From: Bdellovibrio bacteriovorus HD100
Lineage (GTDB): Bacteria; Bdellovibrionota; Bdellovibrionia; Bdellovibrionales; Bdellovibrionaceae
Reading direction: 5' to 3'
Assembly: GCF_000196175.1 (NCBI RefSeq)
Contig: NC_005363.1
Location: 2,418,001 to 2,482,000 of the forward strand
Length of the DNA stretch: 64,000 nt
Shown piece by piece: positions 1 through 64,000 of this stretch. How positions within the stretch are numbered: position 1 is the first letter of the stretch; the number at the start of each line of letters is the position of its first letter. The translations under genes and the position numbers were made by a program. The notes beneath the pieces were generated by a model. That model saw only the letters and a program-made list of their open reading frames with translations. It did not search any database and had not been told where the DNA came from.

Positions 1-155
1 TCGACTTCTTCACACCGATCTTCGTGATGGCTCGTACCACCGGCTGGTCTGCACACATCATGGAGCAAACTGCTGACAACCGCATCATCCGTCCTCTTTC
101 TGAGTACGTGGGTGCCGAACAGCGCAAAGTGACTCCAATCAGCGAGCGCAAATAG
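1..155 (+). CDS. gltA: Citrate synthase, C-terminal end (partial)
   Basis: The last 50 codons of a gene entering from the left edge. The peptide contains FFTPIFVMARTTGWSAHI followed by EQTADNRIIRP and ends in SERK. This is the typical C-terminus of bacterial type citrate synthase, including the conserved Arg and the GW-AH-E segment near the active site. The enzyme condenses acetyl-CoA with oxaloacetate in the TCA cycle, in the cytoplasm. An intrinsic terminator follows directly. The start lies outside the window, so length and upstream regulation cannot be judged. Confidence 0.88.
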   Translation, partial: DFFTPIFVMARTTGWSAHIMEQTADNRIIRPLSEYVGAEQRKVTPISERK

Positions 156-177
156 TTTTTAACCAAAAGTTAAAACG

Positions 178-207
178 AAAAAAGGGAGCCTCTGGCTCCC
201 TTTTTTT
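178..207. terminator. Intrinsic terminator, bidirectional
   Basis: GGGAGCC-tct-GGCTCCC stem (184-200) with an A-run before it and seven Ts after it. It lies between convergent genes and can serve the citrate synthase gene and the minus-strand gene ending at 206. Confidence 0.9.
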
Positions 208-778
208 AGTTCAGGGCGATCATTTTGGAATCGTAGCGCATTCTTTCTTCGTTATAGTCCGCCAGCGTTCGCTCGGCTTGCGCGGCAAAGGCCGGATCTT
301 CACTGGAATGTTCCAGCGTTGTGCGAGTCGTATTCACTGAAAGCACATAATCACTTTTTCTGATCAAGTTCTGGAAATCAAATTCATACAGCTTCTTGAA
401 CTGCCCGTGACTGGAGCGACGAAGCTTCATCAGCTCGGTCATGGCCTGCAGATGGCCCAGGACACGCTGCGAGTACTCGTCCTTCACCGCATCGAAATCA
501 ATATTTTTCTGCCAGCGCTGAAACGCGCCCATCGAGGAAATCTCCAGATAGCGGCCGATTTGCAGATCCAGGCCTTCAGCAGATGTTTTGGCTTTGTTCA
601 AACCCAGCAGCAGCTTTTGTTTGGATGCCAATCCATGTACAGCGGCGCCCTTTGTCGGCTGTCTCACCGTGAGACTTTTGCGCTGAAGTGAAGCTAATGA
701 CAGTTCGCCCGCCAGAAGGGTCAGCCCCACAAAGAAAATCGCCAGAGTTCTGCTGTAAAGTTTCATTTTATTCGTCAT
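206..778 (-). CDS. Exported helical protein of unknown function
   Basis: 190 residues. It starts with a basic n-region (MTNKMKLYSR) and a hydrophobic stretch, a likely signal peptide or N-terminal anchor (about residues 9-30). The remainder is rich in charged helical sequence and has no motif that I recognise. ATG at 766 (MKLYSR) is an alternative start. It is divergent from the PhoD-like gene at 889. A GTCTCA-N3-TGAGAC dyad lies inside its coding sequence (661-675) and a near-match lies upstream (809-823). The periplasmic location is inferred and no function is proposed. Confidence 0.6.
   Translation of the reverse strand: MTNKMKLYSRTLAIFFVGLTLLAGELSLASLQRKSLTVRQPTKGAAVHGLASKQKLLLGLNKAKTSAEGLDLQIGRYLEISSMGAFQRWQKNIDFDAVKDEYSQRVLGHLQAMTELMKLRRSSHGQFKKLYEFDFQNLIRKSDYVLSVNTTRTTLEHSSEDPAFAAQAERTLADYNEERMRYDSKMIALN
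661..675. promoter_or_regulatory. Dyad GTCTCA-CCG-TGAGAC
   Basis: Perfect 6+6 inverted repeat with a 3-nt centre. It lies about 105 nt inside the 5' end of the 206-778 gene. The same dyad recurs at 17057 and 38623 and, with one mismatch, at 809 and 13581. It is a candidate protein-binding site; its role is unknown. Confidence 0.45.
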
Positions 779-808
779 GCCTAAGAATCAATACAAGGCT
801 CGTGCCGT

Positions 809-823
809 GTCTGAATTTGAGAC
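809..823. promoter_or_regulatory. Dyad GTCTGA-ATT-TGAGAC
   Basis: One-mismatch member of the GTCTCA-N3-TGAGAC family. It lies in the 110-bp divergent gap between the exported helical protein and the PhoD-like lipoprotein, where an operator would be expected. Confidence 0.5.
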
Positions 824-888
824 AAAAGATGGTTGCCAAAAACCCCGGGGTTTTATGAAATACCCCTGAACTGTTTCAAGGAGACTGA

Positions 889-1956
889 ATGAAGCGAATG
901 ATTCTGCTGGCGCTGGCTCTTTCTGCCTGCACTCACAAGACCCCGGACAAAGCCACCCATGTTCAGCATCTGGCCACCACCTACGTGTCCACCCTGCCGT
1001 CTCGGGGCATCGACTATTCTGCGAAAATAGAACGTGTGGCCTTTGGCTCCTGCGCCAATCAGGACGAACCCCAACCGATCTGGAACACCATCGCGGCCAC
1101 CCACCCGGATCTGTTCCTGTTCACCGGAGACAACATCTATGGCAGCTGGTCCGGTCAGCAACCCCTCGCCGAACAATATCGCAAGCTGGATCTGTTTCCC
1201 GAATATCGTGCCGTTCGCGAAAAGGTTCCTTTCATGGCCACCTGGGATGATCATGACTTTGGACAGCGTGACGGCGGCCAGGAATGGGCCGGCAAAGATG
1301 CCGCCCGTCGTGATTTTATGAACTATTGGACCTACACCCGCAACAGCATGCCGCTGGAGCAAGGGGGCGTTTATCACAGCAAAATCATCGGACCGAAAAA
1401 ACAAATGGTTCAGGTGATTATGCTCGACACTCGTTATTACCGCAGCCCCTTAAAAGAACGCCCGGGCTTTGAAGGCAAAGCGATGAACTATATCCCTCAG
1501 GATGAAGGCACCATACTGGGCGACCCGCAATGGGAGTGGTTTGAAGCCCAACTGAAACGGCCGGCCGATGTGCGCTTCATCGTCAGCAGCATTCAGCTGA
1601 TTGCCGATGACCCGCAATTTGAAAAATGGGGGAACTTCCCGAAAGAACGTCAAAGATTCTTTGATCTGATAAAATCCACCCGCGCCAAGAATGTGATCGT
1701 CATCAGCGGCGACCGTCATATCGCCTCCATCGCCAAAACAGATCTGAAGGGTTATGGCCCGCTTTACGATATCACTGCCAGCTCTCTGAATCGTCCGAAT
1801 AAATACCCGGACGCCGACAGTCACTATGTAGGCTTGACCTACAATCAGGAAAACTTCGGCCTGGCAGAAATTGACTGGAAAAAGAAAACCGTAACCATGC
1901 AGATTCGCAGCATGGAAAATAAAATTGTAAACTCAGTCGAAATCAAACTGAAGTAA
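889..1956 (+). CDS. PhoD-like alkaline phosphatase lipoprotein
   Basis: 355 residues. The N-terminus (MKRMILLALALSAC) is a lipoprotein signal with lipobox Cys14. Metal-ligand motifs of the PhoD/metallophosphatase family appear in order: FGSCANQ (about 52-58), FTGDNIYG with Asp81 and Asn82, WDDHDFG with Asp120, Asp121 and His122, MLDTRYYR (Asp180), and SGDRH with Asp275 and His277. Family members hydrolyse phosphate mono- or diesters, so a role in scavenging phosphate from prey or medium fits; the substrate is inferred. The SD AAGGAGA sits just upstream of the ATG. It converges with the minus-strand gene that ends at 1957 with no gap. Confidence 0.87.
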   Translation: MKRMILLALALSACTHKTPDKATHVQHLATTYVSTLPSRGIDYSAKIERVAFGSCANQDEPQPIWNTIAATHPDLFLFTGDNIYGSWSGQQPLAEQYRKLDLFPEYRAVREKVPFMATWDDHDFGQRDGGQEWAGKDAARRDFMNYWTYTRNSMPLEQGGVYHSKIIGPKKQMVQVIMLDTRYYRSPLKERPGFEGKAMNYIPQDEGTILGDPQWEWFEAQLKRPADVRFIVSSIQLIADDPQFEKWGNFPKERQRFFDLIKSTRAKNVIVISGDRHIASIAKTDLKGYGPLYDITASSLNRPNKYPDADSHYVGLTYNQENFGLAEIDWKKKTVTMQIRSMENKIVNSVEIKLK

Positions 1957-2541
1957 CTACTTGTCCGAAACACTCCAGTCAGGTCTGACGGCGGATTCCT
2001 GCGAAGGGCCGCCGTTAAACAAAGTGCGCGCCCATAAAACGATCTCGTCCACCGCTGAATCCAGATGGGTTTCATCCACCACCTGAGTCGGAATATCCAG
2101 CTGGTCCAACGCCAGATTGCGACTGTCATCCATGGCACTTTCCACAATCACAAGGCCTTTAAGACTGCAACCCTCCCGGCAGACCTGCGCCAGATATTCG
2201 GCCCCGACACTGACCCCCACACCGAAGATGCGCTCTTTATCGACGCTGGCGTGATTCTCCAGAAAGTCCAAAGCCGCGCGGATGTCCTGAAGGCGCTTGC
2301 TGGGGGACTCCCAGGGCTGTGGTGCCAGTTCGTCTTCACTAAAATAACTATGATCCATGATCAGGGTGATAAATCCCTCGGCACTGACCTCCCGGGCCAG
2401 TCTTTCGGTCACCTGAGCCGTGGCCCCCGTCATCGAACCTTCAAAAAGACAGGCCGCAAAAATTTCAGAAGATTCTTCGGGTAAAAAAAGAGTCCCCTCC
2501 AGCATGCGACCTTGAGACGTAAAATCGACAGTGAGCTTCAT
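1957..2541 (-). CDS. Alpha/beta hydrolase (dienelactone-hydrolase-like)
   Basis: 194 residues from the ATG at 2541, chosen because GGGAGG lies 6 nt upstream; the open frame extends 17 codons further with no SD. It contains the nucleophile elbow GVSVG in the context FGVGVSVGAEY, an early strand/oxyanion segment (FAACLFEGSMTG), and a candidate Asp/His pair late in the chain (VVDETHLDS). The fold is that of small cytoplasmic serine hydrolases; there is no signal peptide. The substrate cannot be read from the sequence. It is followed on the same strand by the haemoglobin gene upstream at 2645-3031, so the two may be co-transcribed. Confidence 0.75.
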   Translation of the reverse strand: MKLTVDFTSQGRMLEGTLFLPEESSEIFAACLFEGSMTGATAQVTERLAREVSAEGFITLIMDHSYFSEDELAPQPWESPSKRLQDIRAALDFLENHASVDKERIFGVGVSVGAEYLAQVCREGCSLKGLVIVESAMDDSRNLALDQLDIPTQVVDETHLDSAVDEIVLWARTLFNGGPSQESAVRPDWSVSDK

Positions 2542-2644
2542 CGCGAACCTCCCGCTGTCTATAAAAGTAAAACGAGCTTGCAGAAGGCACACAGGTATTC
2601 AGACTAAAATGTCGCAAAACAGCAGACAGCCCCGACGGAGGTCT

Positions 2645-3031
2645 TTACTCCAGACTGAGCAATTGCAGATTGATCATAAAATTGCGTGCAATACGATAGG
2701 CGCGCTCTTTGGCTTCATTCGCCTTAAGACCCACGAAATGTTCATCGACGGTCTCAACAAAAAGTCGCAGCCACTGTTCAAAGTGCCCGCGTTCCAAATT
2801 CAATTTTGTATGCGGCGGAAAAGGCCGCCCACGATAAGAGTCTTCACCCAACAGTAAATCCGACCAAAAATTGTAAAGCTTGGGCAAATGTTCTTCCCAA
2901 TCCACTTTCGCCACATCCGTAAAAATCGGGCCGATATAACCATCGGCGCGAACTTTCGCATAAAAGCTGTCCACAAGAACCATGACGTCCTCGCGGCTTT
3001 CCAGGGGCTTTCTTGAAGTGGGTGTCGTCAT
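2645..3031 (-). CDS. Truncated haemoglobin, group III-like
   Basis: 128 residues, the usual size of a 2-on-2 globin. The segment SFYAKVRAD carries the B10 Tyr. FPPHTKLNLERGHFEQWLRLF includes the distal region and the proximal His in RGHFEQWL, a pattern typical of group III truncated globins. Such proteins bind O2 or NO and may detoxify nitric oxide. The adjacent OxyR/AhpC/AhpF locus suggests a stress context, but that link is inference. Confidence 0.85.
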   Translation of the reverse strand: MTTPTSRKPLESREDVMVLVDSFYAKVRADGYIGPIFTDVAKVDWEEHLPKLYNFWSDLLLGEDSYRGRPFPPHTKLNLERGHFEQWLRLFVETVDEHFVGLKANEAKERAYRIARNFMINLQLLSLE

Positions 3032-3130
3032 AAAATCCTATTCTTTACAGTGAAACCTATCACAGGTTTCGGCAAATCACAGTCGCAAACTCGGTGGTGA
3101 ATCCCAAATACACCAAGGGGTTGGACGCTT

Positions 3131-4090
3131 TTAAGCAATCGGCAAAACATCCAGATCCTTTGGACGAATCTTGCGCAGTTCTTCCGGGATCGATTTCAGA
3201 ATGGCTTCACCCAAAGCTTCAATCAGTTCATTCTTGTAGTGCTCGCGACGATACACCAGTCCGATTTCGCGGGCCGGAATCGGCCTTTCAAAAGGAACCA
3301 AATGACTGCGTGCACCCACTTGTTCTGTCGCCAGATGCGGCAGCAGGGTGTAGCCACCGTACAAATCCACCAGGTTTTTCAGGGTTTCAAGGCTGCCGCT
3401 TTCAAATTTGTACCGACGCCCCTGCCCTTTGCCTTTTTTCACCGAGCAGATATCCAGCACTTGATTGCGCAGGCAATGGCCTTCCTCCAGCAACCAGATG
3501 TCCTCCATGCCCAGACTCTGGTATTTGATTTTCTTCATGTGGGCGTACTCGTGATTCTTTTCACACAGCACATAGAACGGCTCATAGTACAGAGGGAACT
3601 CAAACATTTTCGGCATCAGTGTGGGCGTCGCCAAAACGCCGACATCAATATCATCGCCGTTCAGGGCTTCCAAAATCTGGTCGGTCTGCATTTCTTTGAT
3701 ATTCAGATCCACACCTGGGAACATCTCTTCCACCACCGGCAAAAGTCGAGGCAATAAATAGGGAGCCACCGTCGGAATGACACCAATAGACAAGACTCCT
3801 TGTTTGGCACCTTTCTGCTCATGCTGAATAATACTCTCAATTTTCCTGGACTCAAAAAGGACCGTCTGAATTTGGGATATCAGTTTTTTACCCATATGTG
3901 TCAGCAAAATGGGTTTTTTGGAGCGGTCAAAGATCACCACTCCCAAATCCTCTTCCAGCTTCTGTATTTGCATGCTGAGCGTGGGTTGGGTCACGTGGCA
4001 GGCCTCAGCCGCCTTGGCAAAATGACCGTACTTATGGACAGCCATAACGTATTCCAGCTGCGTCAAAGAAAAGTTCACTTTTGGGCTCAT
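3131..4090 (-). CDS. oxyR: OxyR, LysR-type hydrogen-peroxide sensor
   Basis: 319 residues. The N-terminal LysR winged HTH spans about residues 6-65 (FAKAAEACHVTQPTLSMQIQKLE). The effector domain holds GHCLRNQVLDIC, with Cys206 and Cys215 separated by eight residues. This matches the redox pair Cys199/Cys208 of E. coli OxyR, including the preceding His. It is therefore predicted to sense H2O2 through a reversible disulfide. It is divergent from ahpC across a 197-bp gap that contains an OxyR-box-like sequence, the classical arrangement for activation of ahpC and autoregulation. Confidence 0.92.
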   Translation of the reverse strand: MSPKVNFSLTQLEYVMAVHKYGHFAKAAEACHVTQPTLSMQIQKLEEDLGVVIFDRSKKPILLTHMGKKLISQIQTVLFESRKIESIIQHEQKGAKQGVLSIGVIPTVAPYLLPRLLPVVEEMFPGVDLNIKEMQTDQILEALNGDDIDVGVLATPTLMPKMFEFPLYYEPFYVLCEKNHEYAHMKKIKYQSLGMEDIWLLEEGHCLRNQVLDICSVKKGKGQGRRYKFESGSLETLKNLVDLYGGYTLLPHLATEQVGARSHLVPFERPIPAREIGLVYRREHYKNELIEALGEAILKSIPEELRKIRPKDLDVLPIA

Positions 4091-4119
4091 AAGGGCTCCT
4101 CAGGCCCTATTATGCCGCA

Positions 4120-4157
4120 ATAGACAAAATCTATCAATGCATATTTATAATCGATTT
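4120..4157. promoter_or_regulatory. Candidate OxyR-binding region
   Basis: ATAG-ACAAAAT-CTAT at 4120-4134 matches the OxyR half-operator ATAGxTnnnAxCTAT at all but one fixed position. A weaker AT-rich second half follows about 7 nt later (to 4157). It lies between the divergent oxyR and ahpC starts, just upstream of oxyR. Confidence 0.6.
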
Positions 4158-4287
4158 CCTTAAAAAGGGTTGATCCCGTACTCTCAAAGACGAAAGATGT
4201 CCACTAACAATTAAACCTGCTGGTGGACCTGAATTTTTATTTAGGCCCTAAGGCCACAACCTAACCACTTTATTCGAAGGAGAATAA

Positions 4288-4854
4288 ATGCAAACTATCA
4301 TCAACACGAAAGTGCCAGATTTCAAAGTTCAAGCTTTCCATCACGGTGATTTCAAAACTGTGACTCAGAACGACCTGAAAGGTAAATGGTCCATCTTCTT
4401 CTTCTACCCTGCGGATTTCACATTCGTATGCCCTACTGAATTGGGTGACATGGCTGACAAATACGCTGAGTTCCAAAAAATCGGCGTGGAAGTTTACGGT
4501 GTTTCCACTGACACTCACTTCACTCACAAAGCATGGCATGATGCTTCTGAGACGATCAAAAAGATCAAATACCCAATGTTGGCAGACCCTACCTTCCAAT
4601 TGACTCGCGCATTCGGCGTGCACATTGAAGAAGAAGGTTTGGCTTACCGTGGTACTTTCCTGGTGAACCCAGAAGGTAAAATCGTTTTGGCTGAAGTTCA
4701 GGACAACGGTATCGGCCGTAACGCTGATGAATTGTTCCGTAAAACTCAGGCAGCTCAATACATCGCTGCAAACCCAGGCGAAGTTTGCCCTGCGAAATGG
4801 ACTCCAGGCAAATCCACTCTGAAACCAGGTCTTGATCTGGTTGGTAAAATCTAA
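4288..4854 (+). CDS. ahpC: Alkyl hydroperoxide reductase subunit C (2-Cys peroxiredoxin)
   Basis: 188 residues, close in length to E. coli AhpC. The peroxidatic cysteine is in FTFVCPTEL (about residue 47) and the resolving cysteine in GEVCPAKW near the C-terminus. It reduces H2O2, organic hydroperoxides and peroxynitrite in the cytoplasm and is recycled by AhpF, encoded downstream. A strong SD (GAAGGAGAATAA) precedes the ATG. The codon choice is more biased than in neighbouring genes, which fits high expression. It is likely activated by the divergent OxyR. Confidence 0.96.
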   Translation: MQTIINTKVPDFKVQAFHHGDFKTVTQNDLKGKWSIFFFYPADFTFVCPTELGDMADKYAEFQKIGVEVYGVSTDTHFTHKAWHDASETIKKIKYPMLADPTFQLTRAFGVHIEEEGLAYRGTFLVNPEGKIVLAEVQDNGIGRNADELFRKTQAAQYIAANPGEVCPAKWTPGKSTLKPGLDLVGKI

Positions 4855-4877
4855 TTTAGATTTTAATTAATGTGCGA

Positions 4878-4898
4878 GTCCCCGCCTATGGCGGGGAC
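4878..4898. promoter_or_regulatory. Perfect GC-rich stem-loop downstream of ahpC
   Basis: GTCCCCGCC-TAT-GGCGGGGAC: a 9-bp perfect stem with a 3-nt loop, 24 nt after the ahpC stop. There is no T-run, so it is more likely an mRNA-stabilising or processing structure, or an attenuator limiting ahpF, than a full terminator. Confidence 0.55.
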
Positions 4899-4918
4899 AA
4901 GCCAATAACCGCGAAACA

Positions 4919-5020
4919 GAAATTAGCTGAAAGCTGCAAATGCAAAGCGCGGGAGAAGGAAGCCGTACTCCTGTACGGCGACGCCGACCAACGCAGCAGT
5001 TGCACCTTTCAGGTAATTTC
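4919..5020. repeat. 102-nt foldable element with 21-bp terminal inverted repeats
   Basis: The left arm (4919-4939, starting GAAATTA) and right arm (5000-5020, ending TAATTTC) are reverse complements with two mismatches in 21. Inside is a second hairpin, GCCGTAC-TCCT-GTACGGC (4962-4979). The element fills the ahpC-ahpF gap and ends 20 nt before the ahpF start. The architecture resembles a short non-coding palindromic repeat (REP- or MITE-like). It occurs once in this window, so multicopy status is untested. Confidence 0.6.
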
Positions 5021-5040
5021 CCCCCCCGAACGGAGGTCAC

Positions 5041-6606
5041 ATGTTAGACTCTTCTCTTCTTGAACAACTAAGATCAGTCTTCGGCTCTTTGGAAAACACT
5101 GTTGAGCTTGTCTATGAAAACAGCTCTCACGAAGATCAAAAAGATCTTTTGGACATGCTTCAAAGTGTTGCCAGCACCTCGGACAAAATCACACTGACAC
5201 AAAATACCTCCGGCACTTCTCCGATGCCTCAGTTCCGTATTGACTATAAAGGCAAGCACACGGGCATCGTGTTCAAAGGTATTCCCGGCGGTCACGAATT
5301 CACTTCGTTGATTCTGGCGATCCTGAACACCGATGGCAAAGGCAAGCTTTTGGACAGCGTGATCGCGGACCGCGTTCGTCGTCTGAACAAAAACATCACC
5401 ATTCAGTCTTACATCTCTTTGACTTGTGAAAACTGTCCTGAAGTGGTGCAGGCTCTGAATCAGATTGCTTTGATTCACGGAAGCCTTCGCCATGAAATCA
5501 TCGATGGCGGCTATGTTCAGGACGACATCAAAACTTTGGGTATTCAAGGTGTTCCAAGTCTGGTGGCGAACGCAAAAATGTTCCATTCCGGCCGCATCCA
5601 GCTTTTGGATCTGGTCAGCAAACTGGAATCCACATTTGGTGTCGACGCGAATGCAGCACCATCCGAACCTGTGAACAAAAACCTGGGTCACTTTGACGTC
5701 CTTGTGATCGGCGGCGGCCCGGCAGGGGCTTCCGCTGCGATCTACACGGTTCGTAAAGGTCTTTCCACGGCCATGATCACTGAAAAAATCGGCGGTCAGG
5801 TGCAGGAAACCAAAGGCATCGAAAACCTGATTGGTGTGACTTACACCGAAGGCCCTCAACTGGCAGCCCAGTTGAATCAGCACATTGCCAGCTATCCGGT
5901 GAAGGTTCTTGAAAACCGTCGCGTGAAAAAGATCCACACGGAAAGCAAAGTCAAAGCCATCGAACTGGAAAGTGGCGAACACCTGACCGCCGACGCGATC
6001 ATCGTCACTACGGGGGCGAAATGGCGCGAATTGGGCGTGGAAGGTGAGAAAGAATATCTGGGCCGTGGCGTGGCTTACTGCCCACACTGTGATGGTCCAT
6101 TCTATAAAGGCAAAAAGGTCGCTGTGATTGGCGGAGGAAACTCGGGCGTGGAAGCGGCAATCGATCTGGCCGGCATTGTTCGCGAAGTCGTGGTATTTGA
6201 ATACAACGATCAGCTGAAAGCCGACAAGATTCTGGTGGATAAACTAAAATCCCTGCCCAACGTGTCCATCGTGACCAGCGCCAAAACTGAAAAAGTCATC
6301 GGTGACGGCAACAAGGTTCAGCAGATCCAGTATTTGGATCGTTCCCTCAATAAAGAGGAAAAAATGGACCTGGATGGCATCTTTGTGCAGATCGGCCTTG
6401 TGCCGAACAGCCAGTTCCTGAAAGAAACCGTGGAGCTGACCAAGTTCGGCGAAATCATCGTCGATGAAAAAGGTCGCACTTCAGCCAAGGGCATCTACGC
6501 AGCTGGCGACGTCACCACGACGCCGTACAAACAGATCGTGATCGCCATGGGTGAAGGCGCCAAAGCCGCCCTGGCCGCCTTTGAAGACCGTATGTACCAT
6601 TCTTAA
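5041..6606 (+). CDS. ahpF: Alkyl hydroperoxide reductase subunit F
   Basis: 521 residues, the full family length. An N-terminal double-thioredoxin-fold domain carries the relay disulfide in TCENCPEV (Cys129/Cys132). The thioredoxin-reductase-like part has the FAD GxGxxG-type motif (LVIGGGPAGAS), the redox motif AYCPHCDGP (about 345-348) and an NAD(P)H site (AVIGGGNSGVEAA). It passes electrons from NADH to AhpC. The SD CGGAGGT lies 4 nt before the ATG. It follows ahpC by 186 bp and probably shares its OxyR-driven transcript. A terminator follows at 6611. Confidence 0.95.
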   Translation: MLDSSLLEQLRSVFGSLENTVELVYENSSHEDQKDLLDMLQSVASTSDKITLTQNTSGTSPMPQFRIDYKGKHTGIVFKGIPGGHEFTSLILAILNTDGKGKLLDSVIADRVRRLNKNITIQSYISLTCENCPEVVQALNQIALIHGSLRHEIIDGGYVQDDIKTLGIQGVPSLVANAKMFHSGRIQLLDLVSKLESTFGVDANAAPSEPVNKNLGHFDVLVIGGGPAGASAAIYTVRKGLSTAMITEKIGGQVQETKGIENLIGVTYTEGPQLAAQLNQHIASYPVKVLENRRVKKIHTESKVKAIELESGEHLTADAIIVTTGAKWRELGVEGEKEYLGRGVAYCPHCDGPFYKGKKVAVIGGGNSGVEAAIDLAGIVREVVVFEYNDQLKADKILVDKLKSLPNVSIVTSAKTEKVIGDGNKVQQIQYLDRSLNKEEKMDLDGIFVQIGLVPNSQFLKETVELTKFGEIIVDEKGRTSAKGIYAAGDVTTTPYKQIVIAMGEGAKAALAAFEDRMYHS

Positions 6607-6610
6607 TCCA

Positions 6611-6638
6611 TGGGCCCCACCCTCCTGGGGCCCATTTT
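6611..6638 (+). terminator. Intrinsic terminator of ahpF
   Basis: TGGGCCCCA-N6-TGGGGCCCA perfect 9-bp stem (6611-6634) followed by TTTT, five nucleotides after the ahpF stop. Confidence 0.85.
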
Positions 6639-6663
6639 CTATTGCGCGTAATCGCGCTCTTTC

Positions 6664-6694
6664 TTGACTCCCCCGGCTGCTGTCCTAGGATAAT
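6664..6694 (+). promoter_or_regulatory. Candidate sigma70-type promoter of the S9 peptidase gene
   Basis: The -35-like TTGACT (6664-6669) is followed by overlapping -10 candidates TAGGAT (6686-6691, 16-nt spacer) and GATAAT (6689-6694, 19-nt spacer). An SD (AGGAG) and the ATG at 6718 follow. Confidence 0.45.
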
Positions 6695-6717
6695 CCTGCA
6701 AAACAGGAGTCCATTTA

Positions 6718-8697
6718 ATGAAAACAGCACTGAAAATGCCATTTTTAGCAGCTCTGGTTCTTTCCATGAGTGCCTGCCAAACATTCACAAAGAAGGAAGC
6801 CGTGAACGCTGAATACATTCCTCGTGAAGTTCTTTTCGGAAATCCGGACATCACCGGCATCAAAATCAGCCCTGACGGAAAATATGTCGCCTATCTTTCC
6901 GCACACAAAGGTGTTTTGAACATCTGGGTGCAGGACTTTGGCAAACCGGAAACCGCAAAACCAGTCACTCACGACACCAAACGTGGCATTTTCCGTTACA
7001 ATTGGACCTACACTCCGGGCACGCTGATTTTCAGTCAGGATGTGGCGGGGGATGAAAACTTTGGCCTTTACACTTTGAACGTGGCGACTGGGGATCTGAA
7101 TGAGATCACCAAACCCGGCAAAGTCACCTCGCAGATTGCCGAAACCAGTCACCTGCGCCCGAACGAAGTGGTCATCATGACCAACGAGCGTGATCCAAGA
7201 TTCTTTGACTACAAAATTTTGAACCTTGCCACGAAGGCCACCACGGATCTGTTCACCAACACCGAAAACTATGCTGGGATCATATTTGACAAAAACTACC
7301 ACCCGATTCTGGCCAGCAAATCCAACAAGGATGGCTCATCCACAATTTTCCTGTGGAACAGCGCCAACAAGAAATTTGTCAAAAAAACGGTCGTTCCTTT
7401 TGAAGACAGCATGACGTCCACCGCAGTGGACGTTTCCCATGACGGCAGCAAAGTTTATCTGCTGGACAGCCGCCAACGTGACAAGGCCGCTTTGGTGGAA
7501 TGGGATCTGAAATCTGACAAAACCAAAGTGGTGGCGTCTGATGACCGCTCCGACATTCAGGGGCTGCAGATGCACCCGCAAACCGGAAAGCTTTTGTGGG
7601 CCTCGTCCTATTATCTGAAGCGCGACATTCAGTTCTTCGACAAGGACTTCCAAAAGCACTTTGAAAGCATCGAAAAGAAACTCGACGCCGAAGTGAATGT
7701 GACCTCCATGAGCCTGGATGGAAATCAGTGGGTGCTGTTCGCGGATTCCACAGACAAACCTGTGGCCTTCTATTTCTATGACGTGAAAACTCAAACCCTG
7801 AGCCAGCCGCTGTATCACACCAAAGCCATGATTCCTTACGGCCACCGCCTGAGCGCGATGGAGGCGGTGGAAATCCCGTCCCGCGATGGTTTCCAGCTGG
7901 TTTCTTATCTGACTCAAGCCCGCAAGCAGGCGGGAAAATCCATGGTTTTACTTGTTCATGGCGGCCCTTGGGGGCGAGATGATTACGGCTACAATCCCTA
8001 CCACCAGTGGCTGGCCGATCGCGGATACAATGTTCTGAGTGTGAACTTCCGCGCCTCTACAGGTTTTGGGAAGAAGTTTCTGAACGCCGGCGACAAACAA
8101 TGGGGCCGAAAAATGCACGACGACCTGATTGATGCAGTCAATTGGGCGGTAAAAAATGGTTACGCTGATCCAAATGAAGTTGTCATCATGGGGGGCTCTT
8201 ACGGCGGTTATGCGGCTTTGGCAGGACTCACTTTCACGCCGGACACTTTTGCAGCGGCCGTCGATATCGTGGGGCCTTCCAATCTGGAAACTTTGCTCAA
8301 CACAGTCCCGCCTTACTGGGAAAGCTTCCGGGCGAATCTTTACAAACGCGTCGGGGATCCAACGACGGCTGCTGGTAAGAAACTTCTGAAAGAGCGCTCG
8401 CCGCTGACCCACGTGAATAAAATCAAAAAGCCTTTGCTGATTCTGCAAGGGGCCAATGATCCGCGTGTGAAAAAAGCTGAAGCCGATCAGATCTACAACG
8501 CCATGGTGGCTAAAAAAATCCCGGTGGAATATGTTCTTTTCCCTGACGAAGGCCACGGTTTTGCAAAAGCCGCCAATAACATGGGGGCCAATGCCCTGAC
8601 CGAAGAGTTCCTGCAGAAGTATCTGAAAGGACGCCTGGAGCCGATTGAGGCTCACGTGAAAGCCTCTTCCGCGCAAGTGATTACCACGCCTCAGTAA
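6718..8697 (+). CDS. S9-family prolyl oligopeptidase-like lipoprotein
   Basis: 659 residues. It begins with a lipoprotein signal (LVLSMSAC, Cys about residue 20). A WD40-like propeller occupies about residues 35-400 and the alpha/beta hydrolase catalytic domain the C-terminal 250 residues. The catalytic serine is in GGSYGGYAAL; the Asp is likely in GANDPRVKKAEA and the His in DEGHGF. The oxyanion region is VHGGPWGRDDYG. The family includes acylaminoacyl peptidases and dipeptidyl peptidases. Membrane anchoring suggests that it degrades peptides in the periplasm or at the outer membrane, plausibly prey-derived; that role is inferred. Confidence 0.9.
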   Translation: MKTALKMPFLAALVLSMSACQTFTKKEAVNAEYIPREVLFGNPDITGIKISPDGKYVAYLSAHKGVLNIWVQDFGKPETAKPVTHDTKRGIFRYNWTYTPGTLIFSQDVAGDENFGLYTLNVATGDLNEITKPGKVTSQIAETSHLRPNEVVIMTNERDPRFFDYKILNLATKATTDLFTNTENYAGIIFDKNYHPILASKSNKDGSSTIFLWNSANKKFVKKTVVPFEDSMTSTAVDVSHDGSKVYLLDSRQRDKAALVEWDLKSDKTKVVASDDRSDIQGLQMHPQTGKLLWASSYYLKRDIQFFDKDFQKHFESIEKKLDAEVNVTSMSLDGNQWVLFADSTDKPVAFYFYDVKTQTLSQPLYHTKAMIPYGHRLSAMEAVEIPSRDGFQLVSYLTQARKQAGKSMVLLVHGGPWGRDDYGYNPYHQWLADRGYNVLSVNFRASTGFGKKFLNAGDKQWGRKMHDDLIDAVNWAVKNGYADPNEVVIMGGSYGGYAALAGLTFTPDTFAAAVDIVGPSNLETLLNTVPPYWESFRANLYKRVGDPTTAAGKKLLKERSPLTHVNKIKKPLLILQGANDPRVKKAEADQIYNAMVAKKIPVEYVLFPDEGHGFAKAANNMGANALTEEFLQKYLKGRLEPIEAHVKASSAQVITTPQ

Positions 8698-8710
8698 AAC
8701 ATGAATAAAT

Positions 8711-8743
8711 AAAAAGCCCCGGGAAACCGGGGCTTTTTATTTT
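8711..8743. terminator. Intrinsic terminator, bidirectional
   Basis: AAAAAGCCCCGG-gaaa-CCGGGGCTTTTT (8711-8738), with an A-run on one side and a T-run on the other, between convergent genes. Confidence 0.92.
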
Positions 8744-9099
8744 TAAAGTTCGCAAAGTTCGATGGAATGTCCGTCAGGATCCAGCACAATGGCCTTTTTG
8801 CCATCGGGCATGTCCGTAGGGTCTAAAATGCACATGGCACCTGGTATTTTAACGAGCTCCTGCACGGTTTTTTCCAGATCCGTGATCTGAAAACCCAGCT
8901 GCAGGCTTGGAATCTGAGATCTCTGCGGATTTTGAATGCTGTATAAAGAGAATTCGACGCCATTGTGAACGGCGCGATGGACTTCACTCCCCTTATCAAC
9001 CTTTGACGCTGTAAACTGAAAGCCGATAATTCGATAAAAACCCAGCATGCCCTGTAGATGCGAGGTGTTTATTGTGATAGAAGTGATTAACAAACTCAT
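8743..9099 (-). CDS. VOC/glyoxalase-superfamily protein
   Basis: 118 residues, the size of a single glyoxalase/bleomycin-resistance fold with two beta-alpha-beta3 modules. The N-terminal module is ITSITINTSHLQGMLGFYRIIGF. The C-terminal module ends in the family signature VLDPDGHSIELCEL, which supplies the metal-binding Glu. The start is only 26 bp from the divergent pepN start. The substrate is unknown; members include lyases, isomerases and antibiotic-binding proteins. Confidence 0.8.
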   Translation of the reverse strand: MSLLITSITINTSHLQGMLGFYRIIGFQFTASKVDKGSEVHRAVHNGVEFSLYSIQNPQRSQIPSLQLGFQITDLEKTVQELVKIPGAMCILDPTDMPDGKKAIVLDPDGHSIELCEL

Positions 9100-9125
9100 C
9101 CGTCTATTATCTGAAGCGAGGCCGT

Positions 9126-11747
9126 ATGAAACAAGAAAAAATTTATCTTAAAGACTATAAATCCCCTGCCTTCACGGTGGACTCCGTAAACCTCGACTTC
9201 AATCTGAACGAAGACTTTTGTCGAGTCGTGGCCAAAAGCCAGGTCCGTCGCGTTCATCCAGGTGAAATGCGCCTGAATGGCGAGGAATTGAAACTGATTT
9301 CCATTAAAATCAACGGCCAGCAGCTCAATGCCGACCAGTACCAGATCACCGAGGAAGAACTGATTGTTCCGTCAGTTCCCGACAGCTTCACCCTGGAAAT
9401 CGAAACTGAGCTGCAACCGCAGAACAACACGTCCCTGGAAGGACTTTACAAATCCAACGGCATTTTCTGCACCCAGTGCGAGGCTCAAGGCTTCAGAAAG
9501 ATCACTTACTTCTTCGATCGTCCGGATGTGATGACGTCTTATTCTGTGACCATCGAGGCTGACAAAGCCAAGTACCCGGTACTGCTTTCCAACGGTGATC
9601 GCATCAAAATTGAAGACCTGGGTAACGGCCGTCACAAGGCCTTCTGGCAGGATCCGCACAAGAAACCTTGTTACCTGTTTGCACTCGTGGCCGGTGATCT
9701 GGGCGTGATCCGCGACACTTTCACCACCATGAACGGTCGCAAAGTGAATCTGGAAGTCTATGCAGCTCACGGCAAACAAGAACGCTGCTGGCATGCAATG
9801 GACTCTTTGAAAAAATCGATGAAGTGGGACGAAGAGGTCTTTGGTCTGGAATACGACCTGAACGACTACATGATCGTGGCGATTGATGACTTCAACGCTG
9901 GTGCCATGGAAAACAAGGGTCTGAACATCTTCAATTCCCGCCTGGTGCTGGCTGATTCCAACTCCGCAACGGATGTGGACTTCCACAGCATTGAATCCGT
10001 TGTGGCTCATGAATACTTCCACAATTACACCGGCAACCGCGTGACTTTGCGCGACTGGTTTCAGTTGTCCTTGAAAGAGGGTCTGACGGTCTTCCGTGAC
10101 CAGGAATTCTCTGCCGACATGACTGATCGCGGGGTTCAGCGTATCGAAGACGTTGATGCTTTGCGCGCGGGTCAGTTCGCTGAAGACGCAGGTCCCAACG
10201 CCCACCCTGTCCGCCCGGAGTCCTGCATGGCGGTGGACAACTTCTTCACCATGACGATCTATGAAAAAGGGTCTGAAGTGATCCGCATGATGCAAACCAT
10301 TGTGGGCCGCAAGGGCTTCCGCAAAGGCATGGATGAATACTTCAAACGTCATGACGGCCAGGCCGTCACGACCGAAGATTTCGCAGCGGCGATCTCCAAC
10401 CCGAACAACAAGGACTTCACGCAATTCCGTCGCTGGTACAACCAGTCCGGAACTCCGGTGGTTTCCGTTCAGGAAAACTTCGATGCTGCCAAGGGTGAAT
10501 TCCATGTGACTTTGGAACAAAGCTGCCCGCCGACACCGGGCCAGCCGACAAAAGAACCGTTCCACATCCCATTGATGATGGGCCTATTGGACAAATCCGG
10601 CAAAGAGTTGTCACTCAGTTGCGACAAAATCACCGTGAACACCGACGGCAAAAACCTGATGGAGCTGAAAGAACAGAAAGAGACTTTCGTGTTCAAAGGC
10701 CTGAAAGAGCGTCCGGTTCTTTCTGTCTTGCGCGAATTCTCTGCACCCGTAAATCTGCGCTGGGAAGCCTCTGAAAATGATCTGTACTTCCTGATGCAAA
10801 ACGACACGGATTCTTTCAACCGCCGTGAAATGGCTCAAAAACTGGGTCTGCGTCTGTTCAAAAAGATGATCCAGCAGGCACGCGCAAAAGAAACCCTGAA
10901 AGTGGACGACCGCTTTATCACGACCATGACCGCGATCCTGGCCGATGAGTCCATGGATCCTGCCTTCAAAGCCAAGATGCTGCAACTGCCAAGCTATGCT
11001 GTTCTGGCGCAGGAAGAAGCGGTGCTGGATGCCGAAGCCTTCTATCAGGCGCGCACGACTTTGCGCAAAGCCATCGCGGCTGCGAACCGCGCTCAGTTGT
11101 TGAACATTTACCGCAAGTATCACGGGGTTGAACCAAAAAGCCGCGAACCAAAAGTTTTTGGCCACCGCGCTTTGAAAAACCAAGCCCTGGCTTACCTGGC
11201 AGACCTGCATGATCCAGAGATCATGGAGATCGTGAACAAACAATACTGGGATGCTCAGAACATGACAGACCGTATGACAGCGATGTCTATTCTGGCGGAC
11301 TCTGATTCTGCTCACCGGGAAAAGGCGCTGCAGAACTTCTATGAAGAGTGGAAAAATGATTCCGTCGTGATCAACAAATGGTTCACAGCGCAAGCCACCA
11401 CCACCTCGCGCAAACAGGTGCTGGAGGATGTCAAAGCTTTGACAAAACACCCGGCGTTCAACATCACGAACCCGAACAATGTTTATTCATTGCTGCGTGC
11501 GTTCGGCGCAAACCTTGTTCGCTTCAACGACCCGAACACCAACGCTTACGAGTTCTATGCTGACAAGATCCTCGAGATCGATCCAAAGAACCCGCAAGTC
11601 GCTGCCCGTTTGTGTGCGGCCTTCAACTTCGTTTCCAAGCTGGAACCAGCCATGAAGGAAAAGGCCCTGACTCAAATCAAACGCATGGTTGCGGTGGAGT
11701 CTTTGTCCAAGAACTCTCGCGAACTTTTGCAATCGGCTTTGACTTAG
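9126..11747 (+). CDS. pepN: Aminopeptidase N (M1 family)
   Basis: 873 residues, very close to E. coli PepN (870). The M1 exopeptidase motif GAMEN appears in NAGAMENKGLN. The zinc site VVAHEYFHN is followed by the third ligand Glu in SLKEGLTVFRDQ. The C-terminal helical domain is complete. It removes N-terminal amino acids from peptides in the cytoplasm and would help to use prey-derived peptides. The SD is GCGAGG. No intrinsic terminator lies directly after it; a structured GC-rich spacer follows. Confidence 0.96.
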   Translation: MKQEKIYLKDYKSPAFTVDSVNLDFNLNEDFCRVVAKSQVRRVHPGEMRLNGEELKLISIKINGQQLNADQYQITEEELIVPSVPDSFTLEIETELQPQNNTSLEGLYKSNGIFCTQCEAQGFRKITYFFDRPDVMTSYSVTIEADKAKYPVLLSNGDRIKIEDLGNGRHKAFWQDPHKKPCYLFALVAGDLGVIRDTFTTMNGRKVNLEVYAAHGKQERCWHAMDSLKKSMKWDEEVFGLEYDLNDYMIVAIDDFNAGAMENKGLNIFNSRLVLADSNSATDVDFHSIESVVAHEYFHNYTGNRVTLRDWFQLSLKEGLTVFRDQEFSADMTDRGVQRIEDVDALRAGQFAEDAGPNAHPVRPESCMAVDNFFTMTIYEKGSEVIRMMQTIVGRKGFRKGMDEYFKRHDGQAVTTEDFAAAISNPNNKDFTQFRRWYNQSGTPVVSVQENFDAAKGEFHVTLEQSCPPTPGQPTKEPFHIPLMMGLLDKSGKELSLSCDKITVNTDGKNLMELKEQKETFVFKGLKERPVLSVLREFSAPVNLRWEASENDLYFLMQNDTDSFNRREMAQKLGLRLFKKMIQQARAKETLKVDDRFITTMTAILADESMDPAFKAKMLQLPSYAVLAQEEAVLDAEAFYQARTTLRKAIAAANRAQLLNIYRKYHGVEPKSREPKVFGHRALKNQALAYLADLHDPEIMEIVNKQYWDAQNMTDRMTAMSILADSDSAHREKALQNFYEEWKNDSVVINKWFTAQATTTSRKQVLEDVKALTKHPAFNITNPNNVYSLLRAFGANLVRFNDPNTNAYEFYADKILEIDPKNPQVAARLCAAFNFVSKLEPAMKEKALTQIKRMVAVESLSKNSRELLQSALT

Positions 11748-11950
11748 TTGGTTGCCTAGGACGGCGGGCTCGGAATCGATCCGGGAGTCCGCCGCTTCAG
11801 AGGGCACGCGTCCGTGCTCAGTCGGTGCCGGGGCTTTGCCCCGGTTCGCGCATCCATGCGCCACCGAAGGCCCTCTTGCGGGCGGTCTCCCGGCTCGCTT
11901 CCGTTCCCTCTGCCCTCTTCAATCAACTAATCCAATGCGACCTTAAAATG
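11748..11950. other. GC-rich structured spacer without a convincing gene
   Basis: About 200 bp of GC-rich sequence between pepN and the folE-side terminator. It holds a strong stem, GGCGGGCTC/GAGTCCGCC (11763-11793, one G-U pair), and a second one, CCGGGGC-ttt-GCCCCGG (11829-11845). Open frames cross it in several frames but none has an SD or a protein-like composition. It could encode a structured RNA or be an intergenic repeat. Confidence 0.5.
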
Positions 11951-11955
11951 CGCAT

Positions 11956-11990
11956 AAAAAAAGGGAGTCGAAAGACTCCCTTTTGCTTTT
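11956..11990. terminator. Intrinsic terminator
   Basis: GGGAGTC-gaaa-GACTCCC (11963-11980) with A-run and T-run flanks. It lies between pepN (+) and folE (-) and can act in both directions. A near copy of this stem terminates mgtE at 36608. Confidence 0.88.
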
Positions 11991-12025
11991 GCATTTTTTT
12001 TGCCGCGCTATTGCCAGAAAAAAGA

Positions 12026-12039
12026 ACCAGGCACCTTTT
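12026..12039. repeat. Short repeat ACCAGGCACCTTTT, copy 1
   Basis: A 14-nt sequence that overlaps the folE stop codon. It is repeated exactly at 63977-63990, the only other copy that I found in the window. CAGGCACC is half of the palindrome GGTGCCTGGCACC seen in some REP-type repeats. Confidence 0.45.
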
Positions 12040-12760
12040 AGTACTTCGTTCGGCAGTGTTCTAGGAACTCTTCGCGGGTTTCCATTCTGGATTTGAAGTG
12101 GCCTCTTAGGTCGCTTGTGCTGGTTGTGCTGGAAGTGTCTTCGATGCCTCTCATCATTACGCAGTAGTGTTTTGCGTTGATGTGGACTGCGATGTGTTCG
12201 GTGTCCAAGATGTATTGAAGGCAGTCGGCGATTTGTTTTGTCAAACGCTCCTGCACCTGAGGACGGCGGGAGAAGTACTGCACGATACGGTTGATCTTGG
12301 AAAGACCGATTACTTTTTTATTGGGGATGTACGCCACAGTTGCGAAGCCGTCGATGGGCAGGAAGTGGTGTTCGCAGAAAGACAGGCAGCCGATACTTTG
12401 CACTACAATCATTTGATCGTAGTTCATCTTATTGTCGATCACAGTCATTTTCGGGAACTTCTTGGGATCCAATCCTCCGAAAACTTCGTTCACGTACATT
12501 TTGGCAACACGCTTCGGTGTTTCGCGCAAAGAATCGTCTTTCAGATCCAAGCCCAGAGTGTTCATGATGTCAGTGAACTTTTCGGTGATACGTTCGATCT
12601 TTTCTTCGTTGGTCAGACCGTTGTGGATCATCGGTGTTGGGCGAACGTTTTCCAGAATCTGCTTTACGGACGCTGACACGTCCGCAGCATGGGATTCCGG
12701 CTTTGCTTTTACACTTTTAGTGCTGGTTTTCTGGGGGGTCTTCTTTGTTGTTTTTGCCAT
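12038..12760 (-). CDS. folE: GTP cyclohydrolase I
   Basis: 240 residues from the ATG at 12760; the ATG two codons upstream abuts the SD (AGGGA), so the inner ATG has better spacing. The catalytic domain carries the zinc ligands in FCEHHFLP and HYCVMMRG, plus GLSKINRIVQYFSRRPQVQERLT. It converts GTP to dihydroneopterin triphosphate, the first step of folate/pterin synthesis, in the cytoplasm. About 50 residues at the N-terminus are a Lys/Thr/Ala-rich low-complexity tail not found in most short FolE proteins. Confidence 0.95.
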   Translation of the reverse strand: MAKTTKKTPQKTSTKSVKAKPESHAADVSASVKQILENVRPTPMIHNGLTNEEKIERITEKFTDIMNTLGLDLKDDSLRETPKRVAKMYVNEVFGGLDPKKFPKMTVIDNKMNYDQMIVVQSIGCLSFCEHHFLPIDGFATVAYIPNKKVIGLSKINRIVQYFSRRPQVQERLTKQIADCLQYILDTEHIAVHINAKHYCVMMRGIEDTSSTTSTSDLRGHFKSRMETREEFLEHCRTKY

Positions 12761-12831
12761 CGTCATTCCCTGCTCGAAAAGCCCACTTATGCCCTAAAAT
12801 CGGCAGGTTCGCAAAGCTCAAAGGCTGTTAA

Positions 12832-13509
12832 TTAAGTTTTTTGTAGATTTTGGCTGCCCAGCCATTGGCGCAGCAGGTCTTTCTCTGACGACGACAGGCC
12901 GTCAAAGTGGATTCTGAGGACTTTGTCCTTCACATCGATGACCTTGGCTTTGCACTGAATATCGTTGATCTCTGACAGCACCAGCGTCAGCAATTGGTCT
13001 TTTTTGAAAGACTCCACGCCTTCCGGAACAGAAATGCGAGCTCCTGTATAGGACAGATCGACGGTTTCGCCACTTACTTTGCCATTCAAAACAACAGGTG
13101 TGACCACAACAAAGCGATCTCCTGTCGGCGCAAACCAATTCTGACGGCGATCCAGGTATGGATAACGGAAGAATGAAAACACTGTGCCCACGATAAAGAG
13201 CACCAACAGACAATCCAGCACCCTTGCTGTGCTGATCGCCGGGTCCACCACGCCAAAGCCCTTAAACAGGCTGACCAGCGTGCTGACCACAAAGATCCCG
13301 CATAGGATCATCCCCACAACCCAGGACAGCTTGTGGCGGATCATCAGCGTCAATCCGGCGCCAAAGACCGACACCCAACCCACCCAATTCAGAACCGCAA
13401 CTCCGGTTCTTTGCATCATGATAAGGTCAAGCACAGGCGTGAACATAAGCACAGCAGCAGCCATTTCCACTGCACGAGGACGCTCTAAAGCTGGTGATTT
13501 TGTTTCCAT
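12832..13509 (-). CDS. Membrane-anchored PilZ-domain protein
   Basis: 225 residues. The N-terminal half has about four hydrophobic segments (residues 14-35, 38-55, 60-83, 98-115). The C-terminal half is a PilZ-like beta domain with VDLSYTGARISV, matching the D/NxSxxG c-di-GMP-binding signature. No clear RxxxR partner motif precedes it, so nucleotide binding is uncertain. It may couple c-di-GMP to an envelope or motility function. The gene is divergent from the haem barrel gene at 13589 and lies 71 bp upstream of folE on the same strand. Confidence 0.75.
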   Translation of the reverse strand: METKSPALERPRAVEMAAAVLMFTPVLDLIMMQRTGVAVLNWVGWVSVFGAGLTLMIRHKLSWVVGMILCGIFVVSTLVSLFKGFGVVDPAISTARVLDCLLVLFIVGTVFSFFRYPYLDRRQNWFAPTGDRFVVVTPVVLNGKVSGETVDLSYTGARISVPEGVESFKKDQLLTLVLSEINDIQCKAKVIDVKDKVLRIHFDGLSSSEKDLLRQWLGSQNLQKT

Positions 13510-13580
13510 AGGAAACTTATCGGCCAGAGCTGAGTCAGGGTATAGATTTTTATTGATTATCTCGCTTCAATCCTTAGAAT

Positions 13581-13595
13581 TTCTCATTGTGAGAC
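13581..13595. promoter_or_regulatory. Dyad TTCTCA-TTG-TGAGAC
   Basis: One-mismatch member of the GTCTCA-N3-TGAGAC family. It overlaps the proposed GTG start of the 13589 gene, in the divergent gap beside the PilZ gene. Confidence 0.45.
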
Positions 13596-14752
13596 ATATA
13601 AATTTTCAGCACGTCATTTTCATCCTTGCGTCCCTTATTTTGACCAGCCGGGCTCAGGCCTATCCTGATTTTATCGGGTACAGCTACTCTTCCTGCGTTA
13701 CCTGCCACTACAACGGTCTGGGGGGCGGCGCCCTGAATGATTACGGTCGTGCGTTGTTTGCCACCGAAATCACCTCCCGCCAGGTCTTCCCTAAATCCAT
13801 GGAAGAAGAGGAAATCGCCGAGATGTCCGGTTTCCTGGGTAAAAAGAAGCTGCCTTGGTGGGTGCGCCCCGGTTTGAAGTATCGCGGTCTGTGGTTGCAG
13901 ATGGAGCCGGGGGCCACCGCCTCCACCGAGCGCTACATCAACATGCAAAATGATGTGAATCTGAATTTCTTCTTCGACAAGAAACAGAACTATGCCCTGA
14001 TTACCACGGTTTCCTACACCGGCATTGAACCCTACTATGGCAAAACCAACACCTGGTTCATGCGCGAATACTATCTGCGCTGGAAACAAAGCAACAACTT
14101 CTGGCTGTATGTGGGTCAGATGGATAAAGCTTACGGGATCCGCAACGTCGATCACTCGGCCGTCAGCCGTAAAGCCATCACCCTGGGGCAGTTTGACCAG
14201 TCGCAAGGTGTGATCGGCCACTTCACTTATCCGGATTGGGATGTGGCCGTGAATGCCTTCGTCGGCAATGCCGCCCAGGAAGACCCGCAAAAGCAAAAAG
14301 GCTTCTCTGTGGCGGGTGAATACCAGGTCTATGAAAAGTTCAAAGTCGGTGCATCCGTGCTGACGTCCCAAAGTGATTTGCAACAGTGGAATCTGGCAGC
14401 CCTGACCACGCGTATGGGTCTATCAAAGGGTTCTGCGATCATGGGTGAATTCGGTCTGCGCCAAAAAAAGGATAAAATTGCAGACTCTGAAGCGGAGCTG
14501 GGCACCTACGCCATCGTGCAAACGATGGTAGAGATCAATCGCGGCTACAACTTCCTTTCGATTCTTGAGCACACCAAAGGTGATATCAACAAATCCTCGG
14601 CCGAGGCGATGAAATGGAGTCTGGGGGCAATGATGTTCCCGCTTCCCCGCACCGAGTTCCGTGCCATGGCCACCAATGGCAAAACTTATTCTGACACCGG
14701 TGGCGCGGATGATGCCTGGGCTCTGCAAGGGCAGATCCATATTTCCTACTAA
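13589..14752 (+). CDS. Outer-membrane beta-barrel with an N-terminal c-type haem motif
   Basis: 387 residues from a GTG at 13589, chosen because it gives a clean signal peptide (RHINFQHVIFILASLILTSRAQA). No strong SD is visible and the start overlaps a dyad, so the exact start is uncertain; TTG at 13553 is an alternative. After cleavage comes YPDFIGYSYSSCVTCHYNG, with one CxxCH haem motif. A long chain of alternating polar and aromatic strands follows and ends in IHISY, typical of a porin-type barrel. It may place a haem at the periplasmic mouth of a barrel. It is followed 9 bp later by a second barrel gene, probably in the same operon. Confidence 0.65.
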   Translation: MRHINFQHVIFILASLILTSRAQAYPDFIGYSYSSCVTCHYNGLGGGALNDYGRALFATEITSRQVFPKSMEEEEIAEMSGFLGKKKLPWWVRPGLKYRGLWLQMEPGATASTERYINMQNDVNLNFFFDKKQNYALITTVSYTGIEPYYGKTNTWFMREYYLRWKQSNNFWLYVGQMDKAYGIRNVDHSAVSRKAITLGQFDQSQGVIGHFTYPDWDVAVNAFVGNAAQEDPQKQKGFSVAGEYQVYEKFKVGASVLTSQSDLQQWNLAALTTRMGLSKGSAIMGEFGLRQKKDKIADSEAELGTYAIVQTMVEINRGYNFLSILEHTKGDINKSSAEAMKWSLGAMMFPLPRTEFRAMATNGKTYSDTGGADDAWALQGQIHISY

Positions 14753-14761
14753 GGGACACAT

Positions 14762-15394
14762 ATGAAAAAATGGATGTTCGTTTTAATTGCCACTCTTCTG
14801 ACCCAGAATGTTCTGGCGCAGGAGGAAGCCGAGACTGAAGAAGCTCCGGCCGCCGAAGCGGCGCCGGTTGCCACCGCAAAAAAACCGGCGGTGCGCGCGC
14901 GCGAAAACTGGGGCTTTAGCCTTTCCACACTGCAGTGGGACGAAACCCTGCGTGTTCAAGACGGCATCACCAGCACAAAAGTGCCGGCCAACTACAATGC
15001 CATCACGGTCACCATCATGAAAGAAATCACCTACTATCGCTGGGGCTGGAGTGCCGGGGCCTTTATCGGTGCCGGTCGCGCCAACGGCGGATCCGATGCA
15101 GATCCTTACTTGAGCGACAAAGTGGCCTTCACCACTTACGGGATTTCCCCGCGCGTGTTTTACCGCCTGTCCGGCCGAATCAACGCCGGAGTGACAGGAA
15201 TGCTGTTTTATAAAAATATCGACTGGCCGAAAGAAACCAGCACACAAACCATTGATTCGGGCCGCAGCCTGAATGTCACAGGCATTGCCGACTTGAATAT
15301 TCGCCTGTTTCAGAAGTGGGATTTCTATACCGGGATTGGTCCTCTGACTGAAGGATCCACCCTTTGGAAAATCGGTGTGAACTACCGATTCTAA
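14762..15394 (+). CDS. Outer-membrane beta-barrel protein
   Basis: 210 residues with a signal peptide (MKKWMFVLIATLLTQNVLAQ), an Ala/Glu/Pro-rich linker (about 21-45), then beta-strand-rich sequence ending in GVNYRF. The terminal Phe is the usual BAM-recognition signature. It is 9 bp downstream of the haem barrel gene and probably co-transcribed. The function is unknown. Confidence 0.75.
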   Translation: MKKWMFVLIATLLTQNVLAQEEAETEEAPAAEAAPVATAKKPAVRARENWGFSLSTLQWDETLRVQDGITSTKVPANYNAITVTIMKEITYYRWGWSAGAFIGAGRANGGSDADPYLSDKVAFTTYGISPRVFYRLSGRINAGVTGMLFYKNIDWPKETSTQTIDSGRSLNVTGIADLNIRLFQKWDFYTGIGPLTEGSTLWKIGVNYRF

Positions 15395-15400
15395 AAAGAC

Positions 15401-15429
15401 AAAGGCCCCTTTTCTGGGGCCTTTTTTTT
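15401..15429. terminator. Intrinsic terminator, bidirectional
   Basis: AAAGGCCCC-N6-GGGGCCTTT (15401-15424) followed by Ts, between convergent genes. Confidence 0.9.
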
Positions 15430-15432
15430 GAT

Positions 15433-15912
15433 TTACTTCACCGGAACAGTCACTGCCAAAGTGACTTCGTCTTCAACACCAACACCCATATAGTTGATGT
15501 CTTCGATACCAAAGTCGCTCAGCTTCAGCTTGAATTTTGCCTTCAAAGTCTTGCCTTCAACCTTGTAAACGCCGGAAATATCTTTCTCAACGCCACGAAT
15601 TTTGATTTTACCCGTGCCCTTGCCGCCTTTACCCTTGGCAGAAAGTAAAACCGCCTCTGGGAACTTTTCGGTCTCCAGGTGCTTTTGCGTGTGCTTGTCA
15701 CGCAGCTCAACGCCGGTTTTCAAAGATTTCAGATTCACGACAATGTTTTCCGCAGAAACTTCGTCACCGTTCACCACGGCCTGACCTTTGACGTCAGAAG
15801 TTTTACCTTTGAAGTCCCCCATCGGATTCAAAACCACATCCATTACCACACTTTGCGCCATCGCTGCTGTGGAAACACCCATTGTGACAATCAATGCTGC
15901 AACAAATTTCAT
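15433..15912 (-). CDS. YceI-family periplasmic protein
   Basis: 159 residues: a signal peptide (MKFVAALIVTMGVSTAAMA), then a beta-barrel lipocalin-like YceI domain. Typical features are FKGKTSDVKGQAVV, the LRDKHTQKHLETEKFPEAVLLS segment and the closing DEVTLAVTVPVK. YceI proteins bind polyisoprenoid-type lipids, and some are induced by stress. The ligand is not determinable here. It has its own short gap on both sides and appears to be a single-gene unit. Confidence 0.85.
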   Translation of the reverse strand: MKFVAALIVTMGVSTAAMAQSVVMDVVLNPMGDFKGKTSDVKGQAVVNGDEVSAENIVVNLKSLKTGVELRDKHTQKHLETEKFPEAVLLSAKGKGGKGTGKIKIRGVEKDISGVYKVEGKTLKAKFKLKLSDFGIEDINYMGVGVEDEVTLAVTVPVK

Positions 15913-15964
15913 TTACCCTACCCCTTTTAACTTTTGGTGATTGTTTAATATACAAACTATTTAC

Positions 15965-16978
15965 TTATTCAATGCTGTCGATCCAGTCAGCCACGGCCTG
16001 CGCCTCTGCTGAAGACATAGAGCCGGACGTCGGCATATTGCGCGGCCCCGGACCCACCGTCGCACCCGTCAGACGGTAGTAAAGTTTTGATCCCGCAAGA
16101 TCCTTGGCCTTTACAAGACCACGGGAAAGCGCTTTGGTCTCTGTCAAGTTGCGGAAGTCCCCGTATGACGAGCTGTTATGGCAGCTCAGGCACTTCGCAT
16201 CGATGACGGCTTTGGCCGCCAGGAATTTTGGATTCTCTTCCACGACTTCCTTGCCTTCGTTGATCAACGCCGGATCAAAGATCACGTTTTCAATCAGATT
16301 GTTGGTGGCCACATAGCGGGACATCACATTCAGTTCGCCTTTGGTCAGCGCCAGACCGTCCGTGGCAGAGCCGCCATAGACGACATACTCATAGATCTGA
16401 CCGCCGGTTCCACCCGTCGCCACACTTTTCACGGTGAAAGCAAAATCTCCGGGAGTTCCGGTCTTTTGAATTTCAGCTGTCTGAACAACCCCATTCACCT
16501 GCAGGCTCATCTCGGTGGGTTTCACACCAAAGCCTGCCGCAATCACCATCTTACTGCCTGTGGATGGCAGATTCACTTCCATAAAAGAGATGTTGCTTGC
16601 ATCCGGTGCTGCGCGCACCACGCGGATCTTACCCGCAGCGATATTGATGTAAGCATCCTCTTGATTGGCCCCCGCAGACACTGAAAAAACTTTCCCCGTC
16701 ATGCTGGTATCCAGCGCCACCACAAACGACAGTTGATCCGCCATGAAAAGGGCTTTGTTGACATAGGAAGGATTGCCGGGTTTGGACCAGAAAGAAAGTT
16801 CGCTGGAGGACAAAAGTTTTGGCAGGGACTTCTGATCAAGTGCCTCGCGGGAATCAAAGATCCCCTGTTCGTAAAGAACCTGATCCTGCAAAGCAAAGTC
16901 GCTGCAGTTCTGGAACCCCAGAATCATCGCCAACCCCGCACTGCCGACCGCAACGGTCTTTAAAACCCCTAACTTCAT
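15965..16978 (-). CDS. Lipoprotein with a lectin-like middle domain and a cytochrome c-like C-terminus
   Basis: 337 residues from the ATG at 16978 (MKLGVLK); the open frame extends 19 codons further without a better start. The signal ends LAMILGFQNCSD, where Cys follows Phe-Gln-Asn, an unusual lipobox. Residues about 65-210 look like a LamG/concanavalin-type beta-sandwich (FVVALDTS, YINIAAGKIRVV, SLQVNGV). The C-terminal 90 residues hold CLSCHNSS and a distal Met-containing MPTSGSMSS, as in a small cytochrome c. It is the last gene of a five-gene minus-strand cluster. A perfect GTCTCA dyad lies 79 bp upstream. Confidence 0.7.
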   Translation of the reverse strand: MKLGVLKTVAVGSAGLAMILGFQNCSDFALQDQVLYEQGIFDSREALDQKSLPKLLSSSELSFWSKPGNPSYVNKALFMADQLSFVVALDTSMTGKVFSVSAGANQEDAYINIAAGKIRVVRAAPDASNISFMEVNLPSTGSKMVIAAGFGVKPTEMSLQVNGVVQTAEIQKTGTPGDFAFTVKSVATGGTGGQIYEYVVYGGSATDGLALTKGELNVMSRYVATNNLIENVIFDPALINEGKEVVEENPKFLAAKAVIDAKCLSCHNSSSYGDFRNLTETKALSRGLVKAKDLAGSKLYYRLTGATVGPGPRNMPTSGSMSSAEAQAVADWIDSIE

Positions 16979-17056
16979 TCGAACTCCCCCAAAAACATAC
17001 AGAACTCTTATCGGCACCAAACACGCAGAACCCAAGCCTTCCGTGTTTGGTTCCCT

Positions 17057-17071
17057 GTCTCAATCTGAGAC
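17057..17071. promoter_or_regulatory. Dyad GTCTCA-ATC-TGAGAC
   Basis: Perfect member of the dyad family. It lies in the gap upstream of the gene starting at 16978 and touches the stop codon of the gene ending at 17071. It may regulate the last gene of the cluster separately. Confidence 0.55.
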
Positions 17072-18330
17072 TATTGTGGCATTTGCAGATCCACCCATTT
17101 CTGCACGATGGCTTTCATGGAGGACGACATCAGACCACTGCGCGGCATCGGAGCATTCGCATCGTTGATACGACGAATGATTGCCGCTGACTTGGCCTTG
17201 GAAGCTGCATAATTGCTTAGGTCCAGGCCCCCGTCAGCCCCTGCACCTGAGTGACAGCTCAAACACTGAGTTTTGAACACATTCACTTTGGAATCATTTC
17301 CCACCAGCATCGCGTAAGTCACGTTTGCCGGAGCCTCATCCACCGGCACCACCACGTTCGTGCCCGTACCACAAGTCGCCGTTGACTCGGCTTTTTCTAT
17401 GGATGTGAACTGCAATGCAAACTTGTCTGTTGTTTTGGTTGTGTTCATCACCAGAAGCTGGGCATTCCCCACTGGCGCCAAGGCCAGCGGCGTCCCTGGG
17501 CACACCACTGCATTGATATTGCGGTAAACAGTGGCCGAATCCAGCATCTTGTCATTCACATAGAAGAACAGACCTTTCACCCGGTACTTGGCCGTGCCGG
17601 AAGTGATAGAAATTGTCGGGCTGCGGGCCGCATAGCCCACTTCACTGCCGCTGACTTTCGCGACCTGGAATTCCACGGACATTTTCAAAGGGAAGGTCGC
17701 AGCTTTGGCTGGCATGTCCGCCGCCGTGCTGTAGTTCCATTCGATCTTGGTCCATGTTGCCGGGTTGGCTTTGCTGTTCACAATCGTCGCGTTCGTTTTG
17801 TTGGCGGTCACAACGGATTTATCCACACCATCATCACCTTTGCAGGAAAGGAAGGCGGACTGAGCCGCGGCCCATTCCTGTTTCAGACTGGCGATCGCCC
17901 CATTGTGATGAGTGCCTGTGTAGGGCGGATTGTGCGCCGGATTCACAGCATTATCAGAAATCGAAGTGTAACCCTTGTCTTTGAAGACCTGATAGGACAT
18001 CAGCGAGTTCTTCGAAGCAAAGGCCGGCGCTTCGTGTTCACCGTTATGGCAGCCTGCGCAGTTGTTTTTCAGGAAGACGTAATAGCCGGAGCCGAACTTG
18101 GCATAGAGCTGATCTTCACACAGGTCCCCTGTGCTCTGCTCACCCTCTTCGGTCTCGCCCTCATCGGATCCACCCACCAAATCGGAGCTGCCCTGGTTGA
18201 CCAGCTTCACCGTTTGTGTGTCGATCTGAAAACCCTCGCCCAGACTCTGAGCGCAGTTTTGGAATGCCAAGACCAGGATCAGTCCCCCGGACACAGCCCC
18301 CAGAACCTTCAAAGATTGAAGTTTCTTCAT
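17071..18330 (-). CDS. Di-haem cytochrome c-like lipoprotein
   Basis: 419 residues. The signal peptide ends LVLAFQNCAQ, the second example of the FQNC lipobox. Two CxxCH motifs flank a beta-rich middle region: NNCAGCHNGEHEAP near residue 95 and TQCLSCHSGAGADGG near residue 370, the latter followed by a Met-bearing MPRSGLMSS. It is predicted to be a periplasm-facing or surface electron carrier. It lies 10 bp downstream of the DUF1501-like gene. The arrangement of haem domain plus C-terminal mini-cytochrome is shared with the 15965 gene. Confidence 0.72.
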   Translation of the reverse strand: MKKLQSLKVLGAVSGGLILVLAFQNCAQSLGEGFQIDTQTVKLVNQGSSDLVGGSDEGETEEGEQSTGDLCEDQLYAKFGSGYYVFLKNNCAGCHNGEHEAPAFASKNSLMSYQVFKDKGYTSISDNAVNPAHNPPYTGTHHNGAIASLKQEWAAAQSAFLSCKGDDGVDKSVVTANKTNATIVNSKANPATWTKIEWNYSTAADMPAKAATFPLKMSVEFQVAKVSGSEVGYAARSPTISITSGTAKYRVKGLFFYVNDKMLDSATVYRNINAVVCPGTPLALAPVGNAQLLVMNTTKTTDKFALQFTSIEKAESTATCGTGTNVVVPVDEAPANVTYAMLVGNDSKVNVFKTQCLSCHSGAGADGGLDLSNYAASKAKSAAIIRRINDANAPMPRSGLMSSSMKAIVQKWVDLQMPQ

Positions 18331-18340
18331 TCGCTTCCCC

Positions 18341-19753
18341 TTAAGCTACGTGAAGTTTAACAACTTTTTCAACATCGTCCGCCTGCAAGGTGGCCGGTGC
18401 CAGTTGTTTGAACATCCCCATCTTGTAATTCAAATTCAGATAGTTCGCCAGAATTGCCGCCGCCACATAGTCCGGACGGGAACCCACCAGCGTGGAAGTA
18501 TCCACACTCTGATCCGTCAGATAGTGACCGATTTGAGTCCCGCTGGAAGTCACTTTGCCTCTTGGATCAAAGGCAATGATGAATTGCAGTGATGACGAAT
18601 AGTCACTGGACCAGATACTGGATGAAGTGTCAGACACTTCGGAAGAACAGGCGCCGTCAGTGGTAACCATAATGAACAATTGCTTGTTCATCTGGCTGGC
18701 AAGCTCCAGCATGTTGCCGATCTGAACTCCCGCCGCGAAGTCTTTGGCATCCGCCGCAGTTCGCACACCCGGCGAGTGATAATCATAACCACCCAGAGTA
18801 ATACGGCCATGAGCGATATTGCCGTTCAATGCATTATAAACCACGCCCGCCGTCACCGCCGTGGCGTTGTTGGCAGCCGTCGCTGTATTGATTTTGTAAA
18901 CATTCTGCACGATGGTGTCTTTGCGAGGATCCACCCCCGTAGCGCCACCTGCCGCAATAATATCCCCGGACTTCACACCGGCCTCTTGCAAAGCCAGTTT
19001 CAATCCGTCATTTTTTGAGTTCAGTTTGGCCACCTGGGATTTCGTCATCTTGGAAACAAACGACGCCAGGGTTCTTTTTTGTTTGGCATTCAAAATGCCA
19101 TTGTCAGCCAAAACACTGGAATAGTTCAAAGCACCGAACATGTTATCCAGGCTCGCCAGCTCCAGAGAGGAGTTTGGCGAAGAAAACACGGGACGGATAT
19201 TTTCAGCCCCTGCGCCCTGATGCACACCCGGCAAAACTTTGCCGACAAGGCCTGCTCTTTCCAGCGGACCGGAAAGATCATAGAACGGGCGAAGAGCCGC
19301 CTGACCGTTGGTGTCGTTGGCAGTGTCTGTGCAAAGAGCCACAAGACGTGCTTTACCCAGAGTCGCAGTGCTGGCAACGGATTTAATGCCTTTGTGCAGT
19401 TGGGAACTGGAAGCAAAGTCCGCCCCCATCACTTTCTCTGTGGCAAAGCCGGCTTTGCCCAGGCCCAGTTTGGTGTAAGCTCCCAAAAGACTGCCGCCCT
19501 TGTCTTTTACGACAAAGTTCCCGTGCAGGGCCGCCCCGCCACTCAGGCTTAAAGTCACAAATGGGATCATCGGGTCGCCTTCGGCCGCCACGGCTTTGCT
19601 TCCCATGGTCAAAATAGAAGTCACCGCCCCTGGCACCGCGACACGGGCTGCGAAGGACAAAACTCCGGTTTCAAGCAATTCCCGTCGTGAAAGCTTCAGG
19701 CTGGACAGGTCGGTTTTTTCATCCAGGACTTTTTGCAGTTTATCGTTTTTCAT
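18341..19753 (-). CDS. Tat-exported DUF1501-like protein
   Basis: 470 residues from the ATG at 19753, chosen because GGGGGGAAT precedes it and a twin-arginine signal follows (LKLSRRELLETGVLSFAARVAV). The mature part begins DPMIPFVTLSLSGGAALHGNF and contains LGGYDYHSPG and VTTDGACSSEV. This resembles DUF1501 proteins (distant alkaline-phosphatase/sulfatase-like fold). In other bacteria such proteins are encoded beside DUF1592/DUF1588 or DUF1800 partners, as seems the case here with the 20460 gene. Tat export suggests a folded or cofactor-containing periplasmic protein. The biochemical activity is unknown. Confidence 0.68.
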   Translation of the reverse strand: MKNDKLQKVLDEKTDLSSLKLSRRELLETGVLSFAARVAVPGAVTSILTMGSKAVAAEGDPMIPFVTLSLSGGAALHGNFVVKDKGGSLLGAYTKLGLGKAGFATEKVMGADFASSSQLHKGIKSVASTATLGKARLVALCTDTANDTNGQAALRPFYDLSGPLERAGLVGKVLPGVHQGAGAENIRPVFSSPNSSLELASLDNMFGALNYSSVLADNGILNAKQKRTLASFVSKMTKSQVAKLNSKNDGLKLALQEAGVKSGDIIAAGGATGVDPRKDTIVQNVYKINTATAANNATAVTAGVVYNALNGNIAHGRITLGGYDYHSPGVRTAADAKDFAAGVQIGNMLELASQMNKQLFIMVTTDGACSSEVSDTSSSIWSSDYSSSLQFIIAFDPRGKVTSSGTQIGHYLTDQSVDTSTLVGSRPDYVAAAILANYLNLNYKMGMFKQLAPATLQADDVEKVVKLHVA

Positions 19754-19778
19754 ATTCCCCCCAAATCCCCGTTGTCCG

Positions 19779-20456
19779 TTACAGAAGGTAAGATTCCGGC
19801 ACGGACAACATGCCTGAACAGATAAAGACGGCCAGTTTGTCAGACTCTGTCGCTTTCCCCAAAGCGGCTGAATCCAAAGTGCTGTAGTACTCATCCACAG
19901 CTTGTGTGATGAAGGCTAGCTCTTCACTGGATGGCTTGCGCATCCAAAAGCGGTCGATCATCAGAATGTACGTGTTGATAGCGCCCATTTTTCCATAAGT
20001 GCCGGGACCTTTCGCAAAATCCAGATACTTAAAGATGTCACGAGGGCCCTTTTTTTCTTTATTCACGGCCTGCTGACAAACCACGCCCGCCAGCGAAGTC
20101 GTGGCGATAATACTTGGTGAATTCACCAGAGTCAGATCATTCTGAGGAACCAGCAGATTGCGGCGATAATTGATCTCGGCATTCACAGTTCCCATATTGA
20201 TGTCGGTGCTTTTCAGATTCAACAGCGACATCATGGACTCCAGCGTTTGTTTCGCATCCACCGGCGCCCCATCTATATCCGACTGGGTTTTGTTGCTCAC
20301 ACTGCTGTTGCTGCCATCGACGCTGCCCCCGTTTAAGGTGACCTCTTCAAGGCTGGCAAAGTCAGTCTGCTGAGCACAGTTCTGAAAGGACATTGTCACA
20401 AACAGGAAAGAGAAGCTCACGCCAATCACTGCGCCAATTTTTTTCTTAGCATTCAT
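19779..20456 (-). CDS. FQNC-type lipoprotein of unknown function
   Basis: 225 residues. The signal ends FVTMSFQNCAQ, the third FQNC lipobox in this cluster. A Ser/Asn-rich linker follows, then a mostly helical domain without CxxCH. It sits between the haem protein (stop at 20460, 3 bp away) and the DUF1501-like gene (25-bp gap), so all three are likely one transcript. The closing segment, with SEELAFITQAVDEYYSTLD and VFICSGMLSVPESYLL, resembles the helical tails found in DUF1592/DUF1595-type partners. That similarity is weak. Confidence 0.62.
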   Translation of the reverse strand: MNAKKKIGAVIGVSFSFLFVTMSFQNCAQQTDFASLEEVTLNGGSVDGSNSSVSNKTQSDIDGAPVDAKQTLESMMSLLNLKSTDINMGTVNAEINYRRNLLVPQNDLTLVNSPSIIATTSLAGVVCQQAVNKEKKGPRDIFKYLDFAKGPGTYGKMGAINTYILMIDRFWMRKPSSEELAFITQAVDEYYSTLDSAALGKATESDKLAVFICSGMLSVPESYLL

Positions 20457-20459
20457 GGT

Positions 20460-22304
20460 CTACTCCTCTTTCACCACGCCACAGACCGGGTCCAGGGCGA
20501 CTTCAGTATAAAGACTTTTCAAATTATAATTCACGGCTTCAAAGCGGTCGCCCAGACGAACCAGCGTCGAGTACTGCGTGGACTCCAGCTTTTTCAGGCA
20601 CACACTTTCATAAACGCGTTTGGCCATACACTGGGAAAAACGACGGCTCTGTGAAAGCATTTTACCAAAATCCTTCACGCCCTGACCGCCACCGGCATTG
20701 CCACCTCTCCAGCCGAAGAAAGTGGACTTACTGCCCAATACCGCGTTGTTGACGAAGTTATCGCTGTTCACCACGAAACCATACGGGTAACTGCCCTTGT
20801 TCATTTTTGCCGCCACCCCGGTGCTTGAATCAAACACATTGCGTGGGAACAGGCGAAGCTCTTCCCGGGCTTCCAGATAAGGAGTCACCAGATTGATATT
20901 GGCCGGACGACCTTTGTTGATCAGCTTGCCCAACAAGCGGGTTCTTTCAGCCTCGGAGGCTCCCGAAAGGCTGGACTCATAGTGAATATACATCAAAGAC
21001 ATTTCTCTTTTATTGTCCAGGTTGCAGATCAGGAAACGTCTTTCACGCTCCTGGTCAGTGATATTGGCGGTGCCGAAATGATTCACACACGTTGTCGTGT
21101 ACATGTTCTTGTATTCATCAGTGGTGCGCTTCGCCTTGATGTCAGCCAGAACGCTGGCTTTTTTTGCACTGAAGTCCGCGGCAATTGCATTGGCAACCGC
21201 CGGATCACGAATCGTGTCCAATGTGCCCATCAATGTACCGCGGGCCGTGGCCTCTGCGGTCCCGCGTTTGATCAAATACGCCAGACGGGTCGTAAACCAG
21301 GTGGAATTTTCCTGTCTGTTCACCAGATCCGGAAGAATGTCTGCCGTTACTTTGGCAATATAGTTGGTATTATAGGTGTTGTAGTCAGCCTGAATGCCAT
21401 GCTGATTGAAGAAGTCCCCGTTCATCTGGGAATATGTGCCGGTCGCGCCACCCGTGGTGAAGTTAGTGTAGTCCATCTTCGCAAAGGCACCACGCATACC
21501 ATCCATCACGGAATGGCAGCTCTTACAGCTGGTCAGATATTTGTTGTGATCCCCCGCCGGGAAACGTTCCACGTCACGGCCCACGTATTGGTCAGAAGCA
21601 GATGAATCTGCCGCTTCCGCCATGGACACACACAGGAACTGTTTCAAAGAAAACTCAACGGCACGACGGTTGGTACCACCGCTCAGGTTTCTTTCTGCAA
21701 AGGTGCGGGTCGTAAACACACCGGCTGGTTCAGGATTGTTGTCCAGGCTGACCATCTCATAGCTCTTCTCTGACTGCAGATACGGCGTGCTCCACGCAGA
21801 CTTCACCATCTTTTGGCGCGGCTGCTGAACCAAGGCTGTCTGCAGGTTCATATAAGAAGTTTCAACAGGCGTGTAATTGGCCTGATTGAACATACGGGTT
21901 CTTTGATCAGTCTCGTTGGGAACACCTTTAACATCATAAAAATAATCGGCCGTCAGAATGTCCCGGAAATCCTTGCCATCACGAACCACACCGACGATCA
22001 ACGCCGAGAAATCGTTGAAGGGAACTTTCACGGATTCATCTTTATTTGAAAGCTTCAGGGACAGATTTTTGATCTGCACATTCAAAAAGTCTGAAGTGCC
22101 GGTAATATAGTTCGCAGCACCGCGGGTGTCCCCTTTTGCAATCAGCTCCGCCACTTGCTTAAGCTCGGGCTTGGTGGACGACACCTTAACGCCGGTCATT
22201 CTCTCATAGAGTTTCTTGGCCTTGAGCATGTCTGACTCTGCCGCATGAGCGTTTACAATAGAAAACGCTGACGCCACGACAACAAGATATTTGTAGCCCC
22301 TCAT
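20460..22304 (-). CDS. Exported haem protein, DUF1588/DUF1592-like
   Basis: 614 residues from the ATG at 22304, with AAGGGGGAA upstream; a TTG two codons earlier is less likely. There is a signal peptide (VVVASAFSIVNAHA). One haem motif occurs in YLTSCKSCHSVMDGMRGAFAKMDY. This matches the CxxCHxxMDxxxxAxxxxD pattern of planctomycete-type DUF1588 proteins. The flanking regions (GTNRRAVEFSLKQFLCVSM) also fit that family. It is the first gene of the cluster, so the promoter probably lies in the 389-bp gap upstream. Confidence 0.7.
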   Translation of the reverse strand: MRGYKYLVVVASAFSIVNAHAAESDMLKAKKLYERMTGVKVSSTKPELKQVAELIAKGDTRGAANYITGTSDFLNVQIKNLSLKLSNKDESVKVPFNDFSALIVGVVRDGKDFRDILTADYFYDVKGVPNETDQRTRMFNQANYTPVETSYMNLQTALVQQPRQKMVKSAWSTPYLQSEKSYEMVSLDNNPEPAGVFTTRTFAERNLSGGTNRRAVEFSLKQFLCVSMAEAADSSASDQYVGRDVERFPAGDHNKYLTSCKSCHSVMDGMRGAFAKMDYTNFTTGGATGTYSQMNGDFFNQHGIQADYNTYNTNYIAKVTADILPDLVNRQENSTWFTTRLAYLIKRGTAEATARGTLMGTLDTIRDPAVANAIAADFSAKKASVLADIKAKRTTDEYKNMYTTTCVNHFGTANITDQERERRFLICNLDNKREMSLMYIHYESSLSGASEAERTRLLGKLINKGRPANINLVTPYLEAREELRLFPRNVFDSSTGVAAKMNKGSYPYGFVVNSDNFVNNAVLGSKSTFFGWRGGNAGGGQGVKDFGKMLSQSRRFSQCMAKRVYESVCLKKLESTQYSTLVRLGDRFEAVNYNLKSLYTEVALDPVCGVVKEE

Positions 22305-22693
22305 ACTCAATTCCCCCTTGAGTGATTACATTATCGTCTAATTTGGGAAAAATTGTGATGCTCCGGCAGAAAATAATCGTTCGACAATCCCTGTAGAAGA
22401 CATTGACGACGAATCAGAGAGAGACACTTTTACCGTCTGTCCACATGTAAGTACCTGACAACAGGAATTCAGAATCCCCGGTTGAGACATTTTCCTGCCC
22501 CGGGAATGTGAAAACTAACTGTTCCCCACGGGAAAAAAAACTGCTTCCTGGTTCCGCGAGTGCTTCAAGCCGAGACACAGACGCTGTGAACCCGCGTTTT
22601 TCAGAGATTTATTCCGCATTTAGCCCCCCGTCCCTGCCGACTTGGGGAACATCTTTTCCTTTAGTTCCGTTTCAAATTGTCGATAAAGTCATT
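22305..22693. other. 389-bp divergent intergenic region
   Basis: It separates the haem/DUF1501 cluster from the barrel gene at 22694. A weak TTGACG at 22404 and a lone TGAGAC half-site near 22482 are visible. An open frame from a GTG at 22508 runs into the barrel gene but has no SD or signal-like sequence. I see no RNA gene or riboswitch that I can name. Confidence 0.4.
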
Positions 22694-23533
22694 ATGAGAT
22701 TTTTGCTTGCAACACTATTGATATCATCTTTGGTTTCACCAGCTTGGGCACTTAAAACAGTTGTCGTCAAAGGCGATCGCGCCTTGATTGACCTGGAAGG
22801 CGAAGACCTTCAAGTGGGTGACAAACTCGGGGCCCGCAATGCCGAAGGCAAGGCTCGCGCTCTGCTCGAGGTAAAGCAAATCAAAAATGGCAAAGCCGTC
22901 GCGGCCGTCCTGAAAGGGCAAATGAGTGCGGATCTGACTGTTGCAAAAATCGGCGGCAGCAAAGCGGCCGCCCCTGCCAAAGCCGCCCCGGAAAAAGCGG
23001 GCAAAAGTAAATCCTCCTGGGGTGTGACTGCAGGTTATGCCATGAACAACATGACCGTAAAACCCAGCGCCAGCTCTTCGGTGGCTTTGAGTGGCAGCAG
23101 CATCAATGCTTCCGCCTTCTATCAGATGCCGCTGGATGGAAACATCAGCGCCCGCATTCTGGGTGGTTATGAAACCCTGAGTGCCAAAGGCAGCTCGTCC
23201 ACCGTCAGCTGCTCCGGCTCTGATTGCACAGTGGATATCAGCTATCTGGGTGTTGAAGCCCTGGTTCGTTATTCATATCTTCGCAGCACCAAGTTTGATG
23301 CCTGGGTGGGCGGTGGTCTGGGCTTCCTTTTCGCTATTGGCAAATCCAGTAACGTTCTGGATACCAGCAAAATCAGCACGAACCAAACCATCGTGGGGTC
23401 TTTGGGTCTGGATTATCATCTGGATCGCAAAAGCTTCATCCCGGTCCAGCTGGACTATGCCATGTTCCCGGACAACAACACATCTTCAGCAAATCAGATC
23501 ATCCTCCGGGCTGGATGGGGCTGGCAGTTCTAA
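22694..23533 (+). CDS. Outer-membrane beta-barrel protein
   Basis: 279 residues from the ATG at 22694 (MRFLLATLLISSLVSPAWA signal). A small beta domain (about 20-95, VVVKGDRALIDLEGEDLQVGD) is followed by a Lys/Ala/Pro linker and then an OmpA/Ail-size barrel of about 165 residues ending in GWGWQF. The linker resembles that of the 14762 barrel. It overlaps the next gene by one base (TAATG), so translation is probably coupled. Confidence 0.72.
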   Translation: MRFLLATLLISSLVSPAWALKTVVVKGDRALIDLEGEDLQVGDKLGARNAEGKARALLEVKQIKNGKAVAAVLKGQMSADLTVAKIGGSKAAAPAKAAPEKAGKSKSSWGVTAGYAMNNMTVKPSASSSVALSGSSINASAFYQMPLDGNISARILGGYETLSAKGSSSTVSCSGSDCTVDISYLGVEALVRYSYLRSTKFDAWVGGGLGFLFAIGKSSNVLDTSKISTNQTIVGSLGLDYHLDRKSFIPVQLDYAMFPDNNTSSANQIILRAGWGWQF

Positions 23534-25173
23534 TGAAGAAGGTCTTCTTTTCTTTGATCGCCTTCATTGCGGTGTCGGCCTACTATAAAGACAAAGAAGG
23601 CCAGGCCGACTTTGCCTCCACCAGCCGCACTTTCACTCCAATCAAACTTCCTGCCCTGCCAAAGAGTGGTTTGAACAACTTCAACACCGCTGCAGAAGCC
23701 TACAATTTTCAGGAGTCCCAGCACGAAAGAAACGTCTTTCACTGGACGCCGGGCTTTCCCGTCTATATTCCAACTTTTGACAGCCAAAACCGCCCTTACC
23801 TGCGCCAGCATGAGCGCAGTCAGACGACCGCTCTGACCAGCGGTTTTGTCCGCTATGATGGTGGCGGCTGGACGGAACTGTCCCTGGGAACTGACTTTTT
23901 AAAAGATCTCCTCCCGAAATCCAACATTGAAGAGTTGACCCGCGCCAATCGCCAGGACCTTTTGTGGGATCCAAAAATGGCGGTCTTTGACCGGGACGAC
24001 ATCATGTACACGCCTTTGCGTATCAAAGATGGCAGCAAGAAAAACTATGTGGTGGCCTATTCCAAAGACTACGGTCGCAGCTGGAAAGCATTGAGCCTTC
24101 TCACTGAAACGACTTTGCCTGAATGGTATGACCTGGAAAGACCCGCATCCGTCGAGCCTCTGCCCGGTCCTCCGGCGTTTTTATACTATCAAGCCACGGG
24201 CAAAGCCCCAGGGTATGAAAGCGGCTTTGAGTACTGGCAAGGCACTGTCGGCAAATTGACTTTCCAGACCACCCGATTTGACAACGGAGAGCTGGTCAAG
24301 GACCTGCCTTTGGTACTTTCTGAAAGTGCGCAGCCCATCGGCTATCGCAGTGGCAGCGGCGTGAAAATCCTGCGCTCCAAAGACAAGTACTTTATCACCT
24401 GGCTGGAAGCGACACTGGATCACAAGATGGAAAAAAACGAGCGGGGCCGTGTGACAAACTCCAGGCCTGACAAGGCTGGCAATCCCTACTCTGCCATCTG
24501 GATTGCGGAAGTTGACATTAGAACCCGCAACTTTAAAAAAACCGAGATTCTGAAAACCTGGCCTTTGAACGACAGTCACAACCAGCCGGCTATTGTGCGC
24601 AGTCAGGATGGAACTTTGCATGTGATCGGGGGCGCACATGGTGCCCACTTCACTTACACACGCAGCTTAAAACCTGAATCTATCGACAGCTGGAGTCCCG
24701 CCGAGTATGTCAACACCACCGACAGCGGTTACTCGGCCAACTTCAACATTCCGGGTGTTAAAGGCGGCAGTCAGACTTACGTGTCTTTGGTGATTGACCC
24801 GCAAAACCGCCTGCATCTGGCTTACCGCCTGTGGGCCCATGACAAGTCGGTTTTCGATTTTGAGTATTTCGGGGCCCTGGCTTATCAAAGTGCCGAACCT
24901 GATAGCGGTGGAAAAAACTGGAAATGGTCAGAGCCAAAGATTCTGGTATATCCGAACGCTCAAGAATACACGCACTACTATCAGGTGCTGACGATCGACC
25001 GCAAAGGCAGCCTGTATCTGGAGTACAGTCAGATGCGGCCCTATGCACCTTACTATTTTAAATCACCCGGTGGCGAGGCCATCAACACTTCCCCCATGCT
25101 GAATTCAGCCCTGCTGAAATCCGAGGATCAGGGGAAAAACTGGTTCCTGGTCGTTGATAAGGATTTCAAATAA
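23533..25173 (+). CDS. Exported BNR/Asp-box repeat protein (sialidase-like propeller)
   Basis: 546 residues from the ATG at 23533, overlapping the upstream stop. The N-terminus is hydrophobic (MKKVFFSLIAFIAVSA), a signal or anchor. At least two Asp boxes of the S-x-D-x-G-x-x-W type are present (YSKDYGRSWKAL, SEDQGKNWFLV), as in six-bladed neuraminidase-type propellers. I cannot identify a full sialidase Arg triad, so glycan hydrolysis is unproven. It is translationally coupled to an outer-membrane barrel, which suggests a joint surface function. Confidence 0.65.
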   Translation: MKKVFFSLIAFIAVSAYYKDKEGQADFASTSRTFTPIKLPALPKSGLNNFNTAAEAYNFQESQHERNVFHWTPGFPVYIPTFDSQNRPYLRQHERSQTTALTSGFVRYDGGGWTELSLGTDFLKDLLPKSNIEELTRANRQDLLWDPKMAVFDRDDIMYTPLRIKDGSKKNYVVAYSKDYGRSWKALSLLTETTLPEWYDLERPASVEPLPGPPAFLYYQATGKAPGYESGFEYWQGTVGKLTFQTTRFDNGELVKDLPLVLSESAQPIGYRSGSGVKILRSKDKYFITWLEATLDHKMEKNERGRVTNSRPDKAGNPYSAIWIAEVDIRTRNFKKTEILKTWPLNDSHNQPAIVRSQDGTLHVIGGAHGAHFTYTRSLKPESIDSWSPAEYVNTTDSGYSANFNIPGVKGGSQTYVSLVIDPQNRLHLAYRLWAHDKSVFDFEYFGALAYQSAEPDSGGKNWKWSEPKILVYPNAQEYTHYYQVLTIDRKGSLYLEYSQMRPYAPYYFKSPGGEAINTSPMLNSALLKSEDQGKNWFLVVDKDFK

Positions 25174-25200
25174 AAAAAGCTCCCGAACGGGAGCTTTTTA
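25172..25200. terminator. Intrinsic terminator, bidirectional
   Basis: AAAAAAAGCTCCC-gaac-GGGAGCTTTTT, between convergent genes. Confidence 0.92.
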
Positions 25201-25224
25201 TCTTTCAGACTTTTTAAATCTGAA

Positions 25225-26025
25225 CTATTTGATGGACATCAACAGTGCAGATGTTTCAGCGATCCATGGTGTATACGCATCCACACGGCTGAAGATCGAC
25301 ATCATGAAGCAGTCTGGAGTCAAAGGAATCGGCAAAGAGTCACCACGGCTGGCAACACCCATCAGATAAAGACGTCCGTCTTTCTGAACATAGGCAGGAC
25401 CACCGGAATCCCCGCTGCAGATACCTTTACGAATGGACTGATCCAGCATAATTTCGGTAGTGCCGTACAGGGAGCGTTTCACCTTCAATTCAGTCGTGCG
25501 CAAAGTACCGGCACCTTTTTTAACACCCCAAGCCCAGTTCAAACCAAAACCTGCCACCACAACAGTGGAACCCTTTTGCAACTGATTAAAGTCTGTGTAC
25601 AAAGGAGCTGGAGCATATCCTGCTGGCAGTGCACCTTCAAATCGAACCAACGCCACGTCGGCCGTGTCTTCCACACGTTCAGGATTGTAGTCCTTATGCT
25701 GAAGAGCTTTCACCGTCTTACGAACCTTTGCAGGATCAAGCCCCTTCATTTCCTGACCGAAGAAAACAATCAGCTTGTCAGAGTTCGGATCCACGCAGTG
25801 AGCTGCCGTCAGAACCAACTGCGGAGCAATCAAAGTCCCCGAGCACAAAGCACCGGCTTTTTCGTCGTAAAGACCGACTGTAGAGCGAGCGATAATATCG
25901 TTGGCAGAAACCTTATCGCCACCAATAACATCCTGACCTTGCGCCTGAATTTGAGCGGCATTTTGATCCGCACAGGCTGCCAACATCGCCGCAGAAACCA
26001 TCATCAAAGAAATCTTTTTGAGCAT
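25225..26025 (-). CDS. Trypsin-like serine protease lipoprotein (S1 family)
   Basis: 266 residues. The lipoprotein signal is MLKKISLMMVSAAMLAAC (Cys18). The catalytic triad is His in LTAAHCVD, Asp in TADVALVRF and Ser in CSGDSGGPAYV. The mature-type N-terminus IGGDKVSANDI lies about 17 residues after the lipid anchor, which suggests possible zymogen-style processing. It is predicted to be anchored in the envelope and to degrade protein there or in the prey. It stands alone between a terminator and a 226-bp gap. Confidence 0.9.
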   Translation of the reverse strand: MLKKISLMMVSAAMLAACADQNAAQIQAQGQDVIGGDKVSANDIIARSTVGLYDEKAGALCSGTLIAPQLVLTAAHCVDPNSDKLIVFFGQEMKGLDPAKVRKTVKALQHKDYNPERVEDTADVALVRFEGALPAGYAPAPLYTDFNQLQKGSTVVVAGFGLNWAWGVKKGAGTLRTTELKVKRSLYGTTEIMLDQSIRKGICSGDSGGPAYVQKDGRLYLMGVASRGDSLPIPLTPDCFMMSIFSRVDAYTPWIAETSALLMSIK

Positions 26026-26251
26026 TTGAGCACTCCTTTAAAAGCGCTCCCCTTCTATCAAAAAAAGCCCCGCAGTGCCTCCTATTAAAAGTGTTCCCAG
26101 ATGTTTTTACCCTACCGTCCTGATTTTTGACAATTTTGCGCCCACCGCCACTCCCACAACAGCCCAGATCGCAATGGCTCGCCAACGGCGATGGTCCCCG
26201 CTTTGAAGTATTTCAATCCGTTCAAAGGTTTACACTCCAAAGGATAAGAAA

Positions 26252-26920
26252 ATGAAAATGACTAAGATTGCAGTGCTTTGTCTGATGTTCGGCTCTTCCC
26301 TGTCCCAGGCGGCGGGACTTGATGTCTCCCAACTTCAAAACTGCCTGCATCAGGAACAGTCCCTTTACAGCTCCCAGCATCCCCTGAAAGCCCAGTACCT
26401 GCTTCAGGAAGTGGAAGGCTCTGTCCGTGATCTTATTCTGACGGCCTCTTCGCACAAAGAACACACCGCCGCCGTGCAAGAGATCCTGAGAACATCTGCC
26501 TCTTGTGCTGAGGCCCGCACGCGCGCTTTGAGCTTCTCCAGAACCCAGGATCTGGCGGCGCTGCCGATGCTGCAAGCCCTGGTCGATACCAAAAAATCCA
26601 ATCTGGAAGAACTGAAACTTTGGGATGCCGAAGCCCGCAAGGCTTTGAAAGAGGCCTCTTACGTTCAAGCCGAAAGTTCTTTCCAGGCGGACCGCCACCC
26701 GTCTCTGGCATTGTTCATGGCCTCGGGTGAAACGACTTCCATCCTGGAAGGTCAGTTTGAACTGGCCGCTGACAGCACAATGAAAACCGCACTGGCAGCT
26801 TTGGCGGGTGCGGATTCCAACGCCGATCTTCTGGAGGCTCGATTGTCTGAAAGAATCCGCGCTGAAGCAGAACAAAAAATGGAAAAGGCCCTGGCATTGA
26901 GCGCGGGCCTGCTTAAATAG
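26252..26920 (+). CDS. Secreted helical protein of unknown function
   Basis: 222 residues with a signal peptide (MTKIAVLCLMFGSSLSQAAG). The rest is Ala/Leu/Glu-rich and almost entirely helical. There are two cysteines in the mature part, possibly one disulfide. An SD (AAAGGATAAGAA) precedes the ATG. I recognise no domain. Confidence 0.6.
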   Translation: MKMTKIAVLCLMFGSSLSQAAGLDVSQLQNCLHQEQSLYSSQHPLKAQYLLQEVEGSVRDLILTASSHKEHTAAVQEILRTSASCAEARTRALSFSRTQDLAALPMLQALVDTKKSNLEELKLWDAEARKALKEASYVQAESSFQADRHPSLALFMASGETTSILEGQFELAADSTMKTALAALAGADSNADLLEARLSERIRAEAEQKMEKALALSAGLLK

Positions 26921-26925
26921 ATCCA

Positions 26926-26955
26926 AGGCGCCGTGAAAAGGCGCCTGTATCAATT
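26926..26955 (+). terminator. Weak intrinsic terminator
   Basis: AGGCGCC-N7-GGCGCCT perfect 7-bp stem, six nucleotides after the stop of the 26252 gene. The T-rich tail is short and interrupted. Confidence 0.5.
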
Positions 26956-27081
26956 TTGGACACCGGCCGAAGCTTCTGCCCCCTATAGATTGCTTCTGAG
27001 GGTGTCTCAAATTGGAACCTGTTTTGCAAATGGTTGCAGAGGCTGAGGCCGAAAGGCCCGTAAACATGAGGACGGAAAAAA

Positions 27082-28800
27082 ATGGCACGTAGGTTTCATA
27101 CATCCAAGATGCTGATCCCACTTCTGCTGACCTTGCAGAGTCTGAATGCCTATGCGATTACGGATGCCAATCCGCAGATTGCAAACAAGCATCTGATGCC
27201 CAATGCCGTGCGTGTGCAAATCACCCAGCGCGGGATGAAATACTTCGACAATCGCCTGAGCGACATCCTGGGCAATTTGGGAGTGAAGCTGGATGAAGGT
27301 TACTTCCCGGCGATGAGCTACACCGCTGAAAAGCCAATCAACATGGACGACTTCATGGATGCCAATCCTGAGATGGTGAAGATGTACCAGCAGGTGCGCG
27401 GCCTTCTGACTCAGTGGCTGGTGGGCTTCTCCATGAACGATCACCAACCGACTATTGAAATCGGCGAATCAGGTTACGTGGCAAAGTTTTCGCGTTTTGG
27501 TCTGGTGACAGACGAACTTCTGATGGAAGCTCTGGGTAAACGTGATGGGGCTATCCTTGCGATTGAACTTGAGGTCAAAAAACTGACGATCTCCACCCAA
27601 TCCGTGGTGGCGTGGGATACTCAAAATGAATTCCTGGGTAAAGCCGGCTTTGAAGATGTGACTTTGCAGGCCGCCGATGAGGAAATGCCTCTGAAAATCC
27701 GTCTGCCTTTTTACCTGCGCATGAACGCCATGGGCGGACTGGAATTTGAAGCTCTGGAAATTTCCAACAACTTTGACTCCATCCCCCTGGGGCTGAAGTA
27801 CGGTCGTCTGATCGTTCCGCAATTTGCAGTGGAAGTGAACGGCAAGAAGTTCTATGTGAATAATGCGGAACTCGAAAAGCTGTTCCAAGCCCAGGCACCA
27901 ATGATTCTTGAAAAAGTTCGCGGAAGCATCGGCGACTTTGCCCGCACTCAGTTGCCGGCAATGCTGAATCAGAAAGCCAAAGAGTTCCTTGGTGGATCTT
28001 TGGAGCAGGTTCAGGATATGGCGGCTCCGGGCCAGGAACCGACGGACACCCGCCCGGCCTTCAAATGGGGCTTGCAGCTGCAGAACCTGAATCTTAAAAA
28101 ATCCCTGAACGTGGATCTGACCACCTACGTGGAAGACCCGGTCAACAGTCGCAGCGCTCCGGTGAAGTCTCACGCCTCCCGTGGGGCTCCGACATTCAAT
28201 GCTGTGGCTCAGGAAAACTATGACATCGGTCTGAGCGTGGACCGCGCCCTGATCAACCGCGTTTTGCAGTTGGCCTTTGAGCGCAGAAACTTCGAACAGA
28301 TCAAACAATCTGATGGTTCCGTTTTGAAACTGGTCGCGACGCCTTTGATCGACTATGTAAAAACTCCAGCCGGTGTGGCGGTGAAGCCTACAGAAACCTT
28401 CGTTAAATTGAGAGTTTCAGTCGAAATTCAGCCCGGCAGCATGTTCCTGAAAAAGACCATCGTTGTCGACTTCGATATCATTGCAAAATTGCGCCAATTG
28501 AGTGATAAGACCGGCATGCAGATGCTGTTGCACTCCATCGACACAGACAGCCTGTACTTGGATGACAAGTACATCTCTGTGGCTGGCAAGCTCTTCAAGG
28601 GCAAAGTCCGCGAAGGAGTGAAGGACGAGCTGAAAAAGCGCAGTGCAAACTGGGCCACAACGGAAGAATCTCTTCCGGGTGGGCTGCCACTGCCACCGCA
28701 GATTTTGGGAATTAAACTGGATATCAATCGTGTGATGATGGATCCAAATGGTCACCTGATCATGTATCTGGATTACGCGAAAACAGGAGCAAACAAATGA
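27082..28800 (+). CDS. Large exported protein of unknown function
   Basis: 572 residues with a signal peptide (MLIPLLLTLQSLNAYA). There are long amphipathic strands and helices, no cysteine-rich regions and no recognisable catalytic motif. The segment around residue 290 (EKVRGSIGDFARTQLPAMLN) and the alternation of twisted beta-sheet with a long helix recall lipid-binding TULIP/BPI-type proteins, but this is a guess. It overlaps the next gene by ATGA, so the two are almost certainly a functional pair. The SD is GAGGACGG. A degenerate GTCTCA dyad lies at 27004. Confidence 0.6.
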   Translation: MARRFHTSKMLIPLLLTLQSLNAYAITDANPQIANKHLMPNAVRVQITQRGMKYFDNRLSDILGNLGVKLDEGYFPAMSYTAEKPINMDDFMDANPEMVKMYQQVRGLLTQWLVGFSMNDHQPTIEIGESGYVAKFSRFGLVTDELLMEALGKRDGAILAIELEVKKLTISTQSVVAWDTQNEFLGKAGFEDVTLQAADEEMPLKIRLPFYLRMNAMGGLEFEALEISNNFDSIPLGLKYGRLIVPQFAVEVNGKKFYVNNAELEKLFQAQAPMILEKVRGSIGDFARTQLPAMLNQKAKEFLGGSLEQVQDMAAPGQEPTDTRPAFKWGLQLQNLNLKKSLNVDLTTYVEDPVNSRSAPVKSHASRGAPTFNAVAQENYDIGLSVDRALINRVLQLAFERRNFEQIKQSDGSVLKLVATPLIDYVKTPAGVAVKPTETFVKLRVSVEIQPGSMFLKKTIVVDFDIIAKLRQLSDKTGMQMLLHSIDTDSLYLDDKYISVAGKLFKGKVREGVKDELKKRSANWATTEESLPGGLPLPPQILGIKLDINRVMMDPNGHLIMYLDYAKTGANK

Positions 28801-29312
28801 GATCCCTCAAGCTAATTATCATCAATGCTTTGACTCTGATCATCGGCCTGGGCCTTATGAGTGGTTCGGTGTCGCAAAGAAGTGCAGAAGCCGCACGCTT
28901 TGAAACGATCCCCTCCCTTCAGGTCAACAAGCTGGGCAACTATCGTGGTCAGTACCTGACGGTTCTTTACGCTGTCGGTTCCCGTCCATTCATCTCGACA
29001 GAGAATTCCTCCATCTCTATTTCCCAGGTGAAAGAGGCGCGCACAGTTTACATTTCTGCGGACTCCATGAGCCTGCCATCCGTACAGGTGGAAAAAGAGG
29101 GCTTCCGCCCTTCTTACAACATCGTGGTATTTGTGGTGTCCCCGCAAGCCAACTACAGCTGGGTGAATGCAGATGGTTCCGTGCCTCAGGGCATGACAGC
29201 CACAGGCAACCGCCTGAGTTCTTTGATCAACGCCATCAACAAGACAGATGTTGATGGTTTCATTTCGGCTCAGGGCGAAACGGGTACTTTGCAGATCAAT
29301 CTGGTGAAATAG
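28797..29312 (+). CDS. Exported partner protein of unknown function
   Basis: 171 residues with a signal/anchor segment (LIIINALTLIIGLGLMSG). The rest is beta-rich and has no cysteine. Its start overlaps the stop of the 572-residue protein upstream (ATGA), which implies coupled translation. No family is recognised. Confidence 0.58.
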   Translation: MRSLKLIIINALTLIIGLGLMSGSVSQRSAEAARFETIPSLQVNKLGNYRGQYLTVLYAVGSRPFISTENSSISISQVKEARTVYISADSMSLPSVQVEKEGFRPSYNIVVFVVSPQANYSWVNADGSVPQGMTATGNRLSSLINAINKTDVDGFISAQGETGTLQINLVK

Positions 29313-29340
29313 TTCTGAACTGTAAAATCTGAAAAAGGAA

Positions 29341-29367
29341 AAAGGCCCTCAAGCAGGGCCTTTTTTA
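29341..29367. terminator. Intrinsic terminator, bidirectional
   Basis: AAAGGCCCT-caagc-AGGGCCTTT followed by Ts, between convergent genes. Confidence 0.9.
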
Positions 29368-29369
29368 TT

Positions 29370-30878
29370 TTATCCCAAAGTCACAGCCGCCGCCGCCTTC
29401 TGCCCGGTTTCAATCGCCCCTTGCAGGGTCCCGGCAAAACGCAGGCTGGTGTGTTCTCCTGCGAACAACAACTGCCCGTTCAATTCCGGTTCGCCAGCAG
29501 CCCCGCGGTACTTCATGTACTGACCCGGTTTAAACACCGCCATGGACCCCAGGGACCACTTGCGCTGCTTCCAGTTCACCATCTGATCACGACCGTTGAA
29601 TTTCGACGGCACTTCGCCATAGAACAAGCCCAGATCTTTCAAGGTGTCTTCGGTGGCAGATGCCCCGGCCTTCAAACCGGCACTGCCCCCGCGCTGCCAG
29701 GTCAAAAGCCCCTGAGTCCCCGGTTGCGAACGCCCGGAATCCCAGATCTTTTCACTTGTGAAGTCGCCCGTAAAATTCCCCAGATTCGCTGGCGTGGAAC
29801 CACTGCGGTTTTTCCAGAACGGAGCTGCAAACGGGATCAATCCCTTGGAATGAGTCGCGTACTCTTGCGTGCGCACGGCCTCTTTTTTCAGGCTGGAGAT
29901 ATCCAGATCCATAAAGCCCTTCACTTCACGCAATTTTGAGAACGGGATGGTGCAAATCACATTGCGTGTGCGGAAGGTTTCCTTGCCTTGGGGCCCCTGG
30001 AAGATCAGCTCAAAGGTTTCATTTTCAAAGGACATTTCCACCAAGGCCATGTTCATCTTCACCGAATAGTCCGGAATCACTCCGGCCACACGGGACGCCA
30101 GGGTCTGCATCAGATTCGAAAGTCCGCCTTCCATGCGATAAGTCGTGCGGGCGCCCAGCAACGAGCTGCCTTCGGCATCCACGGTGGAAAGGAAGTGCAA
30201 AGAGGACTGATCGACGGCATCCAGCCCAAACCGGCTGACGGCCTGCACTTCGATCAACTGACGCAGCACCGGATCCACTTCCGAGGACCAGGACTCCAGC
30301 AGGTCTTTCAAAGACAAGGTGTCATAGTAAGCGGCGCGCTCGTACTGAAAGGCGTTTTTGTAACTCAGCACCACGTCCTGATCGCGATACAGATCCAGGC
30401 GCACGCGGCGCAGTGGCGTCTGCAAGCTCTTCATTCGCGGCAGCAGGTCTTTCACGCGGTACTGCTTGCCATCAAAGGAAAACAGATGTGCTTCCACATC
30501 CGTTGGCGTTTTGATCTCGCGCACAGGCAGATTCAATTCTTTGGCAAGGCTCAGCAGCTGCACATGGGAGTTGTCAAAAAACTCGGCCCCCAGCTCGCCG
30601 ACGGGACCGGAGTCGCCGAACACGGGAACACTTTGCACGCGGCCCCCCACACGTGAGGACGCCTCAAAGATACGGAAAGGGATTTTCTTCTTTTTCAGTT
30701 CAAAAGCCGCCGCCAGGCCCGCCGCGCCAGCGCCCAGAATGACAACTTCACTGCGCAGATCGCGGGCATCCCCCATGAAGAATCGCTCAGCACTGGCGCA
30801 GCCGCCCCATGCCAAAGCCGAAGACCCCAAGGCCGAGATTTTTAAAAACTCGCGACGAGTAAAAGAACTTTTTGCCAT
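29370..30878 (-). CDS. Tat-exported FAD-dependent amine oxidase
   Basis: 502 residues from the ATG at 30878, preceded by AGGTGAGGG. The N-terminus has a twin-arginine motif (FTRREFLK) and then GGCAS, so it is probably a Tat-dependent lipoprotein. The FAD-binding Rossmann motif is VVILGAGAAGLAAAFEL with VGGRVQS. The C-terminal FAD segment is LLFAGEHTS followed by GTLQGAIETG. It belongs to the monoamine oxidase/L-amino-acid oxidase superfamily. It would oxidise an amine or amino acid in the periplasm, making H2O2. The substrate is unknown. Confidence 0.88.
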   Translation of the reverse strand: MAKSSFTRREFLKISALGSSALAWGGCASAERFFMGDARDLRSEVVILGAGAAGLAAAFELKKKKIPFRIFEASSRVGGRVQSVPVFGDSGPVGELGAEFFDNSHVQLLSLAKELNLPVREIKTPTDVEAHLFSFDGKQYRVKDLLPRMKSLQTPLRRVRLDLYRDQDVVLSYKNAFQYERAAYYDTLSLKDLLESWSSEVDPVLRQLIEVQAVSRFGLDAVDQSSLHFLSTVDAEGSSLLGARTTYRMEGGLSNLMQTLASRVAGVIPDYSVKMNMALVEMSFENETFELIFQGPQGKETFRTRNVICTIPFSKLREVKGFMDLDISSLKKEAVRTQEYATHSKGLIPFAAPFWKNRSGSTPANLGNFTGDFTSEKIWDSGRSQPGTQGLLTWQRGGSAGLKAGASATEDTLKDLGLFYGEVPSKFNGRDQMVNWKQRKWSLGSMAVFKPGQYMKYRGAAGEPELNGQLLFAGEHTSLRFAGTLQGAIETGQKAAAAVTLG

Positions 30879-30909
30879 CAATCCCTCACCTGCATAGAAT
30901 GGCAACACT

Positions 30910-31539
30910 TTGAAGCAGAATCAAATCAATCTCACAAATCTCGATAGAATGTTTGATGACCTCGCGGACCATCACTGGGCCGTCGCCAGCGAGGTTTTCT
31001 CAGAGGATTTTTGTCTGGCGCTCGCCCAAGAGTGTCAAAATCTGCATTCTGCCGGAGCCTTGAACAAAGCCTCCATCGGTCATTCTGCCACTAAGACCGT
31101 GAACGCGGAAATTCGCGGTGATTTCACTCTGTGGTTAGAGCAGGACACGGGCTCCGATTTACAAAAACAATTTCTGGCTCAGCTTGAAGTTCTGCGCCAA
31201 AAGCTGAATGAGAATTTTTATTTGGGTCTCCAAAGATTTGAATCTCACTTTGCCCTGTATCCTCCCGGCGGAGGATATGATAAGCATATCGACAACCACC
31301 GCGGTTCCGGCGCAAGACGGATCACTTTCATCCTCTACCTCAATGCCCACTGGCAAAAAGGTGACGGAGGAGAACTGAGTTTGTACAGCCCCGAAGATGA
31401 AAACCTTCTGTTGGCGCAAGTGCAGCCCCGCCTTGGAACTTTTGTCCTTTTCCGCAGCGATCTCTTTCCCCATCAGGTGGAAAAGAGTCATTCACCCCGG
31501 CTCAGTCTGACTGGCTGGTTTAGGAACGACGCATCATGA
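30910..31539 (+). CDS. 2OG-Fe(II) dioxygenase
   Basis: 209 residues from a TTG; the ATG at 30949 is an alternative start but would cut the first conserved helix. The Fe ligands are H-x-D in YDKHIDNH and a distal His in DLFPHQVEKSH. The 2-oxoglutarate Arg is in SPRLSLTGWF. It resembles SM-20/prolyl-4-hydroxylase-type enzymes that hydroxylate protein side chains. Its stop overlaps the start of the ABC transporter gene (ATGA). The substrate is unknown. Confidence 0.85.
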   Translation: MKQNQINLTNLDRMFDDLADHHWAVASEVFSEDFCLALAQECQNLHSAGALNKASIGHSATKTVNAEIRGDFTLWLEQDTGSDLQKQFLAQLEVLRQKLNENFYLGLQRFESHFALYPPGGGYDKHIDNHRGSGARRITFILYLNAHWQKGDGGELSLYSPEDENLLLAQVQPRLGTFVLFRSDLFPHQVEKSHSPRLSLTGWFRNDAS

Positions 31540-33329
31540 AGTCACTGTTTGCAGAAGTAGTTTTCACTCGTATTCACGCCCGCATCACCGTTCTGATCTG
31601 TTCTTTGGTGGCGGCGGTTCTGGGTTTGATGGGACCCTTCTTTCAGAAGGAATTCATCGACCAGCTGACAGGAGTCGAAAGCAAGCTGCACTTCATCCAG
31701 TTTGATCACACCCTGTCCTATATCATCGGCGCTTTCTTCTGCGTCTTGCTGGCCCAGGCCTTCTCGCAGCTGACAAACTTCCTCAGCGTCCGCGAAGCCC
31801 TGCACATGCAAAAAGTCTTTGCCAAACGCCTATACAACAAAACCCTGCATCTGCGTGTCGACACCATGAGCGGCCGCCCGGTGGGGGAAATTGTTTCCCT
31901 GTACGCCACCGACGTTCAAGGGGCCACTGTGTTTTTGGATCAGACCCTGCCAGCCGGAGCCTCCACACTGTTCCCGCTGATTCTGGCGCCGTTTGCAATA
32001 TCTTTGTTATTTGATATTCCCCTGTGGCCCACGGTGCTGGTGATGCTGGGGATTTCCTGCTTAAACACTTTCATGGCGTTTCGCCAGTCCAAGTTCTTTT
32101 TCAATTTCAAACAACTGGCAGCAGAACGCATTGGCCTTGTGAATGAGTGGATTCAGAACATCCGCACCATCCGCATCTTAAGCTGGACCCATCACTTTGA
32201 AAGAAACATTTTCGCCAAGCGAGAGATCGAAACACGCAACCGTGTTTCCATGGTTACCAATGGCCAGATGATGAACTCGATCTCCACTTCCATCACGTTC
32301 TTCCTGAATGTGGTGGCACTGGCGACGCTGGTGTTTTACTCCAAACACACGCTGACCAGCGGAGAACTTTTGGCTTTGCTGTGGATTGTGGCCGTGTTCC
32401 TGACCCGCCCTTTCCGCCAAATGCCGTGGTTCTTTACCTTTGCCTTTGACTCCTGGACATCCCTTCGCCGCCTGGAAGAGTTCTTCTCGACCCAAAACAA
32501 TGAAACCAGCCAGACATCACAAGAGCGCCGTCATGCGGAATTGGCCGACAAGTATGCCCTGCAAGTGCGCGGGCTGAATCTGACCGTGGCGCAAAGAAAG
32601 ATTCTGAAGAATGTGGATCTGGATATCGCCCACGGGGAATTTGTCGCCGTCGTCGGCGAAGTGGGTGCTGGAAAATCCATGCTGCTTTTGTCCCTGCTGA
32701 AAGAAACCGGTGCGCACTTTGACTTCTATCACCTGGGTGGCAAAAACGCCCTGAATGTGCCTGTCGATGAGGTTCGTGCGCACTTTGCCTATGTCCCGCA
32801 GGAAGGATTTATCATGAACGCCACTTTGCGCGAAAACGTGGCCTTCCTGTACGACATCGAAGCCGAGCGCGACCCGATGGTGGAGGAATCCCTGCGCCTG
32901 GCACAGTTTGACCTGGACACCGAGCGGGTGGAAAAAGGTCTGAACACCGAAATCGGAGAACGCGGCGTGAATCTTTCCGGCGGCCAGAAACAGCGTGTGG
33001 GACTGGCGCGCGTGCACTATCACGAAGCGCCGATCATGCTGCTGGATGATTGCCTGAGTGCCGTGGACGTCGACACTGAGCAGAAGTTGTTTGAACAGCT
33101 TCTGCTGGGAGCGTGGGCGGACCGCACCCGCCTGTTGGTGACTCACCGCCTGAGTGCGCTTCACCGTGTGGACCGCATTCTGTTCATGGAGGACGGTCAG
33201 ATAATTGACTCGGGCACTTATGAAGAACTGCTGGCGCGCAACGAAAAATTCCGCGAATACACGACGAGCGTTGCCAAAGAAGCCACTGAAAAAGAATCCG
33301 CAAAGAAAGCGGAGGTGTCCCATGTCTAG
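31536..33329 (+). CDS. ABCC-like exporter subunit A (degenerate ATP site)
   Basis: 597 residues. Six membrane segments (about 15-305) are followed by an NBD. Walker A is GEVGAGKS (374-381). The signature is a canonical LSGGQ (480-484) in GVNLSGGQKQRVGLAR. Walker B is MLLDD (501-505), with Asp505 where the catalytic Glu is normally found. The wording GVNLSGGQKQR and LDDCLSAVD closely matches NBD1 of MRP/ABCC transporters. It is predicted to pair with the next gene as a heterodimeric exporter. The substrate is unknown. Confidence 0.85.
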   Translation: MKSLFAEVVFTRIHARITVLICSLVAAVLGLMGPFFQKEFIDQLTGVESKLHFIQFDHTLSYIIGAFFCVLLAQAFSQLTNFLSVREALHMQKVFAKRLYNKTLHLRVDTMSGRPVGEIVSLYATDVQGATVFLDQTLPAGASTLFPLILAPFAISLLFDIPLWPTVLVMLGISCLNTFMAFRQSKFFFNFKQLAAERIGLVNEWIQNIRTIRILSWTHHFERNIFAKREIETRNRVSMVTNGQMMNSISTSITFFLNVVALATLVFYSKHTLTSGELLALLWIVAVFLTRPFRQMPWFFTFAFDSWTSLRRLEEFFSTQNNETSQTSQERRHAELADKYALQVRGLNLTVAQRKILKNVDLDIAHGEFVAVVGEVGAGKSMLLLSLLKETGAHFDFYHLGGKNALNVPVDEVRAHFAYVPQEGFIMNATLRENVAFLYDIEAERDPMVEESLRLAQFDLDTERVEKGLNTEIGERGVNLSGGQKQRVGLARVHYHEAPIMLLDDCLSAVDVDTEQKLFEQLLLGAWADRTRLLVTHRLSALHRVDRILFMEDGQIIDSGTYEELLARNEKFREYTTSVAKEATEKESAKKAEVSHV

Positions 33330-35184
33330 TGCTCCAATCAAAGCCAAATACCTCAGTGATGGCGACTCCAAAAAAGAAGGCGGATACAACAAGTCCATTT
33401 TCGAAACACTGAAGTTCGCCTACAGCCCGTTCTTCACCCGTATCATTCTTTGTCTGATCCTGGGGATCACCGGGCGGGGTTTGCTTTTGGCCAACACCAA
33501 CGTCATCGGCTATTGGGTCGACACCATCGTCGGCAAAGAAAATATTCTGTCGGGATTAAGTTCAGCCCAGCTGATCACATTGCTGGCCGTGATGGCGGTG
33601 GCAGGTTTTCTTCTGACCATAACCTTCCGAGTCAGTTTTTCGCGCCTGTCGGCACAGGCCATTTCGTCGTTCTATGATGAAGTGACCCTGCGCACGTCCC
33701 GACTGCCGATGAGTTTCTTTGACAACACTCCGGCTGGACGGATCATCACCCGTTTTTCCAGTGACTATGGCAACGTCTTCCGTCTTTTCGGCGGACCCTT
33801 GGCCGAATTTATTTCCATCATCTTTGACCTGACCATGATGATCCTTCTGATCACCGTGGCCAACCCGGTGTATCTGATCTTCGTGGTCTTCATCGCCGTT
33901 CTGAACTATCTGATTTACAAACTGAATCAGGAAAAGCTGCGCACAGCCCGACGCGAACTGTCTGCCAGCCGTTCGCCAAGTATTGCGCACTTTGCGGAAA
34001 CCACCCAAGGAGCCAGCACAATCCGCTCGTTCCGCCGTCAGCAGTCTTTCAGCGAACGTTTTGAACGCCTGGACAGCCATTTCCTGACGCAAAAAATGGA
34101 CACCACAAAAAGTCTGCTGAGCTTTTCTTTGCAGATGAACAGCCTGACCGCGCTGTTGCTTTTGGTGACCGGCGTTTCTGCTTATTTTATGGTTGAAAAA
34201 GGCTGGGCTACGGTCGGATCTGTCGGTGTGGCCTTTGCCTTTATTGCGCTTTCGGGCAACACCGTGCAGATGTTTTTTGAATGGTTGACCCAGTTTGAAG
34301 AGGCCATGATCGGTGTTGAGCGCCTGGATCAGTACATGCGCATGAACATCGAACAAGGCAGTTTGCTTCCGTCCACCGCCACTTTCGCGACCGGACATCC
34401 GACTTATTCTCCAAGTGTTGAAAAGTACCTGTCCACGCGCCGTCTGACCGAAGAACGCAATGCCTCTGTCCAAGTACAGGACGTGTGGTTCCGCTATCGT
34501 GAAGACCTGCCGTGGGTTCTTAAAGGTGTCAATTTTGACGTGAAGGCCGGTGAACGCCTGGGCATCGTGGGACGCACGGGCTCTGGAAAGTCCAGCCTGA
34601 TTCAGGCTCTATTCTATTTGTACCCGATCGACAAAGGCCAGATTGCCATCAACACCCATCTGCCGAAACTGACTGCAGCAACCAATGGTGTGGATCTGAA
34701 CCTGTACCGCAAATCCATGGCCTTTATTTCCCAGGAGCCGATTCTGTTCCAGGGGACTTTGCGTTTTAATCTGGACATTGATGGCACATTGTCAGAGGAA
34801 AAACTGCTTTCTGTTTTGGCTCAGGTGGGTTTGCGCGAATGGGTGCTGGCTCAGCCCGGCGGGCTCGATATGCGCATTGAAGAACGGGGCAAGAATTTGT
34901 CTTTGGGCGAGCGCCAGCTGCTGTGCATGGCGCGCTGCCTGCTGCAACAAGCCCCGATTGTCATCATGGACGAGGCCACCAGCTCGGTCGATCCCCAGTC
35001 GGAAGAGATCATGGTGCGCGCCACAGAAGAATTCTTCTCTGACCGGACCCAGATCATTATCGCTCACCGTCTGTCGACTCTGGCGAAATGCGATCGAATC
35101 TTATGGTTACAGAATGGCGAAATTAAAGCTCTGGGTCCGACATCGGAAGTGCTGCCACGCTTTAAAAATACAGAACTGGTCTAA
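33322..35184 (+). CDS. ABCC-like exporter subunit B (catalytic ATP site)
   Basis: 620 residues from the ATG at 33322, preceded by GGAGGT and overlapping subunit A by 8 nt; the open frame runs 39 codons further upstream without an SD. It has six membrane segments (about 38-330) and then an NBD with Walker A GRTGSGKS (417-424). The signature LSLGERQ (526-532) is non-canonical. Walker B is VIMDE, with the catalytic Glu551. The LSxGxRQ signature is typical of ABCC NBD2. One competent and one degenerate ATP site are therefore expected. Confidence 0.87.
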   Translation: MSSAPIKAKYLSDGDSKKEGGYNKSIFETLKFAYSPFFTRIILCLILGITGRGLLLANTNVIGYWVDTIVGKENILSGLSSAQLITLLAVMAVAGFLLTITFRVSFSRLSAQAISSFYDEVTLRTSRLPMSFFDNTPAGRIITRFSSDYGNVFRLFGGPLAEFISIIFDLTMMILLITVANPVYLIFVVFIAVLNYLIYKLNQEKLRTARRELSASRSPSIAHFAETTQGASTIRSFRRQQSFSERFERLDSHFLTQKMDTTKSLLSFSLQMNSLTALLLLVTGVSAYFMVEKGWATVGSVGVAFAFIALSGNTVQMFFEWLTQFEEAMIGVERLDQYMRMNIEQGSLLPSTATFATGHPTYSPSVEKYLSTRRLTEERNASVQVQDVWFRYREDLPWVLKGVNFDVKAGERLGIVGRTGSGKSSLIQALFYLYPIDKGQIAINTHLPKLTAATNGVDLNLYRKSMAFISQEPILFQGTLRFNLDIDGTLSEEKLLSVLAQVGLREWVLAQPGGLDMRIEERGKNLSLGERQLLCMARCLLQQAPIVIMDEATSSVDPQSEEIMVRATEEFFSDRTQIIIAHRLSTLAKCDRILWLQNGEIKALGPTSEVLPRFKNTELV

Positions 35185-35202
35185 CAATTAGGGTTGCCCC
35201 CG

Positions 35203-35227
35203 CCGATGATAAGGGGTATTTCATCGG
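35203..35227 (+). promoter_or_regulatory. Stem-loop in the mgtE leader
   Basis: CCGATGA-N11-TCATCGG perfect 7-bp stem, 18 nt after the exporter stop and 33 nt before mgtE. It has no T-run and is too short for an M-box or ykkC-type Mg riboswitch. It may be a weak attenuator or an RNA stability element. Confidence 0.35.
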
Positions 35228-35259
35228 GCAAAGTATAAATCTTAAACTGGTGGGGCGAC

Positions 35260-36603
35260 ATGGACAGCAACAACAACCAGAACAACATCGAAGTCCAGGA
35301 TCAAGACTCAGTTCTCAGTCTGTCAGAGAGCTGGTCTGCCCTTAGTCCGGCTGAGCGCCGCAAAAACTTCAAAGATCTGCCCCGCACCGAAGCTGAGGAA
35401 CTTTTCCTCAGCCTTAAGACCCACGATCAGGCCGAACTTATCGAAGAAGCGACTCATCTTGAAAAAAGATCCTGGATCCGCCTGCTGGCCCCCGATGACG
35501 TGGCCGATTTGATTCAGGAAATGGGTGCCGATCACCGTGAAGACATCCTGTCTTTGCTGGACCCGCAAACCAAACGCGAAGTCACCGCCCTGCTGGCTTA
35601 TGCTGAAGATGCCGCCGGGGGCTTGATGAGCTCCCGATTTGTGCGCCTGCGTCCTGACATGAGCGTGGATGAAGCCATCAGCTACATCCGCATTCAGGCC
35701 AAAACCCACGTTGAAACGATTTATTACGCTTACGTGCTGGACTCTGACCAGAAGCTTCTGGGTGTCGTTTCCTTCCGTGAGTTGTTCCAGTCCTCCCCTG
35801 AAAAGAAGATCGCCGAGATCATGCATACTGACGTTCTGAAAGTTCCCGTCGAAATGGACCAGGAGCAAATCGGTCGCATCTTCTCGCAACAGGATCTGAT
35901 GGCCGTCCCGGTTGTTGATGAAAACGGTATCATGAAAGGTATCGTCACGTTCGATGACGTGGCCACCGCCATCCAGGAAGAAGCCACCGAAGATATCCAT
36001 AAAATCGGGGGTGTTGAATCCCTGGATGCCCCGTACTTGAAGATCTCCATGCTGGAGATGCTAAAAAAACGCGGCGGCTGGCTGCTGATCCTTTTCCTGG
36101 GACAAATGTTCACCGCAACGGCCATGGCCTTTTTCGAGGACGAGCTTTCCAAAGCCATGGTTCTGTCGATGTTTATTCCGCTGATTATCAGCTCAGGTGG
36201 TAACTCCGGATCCCAGGCTTCGACATTGATCATCCGTGCGATCGCTCTGCGCGAGGTGCGTCTGCGAGACTGGTGGCGCGTCCTTGGCCGAGAAATCATG
36301 GCCGGCGCCTGCCTGGGCTTGGTCCTTGGCGCCATCGGTTTTATCCGAATCATGCTGTGGCCGAATCGTGAAACACTTTACACCGTTCACTACATGCATG
36401 TCGGCCTGACCGTCGCTGTCAGTGTGGTCGGCGTTGTGTTGTGGGGAACTATTTCCGGATCGATGCTTCCGTTCCTGCTGAAAAAAGCCGGCTTCGACCC
36501 TGCTTCGGCCTCGGCCCCGGCCGTCGCGACACTGGTGGACGTCACAGGCCTGGTGATCTACTTCACCGCTGCCTCTTTCTTCCTCACTGGCATCCTCTTC
36601 TAA
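35260..36603 (+). CDS. mgtE: Magnesium transporter MgtE
   Basis: 447 residues. The cytosolic MgtE-N helical domain (about 35-135) is followed by two CBS domains (about 145-255) and a five-helix membrane domain (about 285-447). The membrane domain includes ISSGGNSGSQASTLIIRA and the Asp-containing VATLVDVTGLVIYF that line the Mg2+ pore. It is a gated Mg2+ channel of the inner membrane, regulated by Mg2+ binding to the CBS domains. It is followed by a strong terminator. Confidence 0.95.
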   Translation: MDSNNNQNNIEVQDQDSVLSLSESWSALSPAERRKNFKDLPRTEAEELFLSLKTHDQAELIEEATHLEKRSWIRLLAPDDVADLIQEMGADHREDILSLLDPQTKREVTALLAYAEDAAGGLMSSRFVRLRPDMSVDEAISYIRIQAKTHVETIYYAYVLDSDQKLLGVVSFRELFQSSPEKKIAEIMHTDVLKVPVEMDQEQIGRIFSQQDLMAVPVVDENGIMKGIVTFDDVATAIQEEATEDIHKIGGVESLDAPYLKISMLEMLKKRGGWLLILFLGQMFTATAMAFFEDELSKAMVLSMFIPLIISSGGNSGSQASTLIIRAIALREVRLRDWWRVLGREIMAGACLGLVLGAIGFIRIMLWPNRETLYTVHYMHVGLTVAVSVVGVVLWGTISGSMLPFLLKKAGFDPASASAPAVATLVDVTGLVIYFTAASFFLTGILF

Positions 36604-36607
36604 AAAT

Positions 36608-36638
36608 AAAAAAGGGAGTCTTTCGACTCCCTTTTTTT
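36608..36638. terminator. Intrinsic terminator, bidirectional
   Basis: AAAAAAGGGAGTC-tttc-GACTCCCTTTTTTT, between convergent mgtE and the protease gene. The stem is the same as that at 11963. Confidence 0.93.
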
Positions 36639-36660
36639 ATTTCTTATTTTTCAGCACTCA

Positions 36661-38547
36661 CTAAGTCTTGATTAAACCACTGGTCCAATCGCGGATCATT
36701 GCAAGAGTTCCGGTTCGTGCATTTTCGAATGCAACCCCGTAGGCTTTGTTCTCTTCGCACCAGACCACTTGTCCCTGCACCTCGATGACTTCGTGGCCAT
36801 CCGGGCTTTGGATGCGCATGGTGACGATACCGCCTTTTTCCAGCGCCTGATCGGTATTAAAGGACAAACCACCCTGAGAAATCGTGTTCACAGAACCCAC
36901 CAGCTCACGGTCACCGACCTGAACGCGGATTTCTGAACTCATCTTGAAGCGATCGTGCTTACGGCGCGCTTTCGGATCACGGGCCCGCAAAACCTGCCAC
37001 AAGATCAAAGGCACCATCAACAATCCGAACACCACACCCGCAGCCCCACCACCGGACCCACCCTGGCCAGAACCCGGCCCCTGGTTGATCACGGATCTTA
37101 CAAGACCGCACCCGCCCCCGCCGGCTCCGGCGTCTGAGGCCACAGAGCGCTCGGACAGATAGGACGGCTTATAAGAAGGCTGGGAAGATTGAGCCGAGGC
37201 CATGCTTTGTGCCCCGGTCAACAGACTCAAAGCATCGATGCGCGCGCTGGAGGAAACTATGCCGTTCAGGCTGTACACCTGATCAGCCGACTGAATCACC
37301 AGTTGTTTCAACTGATAACCGGACAGCCCCGGCGCTTCACGCAAAGCCAAAGCTGCCATGCCTGCCACAAACGGCGCAGCCATACTGGTCCCGGACATCT
37401 TCAAAGTCTCGTTGCCCGGAACGGTACTTTCAATATATTCACCCGGACTTCCCAGATGAACTGTGTAGCTGCCATAGTTCGAGAACCCCGAGCGGTCATC
37501 CCACTTGGACGTCGAAGCGATGGCAATATTGCTTGGAACATCGTAATTGGCCGGATACATCGGAGCCGAGTCATTGTTGCTTCCATAGTTCCCGGCCGCT
37601 GACACCACCAGCACGTGATGGTCATAGGCATAGGTGATCGCATCATGCAGCGAGCGGCTGTAACCCGAACCACCCCACGAGTTGTTGATCACCTTCGCTC
37701 CGTTGTTCACGGCATAATAGATGGCCTTAATGGCATTGGCTGTAGAACCGGAGCCCCCGGCCCCCAGGAATTTCAAAGGCATGATCTGAATTTTGGATTC
37801 AGCCAAGGGACGTGCAAAGATATTCTGCCCCGCCCCCACAACGATCCCGGCCACGTGAGTTCCGTGGTCATCGTCGTCATAGAAATTTCCGGTGTTGGAG
37901 ATAAAGTTCCAACCGTTAATATCATCCACAAAACCATTCTGGTCGTCATCGACACCCGGAGTTCCGCTGGCCTCGATCTGGTTGATCCAAAGCGCACCGG
38001 TACCACCCGTGCCATTGGCATTGTAAGGCTTGAAAACGTCATGAGCTTTATCAAGCCCCGTATCCACGACAGCCACAATCACTTTGCCATGCTGGGCATC
38101 CAGCGCAGTCTGATACCCCCAGGAGTCCGCCACACGCGTGTCCGCCGTGGACTGGGAATAAACAGACGGATTGGAGGACACATAACCAGATGCCACAACC
38201 TGTTCATAGGACAGGCGCTCGACAGGCCCGTTGGGCTCCACTTCATTCTTTTTCAAAACAAAATTGGGTTCAATATACTCAATATCCGGGTCGTTTTTCA
38301 GGGCCTCAAAGGTGGCCTTTTCATCAACGTCGGACTTCATGGAAACCTGGAAAACTCCCAGCCCCGGAAAGGCGGCTTTGAGGTTGGCCTTCCCCTGCAA
38401 TTTGGTCTGAGCCAGGCCCGCACCTCCGGAAGAGGCTTTGAACTTGATCAGATATTCCCCAGGAACGGCTTCAGGAGCTGTCTGAGCCCCTGCATTCCAC
38501 CCTATCAGAACCAAAGATATAAATAGACCTCTTAGAATCGGCGTCAC
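36661..38547 (-). CDS. Subtilase with membrane helix and C-terminal PilZ domain
   Basis: 628 residues. There is a signal peptide (about 1-21), then an I9-like propeptide (about 28-100, GEYLIKFK to IEYIEPNFVL). The S8 catalytic domain has Asp162, His228 (DDHGTHVAG), oxyanion Asn320 and Ser388 (GTSMAAP). A Gly-rich segment containing Cys480 and a hydrophobic helix (about 503-520) with Arg/Lys after it recall GlyGly/MYXO-CTERM sorting tails. Residues about 525-620 form a PilZ domain with R529-x3-R533 and TISQGG; the usual Asp of DxSxxG is Thr555. An external protease with a cytoplasmic c-di-GMP-type domain is predicted. Confidence 0.85.
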   Translation of the reverse strand: MTPILRGLFISLVLIGWNAGAQTAPEAVPGEYLIKFKASSGGAGLAQTKLQGKANLKAAFPGLGVFQVSMKSDVDEKATFEALKNDPDIEYIEPNFVLKKNEVEPNGPVERLSYEQVVASGYVSSNPSVYSQSTADTRVADSWGYQTALDAQHGKVIVAVVDTGLDKAHDVFKPYNANGTGGTGALWINQIEASGTPGVDDDQNGFVDDINGWNFISNTGNFYDDDDHGTHVAGIVVGAGQNIFARPLAESKIQIMPLKFLGAGGSGSTANAIKAIYYAVNNGAKVINNSWGGSGYSRSLHDAITYAYDHHVLVVSAAGNYGSNNDSAPMYPANYDVPSNIAIASTSKWDDRSGFSNYGSYTVHLGSPGEYIESTVPGNETLKMSGTSMAAPFVAGMAALALREAPGLSGYQLKQLVIQSADQVYSLNGIVSSSARIDALSLLTGAQSMASAQSSQPSYKPSYLSERSVASDAGAGGGGCGLVRSVINQGPGSGQGGSGGGAAGVVFGLLMVPLILWQVLRARDPKARRKHDRFKMSSEIRVQVGDRELVGSVNTISQGGLSFNTDQALEKGGIVTMRIQSPDGHEVIEVQGQVVWCEENKAYGVAFENARTGTLAMIRDWTSGLIKT

Positions 38548-38622
38548 CGGTTCTCCTTTTCCACTCAGTAAACTATTCGGCCGGAAGTCGAGGATGATTT
38601 AGACAAATTATTTTTATTCTGC

Positions 38623-38637
38623 GTCTCAGTGTGAGAC
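38623..38637. promoter_or_regulatory. Dyad GTCTCA-GTG-TGAGAC
   Basis: Perfect dyad in the divergent gap between the protease-PilZ gene (start 38547) and the DUF502 gene (start 38718). It is the best-placed operator candidate of this family. Confidence 0.6.
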
Positions 38638-38717
38638 ACCCTAAGAGCTTGAAGGGATTTGACTTAGCTGATATTTATTTCATGCCGATAGGACAACCAG
38701 GAACAGGACATCTAGCT

Positions 38718-39329
38718 ATGAAACAACTTCAGAAGATCTTCTTGCAGGGCCTCGTTACATTTCTGCCCATCGCTCTGACTATATATATTATCTATGCCGG
38801 CGTAGCGATCGTGGACAGCTTCCTTGGGGATGCTCTTCGCCAGATTCTTCCCGTTTACATCCCGGGACTGGGCTTCCTGATTACACTTGTCCTGATTCTG
38901 CTTTTGGGCCTGCTGCTGAACAACCTTCTGGCTGGCGGCATCTTCCAGAAGCTGGAACAAAAGCTGACCAAAGTTCCTTTCATCAAAGCCATCTACAGCC
39001 CCCTGCGTGATCTGATGAATTTGTTTTCAAAGGGCGGCGGTCCGGGTGGTTTGCAGAAGGTTGTTCTGGTCGACATCAGTGAGGGCGAAAACCCGATCCG
39101 CGCGATGGGCCTAGTGACCCGTGAAAACTTCAAAGATGTTCCTGCCATTGAACAAAATGCCGGAGATCGCGTCGCCGTTTACATCCCCATGAGCTATGGT
39201 TTGGGTGGATTCACACTGATGATTCCAAGAAACCGCATCACCCCACTGGATATGCCAATCGAAAAAGCCATGAGTCTTGCCATCACCGGCTGGGTGAAGG
39301 CTGAAAAAAACGAAGGTGAGATCAAGTAA
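38718..39329 (+). CDS. DUF502-family membrane protein
   Basis: 203 residues from the ATG at 38718; upstream in-frame starts lack an SD. Two hydrophobic segments (about 8-30 and 48-72) are followed by a conserved soluble domain with VPFIKAIYSPLRDLMNLF and VYIPMSYGLGGFTLMIPRN. This matches the DUF502 family of integral membrane proteins found widely in bacteria and plants. The function is not established. Its stop overlaps the next start (TAATG). Confidence 0.85.
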   Translation: MKQLQKIFLQGLVTFLPIALTIYIIYAGVAIVDSFLGDALRQILPVYIPGLGFLITLVLILLLGLLLNNLLAGGIFQKLEQKLTKVPFIKAIYSPLRDLMNLFSKGGGPGGLQKVVLVDISEGENPIRAMGLVTRENFKDVPAIEQNAGDRVAVYIPMSYGLGGFTLMIPRNRITPLDMPIEKAMSLAITGWVKAEKNEGEIK

Positions 39330-40735
39330 TGTCGGATTCATCTGAAAACACCCTGAGCAAAGCCCGCAAAATCAATCAGGACACCAGTCGTTATGGCGTT
39401 TTTGCTGAAATCGGTGCCGGCCAGGAGGTCGCCCGTCACTTCTTCCAGGCCGGAAAAGCCTCACAGACCATCGCCAAAACCATCTCTGCCTATGACATGG
39501 TTGTCAGCGATGACATCTACGGGAAAGAGCAAAACGGTCGCTATGTGTGTGAACCCCGCCTGAATAAGATGCTGACTCACGAATACGATCTTTTGATCGA
39601 TCGCCTGAGCGGTCCGCGCGGAGCCACTTCGCGTTTCTTTGCTCTGGCCAATACAGTTGCGACAGCTTCCTCCGGCAGCAACAAACAATCCCATGGCTGG
39701 ATGGGCGTGCGTTTTCAATCAAATCCGGGTGGACCGGCAAATGATATCATTCTGCACGTACGTATGCTCGATCGCCACCGCCTGCAGCAGCAAGAGGCTT
39801 TGGGCATTTTAGGTGTAAACCTGTTGTATTGCGCATTCTATCACCTGGACAAACCAGAGGACTTTATTTCCCGTCTGGCGGAATGCCTTAAAGACGATCA
39901 GATCATCATTGATGTGATCAAATTCTCTGGCCCCGAAGTGAAGCACTTTGACGTGCGCTTGATGAATCTGGAGCTGGTTCGCCGTGGTCTGGCCGAAGCG
40001 ATCTTATTCTCGCCTAAGAACGAAATTCTGAATGTGTCGGACGCCATCTATGGCAAGTCGCTGTTAATTCAGCGAGGGACTTATCGTCCGGTGACAGTGA
40101 CTCACATGGATGTTCTGAAAAAAGGCCTGGAACAGATCAAGGACGATGTCCTGAAATCCGAGGGCAAGGCCCTGGATGTTCTGCCGATCATGGAACTGAC
40201 CATGCACAATCTGACCACCGACGGGCATGTCAATGAAAAGGACTTCCTGGAGCGCGTGGAAACTCTGACCAATCAGGGTGTGCATGTTTTGATTTCAAAC
40301 TTCTTCCTGTTCTATGGCTTGAAGCGCTTTATCCGCCGCTACAACCCCCACTTTATGGCGCTGGTTGTGGGTGCAAGCCACCTGAATAAACTTTTCACCG
40401 AAGAGCACTACAGCGATCTGCAAGGCGGCCTGCTGGAAGGTCTGGGCAAATTGCTGGAACAAAAAACAAAATTGTACATCTATCCCCACAAGACGCCGAA
40501 TCTGTGCCTGACGGCGAAGAGCTTCTTCCCCGCCCCGCACCTGCGCCATGTTTATGCCCATTTCGTTGAAAACAAGCAGATCGTGGATATTTCCGGCTGT
40601 GATGAAACCGGCGATTATCTGCATTCAATTGACGTGATGAAAATGATTGAATCCGGAGATGCGAAGTGGGAGCAACTGGTGCCCCCGGGCGTTCGCGATT
40701 TGATCAAGTCTAAAAAGCTGTTTGGTTTGAAGTAG
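39329..40735 (+). CDS. Conserved protein of unknown function
   Basis: 468 residues, no signal peptide, mixed alpha/beta. Highly conserved-looking blocks include SRYGVFAEIGAGQEVARHFF, SAYDMVVSDDIYG, GWMGVRFQSNPGG and LVVGASHLNKLF. I recall similar proteins in other proteobacterial genomes under unhelpful or mistaken names; no biochemical role is known to me. The start overlaps the DUF502 stop by one base, so the two are co-translated. It converges with the giant fibre gene with a 21-bp gap. Confidence 0.7.
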   Translation: MSDSSENTLSKARKINQDTSRYGVFAEIGAGQEVARHFFQAGKASQTIAKTISAYDMVVSDDIYGKEQNGRYVCEPRLNKMLTHEYDLLIDRLSGPRGATSRFFALANTVATASSGSNKQSHGWMGVRFQSNPGGPANDIILHVRMLDRHRLQQQEALGILGVNLLYCAFYHLDKPEDFISRLAECLKDDQIIIDVIKFSGPEVKHFDVRLMNLELVRRGLAEAILFSPKNEILNVSDAIYGKSLLIQRGTYRPVTVTHMDVLKKGLEQIKDDVLKSEGKALDVLPIMELTMHNLTTDGHVNEKDFLERVETLTNQGVHVLISNFFLFYGLKRFIRRYNPHFMALVVGASHLNKLFTEEHYSDLQGGLLEGLGKLLEQKTKLYIYPHKTPNLCLTAKSFFPAPHLRHVYAHFVENKQIVDISGCDETGDYLHSIDVMKMIESGDAKWEQLVPPGVRDLIKSKKLFGLK

Positions 40736-40756
40736 AAATTCACATGGATAGTGCGT

Positions 40757-43700
40757 CTATTTAGCATTGAGAGCCTTCTCAATCTTTTCAAGACGTTTGG
40801 TCATTTCTTCATTTTTGCGCTCCAGCTCTCTGATCTTCAGGTCTTTGGCAGCATTGGCAGCCTTAACATCCAGAAGATCGCGATAAAGCTCCTGCACAGC
40901 TTTAATAATCGGAGCGATCAGCTCTGTGTATCTAACACTGTAGCTGTCGCTGTCTTCGTTGTGGGTCACAATGACATCACTTGGCTCCCCTTTAGCTTTG
41001 GCAATAGCCAGCTCTGCTTCCTGAGCAATGACTCCGTAATGCTCTGTAGCTCCTTGATTTTCATCTTTCCACGTCCATGAAACAGGACGTAGAGAGTTAA
41101 CAAAATCCAGTCCGAGATCAGAGTCTTTTACATTCTTTTTCAAACGAGCGTCGGAACTCACATCAGGGGCATTTGAGAGATAGATATTGTTCCATCTTAG
41201 CGTGCTGGACCCGATGTTCTTTGATGCCGTTATATCTGGAGTGATGTTACCAGCAACTTGCAGCTTCGAAGTTGGACCTGTAACGCCAATACCAACATTA
41301 CCCGCCGAGTCGACCCTTAAGCGCTCTGCGCCATTCGTAGTGACCGCAAGAGTGGCTGCATTTGGAAAAAAGAGTCCCGCAGCAGAGCCTGATCCAATGG
41401 CATGCTCAACAGCCGTACCATTGGGTAGAATAATTGAAGTAGAATAGTAAGCACTCCACGGAGTGAAGCCGACAGCAAGAGTGCCATCTGTAACCACCCC
41501 GACTCCTTCACCACCATAGTGATACAATCCTGTATCAGAGTTGGCAGAAAACGAGATTGAAGGAGCCGCTAGGCTTCCGTCGGCCACGCGTAAACCTCCT
41601 GCAACTTCAAGCTTTGCACTTGGGGTGATTGTCCCGATACCGACATTTCCTGTGTCAAATTTCCCGAACATCAGAGGTGTTTTGGCTGTCATGGAATTAT
41701 TGGCAATAATAAACGTATTCGATCTCTGGCCCCCATCAACGCCGGCCTTGTAACCAAGGAAGACATTCCCATTCCCCGCCGTTAAACTTCCCGTATTTGC
41801 ATTGTAACCGGCCTGGAAACCCAGCGACACCCCATAGCGAGACGCATGAGCTTGAGCACCAACCCCAACAGCTTCTGACGTAGAGTTAGAATTCCATCCG
41901 ATGGAAACACCACTCGCCGCTCCGTTGGCAAAATAACCCACTGCAGTCCCTTGGAAGTTGCCGTCCGCAGAATCCCCGACGGCGACTCCTGACGTCGGGG
42001 CATAGGAAGCATGACCAACGGCAACCCCATTGGTACCGCCATCAGCATACAACCCCACAGATGTGTTATCCGCAGCCAGAGTCAAGTTGGGAACTGTAGC
42101 ACCCCAGCCTGAAGAGATGTCCTTACAGTTTGCTCCAGCCTCATCACAGATCTCTGTCGCGCGAATGCCACCATTCACATCCAACTTAGACTGAGGCGTC
42201 GTCGTACCAATACCCACATTTCCATTATTCGCAATTCGCATGCGCTCTAGGTTAATTCCGGACTCTTTGGTCCAGAATAGCATATCATACTGGGCCGAAG
42301 CCGTATTCATAGTCCGCATTTTGATTCCACCACGATCATTTCCTCCCAGGCGGAACTCAATCTCGGCCGTATTGCCGGCCAGATCCGTGCTCTCATTGGA
42401 TATAGCCACTCTAGTGTTAGTAGCTGCTTTGCCAACATAAAGCGGATAGGACGCTGAATTGTCATAACCGATACCAACAGAGAGTCCTGCGTTCGTATTG
42501 TTCCAAAAAAGCTTGCTGGCCCCAGACATCGCACCAGCGTTGTTAAACTGAATTTGCATGTCGGCCCCCGCAGGTGCGGCAGATACCCCCGTCAAGCCAG
42601 ATCCGTCACCTTGGAAGGCCGTGGCTTTCACTGTACCGACAACATCCAATTTTGTTGTCGGCCCCGTCGTGCCAATACCAACGTTTCCGGAAGCACTTAT
42701 CGTAAGCTTGTCTGAAAATCCATTAGTTCCAAATCGCAGGCTTCCACCAATTTTACGATTACTGAGGACCACGTCATTCGTGGCATAATCAACCAAAAAC
42801 CCATCATTTACACCATCGCCGACAGTAGAATTGGTCAGTTGAATTCCACCACCACTGACGTGAAGCTTTCTTTGTGGACTTGTTAGTCCAATCCCCACGT
42901 TCCCCGTGTTGTAATAGATATCACTTCCCGCGGACGTCCATTTTGACCCCGTCGGGATTGGCGAGTTACAAACCAATGAGCTTGTCCCATCCGAAGTACA
43001 CATGCTGTTGGCGGTGATGCCTGTTAGACCAATCAAAGGAACCTTGCCCGAGATTGTGCCGGTGTCTTTCGTTCCGGCTGTACCAATCCCCAAAGCTGTT
43101 TGTGCCCCTGCTTGTGTCGTCGCGCCGGTTCCGCCATTCGCCAATGGCACGGTGTCAACGCTAAAGACTGTGCCAGCCAGTGACAATCCTGTCCCTGCGG
43201 TGTAAGTGGTATTAGTATCTGTATCGGCAGAAGGCTCCCATGTGGAAGTTCCGTTGTTCCATTTTAGCACCTGACCATTCGTAGGTGCCGTTGCAGCAAC
43301 AGAGCGATTCTGCAGTTTTTCAACTTTCATCACTCCAACAGTTCCTGTCACGTCGCCAGCAAAGGTTTGATTCCCCTGAAGGGCCGTACCGGCTGTTGTA
43401 CCATAAGTCACCGTCGGTACCGCTGCCCAGGAAACATCCGTTCCATTTGTAGTTAAGTACTTACCTGCATTGGTGGATTGTGATGGCAACACGGCATTCG
43501 CAGCACCCGCTTGGGTCGTCGCCCCCGTACCACCATTAGCAATCGACAAGGCAGTGCCCGACCAATTGCTGTTGTTCACAGTTCCAGAGGTCGCAAGTGA
43601 ACCCAACGTCATCCAACCCAAATTACCAGAACCATCCACGGACATCACCTGATTGGCGGTGCCTTGAGTGGCTGGCAAACGCAGAACATAGCTTGTTCCG

Positions 43701-45718
43701 ATCGCTGCATTCGGTCCCGTCAAAGTGGCAGTGTTGGCCGAAGTCCCTTTGTATTCAGAGCCCTTGGTATTATCGAATATCAAATTTCCCGTAACCGAGT
43801 CACCGGCTTTGTTCACCGGAGTATAACCCAAAGCTGTCGTAATATCAGCAGCAGCCACTGCCGCTCCGCTGGTCACGCGGCCTTGAGCATCCGTCGTGAC
43901 TTTCGTGTAAGTCCCTGCCGTGCCGGTCGCCTTCAGCGTCGGATTCGGATAAGTACCTGTCAGATCTCCACCCGCAGATCCAGATGGAGCACCGTTCACG
44001 CAAGAAAAGCTTGTTCCATTGAACGTGACATACTGATTTGCACCGCAGGTTGGGATGGTTTTATACTCCAGAGCGCTTCCCGCCCCATTCATTCCCAGCA
44101 ATTGATTAGCCGTGCCTGCCGCGCTCAAGCCTGTACCACCTTTGGTCACAGGCAGAGTTCCCGTGACACCTGTACCTGCAAGACTGAGTTGAATGTCCTG
44201 ACACTCAAACTTGTCTGTGATCGACGACCAACCCATTGTTTGGCTGGCAGTACAACTTGCAACATTGAATGCGGAGCCGGTTCCCAAGCTGTCTTTCAGT
44301 TCTGACAGCTTCACATAGTGGGGAACCCAACCAGTTCCATCCACATACTTCAGGAACTTTTGATCATCTGTCGCCAAAGCTTTCGCCACAGGGATCTCGT
44401 TGATTTTTACAACTTTCGGATTTGGCAAAGTTCCGCTTAGATCCTGCCCCAAACTGGTAGACTCCTGAAAAGCCCCCGTCGGAAGGGCCACCCATTGCAA
44501 TTTACCAGCACCATCAGTTTGTAAAACCATGTTGGCATTCGCCGCATTTGTCATCGCAGGCCATTCAAGACTGTATCCAGCCCCGCCCGCAGGGTAAGTG
44601 AAGGTTAAATAATTTGATCCATTCCAGATTTTTAGGTTTTGCCCGGCAAGATTCGTAGCCGAAACATTCGTGCTCTGCACGTCCACAGTCAGGGTGCCTG
44701 AGGTGATTTTATTCGCAGGTAGCGCCGGGATATCACTGTCAGCCAAGGTCGTCCCCGTCGTCACGCGACCATATTTGTCAGCCGTAACTTTGGTATAAGT
44801 TCCTTGCGTATTAAGTTCTTCAAGGCTCAGAGTGGCTGCTCCTGCGGTGGCACCTCCGGCCAGACCGGCCCCCGCCACGACGGAGGTGATAGTTCCGCCA
44901 CCGGCAACAACGGGCTGCCACGAGGCGTTCGTTCCATCCGTTTGCAAATAATAGTTGGTCTTTCCGGTTTGAATGGGAAGCAGATTCTGCAAGGCCGCCA
45001 TTGAGGTTGTGGCTCCGGTGCCCCCTTGGGACACGGGGACTGTGTAAGCACTGTCCAGACTCTGCGCCACGACCGCCGTCAAAGCGCTGGTGGCAGTGAC
45101 TGTTCCATCCGGATTTACGTTGGATAATAGATTTTCAAGTTTCGTCGTTTGCGCCAGCACCTTTTCAAGATTGGTCTGTGTAACCCCTTTCCCCGGGTCC
45201 ACCTGCAGGAAATCACTTTCCTCCTTACCATTCAAGGTTTCGGAATTCACGGCATAAGCCATCGCACGCATATTAAAGTCAGCAAGCACGGGGATGCCAT
45301 TAACAGCCAAATCAATTCGAAATTTTCGAACCCCACTGCTTGCGCCAGGATTGAAACTTCCACTGACACGCCCGCCCCCTGCCTCTATGCATTTTAATCC
45401 GCTTCGAACCTTGGAATTATCCATAACCTCGGTCATCGTGAAACCAGGATCATCTCCATCCGTGACTCCCTGACCGATGACCAGATTGATGTAACCATTG
45501 ACTATGTTAACGGAACTGAATTCTTCTTCTCGTAAAATACAATTGTTCGCGGACAGGACCAATCCACGCACGCTGACACCTGCAGCAGAAGGATAATCCC
45601 CGCTGGGAAGTCTGATCACCCCCTGGAAGCTGATGCCTTTGTGGGTTCCCCCCGCAGCCAACGTGGATTGGCCTGCAAAACAGACTGCAATGGCACACCA
45701 ATGAATGAATTTATTCAT
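40757..45718 (-). CDS. Giant fibre-like surface protein with C-terminal S74 chaperone
   Basis: 1653 residues from the ATG at 45718 (signal peptide MNKFIHWCAIAVCFAGQSTLAA). The N-terminal domain begins GISFQGVIRLPSG, shared in outline with the 59730 protein. A very long region of Gly/Thr/Ser-rich repeats follows, including [27 protein letters not shown] and repeated [10 protein letters not shown] units, as in phage tail fibres. The C-terminus has SSDARLKKNV, the Ser/Lys self-cleavage site of the S74 intramolecular chaperone, then a coiled coil (about the last 45 residues). It probably forms a trimeric fibre or adhesin. A lipoprotein gene lies directly upstream. Confidence 0.85.
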   Translation of the reverse strand: MNKFIHWCAIAVCFAGQSTLAAGGTHKGISFQGVIRLPSGDYPSAAGVSVRGLVLSANNCILREEEFSSVNIVNGYINLVIGQGVTDGDDPGFTMTEVMDNSKVRSGLKCIEAGGGRVSGSFNPGASSGVRKFRIDLAVNGIPVLADFNMRAMAYAVNSETLNGKEESDFLQVDPGKGVTQTNLEKVLAQTTKLENLLSNVNPDGTVTATSALTAVVAQSLDSAYTVPVSQGGTGATTSMAALQNLLPIQTGKTNYYLQTDGTNASWQPVVAGGGTITSVVAGAGLAGGATAGAATLSLEELNTQGTYTKVTADKYGRVTTGTTLADSDIPALPANKITSGTLTVDVQSTNVSATNLAGQNLKIWNGSNYLTFTYPAGGAGYSLEWPAMTNAANANMVLQTDGAGKLQWVALPTGAFQESTSLGQDLSGTLPNPKVVKINEIPVAKALATDDQKFLKYVDGTGWVPHYVKLSELKDSLGTGSAFNVASCTASQTMGWSSITDKFECQDIQLSLAGTGVTGTLPVTKGGTGLSAAGTANQLLGMNGAGSALEYKTIPTCGANQYVTFNGTSFSCVNGAPSGSAGGDLTGTYPNPTLKATGTAGTYTKVTTDAQGRVTSGAAVAAADITTALGYTPVNKAGDSVTGNLIFDNTKGSEYKGTSANTATLTGPNAAIGTSYVLRLPATQGTANQVMSVDGSGNLGWMTLGSLATSGTVNNSNWSGTALSIANGGTGATTQAGAANAVLPSQSTNAGKYLTTNGTDVSWAAVPTVTYGTTAGTALQGNQTFAGDVTGTVGVMKVEKLQNRSVAATAPTNGQVLKWNNGTSTWEPSADTDTNTTYTAGTGLSLAGTVFSVDTVPLANGGTGATTQAGAQTALGIGTAGTKDTGTISGKVPLIGLTGITANSMCTSDGTSSLVCNSPIPTGSKWTSAGSDIYYNTGNVGIGLTSPQRKLHVSGGGIQLTNSTVGDGVNDGFLVDYATNDVVLSNRKIGGSLRFGTNGFSDKLTISASGNVGIGTTGPTTKLDVVGTVKATAFQGDGSGLTGVSAAPAGADMQIQFNNAGAMSGASKLFWNNTNAGLSVGIGYDNSASYPLYVGKAATNTRVAISNESTDLAGNTAEIEFRLGGNDRGGIKMRTMNTASAQYDMLFWTKESGINLERMRIANNGNVGIGTTTPQSKLDVNGGIRATEICDEAGANCKDISSGWGATVPNLTLAADNTSVGLYADGGTNGVAVGHASYAPTSGVAVGDSADGNFQGTAVGYFANGAASGVSIGWNSNSTSEAVGVGAQAHASRYGVSLGFQAGYNANTGSLTAGNGNVFLGYKAGVDGGQRSNTFIIANNSMTAKTPLMFGKFDTGNVGIGTITPSAKLEVAGGLRVADGSLAAPSISFSANSDTGLYHYGGEGVGVVTDGTLAVGFTPWSAYYSTSIILPNGTAVEHAIGSGSAAGLFFPNAATLAVTTNGAERLRVDSAGNVGIGVTGPTSKLQVAGNITPDITASKNIGSSTLRWNNIYLSNAPDVSSDARLKKNVKDSDLGLDFVNSLRPVSWTWKDENQGATEHYGVIAQEAELAIAKAKGEPSDVIVTHNEDSDSYSVRYTELIAPIIKAVQELYRDLLDVKAANAAKDLKIRELERKNEEMTKRLEKIEKALNAK

Positions 45719-45977
45719 AGAACGCCCCTTCAATAACAACATTATTTGTCAGCACCTTTTGCTCGGAAATTTCGCCAAAGGCTCCGCGAACAACAACGCC
45801 ACTCGCGGTCGTCACCACTTCGGACGCCACAAAATCCGGCTCGACTCTTTGAGCATCCACAACTGAGTTTTTATTCAAGTCGATGATCGAAGCCTCGATT
45901 CCGCAGCCAACAAGAAAAGCTGCGGCGATCATCGCGGTAATACATCTAAAGAAATCGGCCCTGCTGCAAACGTCCAT
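45711..45977 (-). CDS. Small lipoprotein upstream of the fibre gene
   Basis: 88 residues from the ATG at 45977, with GAGGTGG just upstream; a GTG four codons earlier is the alternative. The signal ends AAAFLVGCG (canonical lipobox). The mature part is short and beta-rich (VASEVVTTASGVVVRGAFGE). It overlaps the start of the 1653-residue fibre gene by 8 nt, so it is translationally coupled and may anchor or assemble the fibre. The function is inferred from position only. Confidence 0.65.
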   Translation of the reverse strand: MDVCSRADFFRCITAMIAAAFLVGCGIEASIIDLNKNSVVDAQRVEPDFVASEVVTTASGVVVRGAFGEISEQKVLTNNVVIEGAFYE

Positions 45978-46042
45978 AAGCCACCTCACATAAATGTATC
46001 GGAAAGGTATAAGTGGCAGCTAAGACCTCAGCGCCAAAAAGC

Positions 46043-46069
46043 GCTCCCATGGCGCGTCTATGGGGGAGC
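46043..46069. promoter_or_regulatory. Dyad GCTCCCAT/ATGGGgGAGC
   Basis: Inverted repeat with one bulged G, about 80-105 bp upstream of the first TIGR02147 gene and in the divergent gap with the lipoprotein. It resembles the dyads at 46092 and 53129. Confidence 0.5.
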
Positions 46070-46091
46070 AAAGGCCACTTTAAAACTCGAG

Positions 46092-46119
46092 CGCTCCCAA
46101 TTCCCCACCTCTGGGAGCG
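46092..46119. promoter_or_regulatory. Dyad CGCTCCCA-N12-TGGGAGCG
   Basis: Perfect 8-bp arms with a 12-nt spacer, 27 bp upstream of the TIGR02147 gene at 46147. Candidate operator or RNA hairpin. Confidence 0.55.
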
Positions 46120-46146
46120 GCATCAGAGGCCGATTCCAACAAAATA

Positions 46147-46968
46147 ATGACATCACCAGATGGGTTATCTATAAAAGATGTAATGTCGCCTCATTTGATT
46201 TTAAAGAGAATTATTAAAGAGAAACAGGCCCACAACCCTCGTGTGTCGCTGCGACGAATCGCTGCAAGGATGGGGATCTCTTCCGGGCGGCTGTCAGAGA
46301 TTCTCAGCGAGAAACGCCCTCTCACCGCCTATTACGCCGATAAGTTTTGTGCCGCACTGAATCTTCCAGAATCGGATATCAGTGCGCTGAAAAGATCCCT
46401 GGCGGCACCGACCGACAAACAAACCTTTGGGCCGGTTTTAGAAGAGCACGTTGTTGAAAAGCTCGCTGACTGGAAACCCTACGCCCTGCTAAGCTTCTTC
46501 CAAACAACGATCTACGCTTCCCTTCGCCATCAACACGACACTCGCGAATCCCAAATTCAGGAAATATCAAAGCGTCTTAACCTAACAACACGGGAACTGA
46601 CGGTGTTGCTCGATGCCATGACTCAGACCGGACTGATCGAGTGGGATAACAGCGCTTGGCGCCCGACTCATAATGAGGCCACGACCGGTTACGACATTCC
46701 CAGCCACGCACGAATGCAGGGCCTTATTGCCGACTTGCATCTGGCTCAAGAAAAAATCAAGAACATCAGTGTCCATGAACGGGATTTCAGCTCCATGACG
46801 CTGACCATGGATCCCAAAGATATTCACAAAGCAAAAAAGCTGATCCGTGATTTCCGCAGGAACTTTGTGCGCGTCATGGAAAAGGGTTCTAAAAAAAGCG
46901 TCCACCAGATCAGCATTCAATTCTTTCCCATTGTGAGCTCAGATGACCCGTCGAAGGAGTCTTTATGA
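46147..46968 (+). CDS. TIGR02147-type transcription regulator, copy 1
   Basis: 273 residues. An N-terminal HTH (about 15-70, VSLRRIAARMGISSGRLSEILSEKRPLT) is followed by a TIGR02147/DUF4423-type effector region with KPYALLSFFQTT, LNLTTRELTVLLDAMTQTGLIE, and the closing FRRNFVRVMEKGSKKSVHQISIQFFPI. ATG at 46183 (MSPHLIL) aligns better with the paralogue at 53156 and is a plausible true start. It overlaps the secreted-protein gene by ATGA. It probably controls its own operon through the upstream GCTCCC dyads; that is inferred. Confidence 0.8.
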   Translation: MTSPDGLSIKDVMSPHLILKRIIKEKQAHNPRVSLRRIAARMGISSGRLSEILSEKRPLTAYYADKFCAALNLPESDISALKRSLAAPTDKQTFGPVLEEHVVEKLADWKPYALLSFFQTTIYASLRHQHDTRESQIQEISKRLNLTTRELTVLLDAMTQTGLIEWDNSAWRPTHNEATTGYDIPSHARMQGLIADLHLAQEKIKNISVHERDFSSMTLTMDPKDIHKAKKLIRDFRRNFVRVMEKGSKKSVHQISIQFFPIVSSDDPSKESL

Positions 46969-48038
46969 AAAGTCTGATTTTTATTTTGTTGGCCTTTTCC
47001 AGCAAGTCCCTGGCCCTGGACTCCCGTCCTCAAGGCTATGAAAGAGGCAATGGTGGATTTTTGATGACCTGCTCAAGCCAGAGCTTTTTGGGAGCGGGCG
47101 TTTTCTCGGTGGATCATATCGAAGCCACCTATCTGCATGCATTGCCTGCCGCCGAATCCCTGAAGCTTTTGCGGGATGAAGTCGAAGTGGTTCGGTATAT
47201 CCTGAACAAGCTGCACACCGTAAATCCAACCCGGGCGGAACTGTACACACAGTGGCTTCAGGAACTTTTGAATTCCCGGGAGTTTGTAAAGAACTTTGCC
47301 TTCATTCCCCTGCCCGACAGCAGCACCACCATGATTCCGGAATACTGCAAACAGGAGCAGGCAGCGATATTCATCACCACACCTGGAAAATCCAAACTGC
47401 GTTTCCTGTTCAATCAAAACCTGTGGGAACAAGCCTCCACCCTGGACCGGGCTTACCTGCTGCTGCACGAGCTGATCTACCGCGAAGCCCTGCTTGGTGA
47501 AAACAACCACACCAACTCTGTCGCCGCGAGATACTTGAATGCCTGGCTTTTTCATTCAGTGGAAGACCTAAACCAACAGGATCTGCTGGAGCTGCTGCGG
47601 TCGCTGCATTTTTCCCGCGGCGACTATAATGGTGTGACGTTAAGACTTTTTGTGCGAACACCCTCGGGAAACCTCACTGGTCTTCGCCTGGCACCGATCA
47701 TTTACTTCCCGGGTTCCAGTAATATCCGCGTGGCTCCGCTGGCTGATTCCTTTACCGTTCGCATTGGCGAAGACATCTTCCACAGAGTCTGCAACGAAAG
47801 TTTTATCAACGAGAAGTTTCCAAGCTTTGTGGAGTTTTACCCTTCCGGAAAAATCAAAAAAATGGTGTTTCAGGCGACAGATGGAAACGTCCCGTCCAGC
47901 TACACCCCGGGATATCTCAAGACCCAATGCTCTTACAAAGGAAAGAACAAACTTGAATTTAATGAAAACGGGGAACTGACAAGTGCATCTTCGGTCCCTG
48001 AATCTCTGAGTGATGCTTATCTGGCGGACGTGGACTAG
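46965..48038 (+). CDS. Secreted partner of TIGR02147 regulator, copy 1
   Basis: 357 residues with a signal peptide (MKSLIFILLAFSSKSLA). The first 230 residues are homologous in outline to the 53884 protein. Shared blocks are GNGGxxxxC near the N-terminus, xPxxCxxxQxAxxF, and LWxxxxxxxxAxLxxHExxxxxAL, here LLLHELIYREALLG. The HE pair suggests a metal or catalytic site, but there is no HExxH. A beta-rich C-terminal extension of about 120 residues is absent from the paralogue. It is translated with the regulator through the ATGA overlap. The function is unknown. Confidence 0.68.
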   Translation: MKSLIFILLAFSSKSLALDSRPQGYERGNGGFLMTCSSQSFLGAGVFSVDHIEATYLHALPAAESLKLLRDEVEVVRYILNKLHTVNPTRAELYTQWLQELLNSREFVKNFAFIPLPDSSTTMIPEYCKQEQAAIFITTPGKSKLRFLFNQNLWEQASTLDRAYLLLHELIYREALLGENNHTNSVAARYLNAWLFHSVEDLNQQDLLELLRSLHFSRGDYNGVTLRLFVRTPSGNLTGLRLAPIIYFPGSSNIRVAPLADSFTVRIGEDIFHRVCNESFINEKFPSFVEFYPSGKIKKMVFQATDGNVPSSYTPGYLKTQCSYKGKNKLEFNENGELTSASSVPESLSDAYLADVD

Positions 48039-48049
48039 GAAGCCTAAAA

Positions 48050-48084
48050 AAAATGGCAGACATCCTTTCAATGCCTGCCATTTT
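48050..48084. terminator. Intrinsic terminator, bidirectional
   Basis: AAAATGGCAG-N15-CTGCCATTTT between convergent genes, with A/T-rich flanks. Confidence 0.82.
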
Positions 48085-48104
48085 ATCAATTATTTTCTTT
48101 ATTT

Positions 48105-48662
48105 TTAGAATGTTTCGCAGCGGATGGAACCCACACAGTAGGATGGGTGCACCTGATCGCCACACTGTTTACGAGTATTGTATTCAGCCTCTATCAATGA
48201 TTTCCCCTCCCCTTTGAAAGTTTTTGCGTAACCTGTATCAGTCAACATACAAATAGCGCCTGCAATCGGACGATCCTGGCGTGGATCAGAGCACTTCACC
48301 GCCCCTTGGCAGTAGCTGGAATGCACCGCTTTACCACAGGCTTCGCGAGCCGCCGCTTCCGCCTCAAGTTTTATGCGGCCTTTACCCAAAAAGACTTTGC
48401 TGTATCCGGTGTCGGTCACCATGCAGGCCACCTCCGCGGCGACTGGCGGGTAAGGTTCCGGTCTTTGATTGTATTCCAGATTGGAAACGCGCTGGTTGAT
48501 CTGACTGATGATGCCTTCCAGCTGATTCACACGGGTTTCAAGAATGCGGATGCGTTCCAAAGAGCGTTCTTGACCTCGCTCTTGTGCGCCCGCGCTGTTG
48601 GCAAAAAGAAAACAGGCAGCTGACAGACCCAATACCAAAGAATTTCTAATAAGTGACATCAC
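48105..48662 (-). CDS. Secreted coiled-coil protein with duplicated domain
   Basis: 185 residues with a signal peptide (LGLSAACFLFANSAGA). A coiled coil follows (about 28-68, ERIRILETRVNQLEGIISQINQRVSNLE). Two tandem copies of a roughly 50-residue unit then appear, each with (I/V)xCMxTDTGY-x-K-x-F-x-G-x-(G/K)-x-x-x-EA and later CGxxVHxSYCxGxxxC. The paired cysteines imply disulfides. The function is unknown; the oligomeric coiled coil suggests an envelope structural role. Confidence 0.65.
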   Translation of the reverse strand: MMSLIRNSLVLGLSAACFLFANSAGAQERGQERSLERIRILETRVNQLEGIISQINQRVSNLEYNQRPEPYPPVAAEVACMVTDTGYSKVFLGKGRIKLEAEAAAREACGKAVHSSYCQGAVKCSDPRQDRPIAGAICMLTDTGYAKTFKGEGKSLIEAEYNTRKQCGDQVHPSYCVGSIRCETF

Positions 48663-48764
48663 AAAGACCCCCAGGTGTTTTACCTCTTCGCCCCATCGAA
48701 GAAGGTGAAAACAACTAGAGCAAGATCAAGGCCAACGCTTTCGGTGTCAGAGTGCCACCAAAAT

Positions 48765-48797
48765 AAAAAAGCAGCGGCATTTCTGCACGCTGCTTTT
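48765..48797 (-). terminator. Intrinsic terminator of the aminopeptidase gene
   Basis: AAAAAAGCAGCG-N11-CGCTGCTTTTT. Read on the minus strand it gives a T-run right after the stem, 23 nt past the stop at 48820. Confidence 0.87.
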
Positions 48798-48819
48798 TAC
48801 ATACTTTTTCAAGATAAAA

Positions 48820-50364
48820 TTACTTGGACACGCGAGAGTTCAAAAACTCAATCAAACACTGAACCGGCTGACCGCTGCCGCCGCTGGCAAGCAACGCTCC
48901 ATGAGCCTTGTCCGTCCAGGCATACACATCCAAGTGCGCCCATTTTTTTCCGCGCACGAATTTCTGCAGGAACAACGCGGCCGTGATGGCGCCGCCAAAG
49001 CCACCGCCAGAGTTTTTGCAATCCGCAAACGGTGAAGACAGGTCACTCCAGTATTTTTCAAACAAAGGCATGCGCCAGTTCAGATCCCCGGAACGCTGAC
49101 CGGCTTTGGTCAAAGCCGCTGCCAGTTCATCATCGTTCGAGAACAGACCCGCGATTTCAGCCCCCAGGCCCACCTTGATTGCGCCTGTCAGGGTCGCAAC
49201 GTCGATGACCAGTTCAGCTTCTTCCGCACCTTTTTGCGTGCAGGCCACATCCAAAACGTCAGCCAAAACCAAACGGCCTTCGGCATCGGTGTTGTCGATT
49301 TCAACTTTCATCCCGCTGCGGGCGGTGATCACGTCCCCCGGACGGAAGGATTTTCCATCCACCGCATTTTCAGCCAAGGCCAGATAGAAATCCAAAGGAC
49401 CCGGATAGTTGCTTTCCGCAGCCCACTGAGCCAGGGCGATCACACTGGCCGCGCCACCCATGTCTTTTTTCATCAGGCGCATCGCTGAACTTGGTTTGAT
49501 GTCCAGGCCGCCGGTGTCGAAGGTGATCCCCTTGCCGACAATGGCCACGGGCTTCAAAGCCGACTTCTTTGTCGGACGGTATTTCAGATGAACCATGCAA
49601 GGGCCGTGTTCCGCCCCCTGCCCCACAGCCACATGCAGACCCATTTTTTCAGAAACCAGTTTTTTGGTGTCCCAAACAGTGACTTTGGTGTTTTTCGGGA
49701 AGCCCAGGCGTTTGGTCGCCATTTCCGCGAAAGATTTTGGATTCAGGTCGTTCGGTGGCAAATTCACCATGTGACGGGCTACGTTGACCGCGCGGGCACG
49801 CAGCATTGCATCCTTCGCAACAGCCTTGTCCCAGGTACCCAGAGTTTTTCTCAACGCCACTTTTGGCAGATCAGCCAGCTGCTTGCCGTCAACAAACTGA
49901 CGGAAGTTGTAAACTGCCACATCCAAACCCACCAAAGCGCCCAGATCCTGAGCTCCTTCAGTGCCATGGAATTCCATCTGAACGGCTTTCAGGTGGTGGG
50001 CTTTCAACTGGCTCACCAAAGTACCGAACTGATCACGGGCCCAGGAATAAGCCGCTTCATCAATCAGACCGTCATGGCCGACACTGGCTTTTTTACGCGG
50101 GCGAAGAATCCAAACCGGGCCGCTGCTTCCCGCAAAATACACAACCTCACGGTCGTTCTGCTTCAGGGACTTCACCTGCCAGTCCAAGGCATGCTCTTCA
50201 ATCAGGGAAGCGAACTTCGCAGAGTCATCCACTCCCAGGAAATAGACAAAGCCTGTCATTTCATTTTTTACTTTAAGTTCTTTGCCGAAGTCGAAAGTTT
50301 CAATCCAGGAATGGAATTGAAGCTTCCCCGCCGCCTTTGCTGCTGGAGTCGCTTTTTTAGCCAC
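48820..50364 (-). CDS. Leucyl aminopeptidase family (M17)
   Basis: 514 residues. The catalytic M17 domain contains GKGITFDTGGLDIKPS, MKKDMGGAASV and the signature NTDAEGRLVLAD, which supply the two-metal ligands and catalytic Lys/Arg. The N-terminal macro-like domain is divergent and starts after a short Lys/Ala-rich tail (MAKKATPAAKAAGK). It is a cytoplasmic hexameric aminopeptidase, complementary to PepN for recycling peptides. Exact naming as PepA or PepB is uncertain. Confidence 0.9.
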   Translation of the reverse strand: MAKKATPAAKAAGKLQFHSWIETFDFGKELKVKNEMTGFVYFLGVDDSAKFASLIEEHALDWQVKSLKQNDREVVYFAGSSGPVWILRPRKKASVGHDGLIDEAAYSWARDQFGTLVSQLKAHHLKAVQMEFHGTEGAQDLGALVGLDVAVYNFRQFVDGKQLADLPKVALRKTLGTWDKAVAKDAMLRARAVNVARHMVNLPPNDLNPKSFAEMATKRLGFPKNTKVTVWDTKKLVSEKMGLHVAVGQGAEHGPCMVHLKYRPTKKSALKPVAIVGKGITFDTGGLDIKPSSAMRLMKKDMGGAASVIALAQWAAESNYPGPLDFYLALAENAVDGKSFRPGDVITARSGMKVEIDNTDAEGRLVLADVLDVACTQKGAEEAELVIDVATLTGAIKVGLGAEIAGLFSNDDELAAALTKAGQRSGDLNWRMPLFEKYWSDLSSPFADCKNSGGGFGGAITAALFLQKFVRGKKWAHLDVYAWTDKAHGALLASGGSGQPVQCLIEFLNSRVSK

Positions 50365-50418
50365 TTTAAATCCTCACTTTTAGTTTGTGATTAGGGTGAT
50401 ATTCCGTAGAATCATAAT

Positions 50419-51450
50419 ATGACGTGGACAGAGACCACAAACCTAAAATTTTGCTTACTCAATGCAGAGAACCTGTTTTTGATGTTTGATGGAATCCCGT
50501 CCAAGGAGGCTCTGAACCTGAAAGAAGCTCACTGGCAGCGTCTATCCACCTCGGTCTATGAAAACAAGCCTCTGAAAAAGACTCAAGACATCGCCAAAGC
50601 CCTTAAAGAGATCAACGCCGACATCATCATGCTGTGCGAAGTGGGCGGGCTTGAGTCACTGAATAACTTCAACCTTCTCTTTATGGATGAGGCCTATTCC
50701 CCTTGTCTGATTGAGGGAAACTCTGAGCGCAATATCGACGTAGGCTTTTTGATCCGCAAAGGGCTGCCGTTCTATTTTGACCTTCAGTCCAACAAACACC
50801 GCCTGATCAATTACCTGTATCCGCACGAACGCGACAGCCTGGCCCACGGCTATCCGGTCAAAGGCGGCAAGATCACCACCAGCCATAAATTTTCCCGGGA
50901 TGTGGTGGAGTTAAAGCTTTTCAAAAGCGACCGGGACAAACCCTTCATGATCATCCTGCTGACGCATTTAAAGTCCCGACTGGATCCGGAACGCATCGAT
51001 CCAAACGGTTTTGAACGCCGCCAGGCTGAATTGCGCACTTTGATTGAAATCTACCAGGAACTGGAAAAGACCCACCCGCAGGTGCCGGTCATGGTGGCGG
51101 GTGACTTTAATGGCAATGCGGGGCTCACCGGAACCGATGAAGAGTTTAAAGACATCTACAACCTGACTTCGCTGCGCGACGTGTTGGAAGTGGCGCAGCT
51201 AGAAATCGAGGAGCGCGCGACCTTTTATCAAGTCCGCAATTCTTCGCGGGCCGACGGGCGGCAAATTGATTTTGTCTTCATCCCACCTCTGCTGCATCCC
51301 TATCTGAAGCCGGCTTCAGCCCATGTGCATCGGTACAAAGATGAGTTCGGCATGGCTCACGACATTCCCCGCAATATGGATGCCAAGTTAAGCCTGCCTT
51401 CGGATCATTATCCTTTGGTGTTCGAAATTGAGAAGCTTCCTTTGAAATAA
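50419..51450 (+). CDS. Endonuclease/exonuclease/phosphatase-family protein
   Basis: 343 residues. The EEP-fold motifs are LNAENLF (N-terminal Asn), IIMLCEVGG (metal Glu), the RNIDVGFLIRKGL strand, LTHLKS, MVAGDFNGNAG (catalytic Asp-x-Asn), RQIDFVFIP and the terminal SDHYPLVFE (Asp-His). No signal peptide is seen. Members cut DNA/RNA or hydrolyse phosphoesters; the substrate cannot be assigned. It is divergent from the M17 aminopeptidase across 54 bp. Confidence 0.88.
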   Translation: MTWTETTNLKFCLLNAENLFLMFDGIPSKEALNLKEAHWQRLSTSVYENKPLKKTQDIAKALKEINADIIMLCEVGGLESLNNFNLLFMDEAYSPCLIEGNSERNIDVGFLIRKGLPFYFDLQSNKHRLINYLYPHERDSLAHGYPVKGGKITTSHKFSRDVVELKLFKSDRDKPFMIILLTHLKSRLDPERIDPNGFERRQAELRTLIEIYQELEKTHPQVPVMVAGDFNGNAGLTGTDEEFKDIYNLTSLRDVLEVAQLEIEERATFYQVRNSSRADGRQIDFVFIPPLLHPYLKPASAHVHRYKDEFGMAHDIPRNMDAKLSLPSDHYPLVFEIEKLPLK

Positions 51451-51462
51451 GAAGCCAACATA

Positions 51463-51491
51463 TTGACGTTTTTCACGGTCAAATTTATTCT
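51463..51491 (+). promoter_or_regulatory. Strong sigma70-type promoter for apaG
   Basis: TTGACG (51463-51468), a 17-nt spacer, then TATTCT (51486-51491). The predicted transcription start, about 7 nt after the -10, falls within a few bases of the ATG at 51502, so the mRNA may be leaderless. Confidence 0.65.
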
Positions 51492-51501
51492 GAATGTCAC
51501 T

Positions 51502-51891
51502 ATGGCAATGCAAAAAACTTCAATCCCTGATTTCCAGATCACCGCGAAAGTCGTCTACGTACCGTCTGAGTCGCGTCCTGATGAAGGCTACCATTTCTTT
51601 GCCTATAAAATTACTATCACCAACACAGGATCAACCCCTGCCCAACTGATGAGCCGTCACTGGGTCATCACCGATGCGTTGGGTAAAAAAGAAGAAGTCC
51701 GCGGCCCTGGTGTTGTCGGATTACAGCCTAAAATTCAACCTGGTCAGACCTTTGAATACGACAGCGCCTGCCCACTGACAACCTCCACCGGCAGCATGGT
51801 GGGACGCTATTTCTTCGTGGGCGAAAGTGGCGAAAGCTTCTCTGTGGAAGTTCCCGAGTTCTATCTGATTGCCCCTTTGGCACTGCATTAA
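51502..51891 (+). CDS. apaG: ApaG/DUF525 protein
   Basis: 129 residues, as in E. coli ApaG (125). It is an all-beta FNIII-like domain with AYKITITNTG, LMSRHWVITDALGK and the GxGxxG-like VRGPGVVGLQP, and ends EVPEFYLIAP. The ATG at 51502 was chosen from family length; ATG at 51508 is also possible. No SD is visible, and the sequence just upstream is a promoter. ApaG proteins have been linked to cation homeostasis and nucleotide binding; the function is unsettled. Confidence 0.88.
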   Translation: MAMQKTSIPDFQITAKVVYVPSESRPDEGYHFFAYKITITNTGSTPAQLMSRHWVITDALGKKEEVRGPGVVGLQPKIQPGQTFEYDSACPLTTSTGSMVGRYFFVGESGESFSVEVPEFYLIAPLALH

Positions 51892-52006
51892 ATCCCTGCT
51901 GTTCCTAATTCGCTTTTGAACATTACATGGTCCAGTTTTCAGTTTTTGGCTGGAAATTGCGAAGAAACCCGTGCTAAACCCTCTGGCAATTCACGGGGGG
52001 CGATGA

Positions 52007-52315
52007 ATGACGTGGTTTAAAAATCTCAAAGAGCTTCTGGGCCTTGAAAAACCCGATATGTGCCTGTGCATGGTCGTCTCTGAACAAGAAGGTGCTGAGA
52101 TCTGGGTTGAAGGTCAAAGAACCAACTATTTCACCCCCAAACTGGTCGCGATCAAAAAAGATCATCCGGTGAAAATCACCGTGAAAATGATCGGGCACGA
52201 ACCACACACAGCTGTGGTGAAAAGCTCGCACAATCTGACCTATTACTATTGCAACCTGGAGCGCATCCCGCTTAGACTCGTCAGCAATGAAGTCTATAGA
52301 TCTGCCCATCGTTAA
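52007..52315 (+). CDS. Small PEGA-like domain protein
   Basis: 102 residues without a signal peptide. The central 45 residues (EGAEIWVEGQRTNYFTPKLV, then HPVKITVKMIGHEPH) follow the PEGA pattern of a short beta domain. An SD-like GGGGGGCG precedes the ATG. It overlaps the GNAT gene by 29 nt, so coupled expression is likely. The function is unknown. Confidence 0.6.
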   Translation: MTWFKNLKELLGLEKPDMCLCMVVSEQEGAEIWVEGQRTNYFTPKLVAIKKDHPVKITVKMIGHEPHTAVVKSSHNLTYYYCNLERIPLRLVSNEVYRSAHR

Positions 52316-52853
52316 AAAAACAGCCCGCCTGATCCTGCGCCCCCTGGAAGCCACTGACTATGAAAACTGGGTGCAGGCCTATTCCAGCATGCGTCCTCCG
52401 CAAAATGAATGGGATGAAACGAACTGGGCAGAATCCGAACTGACCCCGAAGAAATTCAAAGAGCTTCTGAAGTCCGAAAAGGACCAGCGCCACCGCGATC
52501 ACTTTTATTCCTTCGGTGTGTTCCTGAAAGACGACGGCACCCTGATCGGCCAGGTCAGCCTGATGGATATTTCCCGTGCCGTTTTTCAGAACGCCTATGT
52601 CGGCTATCGCATTTTCAACAACTATTGGGGATATGGCTTTGCCCAAGAGGCCACCCGCGGCTGCATCGACATCGCTTTTAAAAAATTGAAACTTCATCGT
52701 GTGGAAGCCGGTATCGCGCCGACGAACAAAAGATCCATCAAGGTGGCCAAGGCCCTGAAGATGCGCAAAGAAGGCTTAAGCAAACGCCGCCTGCTGGTTC
52801 ATAAAAAATGGCAGGACATGGAAATCTGGGCACTGACCAAAGAGGAACTCTAA
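52287..52853 (+). CDS. GNAT N-acetyltransferase (RimJ/RimL type)
   Basis: 188 residues. The hallmarks are TARLILRPLEATDYENW at the start, GVFLKDDGTLIGQVSL, and the acetyl-CoA-binding region GYRIFNNYWGYGFAQEATRGCI. Late in the chain comes KLHRVEAGIAPTNKRSIKVAKALKM. Members acetylate ribosomal-protein N-termini or small molecules; the substrate is not resolved. Confidence 0.9.
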   Translation: MKSIDLPIVKKTARLILRPLEATDYENWVQAYSSMRPPQNEWDETNWAESELTPKKFKELLKSEKDQRHRDHFYSFGVFLKDDGTLIGQVSLMDISRAVFQNAYVGYRIFNNYWGYGFAQEATRGCIDIAFKKLKLHRVEAGIAPTNKRSIKVAKALKMRKEGLSKRRLLVHKKWQDMEIWALTKEEL

Positions 52854-52863
52854 CGACACCGGG

Positions 52864-53064
52864 TTATTTTTCTGGTTTGCGCAGACGCGCCTGAATCCGG
52901 GTGCGGTTTCGTTCGCTTAGAACTGTCTCTCCGGCCAGAGCCCGGGACAGCACACTCGGAGCCACCCCCAGAAAAACCGCCAGGGCTCGCAATGAATAGC
53001 GTGGATTTTTAGCGCGGCGACGCACAAGCTCTTCCCGGATATGCAACACTATTTCATCACTCAT
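52864..53064 (-). CDS. Small stand-alone HTH protein
   Basis: 66 residues from the ATG at 53064. Almost the whole protein is a lambda-repressor-like HTH (YSLRALAVFLGVAPSVLSRALAGE). It resembles the N-terminal HTH of TIGR02147 proteins without the effector part. It is divergent from TIGR02147 copy 2, and a 37-bp dyad overlaps its start. It may be a truncated paralogue or an independent small regulator that antagonises its neighbour. Confidence 0.68.
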   Translation of the reverse strand: MSDEIVLHIREELVRRRAKNPRYSLRALAVFLGVAPSVLSRALAGETVLSERNRTRIQARLRKPEK

Positions 53065-53100
53065 GAACAAAACTATGGCAAAGTTCCATAGACTTGTTCA
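53064..53100. promoter_or_regulatory. 37-bp dyad at the small-HTH start
   Basis: TGAACAA-nn-CTATGG (53064-53078) mirrored by CCATAG-nn-TTGTTCA (53086-53100) around a 7-nt centre. It covers the start codon of the small HTH gene, a position typical of an autorepressor operator. Confidence 0.6.
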
Positions 53101-53128
53101 CTTTTTAACTTAAATAACCTAAATTTTA

Positions 53129-53152
53129 GCTCCCTCACTCAGCACTGGGAGC
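53129..53152 (+). promoter_or_regulatory. Dyad GCTCCC-N12-GGGAGC covering a ribosome-binding site
   Basis: The 3' arm GGGAGC is also the SD of the TTG start at 53156. In RNA the 5' arm would hide that SD. It is the third member of the GCTCCC dyad set, found only before the two TIGR02147 genes. Confidence 0.55.
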
Positions 53153-53155
53153 ACC

Positions 53156-53875
53156 TTGGAACATCTGGAATTTTTAAAGCTTGTGCGAGACGAATTAGAG
53201 CGTCGGAAAATGTCCCGCCGCCATCTGGCCCTGAAGGCACAAATCCCCTCAGGTCGAGTGTCCGAAATCCTGAACGGCACACGCCCCCTTTCGCCCTACT
53301 ATAAAGGCAAGATCACTCAGGCCCTGAAGCTGGATCCCAAACACTTTGTCCAAACCACGAAGAAGCGCGCAAAAATGCACCATCCCGACCGAATGCTCAG
53401 TCAGGACGAACTGCATTTTATCCGCGACTGGTACCACCTTGCCATTTTGAGTCTGGTGAAAACTCCAGACTCCAATCTGGACCCCGCGTGGTTCGCAAAC
53501 CGTTTGGCCATCACGACCACCCAGGCGCGGTCCGCACTGAAACGCCTGCAGAAACTTAAATTGATCGAAGAACATCAGGGACGCTTCGTCAGAACCAACA
53601 CCTTTCTGACCACCAGCAAGGACATCCCCAGTTCCGTGATTCGAAGCATGCACCTGCAGTTGATGGATCAAAGTCGTTCCTCCCTGGATAAAACCCCGGT
53701 GGAATTTCGGGATGTGTCGCACATGATGATGGCGATTGATATGAGCAAACTACCCCAGGCCAAAGAGGAAATTCGCGCCTTCAGAAAAAGAATGGCCAAT
53801 ATCCTTGAAGATGGAAACGCCGAGCAGGTTTATCTGCTGGGTGTTCAACTTGTCCCTTTGAGCAAATTAAAATAG
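53156..53875 (+). CDS. TIGR02147-type transcription regulator, copy 2
   Basis: 239 residues from a TTG start, chosen because GGGAG is correctly spaced upstream. An N-terminal HTH (MSRRHLALKAQIPSGRVSEILNGTRPLS) precedes a TIGR02147/DUF4423-type domain with WYHLAILSLVKTP, LAITTTQARSALKRLQKLKLIEE and RAFRKRMANILEDGNAEQVYLLGVQLVPL. It is paralogous to the 46147 protein along most of its length. It is followed 8 bp later by the secreted partner. Confidence 0.82.
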   Translation: MEHLEFLKLVRDELERRKMSRRHLALKAQIPSGRVSEILNGTRPLSPYYKGKITQALKLDPKHFVQTTKKRAKMHHPDRMLSQDELHFIRDWYHLAILSLVKTPDSNLDPAWFANRLAITTTQARSALKRLQKLKLIEEHQGRFVRTNTFLTTSKDIPSSVIRSMHLQLMDQSRSSLDKTPVEFRDVSHMMMAIDMSKLPQAKEEIRAFRKRMANILEDGNAEQVYLLGVQLVPLSKLK

Positions 53876-53883
53876 GAGATTTT

Positions 53884-54564
53884 ATGCACGCATTGGCAAC
53901 TCTATTTATTCTGATTCTAGCCCTGCCTTACCAATCTTTTGCCGGCGACGAAATCTGCAACGGCGGTGACGTGATTGTATGCCCCCGCAAGACACCACGC
54001 CTTTTGGATCTTTACGAAAGAGACGTGATCTATTCTTACGGTGCTCATCCGCAAGAAGCCATGTGGTCGGCATTTAAACCTCTGCATATCAAAGACACGG
54101 TCGCAGAGCTGATTGAGCCACTCAAAACCACAGCCCCGGCACTGCACACCTGTCTATCAAGCTACATCGACAATGAATCCTTTTGGGAACAGATACGTTA
54201 CCTGCCCGGCCATGAAATGCACAACGTGAAGGATGAAGTGTCCTATGTCGTGCCCGTGGGATGCGAAAAGAAACAAGTGGCCTTGCAGTTCCGCACACCA
54301 CTGCACAAGGCCCCCCGCTATCTGATCAACCACGATATTTGGACCAGAATGAACAGCTTCCAGCAAGCCGGGCTGATCGTGCATGAAATTCTGCTTTTCA
54401 ATGCCTTGCAAAGCCCCCACTGGAAAGGCAATACTCCCGCAGTTCGCCAGGCCACCGCGTTCCTGCTGTCTGAACAGCCCTCGGTGCTCGATCCGGCCGC
54501 CATGACCCAGGCGAACAAAGATCTCAATTTGATATGTCAGCCCTTCATTGCTGATCTAAAATAG
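53884..54564 (+). CDS. Secreted partner of TIGR02147 regulator, copy 2
   Basis: 226 residues with a signal peptide (MHALATLFILILALPYQSFA). It starts GDEICNGGDVIVC and later has VPVGCEKKQVALQF and DIWTRMNSFQQAGLIVHEILLFNAL, matching the 46965 protein block by block. Six or more cysteines suggest disulfides. The SD TAGGAGA precedes the ATG. It lacks the C-terminal extension of copy 1. The function is unknown. Confidence 0.68.
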   Translation: MHALATLFILILALPYQSFAGDEICNGGDVIVCPRKTPRLLDLYERDVIYSYGAHPQEAMWSAFKPLHIKDTVAELIEPLKTTAPALHTCLSSYIDNESFWEQIRYLPGHEMHNVKDEVSYVVPVGCEKKQVALQFRTPLHKAPRYLINHDIWTRMNSFQQAGLIVHEILLFNALQSPHWKGNTPAVRQATAFLLSEQPSVLDPAAMTQANKDLNLICQPFIADLK

Positions 54565-54619
54565 AGGAAGTGTTGCATTTGCCTCATATGATTTCCTCGA
54601 GATTCCGAGAGAGAGACAT

Positions 54620-57457
54620 ATGAGAACGTTTCTAAAAAAATCCATCCTTGTACTTGCTATCCCTGTGCTAACCTCTTGCGGGCTTGTTAATGCCGAGCTG
54701 TTCCTGCCAAAGACTCTGGATCTGGGCAGTTCAGAACCTCCAGTCCCGCTCCTGCCACCACCGCCACCACCAGCCGTCTTAAAACAGGACGCCTGGGGAT
54801 ATGGCGGGACGATCTTCGATGTTGCGATCAGCGGCAGTCACATTCTTGCGGGAACGTCCCGCGGAATCAGCATCTATGATGTCTCCAGTCCCTACAGCCC
54901 CTCGGAAGTAAATCTGCTGAAAAGCTATAAGGTCAACAAAGTCAGTCAGGTCGGAACTCAGCTTTTTGTCTCTTATAACAACGGTATTCTGGAGCTCTAT
55001 GATATCACCACAGCTTCGTCTCCAACTCTGCAGTCTTCTCTGACTTTGACCAACCCGTATCGCGCAGCCACTCAAGGCACCATCGCTTATATTCCCGATG
55101 GCGCCAGCGGCCTTCGCGTTGTGGATTTTTCTGATCCTGACAATATGCAGTTGGTGACCACCGTCGACACCAACGGCACCGCCGTGTCGGCACAGATCGA
55201 TGGCGGGTTCTTGTATCTGGCGGACAAAGGACAGGGGATTAAAATCTTCAACCTCGCGACTCCGACAGCCCCGACTTTACTGGGAAGCTTTGTCACTGGT
55301 GGCGATGCCATGGACATCAAAGTCAAAGGCAACTATGCTTACGTCGCTGTTCAGTGGAACAGCCTGGACATCATCGATATCTCCAACAAAGCCGCCCCTG
55401 CCCTGTCCTTGAGTTATATGGATTACTTCAACTACAACAGCGGCTATCAGCAGCTTGAAATCCGCGGCGATACTCTTATGGCCATGGATTACTACAATGG
55501 TCTGATTTCCTTTGATATCTTCAATCCCATCAACCCTGTGGTCACGGGTGGAGCCAGCACGTTCGCGACACTTTGGTGGGGACTTCCCTATGGTTTTATC
55601 TCCAACAGCACTCACCTTTTTGTGGCTTCTGAAACTTACGGACTGGGGGCCATTGATATTTCAAGTCCCGAGGCTCCGCACATTCCCTATACCTATCGAG
55701 TTTTGGAATCATGGACCAACTCTGTGGATGCCGGCGGCACTCGCGCCTTTATCTGCGAAAACAACTGGGGCCGCCTGACGGTTGTGGATATCAGCGACCC
55801 AAGCAAACCGCTTTACCTTGGCGAGACACCACAAGGCGTGTCCGCCTGCACCCGCGAAATCATCTATGACAACAACTATGTCTATGCCACCGTCGGCAAC
55901 AGCGGCATGAAAGTCATCAGCGTCAGCAACCCAGCCAGCCCCGCTGTCGTTGCCACAATCGACAGCGGCAGCAATGCACGCAGACTGATGAAGTCCGGCA
56001 ACTTTGTCTATGTCGTCTACAGCTCCTTCCTTTATATCTACAACGTCACAACGCCGACGGCGCCCACCTTGGCCGGCAGTTACGCCTACAGTGCCGAAGA
56101 TGTCTTTGTTGAAGGCAACTATGCCTATCTGGCTGGGCCCGACACTCTTCGTATCGTGAACATTTCAAACCCCGCCAGCCCGACCCTGACAGGGACTTAC
56201 AATTATCCCACAGGCACCCGCACAACTTACAGCGTAGTTAAAAACGGAAACTATGTTTTTGTGGGGGGAAATGAAAACATGGGTGTCATTGATGTTTCAA
56301 ATCCTGCGACACCGACACTGGCTTACAAAAACTCCGGCTCTTACGTCCCGGAAAACATGGTGATTCTTAACAACAAACTTTACACCTGCAATTACAACTT
56401 AGGTGCAAAGGTCTACGACATCACCACTCCCACCCTTCCAACCTTGCTAGAGGCCTATCATCTGGGGGGCTGCCTGGGAATTCAGGCCCGCGATGGCAAC
56501 ATCCTGATTGCTGACGAAACCATGGGGCTAAAAATTCTTAACGATGCTTCGAAGCCCTACATGAAGATCAACAAACCCAACACCATCATGAGTTTGTCGG
56601 CTTTGGAAACCTCTGCCACCAGAACCTATTTGTCCGACAGCTCTATGGGGCTTATTGTCCTGGACAACAGCACACCGGAGCAACCGACCTATTTGGCGCG
56701 CATTGAATTGAATGCGATTTCGGCACCACCGACTGAGGACGGTACCACACTCTACGTTTCGGACCAGTTTCTGGTGAAAGCCTTTGATATGACCGACCCG
56801 GAAAATCCCGTGGCTCTGTCCCAGGCGGCCCGCATCGGCACGGGCTATCTGAACGACATTGTCAAAATTGGCAATATTCTCTATGTCCGTGAATCCAACA
56901 GCGGCTTGAACCTGTATGATGCGACAAATCCGGCCAGCTTAACCGCTCTGACCTCGCACCCCGTGGCCAATATTCGCCACATCACGCACTCCGGAAGCCT
57001 GCTCCTGGCTGCCAGCCAGGCTGACGGACTGCGCGTGATCAGCCTCAGTACACCTACCAACCCGACGGTGATTGGAACCTATAACTCTCCAGGCACAGCA
57101 GTTCATTCTGTTGTCGACGGAAACATGGTCTATGTGGCGGACTCGGGCTCAGGCTTGCAAATCGTCAGCATCGCCGACCCCAACAATCCAGTCGCTGTCG
57201 GCAACTACAACACTCCGGGCACAGCCCAGATGGTGGCAAAGAAAGGCAACTATGTCTTTGTTTCCGATGCGGGTCATGTCGAAGTCGTTGATGTCACCAA
57301 CCCCGCGGCTCCGACCCTGAAGCGCACGATCAACAAAAGTGAATTCGGCGGCTGGAACGCCAAGGGCGTACGTGTTCAGGGAGACCGACTCTACATCCAA
57401 CTTTACAACGGATATGAAGTGTTCGACATCTCTGACATGGACAACATACATCAGTAG
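54620..57457 (+). CDS. LVIVD-repeat lipoprotein (very long beta-propeller array)
   Basis: 945 residues. The signal ends LVLAIPVLTSCGL (canonical lipobox), followed by a Pro-rich linker (PLLPPPPPPAVL, about 42-53). The rest is about 20 repeats of roughly 40-45 residues built on V-x-(V/I)-DIS-x-PxxPxLxGxY, as in LVIVD proteins. It probably forms two or more propellers. The SD region is GAGAGAGAC. It probably acts at the cell surface in protein or glycan binding; the ligand is unknown. Confidence 0.8.
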   Translation: MRTFLKKSILVLAIPVLTSCGLVNAELFLPKTLDLGSSEPPVPLLPPPPPPAVLKQDAWGYGGTIFDVAISGSHILAGTSRGISIYDVSSPYSPSEVNLLKSYKVNKVSQVGTQLFVSYNNGILELYDITTASSPTLQSSLTLTNPYRAATQGTIAYIPDGASGLRVVDFSDPDNMQLVTTVDTNGTAVSAQIDGGFLYLADKGQGIKIFNLATPTAPTLLGSFVTGGDAMDIKVKGNYAYVAVQWNSLDIIDISNKAAPALSLSYMDYFNYNSGYQQLEIRGDTLMAMDYYNGLISFDIFNPINPVVTGGASTFATLWWGLPYGFISNSTHLFVASETYGLGAIDISSPEAPHIPYTYRVLESWTNSVDAGGTRAFICENNWGRLTVVDISDPSKPLYLGETPQGVSACTREIIYDNNYVYATVGNSGMKVISVSNPASPAVVATIDSGSNARRLMKSGNFVYVVYSSFLYIYNVTTPTAPTLAGSYAYSAEDVFVEGNYAYLAGPDTLRIVNISNPASPTLTGTYNYPTGTRTTYSVVKNGNYVFVGGNENMGVIDVSNPATPTLAYKNSGSYVPENMVILNNKLYTCNYNLGAKVYDITTPTLPTLLEAYHLGGCLGIQARDGNILIADETMGLKILNDASKPYMKINKPNTIMSLSALETSATRTYLSDSSMGLIVLDNSTPEQPTYLARIELNAISAPPTEDGTTLYVSDQFLVKAFDMTDPENPVALSQAARIGTGYLNDIVKIGNILYVRESNSGLNLYDATNPASLTALTSHPVANIRHITHSGSLLLAASQADGLRVISLSTPTNPTVIGTYNSPGTAVHSVVDGNMVYVADSGSGLQIVSIADPNNPVAVGNYNTPGTAQMVAKKGNYVFVSDAGHVEVVDVTNPAAPTLKRTINKSEFGGWNAKGVRVQGDRLYIQLYNGYEVFDISDMDNIHQ

Positions 57458-57472
57458 TATGAAAATTTACCG

Positions 57473-57524
57473 CGAGGGAGATGGTAATTCTTTTGCTGCG
57501 AACAAAAGAATTTTATTTCCCTCG
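57473..57524 (+). promoter_or_regulatory. Long two-part hairpin after the LVIVD gene
   Basis: Outer stem CGAGGGA/TCCCTCG and inner stem AATTCTTTTG/CAAAAGAATT (10 bp perfect, 7-nt loop), separated by 5-6-nt interior loops. It starts 15 nt after the LVIVD stop and lies 61 nt before the pilin-like gene. There is no T-run. Candidate attenuator, RNA stabiliser or operator. Confidence 0.55.
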
Positions 57525-57585
57525 AGAACCTGACTTTTCCTTCCGATACAGACCCGGACCTCTCATGACCGTACCCGAGGGACAA

Positions 57586-58350
57586 ATGCACGCGTTAAGA
57601 AATCAAAATGGCTTCAGCTTAATTCAGGCTCTGCTTTCTTTGGCACTTCTGGGAATAGCCGTCAGCGGCTTCATGACCTTGATCGCAAACAACTACAAAC
57701 ACGAAACGAACCTGAATACACTGCTGGAGGCCCGTGAGCTTTCCGGGGAACTTGTCGAGCTGACCAAATCTGCCAACTGCGGCATCGTGGATCTGGAAAC
57801 GCCGATTCCCATCACCTCCGACACCTGGACTGACAATAAGGATATCCCTCTGGGCAAAGGAATCTCGGGTCGATTTCTGGAACTAAAAAACGGAGACTCT
57901 TACGGCCGCTTCAAAATCGAAAACATCAGCATAGCCCCCTACTATGACCGCAAGAACCGCAACCAGCAATACATTGCAATCGAAGGGGCCAACGCGACTG
58001 ATTTTGGCAACAGCCGGATTATCAAAGGCTCCCTGCGACTGGACACCACCGCACAAAACAATCCGAAATCGGCCATCCGCGCGGCCACTTACCTTTATCT
58101 GGACAACGACCGTAAAAACATTATCGGCTGCTCTGCCGGTCTTGAGAATACCGACCTGGCCGCCATCTGCTCAAGCTTTGGTGGAGTCTGGACTGAAACT
58201 GAAGCCCGATGCCAACTGCCGTGCCCTCCGGGCCTGGATGAACAAAACGGCCTGTGCGTCGCCAAAAGCGTTGATTCCGACGGAGAAGATGTCTTCTGTC
58301 ACGTCAATGAAAAATGCAATGTCGCTAACAAGTACATTTTAGGTATTTAA
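57586..58350 (+). CDS. Type IV pilin-like (pseudopilin) protein
   Basis: 254 residues from the ATG at 57586, with GAGGGA upstream; ATG at 57565 is an alternative. The N-terminus is RNQNG/FSLIQALLSLALLGIAVSGFM, a class III signal with the cleavage Gly followed by Phe and a hydrophobic helix. Position 5 of the mature form is Gln instead of the usual Glu. The C-terminal part is Cys-rich (CPPGLDEQNGLC). It is followed 13 bp later by a secreted protein. Confidence 0.75.
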   Translation: MHALRNQNGFSLIQALLSLALLGIAVSGFMTLIANNYKHETNLNTLLEARELSGELVELTKSANCGIVDLETPIPITSDTWTDNKDIPLGKGISGRFLELKNGDSYGRFKIENISIAPYYDRKNRNQQYIAIEGANATDFGNSRIIKGSLRLDTTAQNNPKSAIRAATYLYLDNDRKNIIGCSAGLENTDLAAICSSFGGVWTETEARCQLPCPPGLDEQNGLCVAKSVDSDGEDVFCHVNEKCNVANKYILGI

Positions 58351-58363
58351 GAAGGAGAACCCC

Positions 58364-59683
58364 ATGAAAGTCTCGCACGTTCTGTTCTTCATACTTGCTC
58401 CGGCCGCCCTGCAAGCCGAAACCCTGACCGATGGAAGGCCCAAGGATTGCTCGTACTCTGCCTCCGTCAATGGGGTGGCGCGCACACTCAGTGTGGCCTG
58501 CAATGACTTTGACCTGAACTACAAGAAAAACTATGGTGGCGCGTGCGTGTATAAAGACGGTAGCTGGCAGTACGGAAATCTGATGTACGATGCCAAAGCT
58601 AGCAAACACAAATTCGTTGCCCGCCGGGTTTGCGATATCGGTGTGGTCGTGGTTCCTCCGGCGGACACTCTGAATATCAAGTCCCCTCGTATCGGTGACT
58701 ATCTTGAAGGTAAAACCCAGATCGTCAGCCTGACGAAAAAAGTCTATACCTCCCACCTTGCCTCTTCACCGTTAAAGGCCAGCGAGTCCCCGATTCTTTG
58801 TTATCGCAAAGAAAGCCGCGGCGTCGCGATGAACGGTGTGGCCTGCAGCCGCGAACCGAACGATCCGAACTACTGCGAATTCGCCGCAACCCCGAGCAAG
58901 TCCTATAAAGGCAACTGGTGGATGCAGTATCGTGGTAAAAACAAAACCAGTCCGGTCATTTGCCTGGGCGGAGTCAAATCCACCGACGCCAATGAAGCCG
59001 CTGAAACTTATTCGGAAAATCAGTTGCTGGTAAAGGTTTCGAACAAAAACAAAACCGATCTGCTGAAGGACCTGTCCCTGCCAGCCGTGGGTGAAGACAA
59101 TCTGCTGGATTTCAAAATCGCCTCGTGCTCCATCACAGACAAAAAAACCGTGCGCGTGACCTGCTTGAACCAGGAGGATGCCGGCTTTGATGTCTGGGAA
59201 GACAATTCGGAACTGGTAAAATCTCAGCTGACTTCAATACTCGGGAACAACAAAGGCCTGCACACGAAAGAAACGAAAGCCAGCCTTCTTGAAAGAGATC
59301 TGCGCAATCCCGCGAAACTAAAAAGCCTGACAGCCGAGCGTATTGCCGCCATGGAGGCCGAGCTCAGCCAGGTCAAAGATGCCATTGTCGATCTGAAACT
59401 AGAAATTGCCGAAGAGGTTGATCAAAAAATAGCAACCCTGCGCCAGGCAAACGGCGAAAAAGTTCCGGTACGCCAGACCCCTGCAATTTTGGCAGGTCAT
59501 TGTCATATTGACTGGAGTCCGGCCATGGGCCTTGTAAACGGGAAAGTGCAGAACTTCGCTGACAACGACCGACTCAAAGGCGCGTATGTCTATTACAAGA
59601 AATCAAACTCAAAGACCTTGGACAAGATTTACTGCGACTCTGTCGAAGTAGTTCAAAAAACCGAAATCCAGGCGGCCAAATAA
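58364..59683 (+). CDS. Secreted protein with coiled coil, unknown function
   Basis: 439 residues with a signal peptide (MKVSHVLFFILAPAALQA) and a strong SD (AAGGAGAA). Several cysteine pairs occur in the first 230 residues. A helical/coiled-coil segment lies at about 320-370 (ERIAAMEAELSQVKDAIVDL). It is 13 bp after the pilin-like gene and probably co-transcribed. It may be a minor pilus component or an exported cargo; no family is recognised. Confidence 0.6.
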   Translation: MKVSHVLFFILAPAALQAETLTDGRPKDCSYSASVNGVARTLSVACNDFDLNYKKNYGGACVYKDGSWQYGNLMYDAKASKHKFVARRVCDIGVVVVPPADTLNIKSPRIGDYLEGKTQIVSLTKKVYTSHLASSPLKASESPILCYRKESRGVAMNGVACSREPNDPNYCEFAATPSKSYKGNWWMQYRGKNKTSPVICLGGVKSTDANEAAETYSENQLLVKVSNKNKTDLLKDLSLPAVGEDNLLDFKIASCSITDKKTVRVTCLNQEDAGFDVWEDNSELVKSQLTSILGNNKGLHTKETKASLLERDLRNPAKLKSLTAERIAAMEAELSQVKDAIVDLKLEIAEEVDQKIATLRQANGEKVPVRQTPAILAGHCHIDWSPAMGLVNGKVQNFADNDRLKGAYVYYKKSNSKTLDKIYCDSVEVVQKTEIQAAK

Positions 59684-59696
59684 TTGGTACCAAATG

Positions 59697-59731
59697 ATCC
59701 CGGCACTGCAAATTTGCTGTGTCGGGATTTT
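59697..59731. terminator. Intrinsic terminator between convergent genes
   Basis: ATCCCG...CGGGAT stem with inner complementary GCA/TGC segments around AAATTT, followed by TTTTA on the plus strand. It begins 14 nt after the stop of the 58364 gene. Confidence 0.65.
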
Positions 59732-62700
59732 ACTGATTCAATCCCAGTCTTTGTTCGACGAGCTTCAGACGATTTTGCAGCATTTCATTCTCTCTCTGAA
59801 GCTCTGCGACTTTATCCTGCAGTTCCCTGATCTGAACCAGGTTCATCTCACATTTCATATTGACCGCTTTCGCAGCCTCAATTAGTGGCGGGACCAGCTT
59901 GCTATAAGCAACGGCTTTAAATCCCTTGTCGTCCGTGCGAACCGCCTCCGGAAACACTTTCTCAACTTCCTGAGCGATGACGCCTATATCGTGGCGCTGT
60001 TCAAAGTTCCAATCAGGATACTCCTCACTGCGCCAGTCAAAGTAAACACCGTTCAAACGCAGGATCTTTTCCAGCGCCCCCTCTATCACGGTAATGTTTT
60101 TCTTAAGTCTTTGATCCGAAGTGTTCACATACGCCGCAGTCCCGGCAACAGTCCCGTTGACATGCATCTTATAGGAAGGACTTGTCTGGCCCACACCGAC
60201 ATTTCCTGAGCTTGCGACGACCATTTGCTCTGCTCCGGCCACAAGCACCCGGAATCTGTTGTTATAGTTATCCAGCACCACATCTGATGTCGCCCCCGCA
60301 CTTCCTGCAGCTTGAAGATAAATCTCTCCGCCCTCCGCTGTCGCCGCTTGCGGATAAACTTCCAGACGATTCTGAATACCACCGACCAGCAACATGTTTT
60401 TCAGAGGATCAGTGCCACCAATTGTAAGACCTTTGGTATTTTTGAACATCACACCGTCAGGCCCAACAGCTACATGCGAAGCTGAAGTATGTGTGGCCTG
60501 CCAATCACTTCCGTTCCAATAGGACCCTGACGAAATAATCAGGTTGGCCCCGTAAGCTGAATATCCAAGGGATGCAAAAGAATTGGCATCATAGCCATCC
60601 CCGATTCGCAGATGTCCCCCAGCTCCGAATGCTCTTTTGATTTCCAAATCCGCTGCGGGAGTCGTCGTGCCAATCCCCACATTCCCGTTCAATACAGTCC
60701 GCCCCGTTCCACTGGGAGTTAACGTGATATTCTGATTCGTTCCACCGGCAGCAAAGGTCAGTGCACCAGAACCAGTAATAGATCCCGTGGTTGAACCAGT
60801 TCCACCCCGGGCAATCGGCAAAGTTCCCGTCGTCAATTTGGACGTGTCCAAAGCCGGAATATCCGCCGCAGCAAGCGCCGCGCCGGCGGTCACCCGTCCT
60901 TTGGTATCAACGGTGACTTTGGGATACGTCCCAGCGGTGACTCCTGTCGCAGTCAGAGTTGGATTCGGATAAGTGCCAGTCAGATCTCCGCCTGCGGCTC
61001 CACCAGGGCTCACTCCGGAAATCGTGACGTTGGAAGCCGCCGTCAATCGGCCTTGAGCATCCACCGTATATGTCGGCACCTGCGTTGCGGAACCATACGA
61101 GCCCGCCGTCACTGCGGTGTTCGCCAACGAAATGGTCCCTGTCGTGGTAATCGGTCCGCCAGTTAAGCCCGTGCCTGTCGCCACGCTGGTGACGGAAGTC
61201 GGATTCGACCCTGCAGTCACTCGACCTTTAGTATCCACAGTAACAGACTTATAAGTCCCTGCAGCAACTCCCGAGTCCGCCAGTGTCAGTGCCGTAGTTC
61301 CTGCCACTGAAGTCGCGTCTCCGGAAAACGCCGGCATTCTTGCCGCCGCAAAGGTGCCGGTCGTAATTTTTGAAGTATCCAGTGCTGGAATATCCGCCGC
61401 AACAAGTGCCGCGCCGGCCGTCACCCGTCCTTTGGCGTCCACGGTGACTTTGGGATACGTCCCAGCGGTGACTCCTGTCGCAGTCAGAGTTGGATTCGGA
61501 TAAGTGCCAGTCAGATCTCCGCCTGCGGCTCCACCAGGGCTCACTCCGGAAATCGTGACGTTGGAAGCCGCCGTCAATCGGCCTTGAGCATCCACCGTAT
61601 ATGTCGGCACCTGCGTTGCGGAACCATACGAGCCCGCCGTCACTGCGGTGTTCGCCAACGAGATGGTCCCCGTGGTGGAAATCGGTCCACCCGTTAAACC
61701 CGTGCCTGTGGCCACGCTGGTGACTGTGCCCCCGGCGCCTGCCGCTGAGGCAATCAGATCCCACACGCTTCCCGTGTCACGATAGATTCGTTTGGTATCA
61801 CTGGCCACGTACAAACGACCGGCAGTTCCAACCGCGGGTTTGCTTGCATCCAAACCTGTTTGCAAACTGGGCGTTCCTGCGACATTGGTCACGGCATTGG
61901 TGATACCATAGCCCGCCAATGTGGTGGGCAGATCCGAAGTGATCTTCGTCCAACTCAGTGCCGGAATATCCGCAGCAGTGAGTGAACTCTGCCCTGCGGT
62001 CACGCGCCCTTGGGCATCTGTTGTCACTTTAAAATAGGATCCACTGGTTCCGACACTGGCCAAAGACAAAGTTGGTGTGGTGCTGCCATTGCTGACCACA
62101 ATCTGCCCCGCAGTGCCCGACACAGTTGTTACACCCACGTTGATTGTCTGACATTGAAAATTAGCGGACACGGAATTCCAATAAGCCGCCTGATTCGCAC
62201 CACAACTGGCAGAGCTGACCGCCGCATTAAATGCGGACTGAGTCAGATACGTACTCAGTGTCGCTGACAGCCCATTAACATCACTGGTATTGATCCCGGC
62301 CGGAGCCCACTGAGCACCATTGTACTTGAAGTAATTTCCAGAGGCCGGCACCGAGTTCGCAACGGCAACTCCCTGCAAAGCCACCACAGAGGGCGCCGGA
62401 TAGGTTCCTGAAAGATCTCCCCCGGCCGCTCCTTTCGGAGTGCGCGCATCCGTGAGCCTTGCATCGTCACCGGCCGCAACGGTCCCACTGACCGTCCCCA
62501 CCTTCAGCGTCAGAAGTGGCGTTGAAGTTCCGTTGGCCACCGTCAAATAAGAGTTGGCGGAGGACACCTGGGTCACAGTACCGCCACTGGCACCACTGAC
62601 ACCTTCACAAACAAGATCACTTCCATTCCAGGACAGGAAAGAACCCGAACCACACACCGGCAAAACATTTTTCAATAAAAAATCAGAAGCTGAATAGGCC

Positions 62701-63179
62701 CCCAGTTTCGCTGCGGAAGACGCATAGGCGGCATAGGGAACTGTGCGAATCACTGAATCAGGCGTGATTGTTTTCCATCCGGTCCCGTCGTGAAATTTCA
62801 CCCGCAAACGACGCCCGTCATTGAAGGCTGGCGAATAGAGGCTGCCTCCATCACAAACAAAAGGAGTCGCATTATTAAAGGTATCGAGCAAATTAAATCC
62901 TGCATCCGCCGGATATTGTCGGGCTCCCGAACCGATCGCCACATCGAAAACTCCTCCGGAGTTCACCATGTTGATGCCATTAACTTGCTCACGGTAAATC
63001 ACACAAAGTCCGTCAGGATTTGTGATTTCAAAACTAAAACTGACATTTTCATATTCAAGAGGATAACCGTTATTCTTAAGCACCCGCCCCTGATAGGTCA
63101 GAAACTGCGGCGCCGCTGACAAGGTCAACGGTCCAAAAAAGAGACACGCAATCAAGTACGTTCCGAAGTGTCGCATCAT
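59730..63179 (-). CDS. Giant fibre-like surface protein 2 with C-terminal S74 chaperone
   Basis: About 1149 residues from the ATG at 63179; the adjacent ATG at 63176 is equally possible. Signal peptide [16 protein letters not shown]. The N-terminal domain [16 protein letters not shown] is shared with the 40757 protein. The middle is repeat-rich ([40 protein letters not shown]). The end has [15 protein letters not shown], an S74 self-cleavage site, then a coiled coil with [13 protein letters not shown]. The DNA holds a 220-bp perfect direct repeat. It probably forms a trimeric surface fibre. Confidence 0.85.
60911..61130. repeat. 220-bp perfect direct repeat, copy A
   Basis: Identical over its full length to 61442-61661 (offset 531 bp, a multiple of 3). 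It lies inside the second fibre gene and encodes the [19 protein letters not shown] and [20 protein letters not shown] units. Confidence 0.9.
61442..61661. repeat. 220-bp perfect direct repeat, copy B
   Basis: Second copy of 60911-61130. Flanking sequence is similar but diverged. Recombination between the copies would delete or add 177 codons in frame. Confidence 0.9.
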
Positions 63180-63484
63180 AGTGCTAATTCTTTCGGCAGC
63201 CTCATCACATGCCAAAAGGGTCAAAACATGAAATCAATGTCACATTCAATTGTCTGAAGCTCCATCCGCTGGTTAATTGCTGCTCGGGCGAAAAAGCGAT
63301 CCTTACTCAAATACACGCACTTCCCTTACTTAGGAACCTAGCTACTCATTGCTATTTTTTACGGGTTGATCCCTGGGCGAAAAAAATATTCGGAAGCACC
63401 ATGATGCTCATCATGAAAGAAAGAATACAGCTTTGACCAACTCAAAAAACAAGAGCGAAATCCCCCCTATGAAAGAGGTGTTCT
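63180..63484. other. 305-bp divergent intergenic region
   Basis: It lies between fibre gene 2 and the pseudoazurin gene. It contains the palindrome CATGATG-CT-CATCATG (63400-63415) about 70 bp upstream of pseudoazurin. I see no riboswitch, small gene or terminator. Confidence 0.45.
63400..63415. promoter_or_regulatory. Palindrome CATGATG-CT-CATCATG
   Basis: 7-bp perfect arms with a 2-nt centre. It is placed as an operator would be, upstream of the pseudoazurin gene. Confidence 0.4.
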
Positions 63485-63928
63485 ATGAAAAGAAATCTAA
63501 AACTTATTGCGACTGTTATCCTGCTTAATGGCGCCCTGGCGGCCAATGCCGCCACTCACGAAATCAAAATGCTCAACAACGGCAAAGAAGGCATCATGGT
63601 CTTCGAACCGGCTTACCTGAAGGCCGCCAAAGGCGACACCATCAAGTTCGTCCCCACCGACCCTGCCCATGACGTGTCTTCTGTGGTGATCCCAAAAAGC
63701 GCCAAAGCCTTCAGCGCCCCATCAAACAAACCCCTGACAATCAAAGTCAGCGAAGAGGGTGTCTATGTCTACGAATGCAAAGCCCACCTGCCCATGGCCA
63801 TGGTCGGCGTCATCCAAGTAGGCAACCCAACCAACCTCAAAGAGGCGCAAGACAAAGCCAAAGAACTGGCCAAAACCTTCGCCATGAACAAAGACCGCCT
63901 GGACAAATATTTAACGCAAGTAAAGTAA
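63485..63928 (+). CDS. Pseudoazurin-like blue copper protein
   Basis: 147 residues with a signal peptide (about 1-22, ILLNGALAANA). The cupredoxin domain begins HEIKMLNNGKEGIMVFEPAYL. The copper ligands are His62 (DPAHDVSS), Cys98, His101 and Met106 (CKAHLPMAM), matching the C-x2-H-x4-M spacing of pseudoazurin. It shuttles electrons in the periplasm, classically to nitrite reductase or peroxidases; the partner here is unknown. About 35 extra charged helical residues follow the domain. An SD (AAAGAGGTGT) precedes the ATG. Confidence 0.9.
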   Translation: MKRNLKLIATVILLNGALAANAATHEIKMLNNGKEGIMVFEPAYLKAAKGDTIKFVPTDPAHDVSSVVIPKSAKAFSAPSNKPLTIKVSEEGVYVYECKAHLPMAMVGVIQVGNPTNLKEAQDKAKELAKTFAMNKDRLDKYLTQVK

Positions 63929-63976
63929 TCAACTGTCCGCCCCACGGACATTTGACACAAAGCTAAGTAAAAAATC

Positions 63977-63990
63977 ACCAGGCACCTTTT
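63977..63990. repeat. Short repeat ACCAGGCACCTTTT, copy 2
   Basis: Exact copy of 12026-12039, about 50 bp after the pseudoazurin stop and close to the window edge. Confidence 0.45.
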
Positions 63991-64000
63991 TGGGGGCGTC

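Follow-up and report, generated by a model that had tools for sequence, protein, structure and literature searches.

Lipoprotein leaders ending in Phe-Gln-Asn before the Cys (FQNC) recur in Bdellovibrio bacteriovorus HD100 and across its order, and on balance we favor the reading that they constitute a type II (lipoprotein) signal-peptide class of their own, with an origin in Bdellovibrio's class and an expansion in its order. Recognition of such a signal would depend on both sides of the lipidated Cys: F-Q-N ahead of it and, behind it, Ser, Gly or Ala at +2, a scarcity of basic residues and, in many cases, Phe at +4 to +8. Following Sec export of the FQNC precursor, Lgt would place lipid on the Cys, a type II signal peptidase would cleave between Asn and Cys, and the lipoprotein would reach the outer membrane, where an outward orientation is probably frequent. 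The sequences themselves show that the class exists, how far it extends in the phylum, that its residues are conserved as a unit and that the motif has a second half; lipidation, the site of cleavage, an outer-membrane or surface destination and the choice between the two LspA enzymes are inferred.

FQNC leaders in the window and the genome

The window, that is, the whole 64,000-nucleotide stretch of B. bacteriovorus HD100 DNA that was analyzed, contains the three leaders with FQN before Cys described in an earlier note, all on the minus strand and with the sequences given there. Lipoprotein A (15965..16978; 337 aa, the ATG at 16978 being preferred as start over a TTG at 17035) carries GFQNCSD, with the FQNC codons at 16904-16915, and its leader MKLGVLKTVAVGSAGLAMILGFQN is followed by CSDFALQD, with Phe at +4. 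Lipoprotein B (17071..18330; 419 aa) carries AFQNCAQ (FQNC codons 18253-18264), and its leader MKKLQSLKVLGAVSGGLILVLAFQN is followed by CAQSLGEGF, in which the Phe lies at +9, one residue past the +4 to +8 range. Lipoprotein C (19779..20456; 225 aa, assigned to no family) carries SFQNCAQ (FQNC codons 20376-20387), its leader MNAKKKIGAVIGVSFSFLFVTMSFQN being followed by CAQQTDFA, with Phe at +7. Both A and B have a C-terminal cytochrome c domain; in Pfam, B matched Cytochrome_CBB3 at 33.1 bits against a cut-off of 27, and A was barely above the cut-off for Cytochrom_C and below it for Cytochrome_CBB3. Two minus-strand neighbors without FQNC provide context: a 517-aa frame between B and C (18341..19894), which had no match in a Pfam search and has a twin-arginine-like SRREL leader by eye, and, immediately upstream in the cluster, a 616-aa protein with a signal-like start (20460..22310) that showed weak similarity to PSD2/DUF1585 (E 0.013, below cut-off).

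The FQNC codon pattern was found at 36 places in the 3,782,950-base genome, which exceeds chance, a reversed control giving seven. Read in frame, 11 of these close a hydrophobic N-terminal leader and 25, including the one at 4350-4361 of the window, do not; the list of hydrophobic-FQNC N-termini that the earlier note had called for therefore comprises 11 proteins. All 11, picked from the 36 places by their hydrophobic stretch, have an n-region, that stretch and a terminal Cys. As for variants in the same genome, one YQNC leader was found, in an 82-aa frame (L317), and the YHNC and FNNC places were not leaders. Leaders were called with a home-made script, and some of its rows are probably false (e.g., L052, CHVVSRLV).

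Such a set might also stem from common descent, through gene duplication or through one leader being copied and shuffled among genes of the genome. Lipoproteins A and B are indeed similar in their mature parts (E 2e-4), both with the cytochrome c domain, and the DNA of the 11 leaders is slightly more alike than that of canonical leaders (mean identity 0.36 vs. 0.30). However, no other pair among the 11 mature proteins reached E 0.01, the leaders spell FQNC in six different ways at the codon level, and the 73 distinct FQNC leaders that we collected fall into 50 separate homology groups. Because the mature parts are mostly unrelated and the codons differ, common descent fails as an explanation; it is largely refuted, and we give it next to no probability.

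Distribution in the phylum

An extended pattern (hydrophobic-small-FQNC-small) was searched in 368 genomes of the phylum and gave 857 matches summed over the 140 genomes of the Bdellovibrio order. Each of the 225 genomes outside Bdellovibrio's class had 0-3 matches, which is the control level, the reversed pattern likewise giving 0-3 per genome. When matches were read, 27 of 30 from eight genomes were leader ends, as were 39 of a further 40 from four genomes, the remaining one not being a leader end. The earlier note had foreseen that the motif might be confined to paralogs by descent; with one related pair among 11, six codon spellings and an order-wide range, it is not so confined.

Residues preceding the Cys

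The canonical lipobox, in PROSITE-style rules, has [GAS] at -1 before the Cys. FQNC leaders share with it the positive n-region, the hydrophobic stretch, the invariant Cys at the leader end and a hydrophobic residue at -3, but differ from it in Asn(-1), which the class has by definition and which places it outside the [GAS] rule, as well as in Gln(-2), the coupling of positions and the extra downstream Phe. Among 138 distinct leader-like rows, position -1 was Gly, Ala or Ser in 97, Asn in 12 (seven of them FQN) and another residue in 29, many of the last being probably false calls by our detector. Gln(-2) was present in 7 of the 12 Asn(-1) leaders and in none of the 126 others (p=5e-9), a count that omits the window, since this had been chosen for FQNC; in the samples, Gln(-2) was found only together with Asn(-1). 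Judged by these counts, residues -3 to -1 act as one unit. Position +2 was Ala, Ser or Gly in all 11 FQNC leaders of the B. bacteriovorus genome, compared with 20 of its 43 canonical leaders. A stricter rule, in which Asn(-1) occurs solely as FQN, fitted the first two samples apart from one probably false IRN and was broken by the third, which contained LFN, SAN, SFN and LAN leaders with Asn(-1). B. bacteriovorus itself has a further Asn(-1) leader, LVN, outside the samples.

The statement in the earlier note that Gly, Ala or Ser is needed before the Cys is thus not strict, given the LVN, LAN and LFN leaders seen here and the Asn(-1) reported in verified spirochaete lipoproteins (PMC4758666). 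The spirochaetal/leptospiral lipobox, according to that source, is flexible at -1 (Asn, Ser, Cys, Tyr, Leu, Phe), and it resembles the present case in that Asn(-1) is accepted and the maturation enzymes are changed or duplicated, with two Lgt in Leptonema (PMC4758666) and two Lgt plus two LspA in B. bacteriovorus. It seems to differ in that Bdellovibrio has a single fixed FQN tripeptide alongside a mostly canonical set. The spirochaetal precedent and the few LVN, LAN and LFN leaders also speak for a mere habit of the lineage, in which the ordinary signal peptidase II tolerates Asn(-1), and FQN, being well cut, has spread by convergence and carries no sorting information. We regard this as possible but somewhat improbable, as it predicts neither the strict Q(-2)/N(-1) coupling nor the order-wide conservation.

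Leaders of VWA homologs

Thirteen leaders of a VWA family were aligned. Not included were L179 and L180, which nearly duplicate L178, any second locus of a gene already present, and L202, a distant member (28% identity) with FTA-Cys; the script made no leader call for L175, L177, L182, L183, L184, L185, L191 and L196. Asn(-1) was present in 12 of the 13, Gln(-2) in 10 and Phe or Tyr at -3 in 12, so that [FY]-[QNH]-N is kept while the hydrophobic stretch drifts. In one homolog, from a genome with 19 FQNC matches (G223), the corresponding Cys is preceded by a canonical LAA, which supports the lipoprotein reading of FQNC and suggests that either signal is usable by the cell for homologous cargo. 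The LAA swap also fits the lineage habit described above.

These leaders bear on whether the Cys is lipidated at all. The residue before FQNC is Ala, Gly or Ser in 10 of the 11 B. bacteriovorus leaders, as in an Ala-x-Ala site, and signal peptidase I might accordingly cut after this small -4 residue, FQNC then beginning a soluble protein with an unlipidated Cys. In the VWA family, however, -4 is often Leu, Phe or Pro and the Cys is retained, a canonical lipobox can stand in for FQN at that Cys, and the small +2 residue is lipoprotein-like; we consider cleavage by signal peptidase I very improbable.

A Phe in the mature part

A Phe at +4 to +8 was noticed post hoc in 27 of 50 FQNC homology groups, compared with 13 of 97 canonical ones. 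On fresh sequences, with the test fixed in advance and 17 of 39 leaders dropped as homologous to the discovery set, it was present in 10 of 21 new groups vs. 13 of 97 (p=0.0011). At +10 to +14 and +15 to +19, FQNC and canonical proteins were alike in Phe. About half of the FQNC groups lack a Phe at +4 to +8. By these residue frequencies, the Phe is the second half of the motif and the signal is bipartite around the Cys. It makes a sorting class more likely, and a mature-part residue that stays after leader removal is not predicted by mere tolerance of Asn(-1). In Bacteroidota, some lipoproteins are marked by the lipoprotein export signal (LES), a short acidic motif that follows the lipidated Cys. 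FQNC is likewise a short motif beside the lipidated Cys on a subset of lipoproteins, but half of it precedes the Cys, and acidic residues at +3 to +8 were not enriched (15/21 FQNC vs. 58/97; p=0.46).

The second LspA and the second Lgt

The B. bacteriovorus genome has two LspA genes and two Lgt. The longer LspA (3161956-3162885; L034:1459-2391; 310 aa) matches PF01252 at 83 bits (cut-off 25) and scores 44.6 bits with the NCBIfam lspA equivalog, below the cut-off of 73.95. Compared with known LspA (PF01252; 5dir, 6ryo), it shares the fold (Z 16.5, rmsd 2.7, 143 residues to 5dir_C) and the Asp pair, D108 and D135 being invariant across 24 sequences, and differs by a C-terminal extension of about 150 residues, which contains long helices and has a sensor-like terminus. 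In the fold searches, LspA alone stood clear. Structural matches of the extension to WalK (9a5d_A; Z 7.5, rmsd 3.7, 142 residues) and a chemoreceptor (8c5v_I; Z 6.4) are in the range common for long helices, and a Pfam search for HAMP in the extension was negative with E values up to 5 allowed. The genome collection contains 260 relatives; within the top 80, those matching along most of the protein were Bdellovibrionota-type records.

An enzyme of this kind could be a second signal peptidase dedicated to FQNC lipoproteins. At E 1e-60 the long LspA is present in 118 of the 140 genomes of the order; 106 genomes with it have at least two FQNC matches and 12 have fewer, compared with 11 and 11 without it (Fisher p=5e-5, uncorrected for relatedness). 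A close copy is missing from ten small genomes of four genera, where the best match has E 2.8e-26; the four extended-pattern matches in these genomes are all non-leaders. The ten losses belong to one family with reduced genomes, however, and in six of these genomes a match at E 1e-14 to 1e-26 could represent a diverged long LspA. The pairing also breaks in both directions: three genomes without a close copy (G190, G210, G213; 93-99% complete) have FQNC leaders (15 of 15 fetched matches, out of 18), and five carry the long LspA with zero FQNC matches (G173, G189, G027, G264 and the 61%-complete G232). An assembly gap is possible for the absence in G190, G210 and G213. In Bacteriovorax/Halobacteriovorax-type genomes, three homologs keep the Asp pair with 0, 1 (unread) and 0 pattern matches. 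The long LspA follows FQNC only loosely and is a candidate enzyme; that it is dedicated to these lipoproteins seems doubtful.

The second Lgt was rejected as a partner, its presence being unlinked to FQNC matches (Fisher p=0.53). The long Lgt (361 aa) occurs in families f1, f4, f6 and f10, small genomes without FQNC leaders included; a close copy was not found in f9 (G032, where 4 of 4 matches read were leaders), nor in f5 and f8, with 3-6 unread pattern matches per genome.

Cargo and surface location

FQNC proteins include Ig-like, VWA/MIDAS and cytochrome c proteins and glycosidases; exported enzymes and an Ig-like protein occur among the canonical lipoproteins, too (Pfam covered 20 of 44 listed FQNC and 20 of 36 listed canonical proteins). 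This overlap in cargo is what a lineage habit without sorting information would give. The adhesin Bd0875, identified here by NF052240 (731 bits; cut-off 700), was detected at the predator-prey junction, from which its authors infer the predator surface (PMC11003981). Its lipobox is a canonical YVG-Cys, with a mature start of CSPVKFSL (Phe at +6), and FQN is therefore unnecessary for the surface; FQNC as an obligatory surface signal was ruled out. A surface role of FQNC lipoproteins is plausible. A MIDAS-like protein at 3037 kb has an FQN-Cys leader and is probably Bd3132; where the 2024 adhesin paper compares four MIDAS proteins, an identifiable lipobox is named for Bd0875 and Bd1483 (PMC11003981).

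The earlier note had proposed a specialized peptidase or sorting class. A recurring class stands, on its order-wide range and the single related pair among 11, and a dedicated peptidase may exist but is doubtful, the second LspA being only loosely linked. Sorting is made likelier by the mature Phe, and is weakened by the LAA-Cys homolog in an FQNC-rich genome and by the YVG-Cys of Bd0875. Going beyond the favored signal-peptide class, FQN-Cys-[SGA]-x(2-6)-Phe could, quite speculatively, be a two-step address tag: a dedicated, sensor-coupled LspA with a HAMP-like end would read FQN before the cut, and a putative sorting factor would read the lipidated Cys and Phe, placing a separate lipoprotein set on the predator's outer surface.

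Implications

Asn at -1 is itself already known from spirochaetes (PMC4758666). If the favored class is real, some of the lipoproteins in a whole order of predatory bacteria are tagged by a signal outside the [GAS]-Cys rules, and the anchored proteins of the order would be under-counted because those rules do not accept FQNC; the MIDAS-like protein at 3037 kb would be an example that they miss. The motif comes with a deletable candidate enzyme, the long LspA, and, spanning both sides of the lipidated Cys, it would be a rare handle on lipoprotein sorting in Gram-negative bacteria.

FQNC leaders in the HD100 genome

The earlier note had described three lipoproteins, encoded on the minus strand at window positions 15965-20456, whose hydrophobic leaders end in Phe-Gln-Asn before the Cys (+1) rather than in a canonical lipobox with Gly, Ala or Ser at -1. 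On re-reading the sequence, all three leaders were found where they had been placed. A genome-wide listing of hydrophobic N-termini ending in FQNC was then made; the F-Q-N-C codon pattern occurred at 36 sites in the single contig of 3,782,950 bases, of which the window covers 2418001-2482000, versus 7 for the reversed control, and inspection of all 36 showed that an N-terminal hydrophobic leader ended at FQNC in 11 (proteins of 195-655 aa). Those beyond the window lie at approximately 450.6, 467.9, 621.1, 2384.9, 3037.5, 3177.6, 3491.4, and 3647.0 kb. Two window cytochrome proteins were alike (E 2e-4) and all other pairs of the 11 mature parts had E >0.01, while the FQNC codons were written in six different spellings. 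With mature parts mostly dissimilar and spellings so varied, a restriction to paralogues by descent, which the earlier note had named as an outcome that would refute its reading, therefore does not hold. The residue at -5 was hydrophobic in 11/11 leaders, that at -4 was A/G/S in 10/11, and that at +2 was A/S/G in 11/11, the 12-base pattern that retrieved them being free at these positions.

The class may have a twelfth member in an 82-aa frame that carries a YQNC leader (3416701-3416719). In the window cluster (15965-22310), the cytochrome c lipoproteins are accompanied by a 517-aa protein whose leader is Tat-like and by one of 616 aa that weakly resembles DUF1585. Two other genomes (G002 and G023) likewise have three FQNC pattern matches inside 3.5 kb.

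Distribution in the phylum

Matches to an extended pattern, TNNSNTTYCARAAYTGYDS, were counted across 368 genomes that represent the phylum Bdellovibrionota. The original observation proved correct and even understated, as the motif is order-wide and not limited to one cluster: 857 matches were found over 140 genomes of the Bdellovibrionales (mean 6.1; maximum 27, in G181; none in 12 genomes). Outside the class there were 0-3 per genome (225 genomes), and the reversed control gave 0-3 per genome in all 368. The first matches inspected, from eight genomes of five families, were leader ends in 27 of 30 cases, as were 39 of 40 further matches from four of those genomes. Four matches in three genomes of the sister order within the class comprised one clear leader, one borderline case, and two non-leaders. 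Because the extended pattern itself fixes the residue class at -5, -4, and +2, preferences at these positions were judged on the 11 HD100 leaders only.

FQN as a unit

Leaders were sampled with a home-made detector from 800 kb of the HD100 genome, 400 kb of 20 other genomes, and 883 kb of 65 named loci, with the window excluded. Among 138 distinct leader-like rows, the residue at -1 was G/A/S in 97, Asn in 12, and another residue in 29, many of which are probably false. Gln occupied -2 in 7/12 rows with Asn at -1 versus 0/126 other rows (p = 5e-9); by this co-occurrence, the F-Q-N tripeptide behaves as a unit. Leaders with Asn at -1 and no FQ also occur (LAN, LFN, LVN), and the enzyme that cuts the signal peptide therefore probably tolerates Asn at -1 in general. 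In a VWA-protein family present in 17/140 genomes of the order (match identity 28-75%), 13 aligned leaders had Asn at -1 in 12, Gln at -2 in 10 (His, Asn, or Ala in the rest), and Phe/Tyr at -3 in 12, while their hydrophobic stretch was variable. One member (L186, from G223) has LAA before the corresponding Cys.

Signal peptidase II and Lgt copies

HD100 has two LspA genes, of 169 and 310 aa. The long LspA (3161956-3162885) has ~150 extra residues, including additional long helices. In its AlphaFold2 model (mean pLDDT 79), residues 6-151 match LspA structures (5dir_C, Z 16.5, rmsd 2.7, 143 aligned; 6ryo_A, Z 15.9), and the Asp pair was invariant in 24 sequences. The C-terminal end looks HAMP-like by eye, and a Pfam search gave no match there. 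The copy in B. bacteriovorus strain kdesi is 95% identical, which, like the adhesin match of Bd0875 given below, supports the species assignment. Among the best 80 of 260 relatives in the named genome collection (79 loci), 68 align over most of the length and are Bdellovibrionota-type records, some of them less precisely titled; in the 11 that rank last (Clostridium, Ferrimonas, Eubacteriaceae, and one Oligoflexia), similarity is confined to the LspA part. One MAG among the 68, titled Streptomyces griseus (66% identity), is probably a mislabelled Bdellovibrionota bin.

That the long LspA is a dedicated peptidase of FQNC lipoproteins seems rather unlikely to us. At E 1e-60 it was found in 118/140 genomes of the order and is associated with FQNC both in all 140 (106/12 versus 11/11, p = 5e-5) and at ≥90% completeness (85/10 versus 3/5, p = 0.0015), in a statistic that ignores relatedness. 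Ten small genomes of one family lack a close long LspA and have no leaders among four extended-pattern matches, but in six of them there is a weaker match, perhaps to a diverged copy. Against a dedicated role, G190, G210, and G213 have FQNC leaders with no long LspA detected, G173, G189, G027, G264, and G232 have the long LspA and no pattern matches, and three Bacteriovorax/Halobacteriovorax-type homologues keep the Asp pair although FQNC is at background there.

There are also two Lgt genes. The long one (361 aa; 1040280-1041362), which carries an insertion inside the PF01790 domain, occurs in four families of the order (f1, f4, f6, and f10) and does not track FQNC among genomes of the order; the short one (3287493-3288194) lies ~8 kb from the short LspA. 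Spirochaetes, as described in PMC4758666, accept Asn at -1, with altered Lgt and Lsp proposed to match.

Cargo of FQNC lipoproteins

Cargo of the HD100 FQNC proteins comprised cytochrome c (three, one also with PSCyt3 and PSD4 domains), VWA/MIDAS-like proteins (L022, through weak, below-cut-off VWA_2 and NF052240 matches, and L024, through a DxSxS motif), and one weak, below-cut-off Ig-like protein; the remainder had no assigned family. Among 20 FQNC proteins taken from genomes other than HD100, ten had Pfam matches at E 0.001: Ig-like (three), TSP3, SodC, cytochrome c, GH114 glycosidase, GH5 cellulase, HRM/Sushi repeats, and a below-cut-off SlpA. Twenty canonical lipoproteins, 19 from HD100, included lytic transglycosylases (two), trypsin, Met-zincins (two), pullulanase, an endonuclease/phosphatase family member, PD40, RCC1, and one Ig-like protein. 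On these non-random picks, FQNC cargo seems to lean toward adhesive and electron-transfer proteins.

PMC11003981 reports Bd0875 at the predator-prey junction, infers a predator-surface location, and states that Bd0875 and Bd1483 have an identifiable lipobox; for Bdellovibrio, PMC10127604 discusses the secretion of lipobox proteins into prey. Bd0875 (826.9-828.1 kb; matched by the equivalog model for the MIDAS adhesin of Bdellovibrio) has a canonical YVG-Cys leader followed by CSPVKFSL, a mature start that, with Phe at +6, resembles that of the FQNC class despite the lipobox. Bd3132 is the probable identity of the FQNC protein at 3037 kb, judging from its location and weak MIDAS similarity. Lipobox and FQNC were not found together in the open-licence literature searched, within which we found no earlier description of this signal class.

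Phe in the mature protein

A Phe after the Cys was first spotted while leaders were being tabulated, so that the first test, with one member per homology group, was post hoc: Phe occurred at +4 to +8 in 27/50 FQNC versus 13/97 canonical groups (p = 4e-7), with no difference at +10 to +14 (5/50 versus 8/97) or +15 to +19 (4/50 versus 10/97). A second test was fixed in writing before the sequences of 40 newly fetched sites were viewed. Phe occurred in 10 of 21 groups without relatives in the first set, versus the same 13/97 (p = 0.0011), and the control windows gave 2/21 versus 8/97 and 2/21 versus 10/97. Against canonical rows restricted to A/S/G/T at +2 (9/64), p was 6e-6 for the first set and 0.005 for the fresh set. 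In the fresh set, basic residues at +3 to +8 were rarer in FQNC groups (7/21 versus 63/97, p = 0.013), and acidic residues there were alike (21 versus 97 groups).

A peptidase and an address of its own are both candidates for the FQNC class, with concrete evidence for and against each. Sorting information is more credibly carried by the post-Cys Phe half, because that half is retained on the mature protein. As judged from sequence, the FQNC lipoprotein signals appear to form a bipartite class that spans the order and is under selection.

Follow-up and report, generated by a model that had tools for sequence, protein, structure and literature searches.

The analysed window is a 64,000-nucleotide stretch of Bdellovibrio bacteriovorus HD100 (contig NC_005363.1, positions 2,418,001 to 2,482,000), and coordinates are numbered within it unless stated otherwise. 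On its minus strand lies one gene whose 628-residue product joins an S8 family (subtilase) protease domain to a PilZ domain by way of a single hydrophobic segment. An earlier note, made from the letters of the window, had read a signal peptide, a propeptide, a complete S8 triad, a membrane helix, and a PilZ domain on this one chain, and Pfam searches, alignment, and hydrophobicity bear out every element. The features of the gene, its neighbours, and a second PilZ gene are as follows.

36661-38547, minus strand: S8-TM-PilZ fusion gene (bd2545 by gene order), GTG start, 628 aa, open throughout (ORF, Pfam, orthologues)
38485-38547, minus strand: signal peptide, residues 1-21, ending AGA before Q (read by eye; AF2 helix 3-19)
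38263-38481, minus strand: Fervidolysin_NPro-like inhibitory propeptide, residues 23-95 (Pfam 1.1e-6, over cutoff)
37279-38085, minus strand: Peptidase_S8 catalytic domain, residues 155-423, with Asp162, His228, and Ser388 (Pfam 1.5e-48, over cutoff)
37039-37158, minus strand: disordered Gly-rich linker, residues 464-503
37105-37113, minus strand: Gly479-Cys480-Gly481 motif (88/88, 88/88, and 87/88 orthologues)
36988-37044, minus strand: single membrane helix, residues 502-520, with invariant Pro513 (88/88; hydrophobicity, alignment)
36685-36966, minus strand: PilZ domain, residues 528-621 (Pfam 2.8e-18, over cutoff; AF2 mean pLDDT 91; Foldseek)
36949-36963, minus strand: PilZ RxxxR motif, Arg529-Arg533 (both Arg 88/88)
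36868-36885, minus strand: PilZ [D/N]xSxxG position, here Thr555-Ile-Ser-Gln-Gly-Gly560 (alignment)
35260-36603, plus strand: MgtE-type transporter, convergent downstream, a frequent neighbour in the family (Pfam, neighbourhood comparison)
38631-39329, plus strand: DUF502 membrane protein, divergent upstream, a conserved neighbour within the family (Pfam, neighbourhood comparison)
39329-40735, plus strand: 468-aa protein beside DUF502, also divergent upstream, conserved across much of the family (long matches, 49-88% identity)
12832-13509, minus strand: second PilZ protein of the window, Bd2524 by gene order

The predicted signal peptide, as read by eye, has an arginine at position 6, a hydrophobic core at residues 8-17, and the AGA-Q junction. 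The best PDB relative of the S8 domain is deseasin MCP-01 (3vv3), and subtilisins were also matched by Foldseek. None of the 88 orthologues departs from Asp162, His228, Ser388, or the oxyanion Asn320, and by fold, triad, and oxyanion asparagine the domain is an S8 member and a predicted protease. Besides the weaker core of the signal peptide, residues 502-520 (mean Kyte-Doolittle 2.2) form the only strongly hydrophobic segment of the chain, and every one of the 88 orthologues has a helix between Cys480 and Arg529. Because the stretch after this helix is basic (mean net charge +4.8, vs +0.2 before it, over the 88 proteins), the positive-inside rule predicts that the protease lies outside and PilZ inside. 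An AF2 model of the whole protein, built from a 27-row alignment of class members, is confident for the protease and PilZ domains and falls below pLDDT 50 over residues 470-503, the part of the linker that bears the Gly-Cys-Gly motif. The PilZ fragment had been placed at residues 525-628 in the earlier note; the domain stands, with its start moved to about residue 528.

The pairing of these two domains is already on record. A 2008 survey of serine proteases lists one ‘Subt-PilZ’ protein in B. bacteriovorus, NP_969350.1, in a single table row labelled ‘Signalling’ (PMC2605481); its domain pairing is identical to that of the fusion, and the passages found on it do not treat topology, orthologues, motifs, or a Gly-Cys-Gly site. 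NP_969350.1 is almost certainly the protein described here, and no PilZ match in the genome other than the fusion sits in a frame longer than about 310 aa. No experiment on the fusion protein and no study of how it works were found in the literature. The present analysis adds its conservation throughout the class, its predicted topology, the pattern at its ligand site, the invariant Gly-Cys-Gly, and the case against a known sorting system.

Two pilZ genes, named Bd2524 and Bd2545, are significantly down-regulated when attack-phase cells turn to predation or to host-independent growth (PMC2797640). Exactly two PilZ genes occur in the window, separated by 23.8 kb that contain about 20 plausible genes. 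Since this spacing and gene count fit the two names, the fusion gene would be Bd2545 and the gene at 12832-13509 Bd2524, an assignment by gene order and not by a database record. The fusion protein probably works in the free-swimming attack phase.

The S8-TM-PilZ arrangement is real and widely conserved. The search for this architecture that the earlier note had proposed was carried out and returned full-length orthologues across the class Bdellovibrionia. In the family, 61 of 66 genomes had an orthologue, and nearly all of these align over the whole span between the propeptide and the final residues of PilZ; the five genomes that lack one are draft assemblies. An alignment of the linker-helix-PilZ tail (A1) found the fusion in 49/51 sampled genomes of the family, in 39/46 other genomes of the order, and in two genomes of another family of the class. 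Among about 190 other genomes of the phylum the same alignment found no fusion; its sole matches beyond the class were two PilZ-only proteins (282 and 369 aa), and the idea that the fusion is widespread in the phylum was rejected. Outside the phylum, a non-exhaustive comparison of one peptide pattern with genome contigs returned records from Bdellovibrionales and Bdellovibrionota and one unrelated PilZ match. A frameshift or assembly error joining two genes, which the earlier note had named as a possible refutation, is next to impossible: nothing was found in its favour, and it is excluded by frames that stay open over their full length in dozens of genomes assembled independently.

The seven other genomes of the order in which the fusion is missing are all small (1.2-2.1 Mb). 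The PilZ repertoire of six of these was counted: two (G078 and G160) keep a PilZ-less protease and four have no orthologue, and the six encode 0-5 PilZ proteins vs 10-18 in most relatives. One further genome (G223) keeps the fusion despite having five PilZ proteins. This association between loss of PilZ from the protease and a small PilZ repertoire lends weak support to a functional tie, because genome reduction could explain both. Homologues without PilZ, the second possible refutation, do exist, but in a tree of the S8 domain the four PilZ-less copies sit among the fusion proteins, apart from the proteins from outside the order, and at least one of them (L077) is nested within the fusion clade with good branch support and appears to have lost PilZ secondarily. 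The simplest history, on a branching order that is partly resolved, is that PilZ was added a single time, early in the class, to an S8 protease with the Gly-Cys-Gly motif and the helix, and was lost again in some lineages. The survival of PilZ-less copies in some genomes implies that the protease and its anchor can work without PilZ. Mean pairwise identity is 54% for the S8 domain, 44% for PilZ, and 34% for the linker; the S8 and PilZ identities are only moderately correlated (Spearman 0.37), so strict co-evolution of the two domains is not claimed.

Within this variable linker the Gly-Cys-Gly motif is fixed. The tail of the protein had been described as rich in glycine and cysteine; it is glycine-rich, and its one cysteine, Cys480, is the only cysteine of the predicted exported part. 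The same holds for 55/88 orthologues, in which an intramolecular disulfide is thereby ruled out, leaving lipidation, an intermolecular disulfide, or a processing site as candidate roles. Three of the PilZ-less copies (L077, L078, and L112) end with G-C-G, the helix, and basic residues, and the fourth (L111) keeps C-G only. PilZ is likewise absent from three S8 proteins of a family beyond the order (L177-L179), which end with G-C-G and a hydrophobic tail, so an ending of this kind may be older than the fusion. That the motif is invariant and is kept in most PilZ-less copies shows that the linker holds a functional site, where some form of processing, lipidation, or crosslinking may take place.

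The layout of the linker and helix resembles that of known sorting signals. MYXO-CTERM (handled by myxosortase) and GlyGly-CTERM (handled by rhombosortase) also place a short Gly/Cys motif, one helix, and basic cytoplasmic residues on a secreted protein. On such a reading the linker, helix, and basic residues would form a Cys-type sorting signal, the chain would be lipidated or cut, or both, near Cys480, the protease would pass to the outer membrane or surface, and PilZ would be a by-product or would have a role of its own after cleavage. The tripartite layout of Cys motif, helix, and basic end resembles MYXO-CTERM (PMC11980579), the motif persists where the chain stops just past the helix and in the PilZ-less proteins outside the order, and in 55/88 orthologues the exported part offers Cys480 no intramolecular partner. 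Against this, the tag of the fusion is internal, with a folded domain behind it, and if the tag served only to be cut off, one would hardly expect PilZ to stay intact, with RxxxR invariant, throughout a class.

The machinery is also missing at the level of the models searched. No CTERM model matches the fusion tail; TIGR03901 (MYXO-CTERM) has no match at the locus, its best score in the genome being 14.7 bits elsewhere against a cutoff of 20, and no match to the CPBP protease family (PF02517, myxosortase) was found in the genome. Three rhomboids are encoded, all below the rhombosortase cutoff (TIGR03902, best 48.9 bits vs 84), and of 31 further GCGx[V/I/M]-type sites across the genome (exact motif only) none is followed by a membrane helix and a basic end. 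The suggestion that a rhombosortase-like enzyme cleaves the tail is accordingly unsupported. Two candidates were rejected on these counts, namely that the fusion is a client of rhombosortase or myxosortase and that the genome uses a general tag with many targets. At the most the tail would act as a relative of these tags with a single target of its own; as tested it belongs to neither family, and the sorting reading as a whole is unlikely. The rhomboid that scores 48.9 bits (L115, genome positions 2331034-2331447) is a candidate intramembrane protease.

At the other end of the chain, the PilZ domain scores highest among the 18 matches to PilZ in the genome. Its isolated model finds its best Foldseek match in the PilZ domain of Alg44 with c-di-GMP (4rt0/4rt1, TM about 0.75), followed by 4xrn and by MotI/DgrA, MapZ, BcsA, and YcgR structures, and the predicted beta-barrel places the domain in the PilZ family. 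The RxxxR motif of c-di-GMP-binding PilZ domains is present. The companion [D/N]xSxxG motif departs from consensus at Thr555, as the earlier note had pointed out, and keeps its serine and second glycine. Across the 88 orthologues position 555 is T in 48, S in 32, D in 3, C in 3, N in 1, and V in 1, that is, Thr or Ser in 80 and D/N in four; Ser557 is present in 85, and Gly559 and Gly560 in all. Five other PilZ loci of the genome (L002, L003, L005, L007, and L015), read by eye, likewise have Ser or Glu in place of the Asp/Asn of DxSxxG, which argues for a habit of the lineage and not for decay of one protein. The canonical DxSxxG motif seems relaxed genome-wide, and Thr/Ser at 555 is lineage-typical and compatible with binding, although affinity for c-di-GMP may be weak or specificity altered. 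As the RxxxR arm lies outside the PilZ barrel, its invariance favours ligand binding over a role in folding, and together with the likeness to c-di-GMP-bound Alg44 it makes c-di-GMP binding by this predicted fold likely.

The same residues bear on whether PilZ could instead serve for docking, positioning the protease (e.g., at a pole) through a protein partner with no nucleotide involved. The prevalence of Thr/Ser at 555 would suit such a role, as would the type IV pilus assembly PilZ proteins among the sequence matches, one of which (3dsg) has a title that describes trivial c-di-GMP binding. The invariant RxxxR and the near-invariant Ser557, Gly559, and Gly560, the first rank of a c-di-GMP-bound PilZ in the fold comparison, and the canonical Asp at 555 in three orthologues all weigh against it, and docking without nucleotide is a possible but doubtful account.

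The architecture, the topology, and the class-wide conservation support the view that an exported protease and a cytoplasmic PilZ domain are truly coupled. The reading favoured here, at a probability of about 0.45, is a bitopic inner-membrane protease for which cyclic-dinucleotide binding by PilZ sets how the protease is held, where it is placed, or whether it is shed. The S8 enzyme would be exported and matured by removal of its propeptide, and the flexible Gly-rich tether, with its Gly-Cys-Gly site, would keep it on the outer face of the inner membrane. One helix would span the membrane, with PilZ directly beneath, where it would bind c-di-GMP or a related cyclic dinucleotide through the membrane-proximal RxxxR arm. 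Binding would then set how and where the protease is held, through clustering or polar positioning, or its shedding at the Gly-Cys-Gly region. The analysis shows the domain content, the conservation, and the distribution over lineages; topology and the PilZ fold are predictions, and ligand binding, modification of Cys480, and the control step itself are inferred.

Direct action on the active site is less likely, because some 35 disordered residues lie between the protease and the helix. Inside-out allostery of that kind would have the ligand rearrange a PilZ dimer and the helix relay an on or off state to the protease, as LapD does to a separate protease. It can appeal to the single chain across the membrane, to the invariant Pro513 in the helix, to the LapD precedent, and to an intermolecular Cys480 disulfide that could stiffen a dimer. 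Residues 470-503, however, are predicted to be disordered and vary in sequence and length, and no coiled coil or HAMP-like relay was seen, so that such a relay is improbable. A more elaborate proposal, likewise a long shot, is that a processing or lipidation site at Gly-Cys-Gly outside and PilZ inside together make a second-messenger-gated switch by which the tethered protease is kept or shed, with Thr/Ser at 555 perhaps tuning the response, possibly towards 3',3'-cGAMP. The species makes this nucleotide (PMC9140294).

If the favoured reading of a PilZ-controlled tethered protease holds, it would give a compact way to choose when an exposed protease is deployed, at the exit of Bdellovibrio from attack phase, and would supply a possible output in a species that has 18 PilZ proteins but few targets known for them. 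Alg44, a protein of alginate synthesis, has a cytoplasmic PilZ domain, one membrane helix, and a periplasmic domain; its PilZ comes first, its output domain is of the membrane-fusion type, and it has the canonical Asp. The fusion shares with it the closest solved PilZ fold and the PilZ-helix-periplasmic layout, and differs in having PilZ last, a protease as output, and Thr for Asp. LapD uses a degenerate GGDEF-EAL module with a HAMP relay. LapD-LapG is the proven case of cytoplasmic c-di-GMP control over a periplasmic protease (PMC3032545), and the likeness to the fusion lies in a cytoplasmic receptor connected through the inner membrane with a protease output in the periplasm, with the c-di-GMP role inferred for the fusion. 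The LapD-LapG system needs two proteins, one of them a separate cysteine protease, whereas here PilZ and an S8 serine protease would make a more compact, single-chain version. The fusion has been kept across a class that includes a model predator, and the analysis points to one residue (Cys480) and one arm (R529/R533) in an organism tractable in the laboratory.

None of the neighbours of the fusion suggested a gene partner that could account for the mechanism. The DUF502, 468-aa, and MgtE neighbours are unmatched at most loci from other families of the order, and the 468-aa protein has no significant Pfam or NCBIfam match. Close to the fusion, a 1661-aa protein (40757-45742, minus strand) matches the NCBIfam model Bdello_MAT_N (mosaic adhesive trimer chimeric fibre, 104.5 bits) and ends in a C-terminal endosialidase-chaperone domain (Peptidase_S74), as in a fibre of the prey-recognition type.
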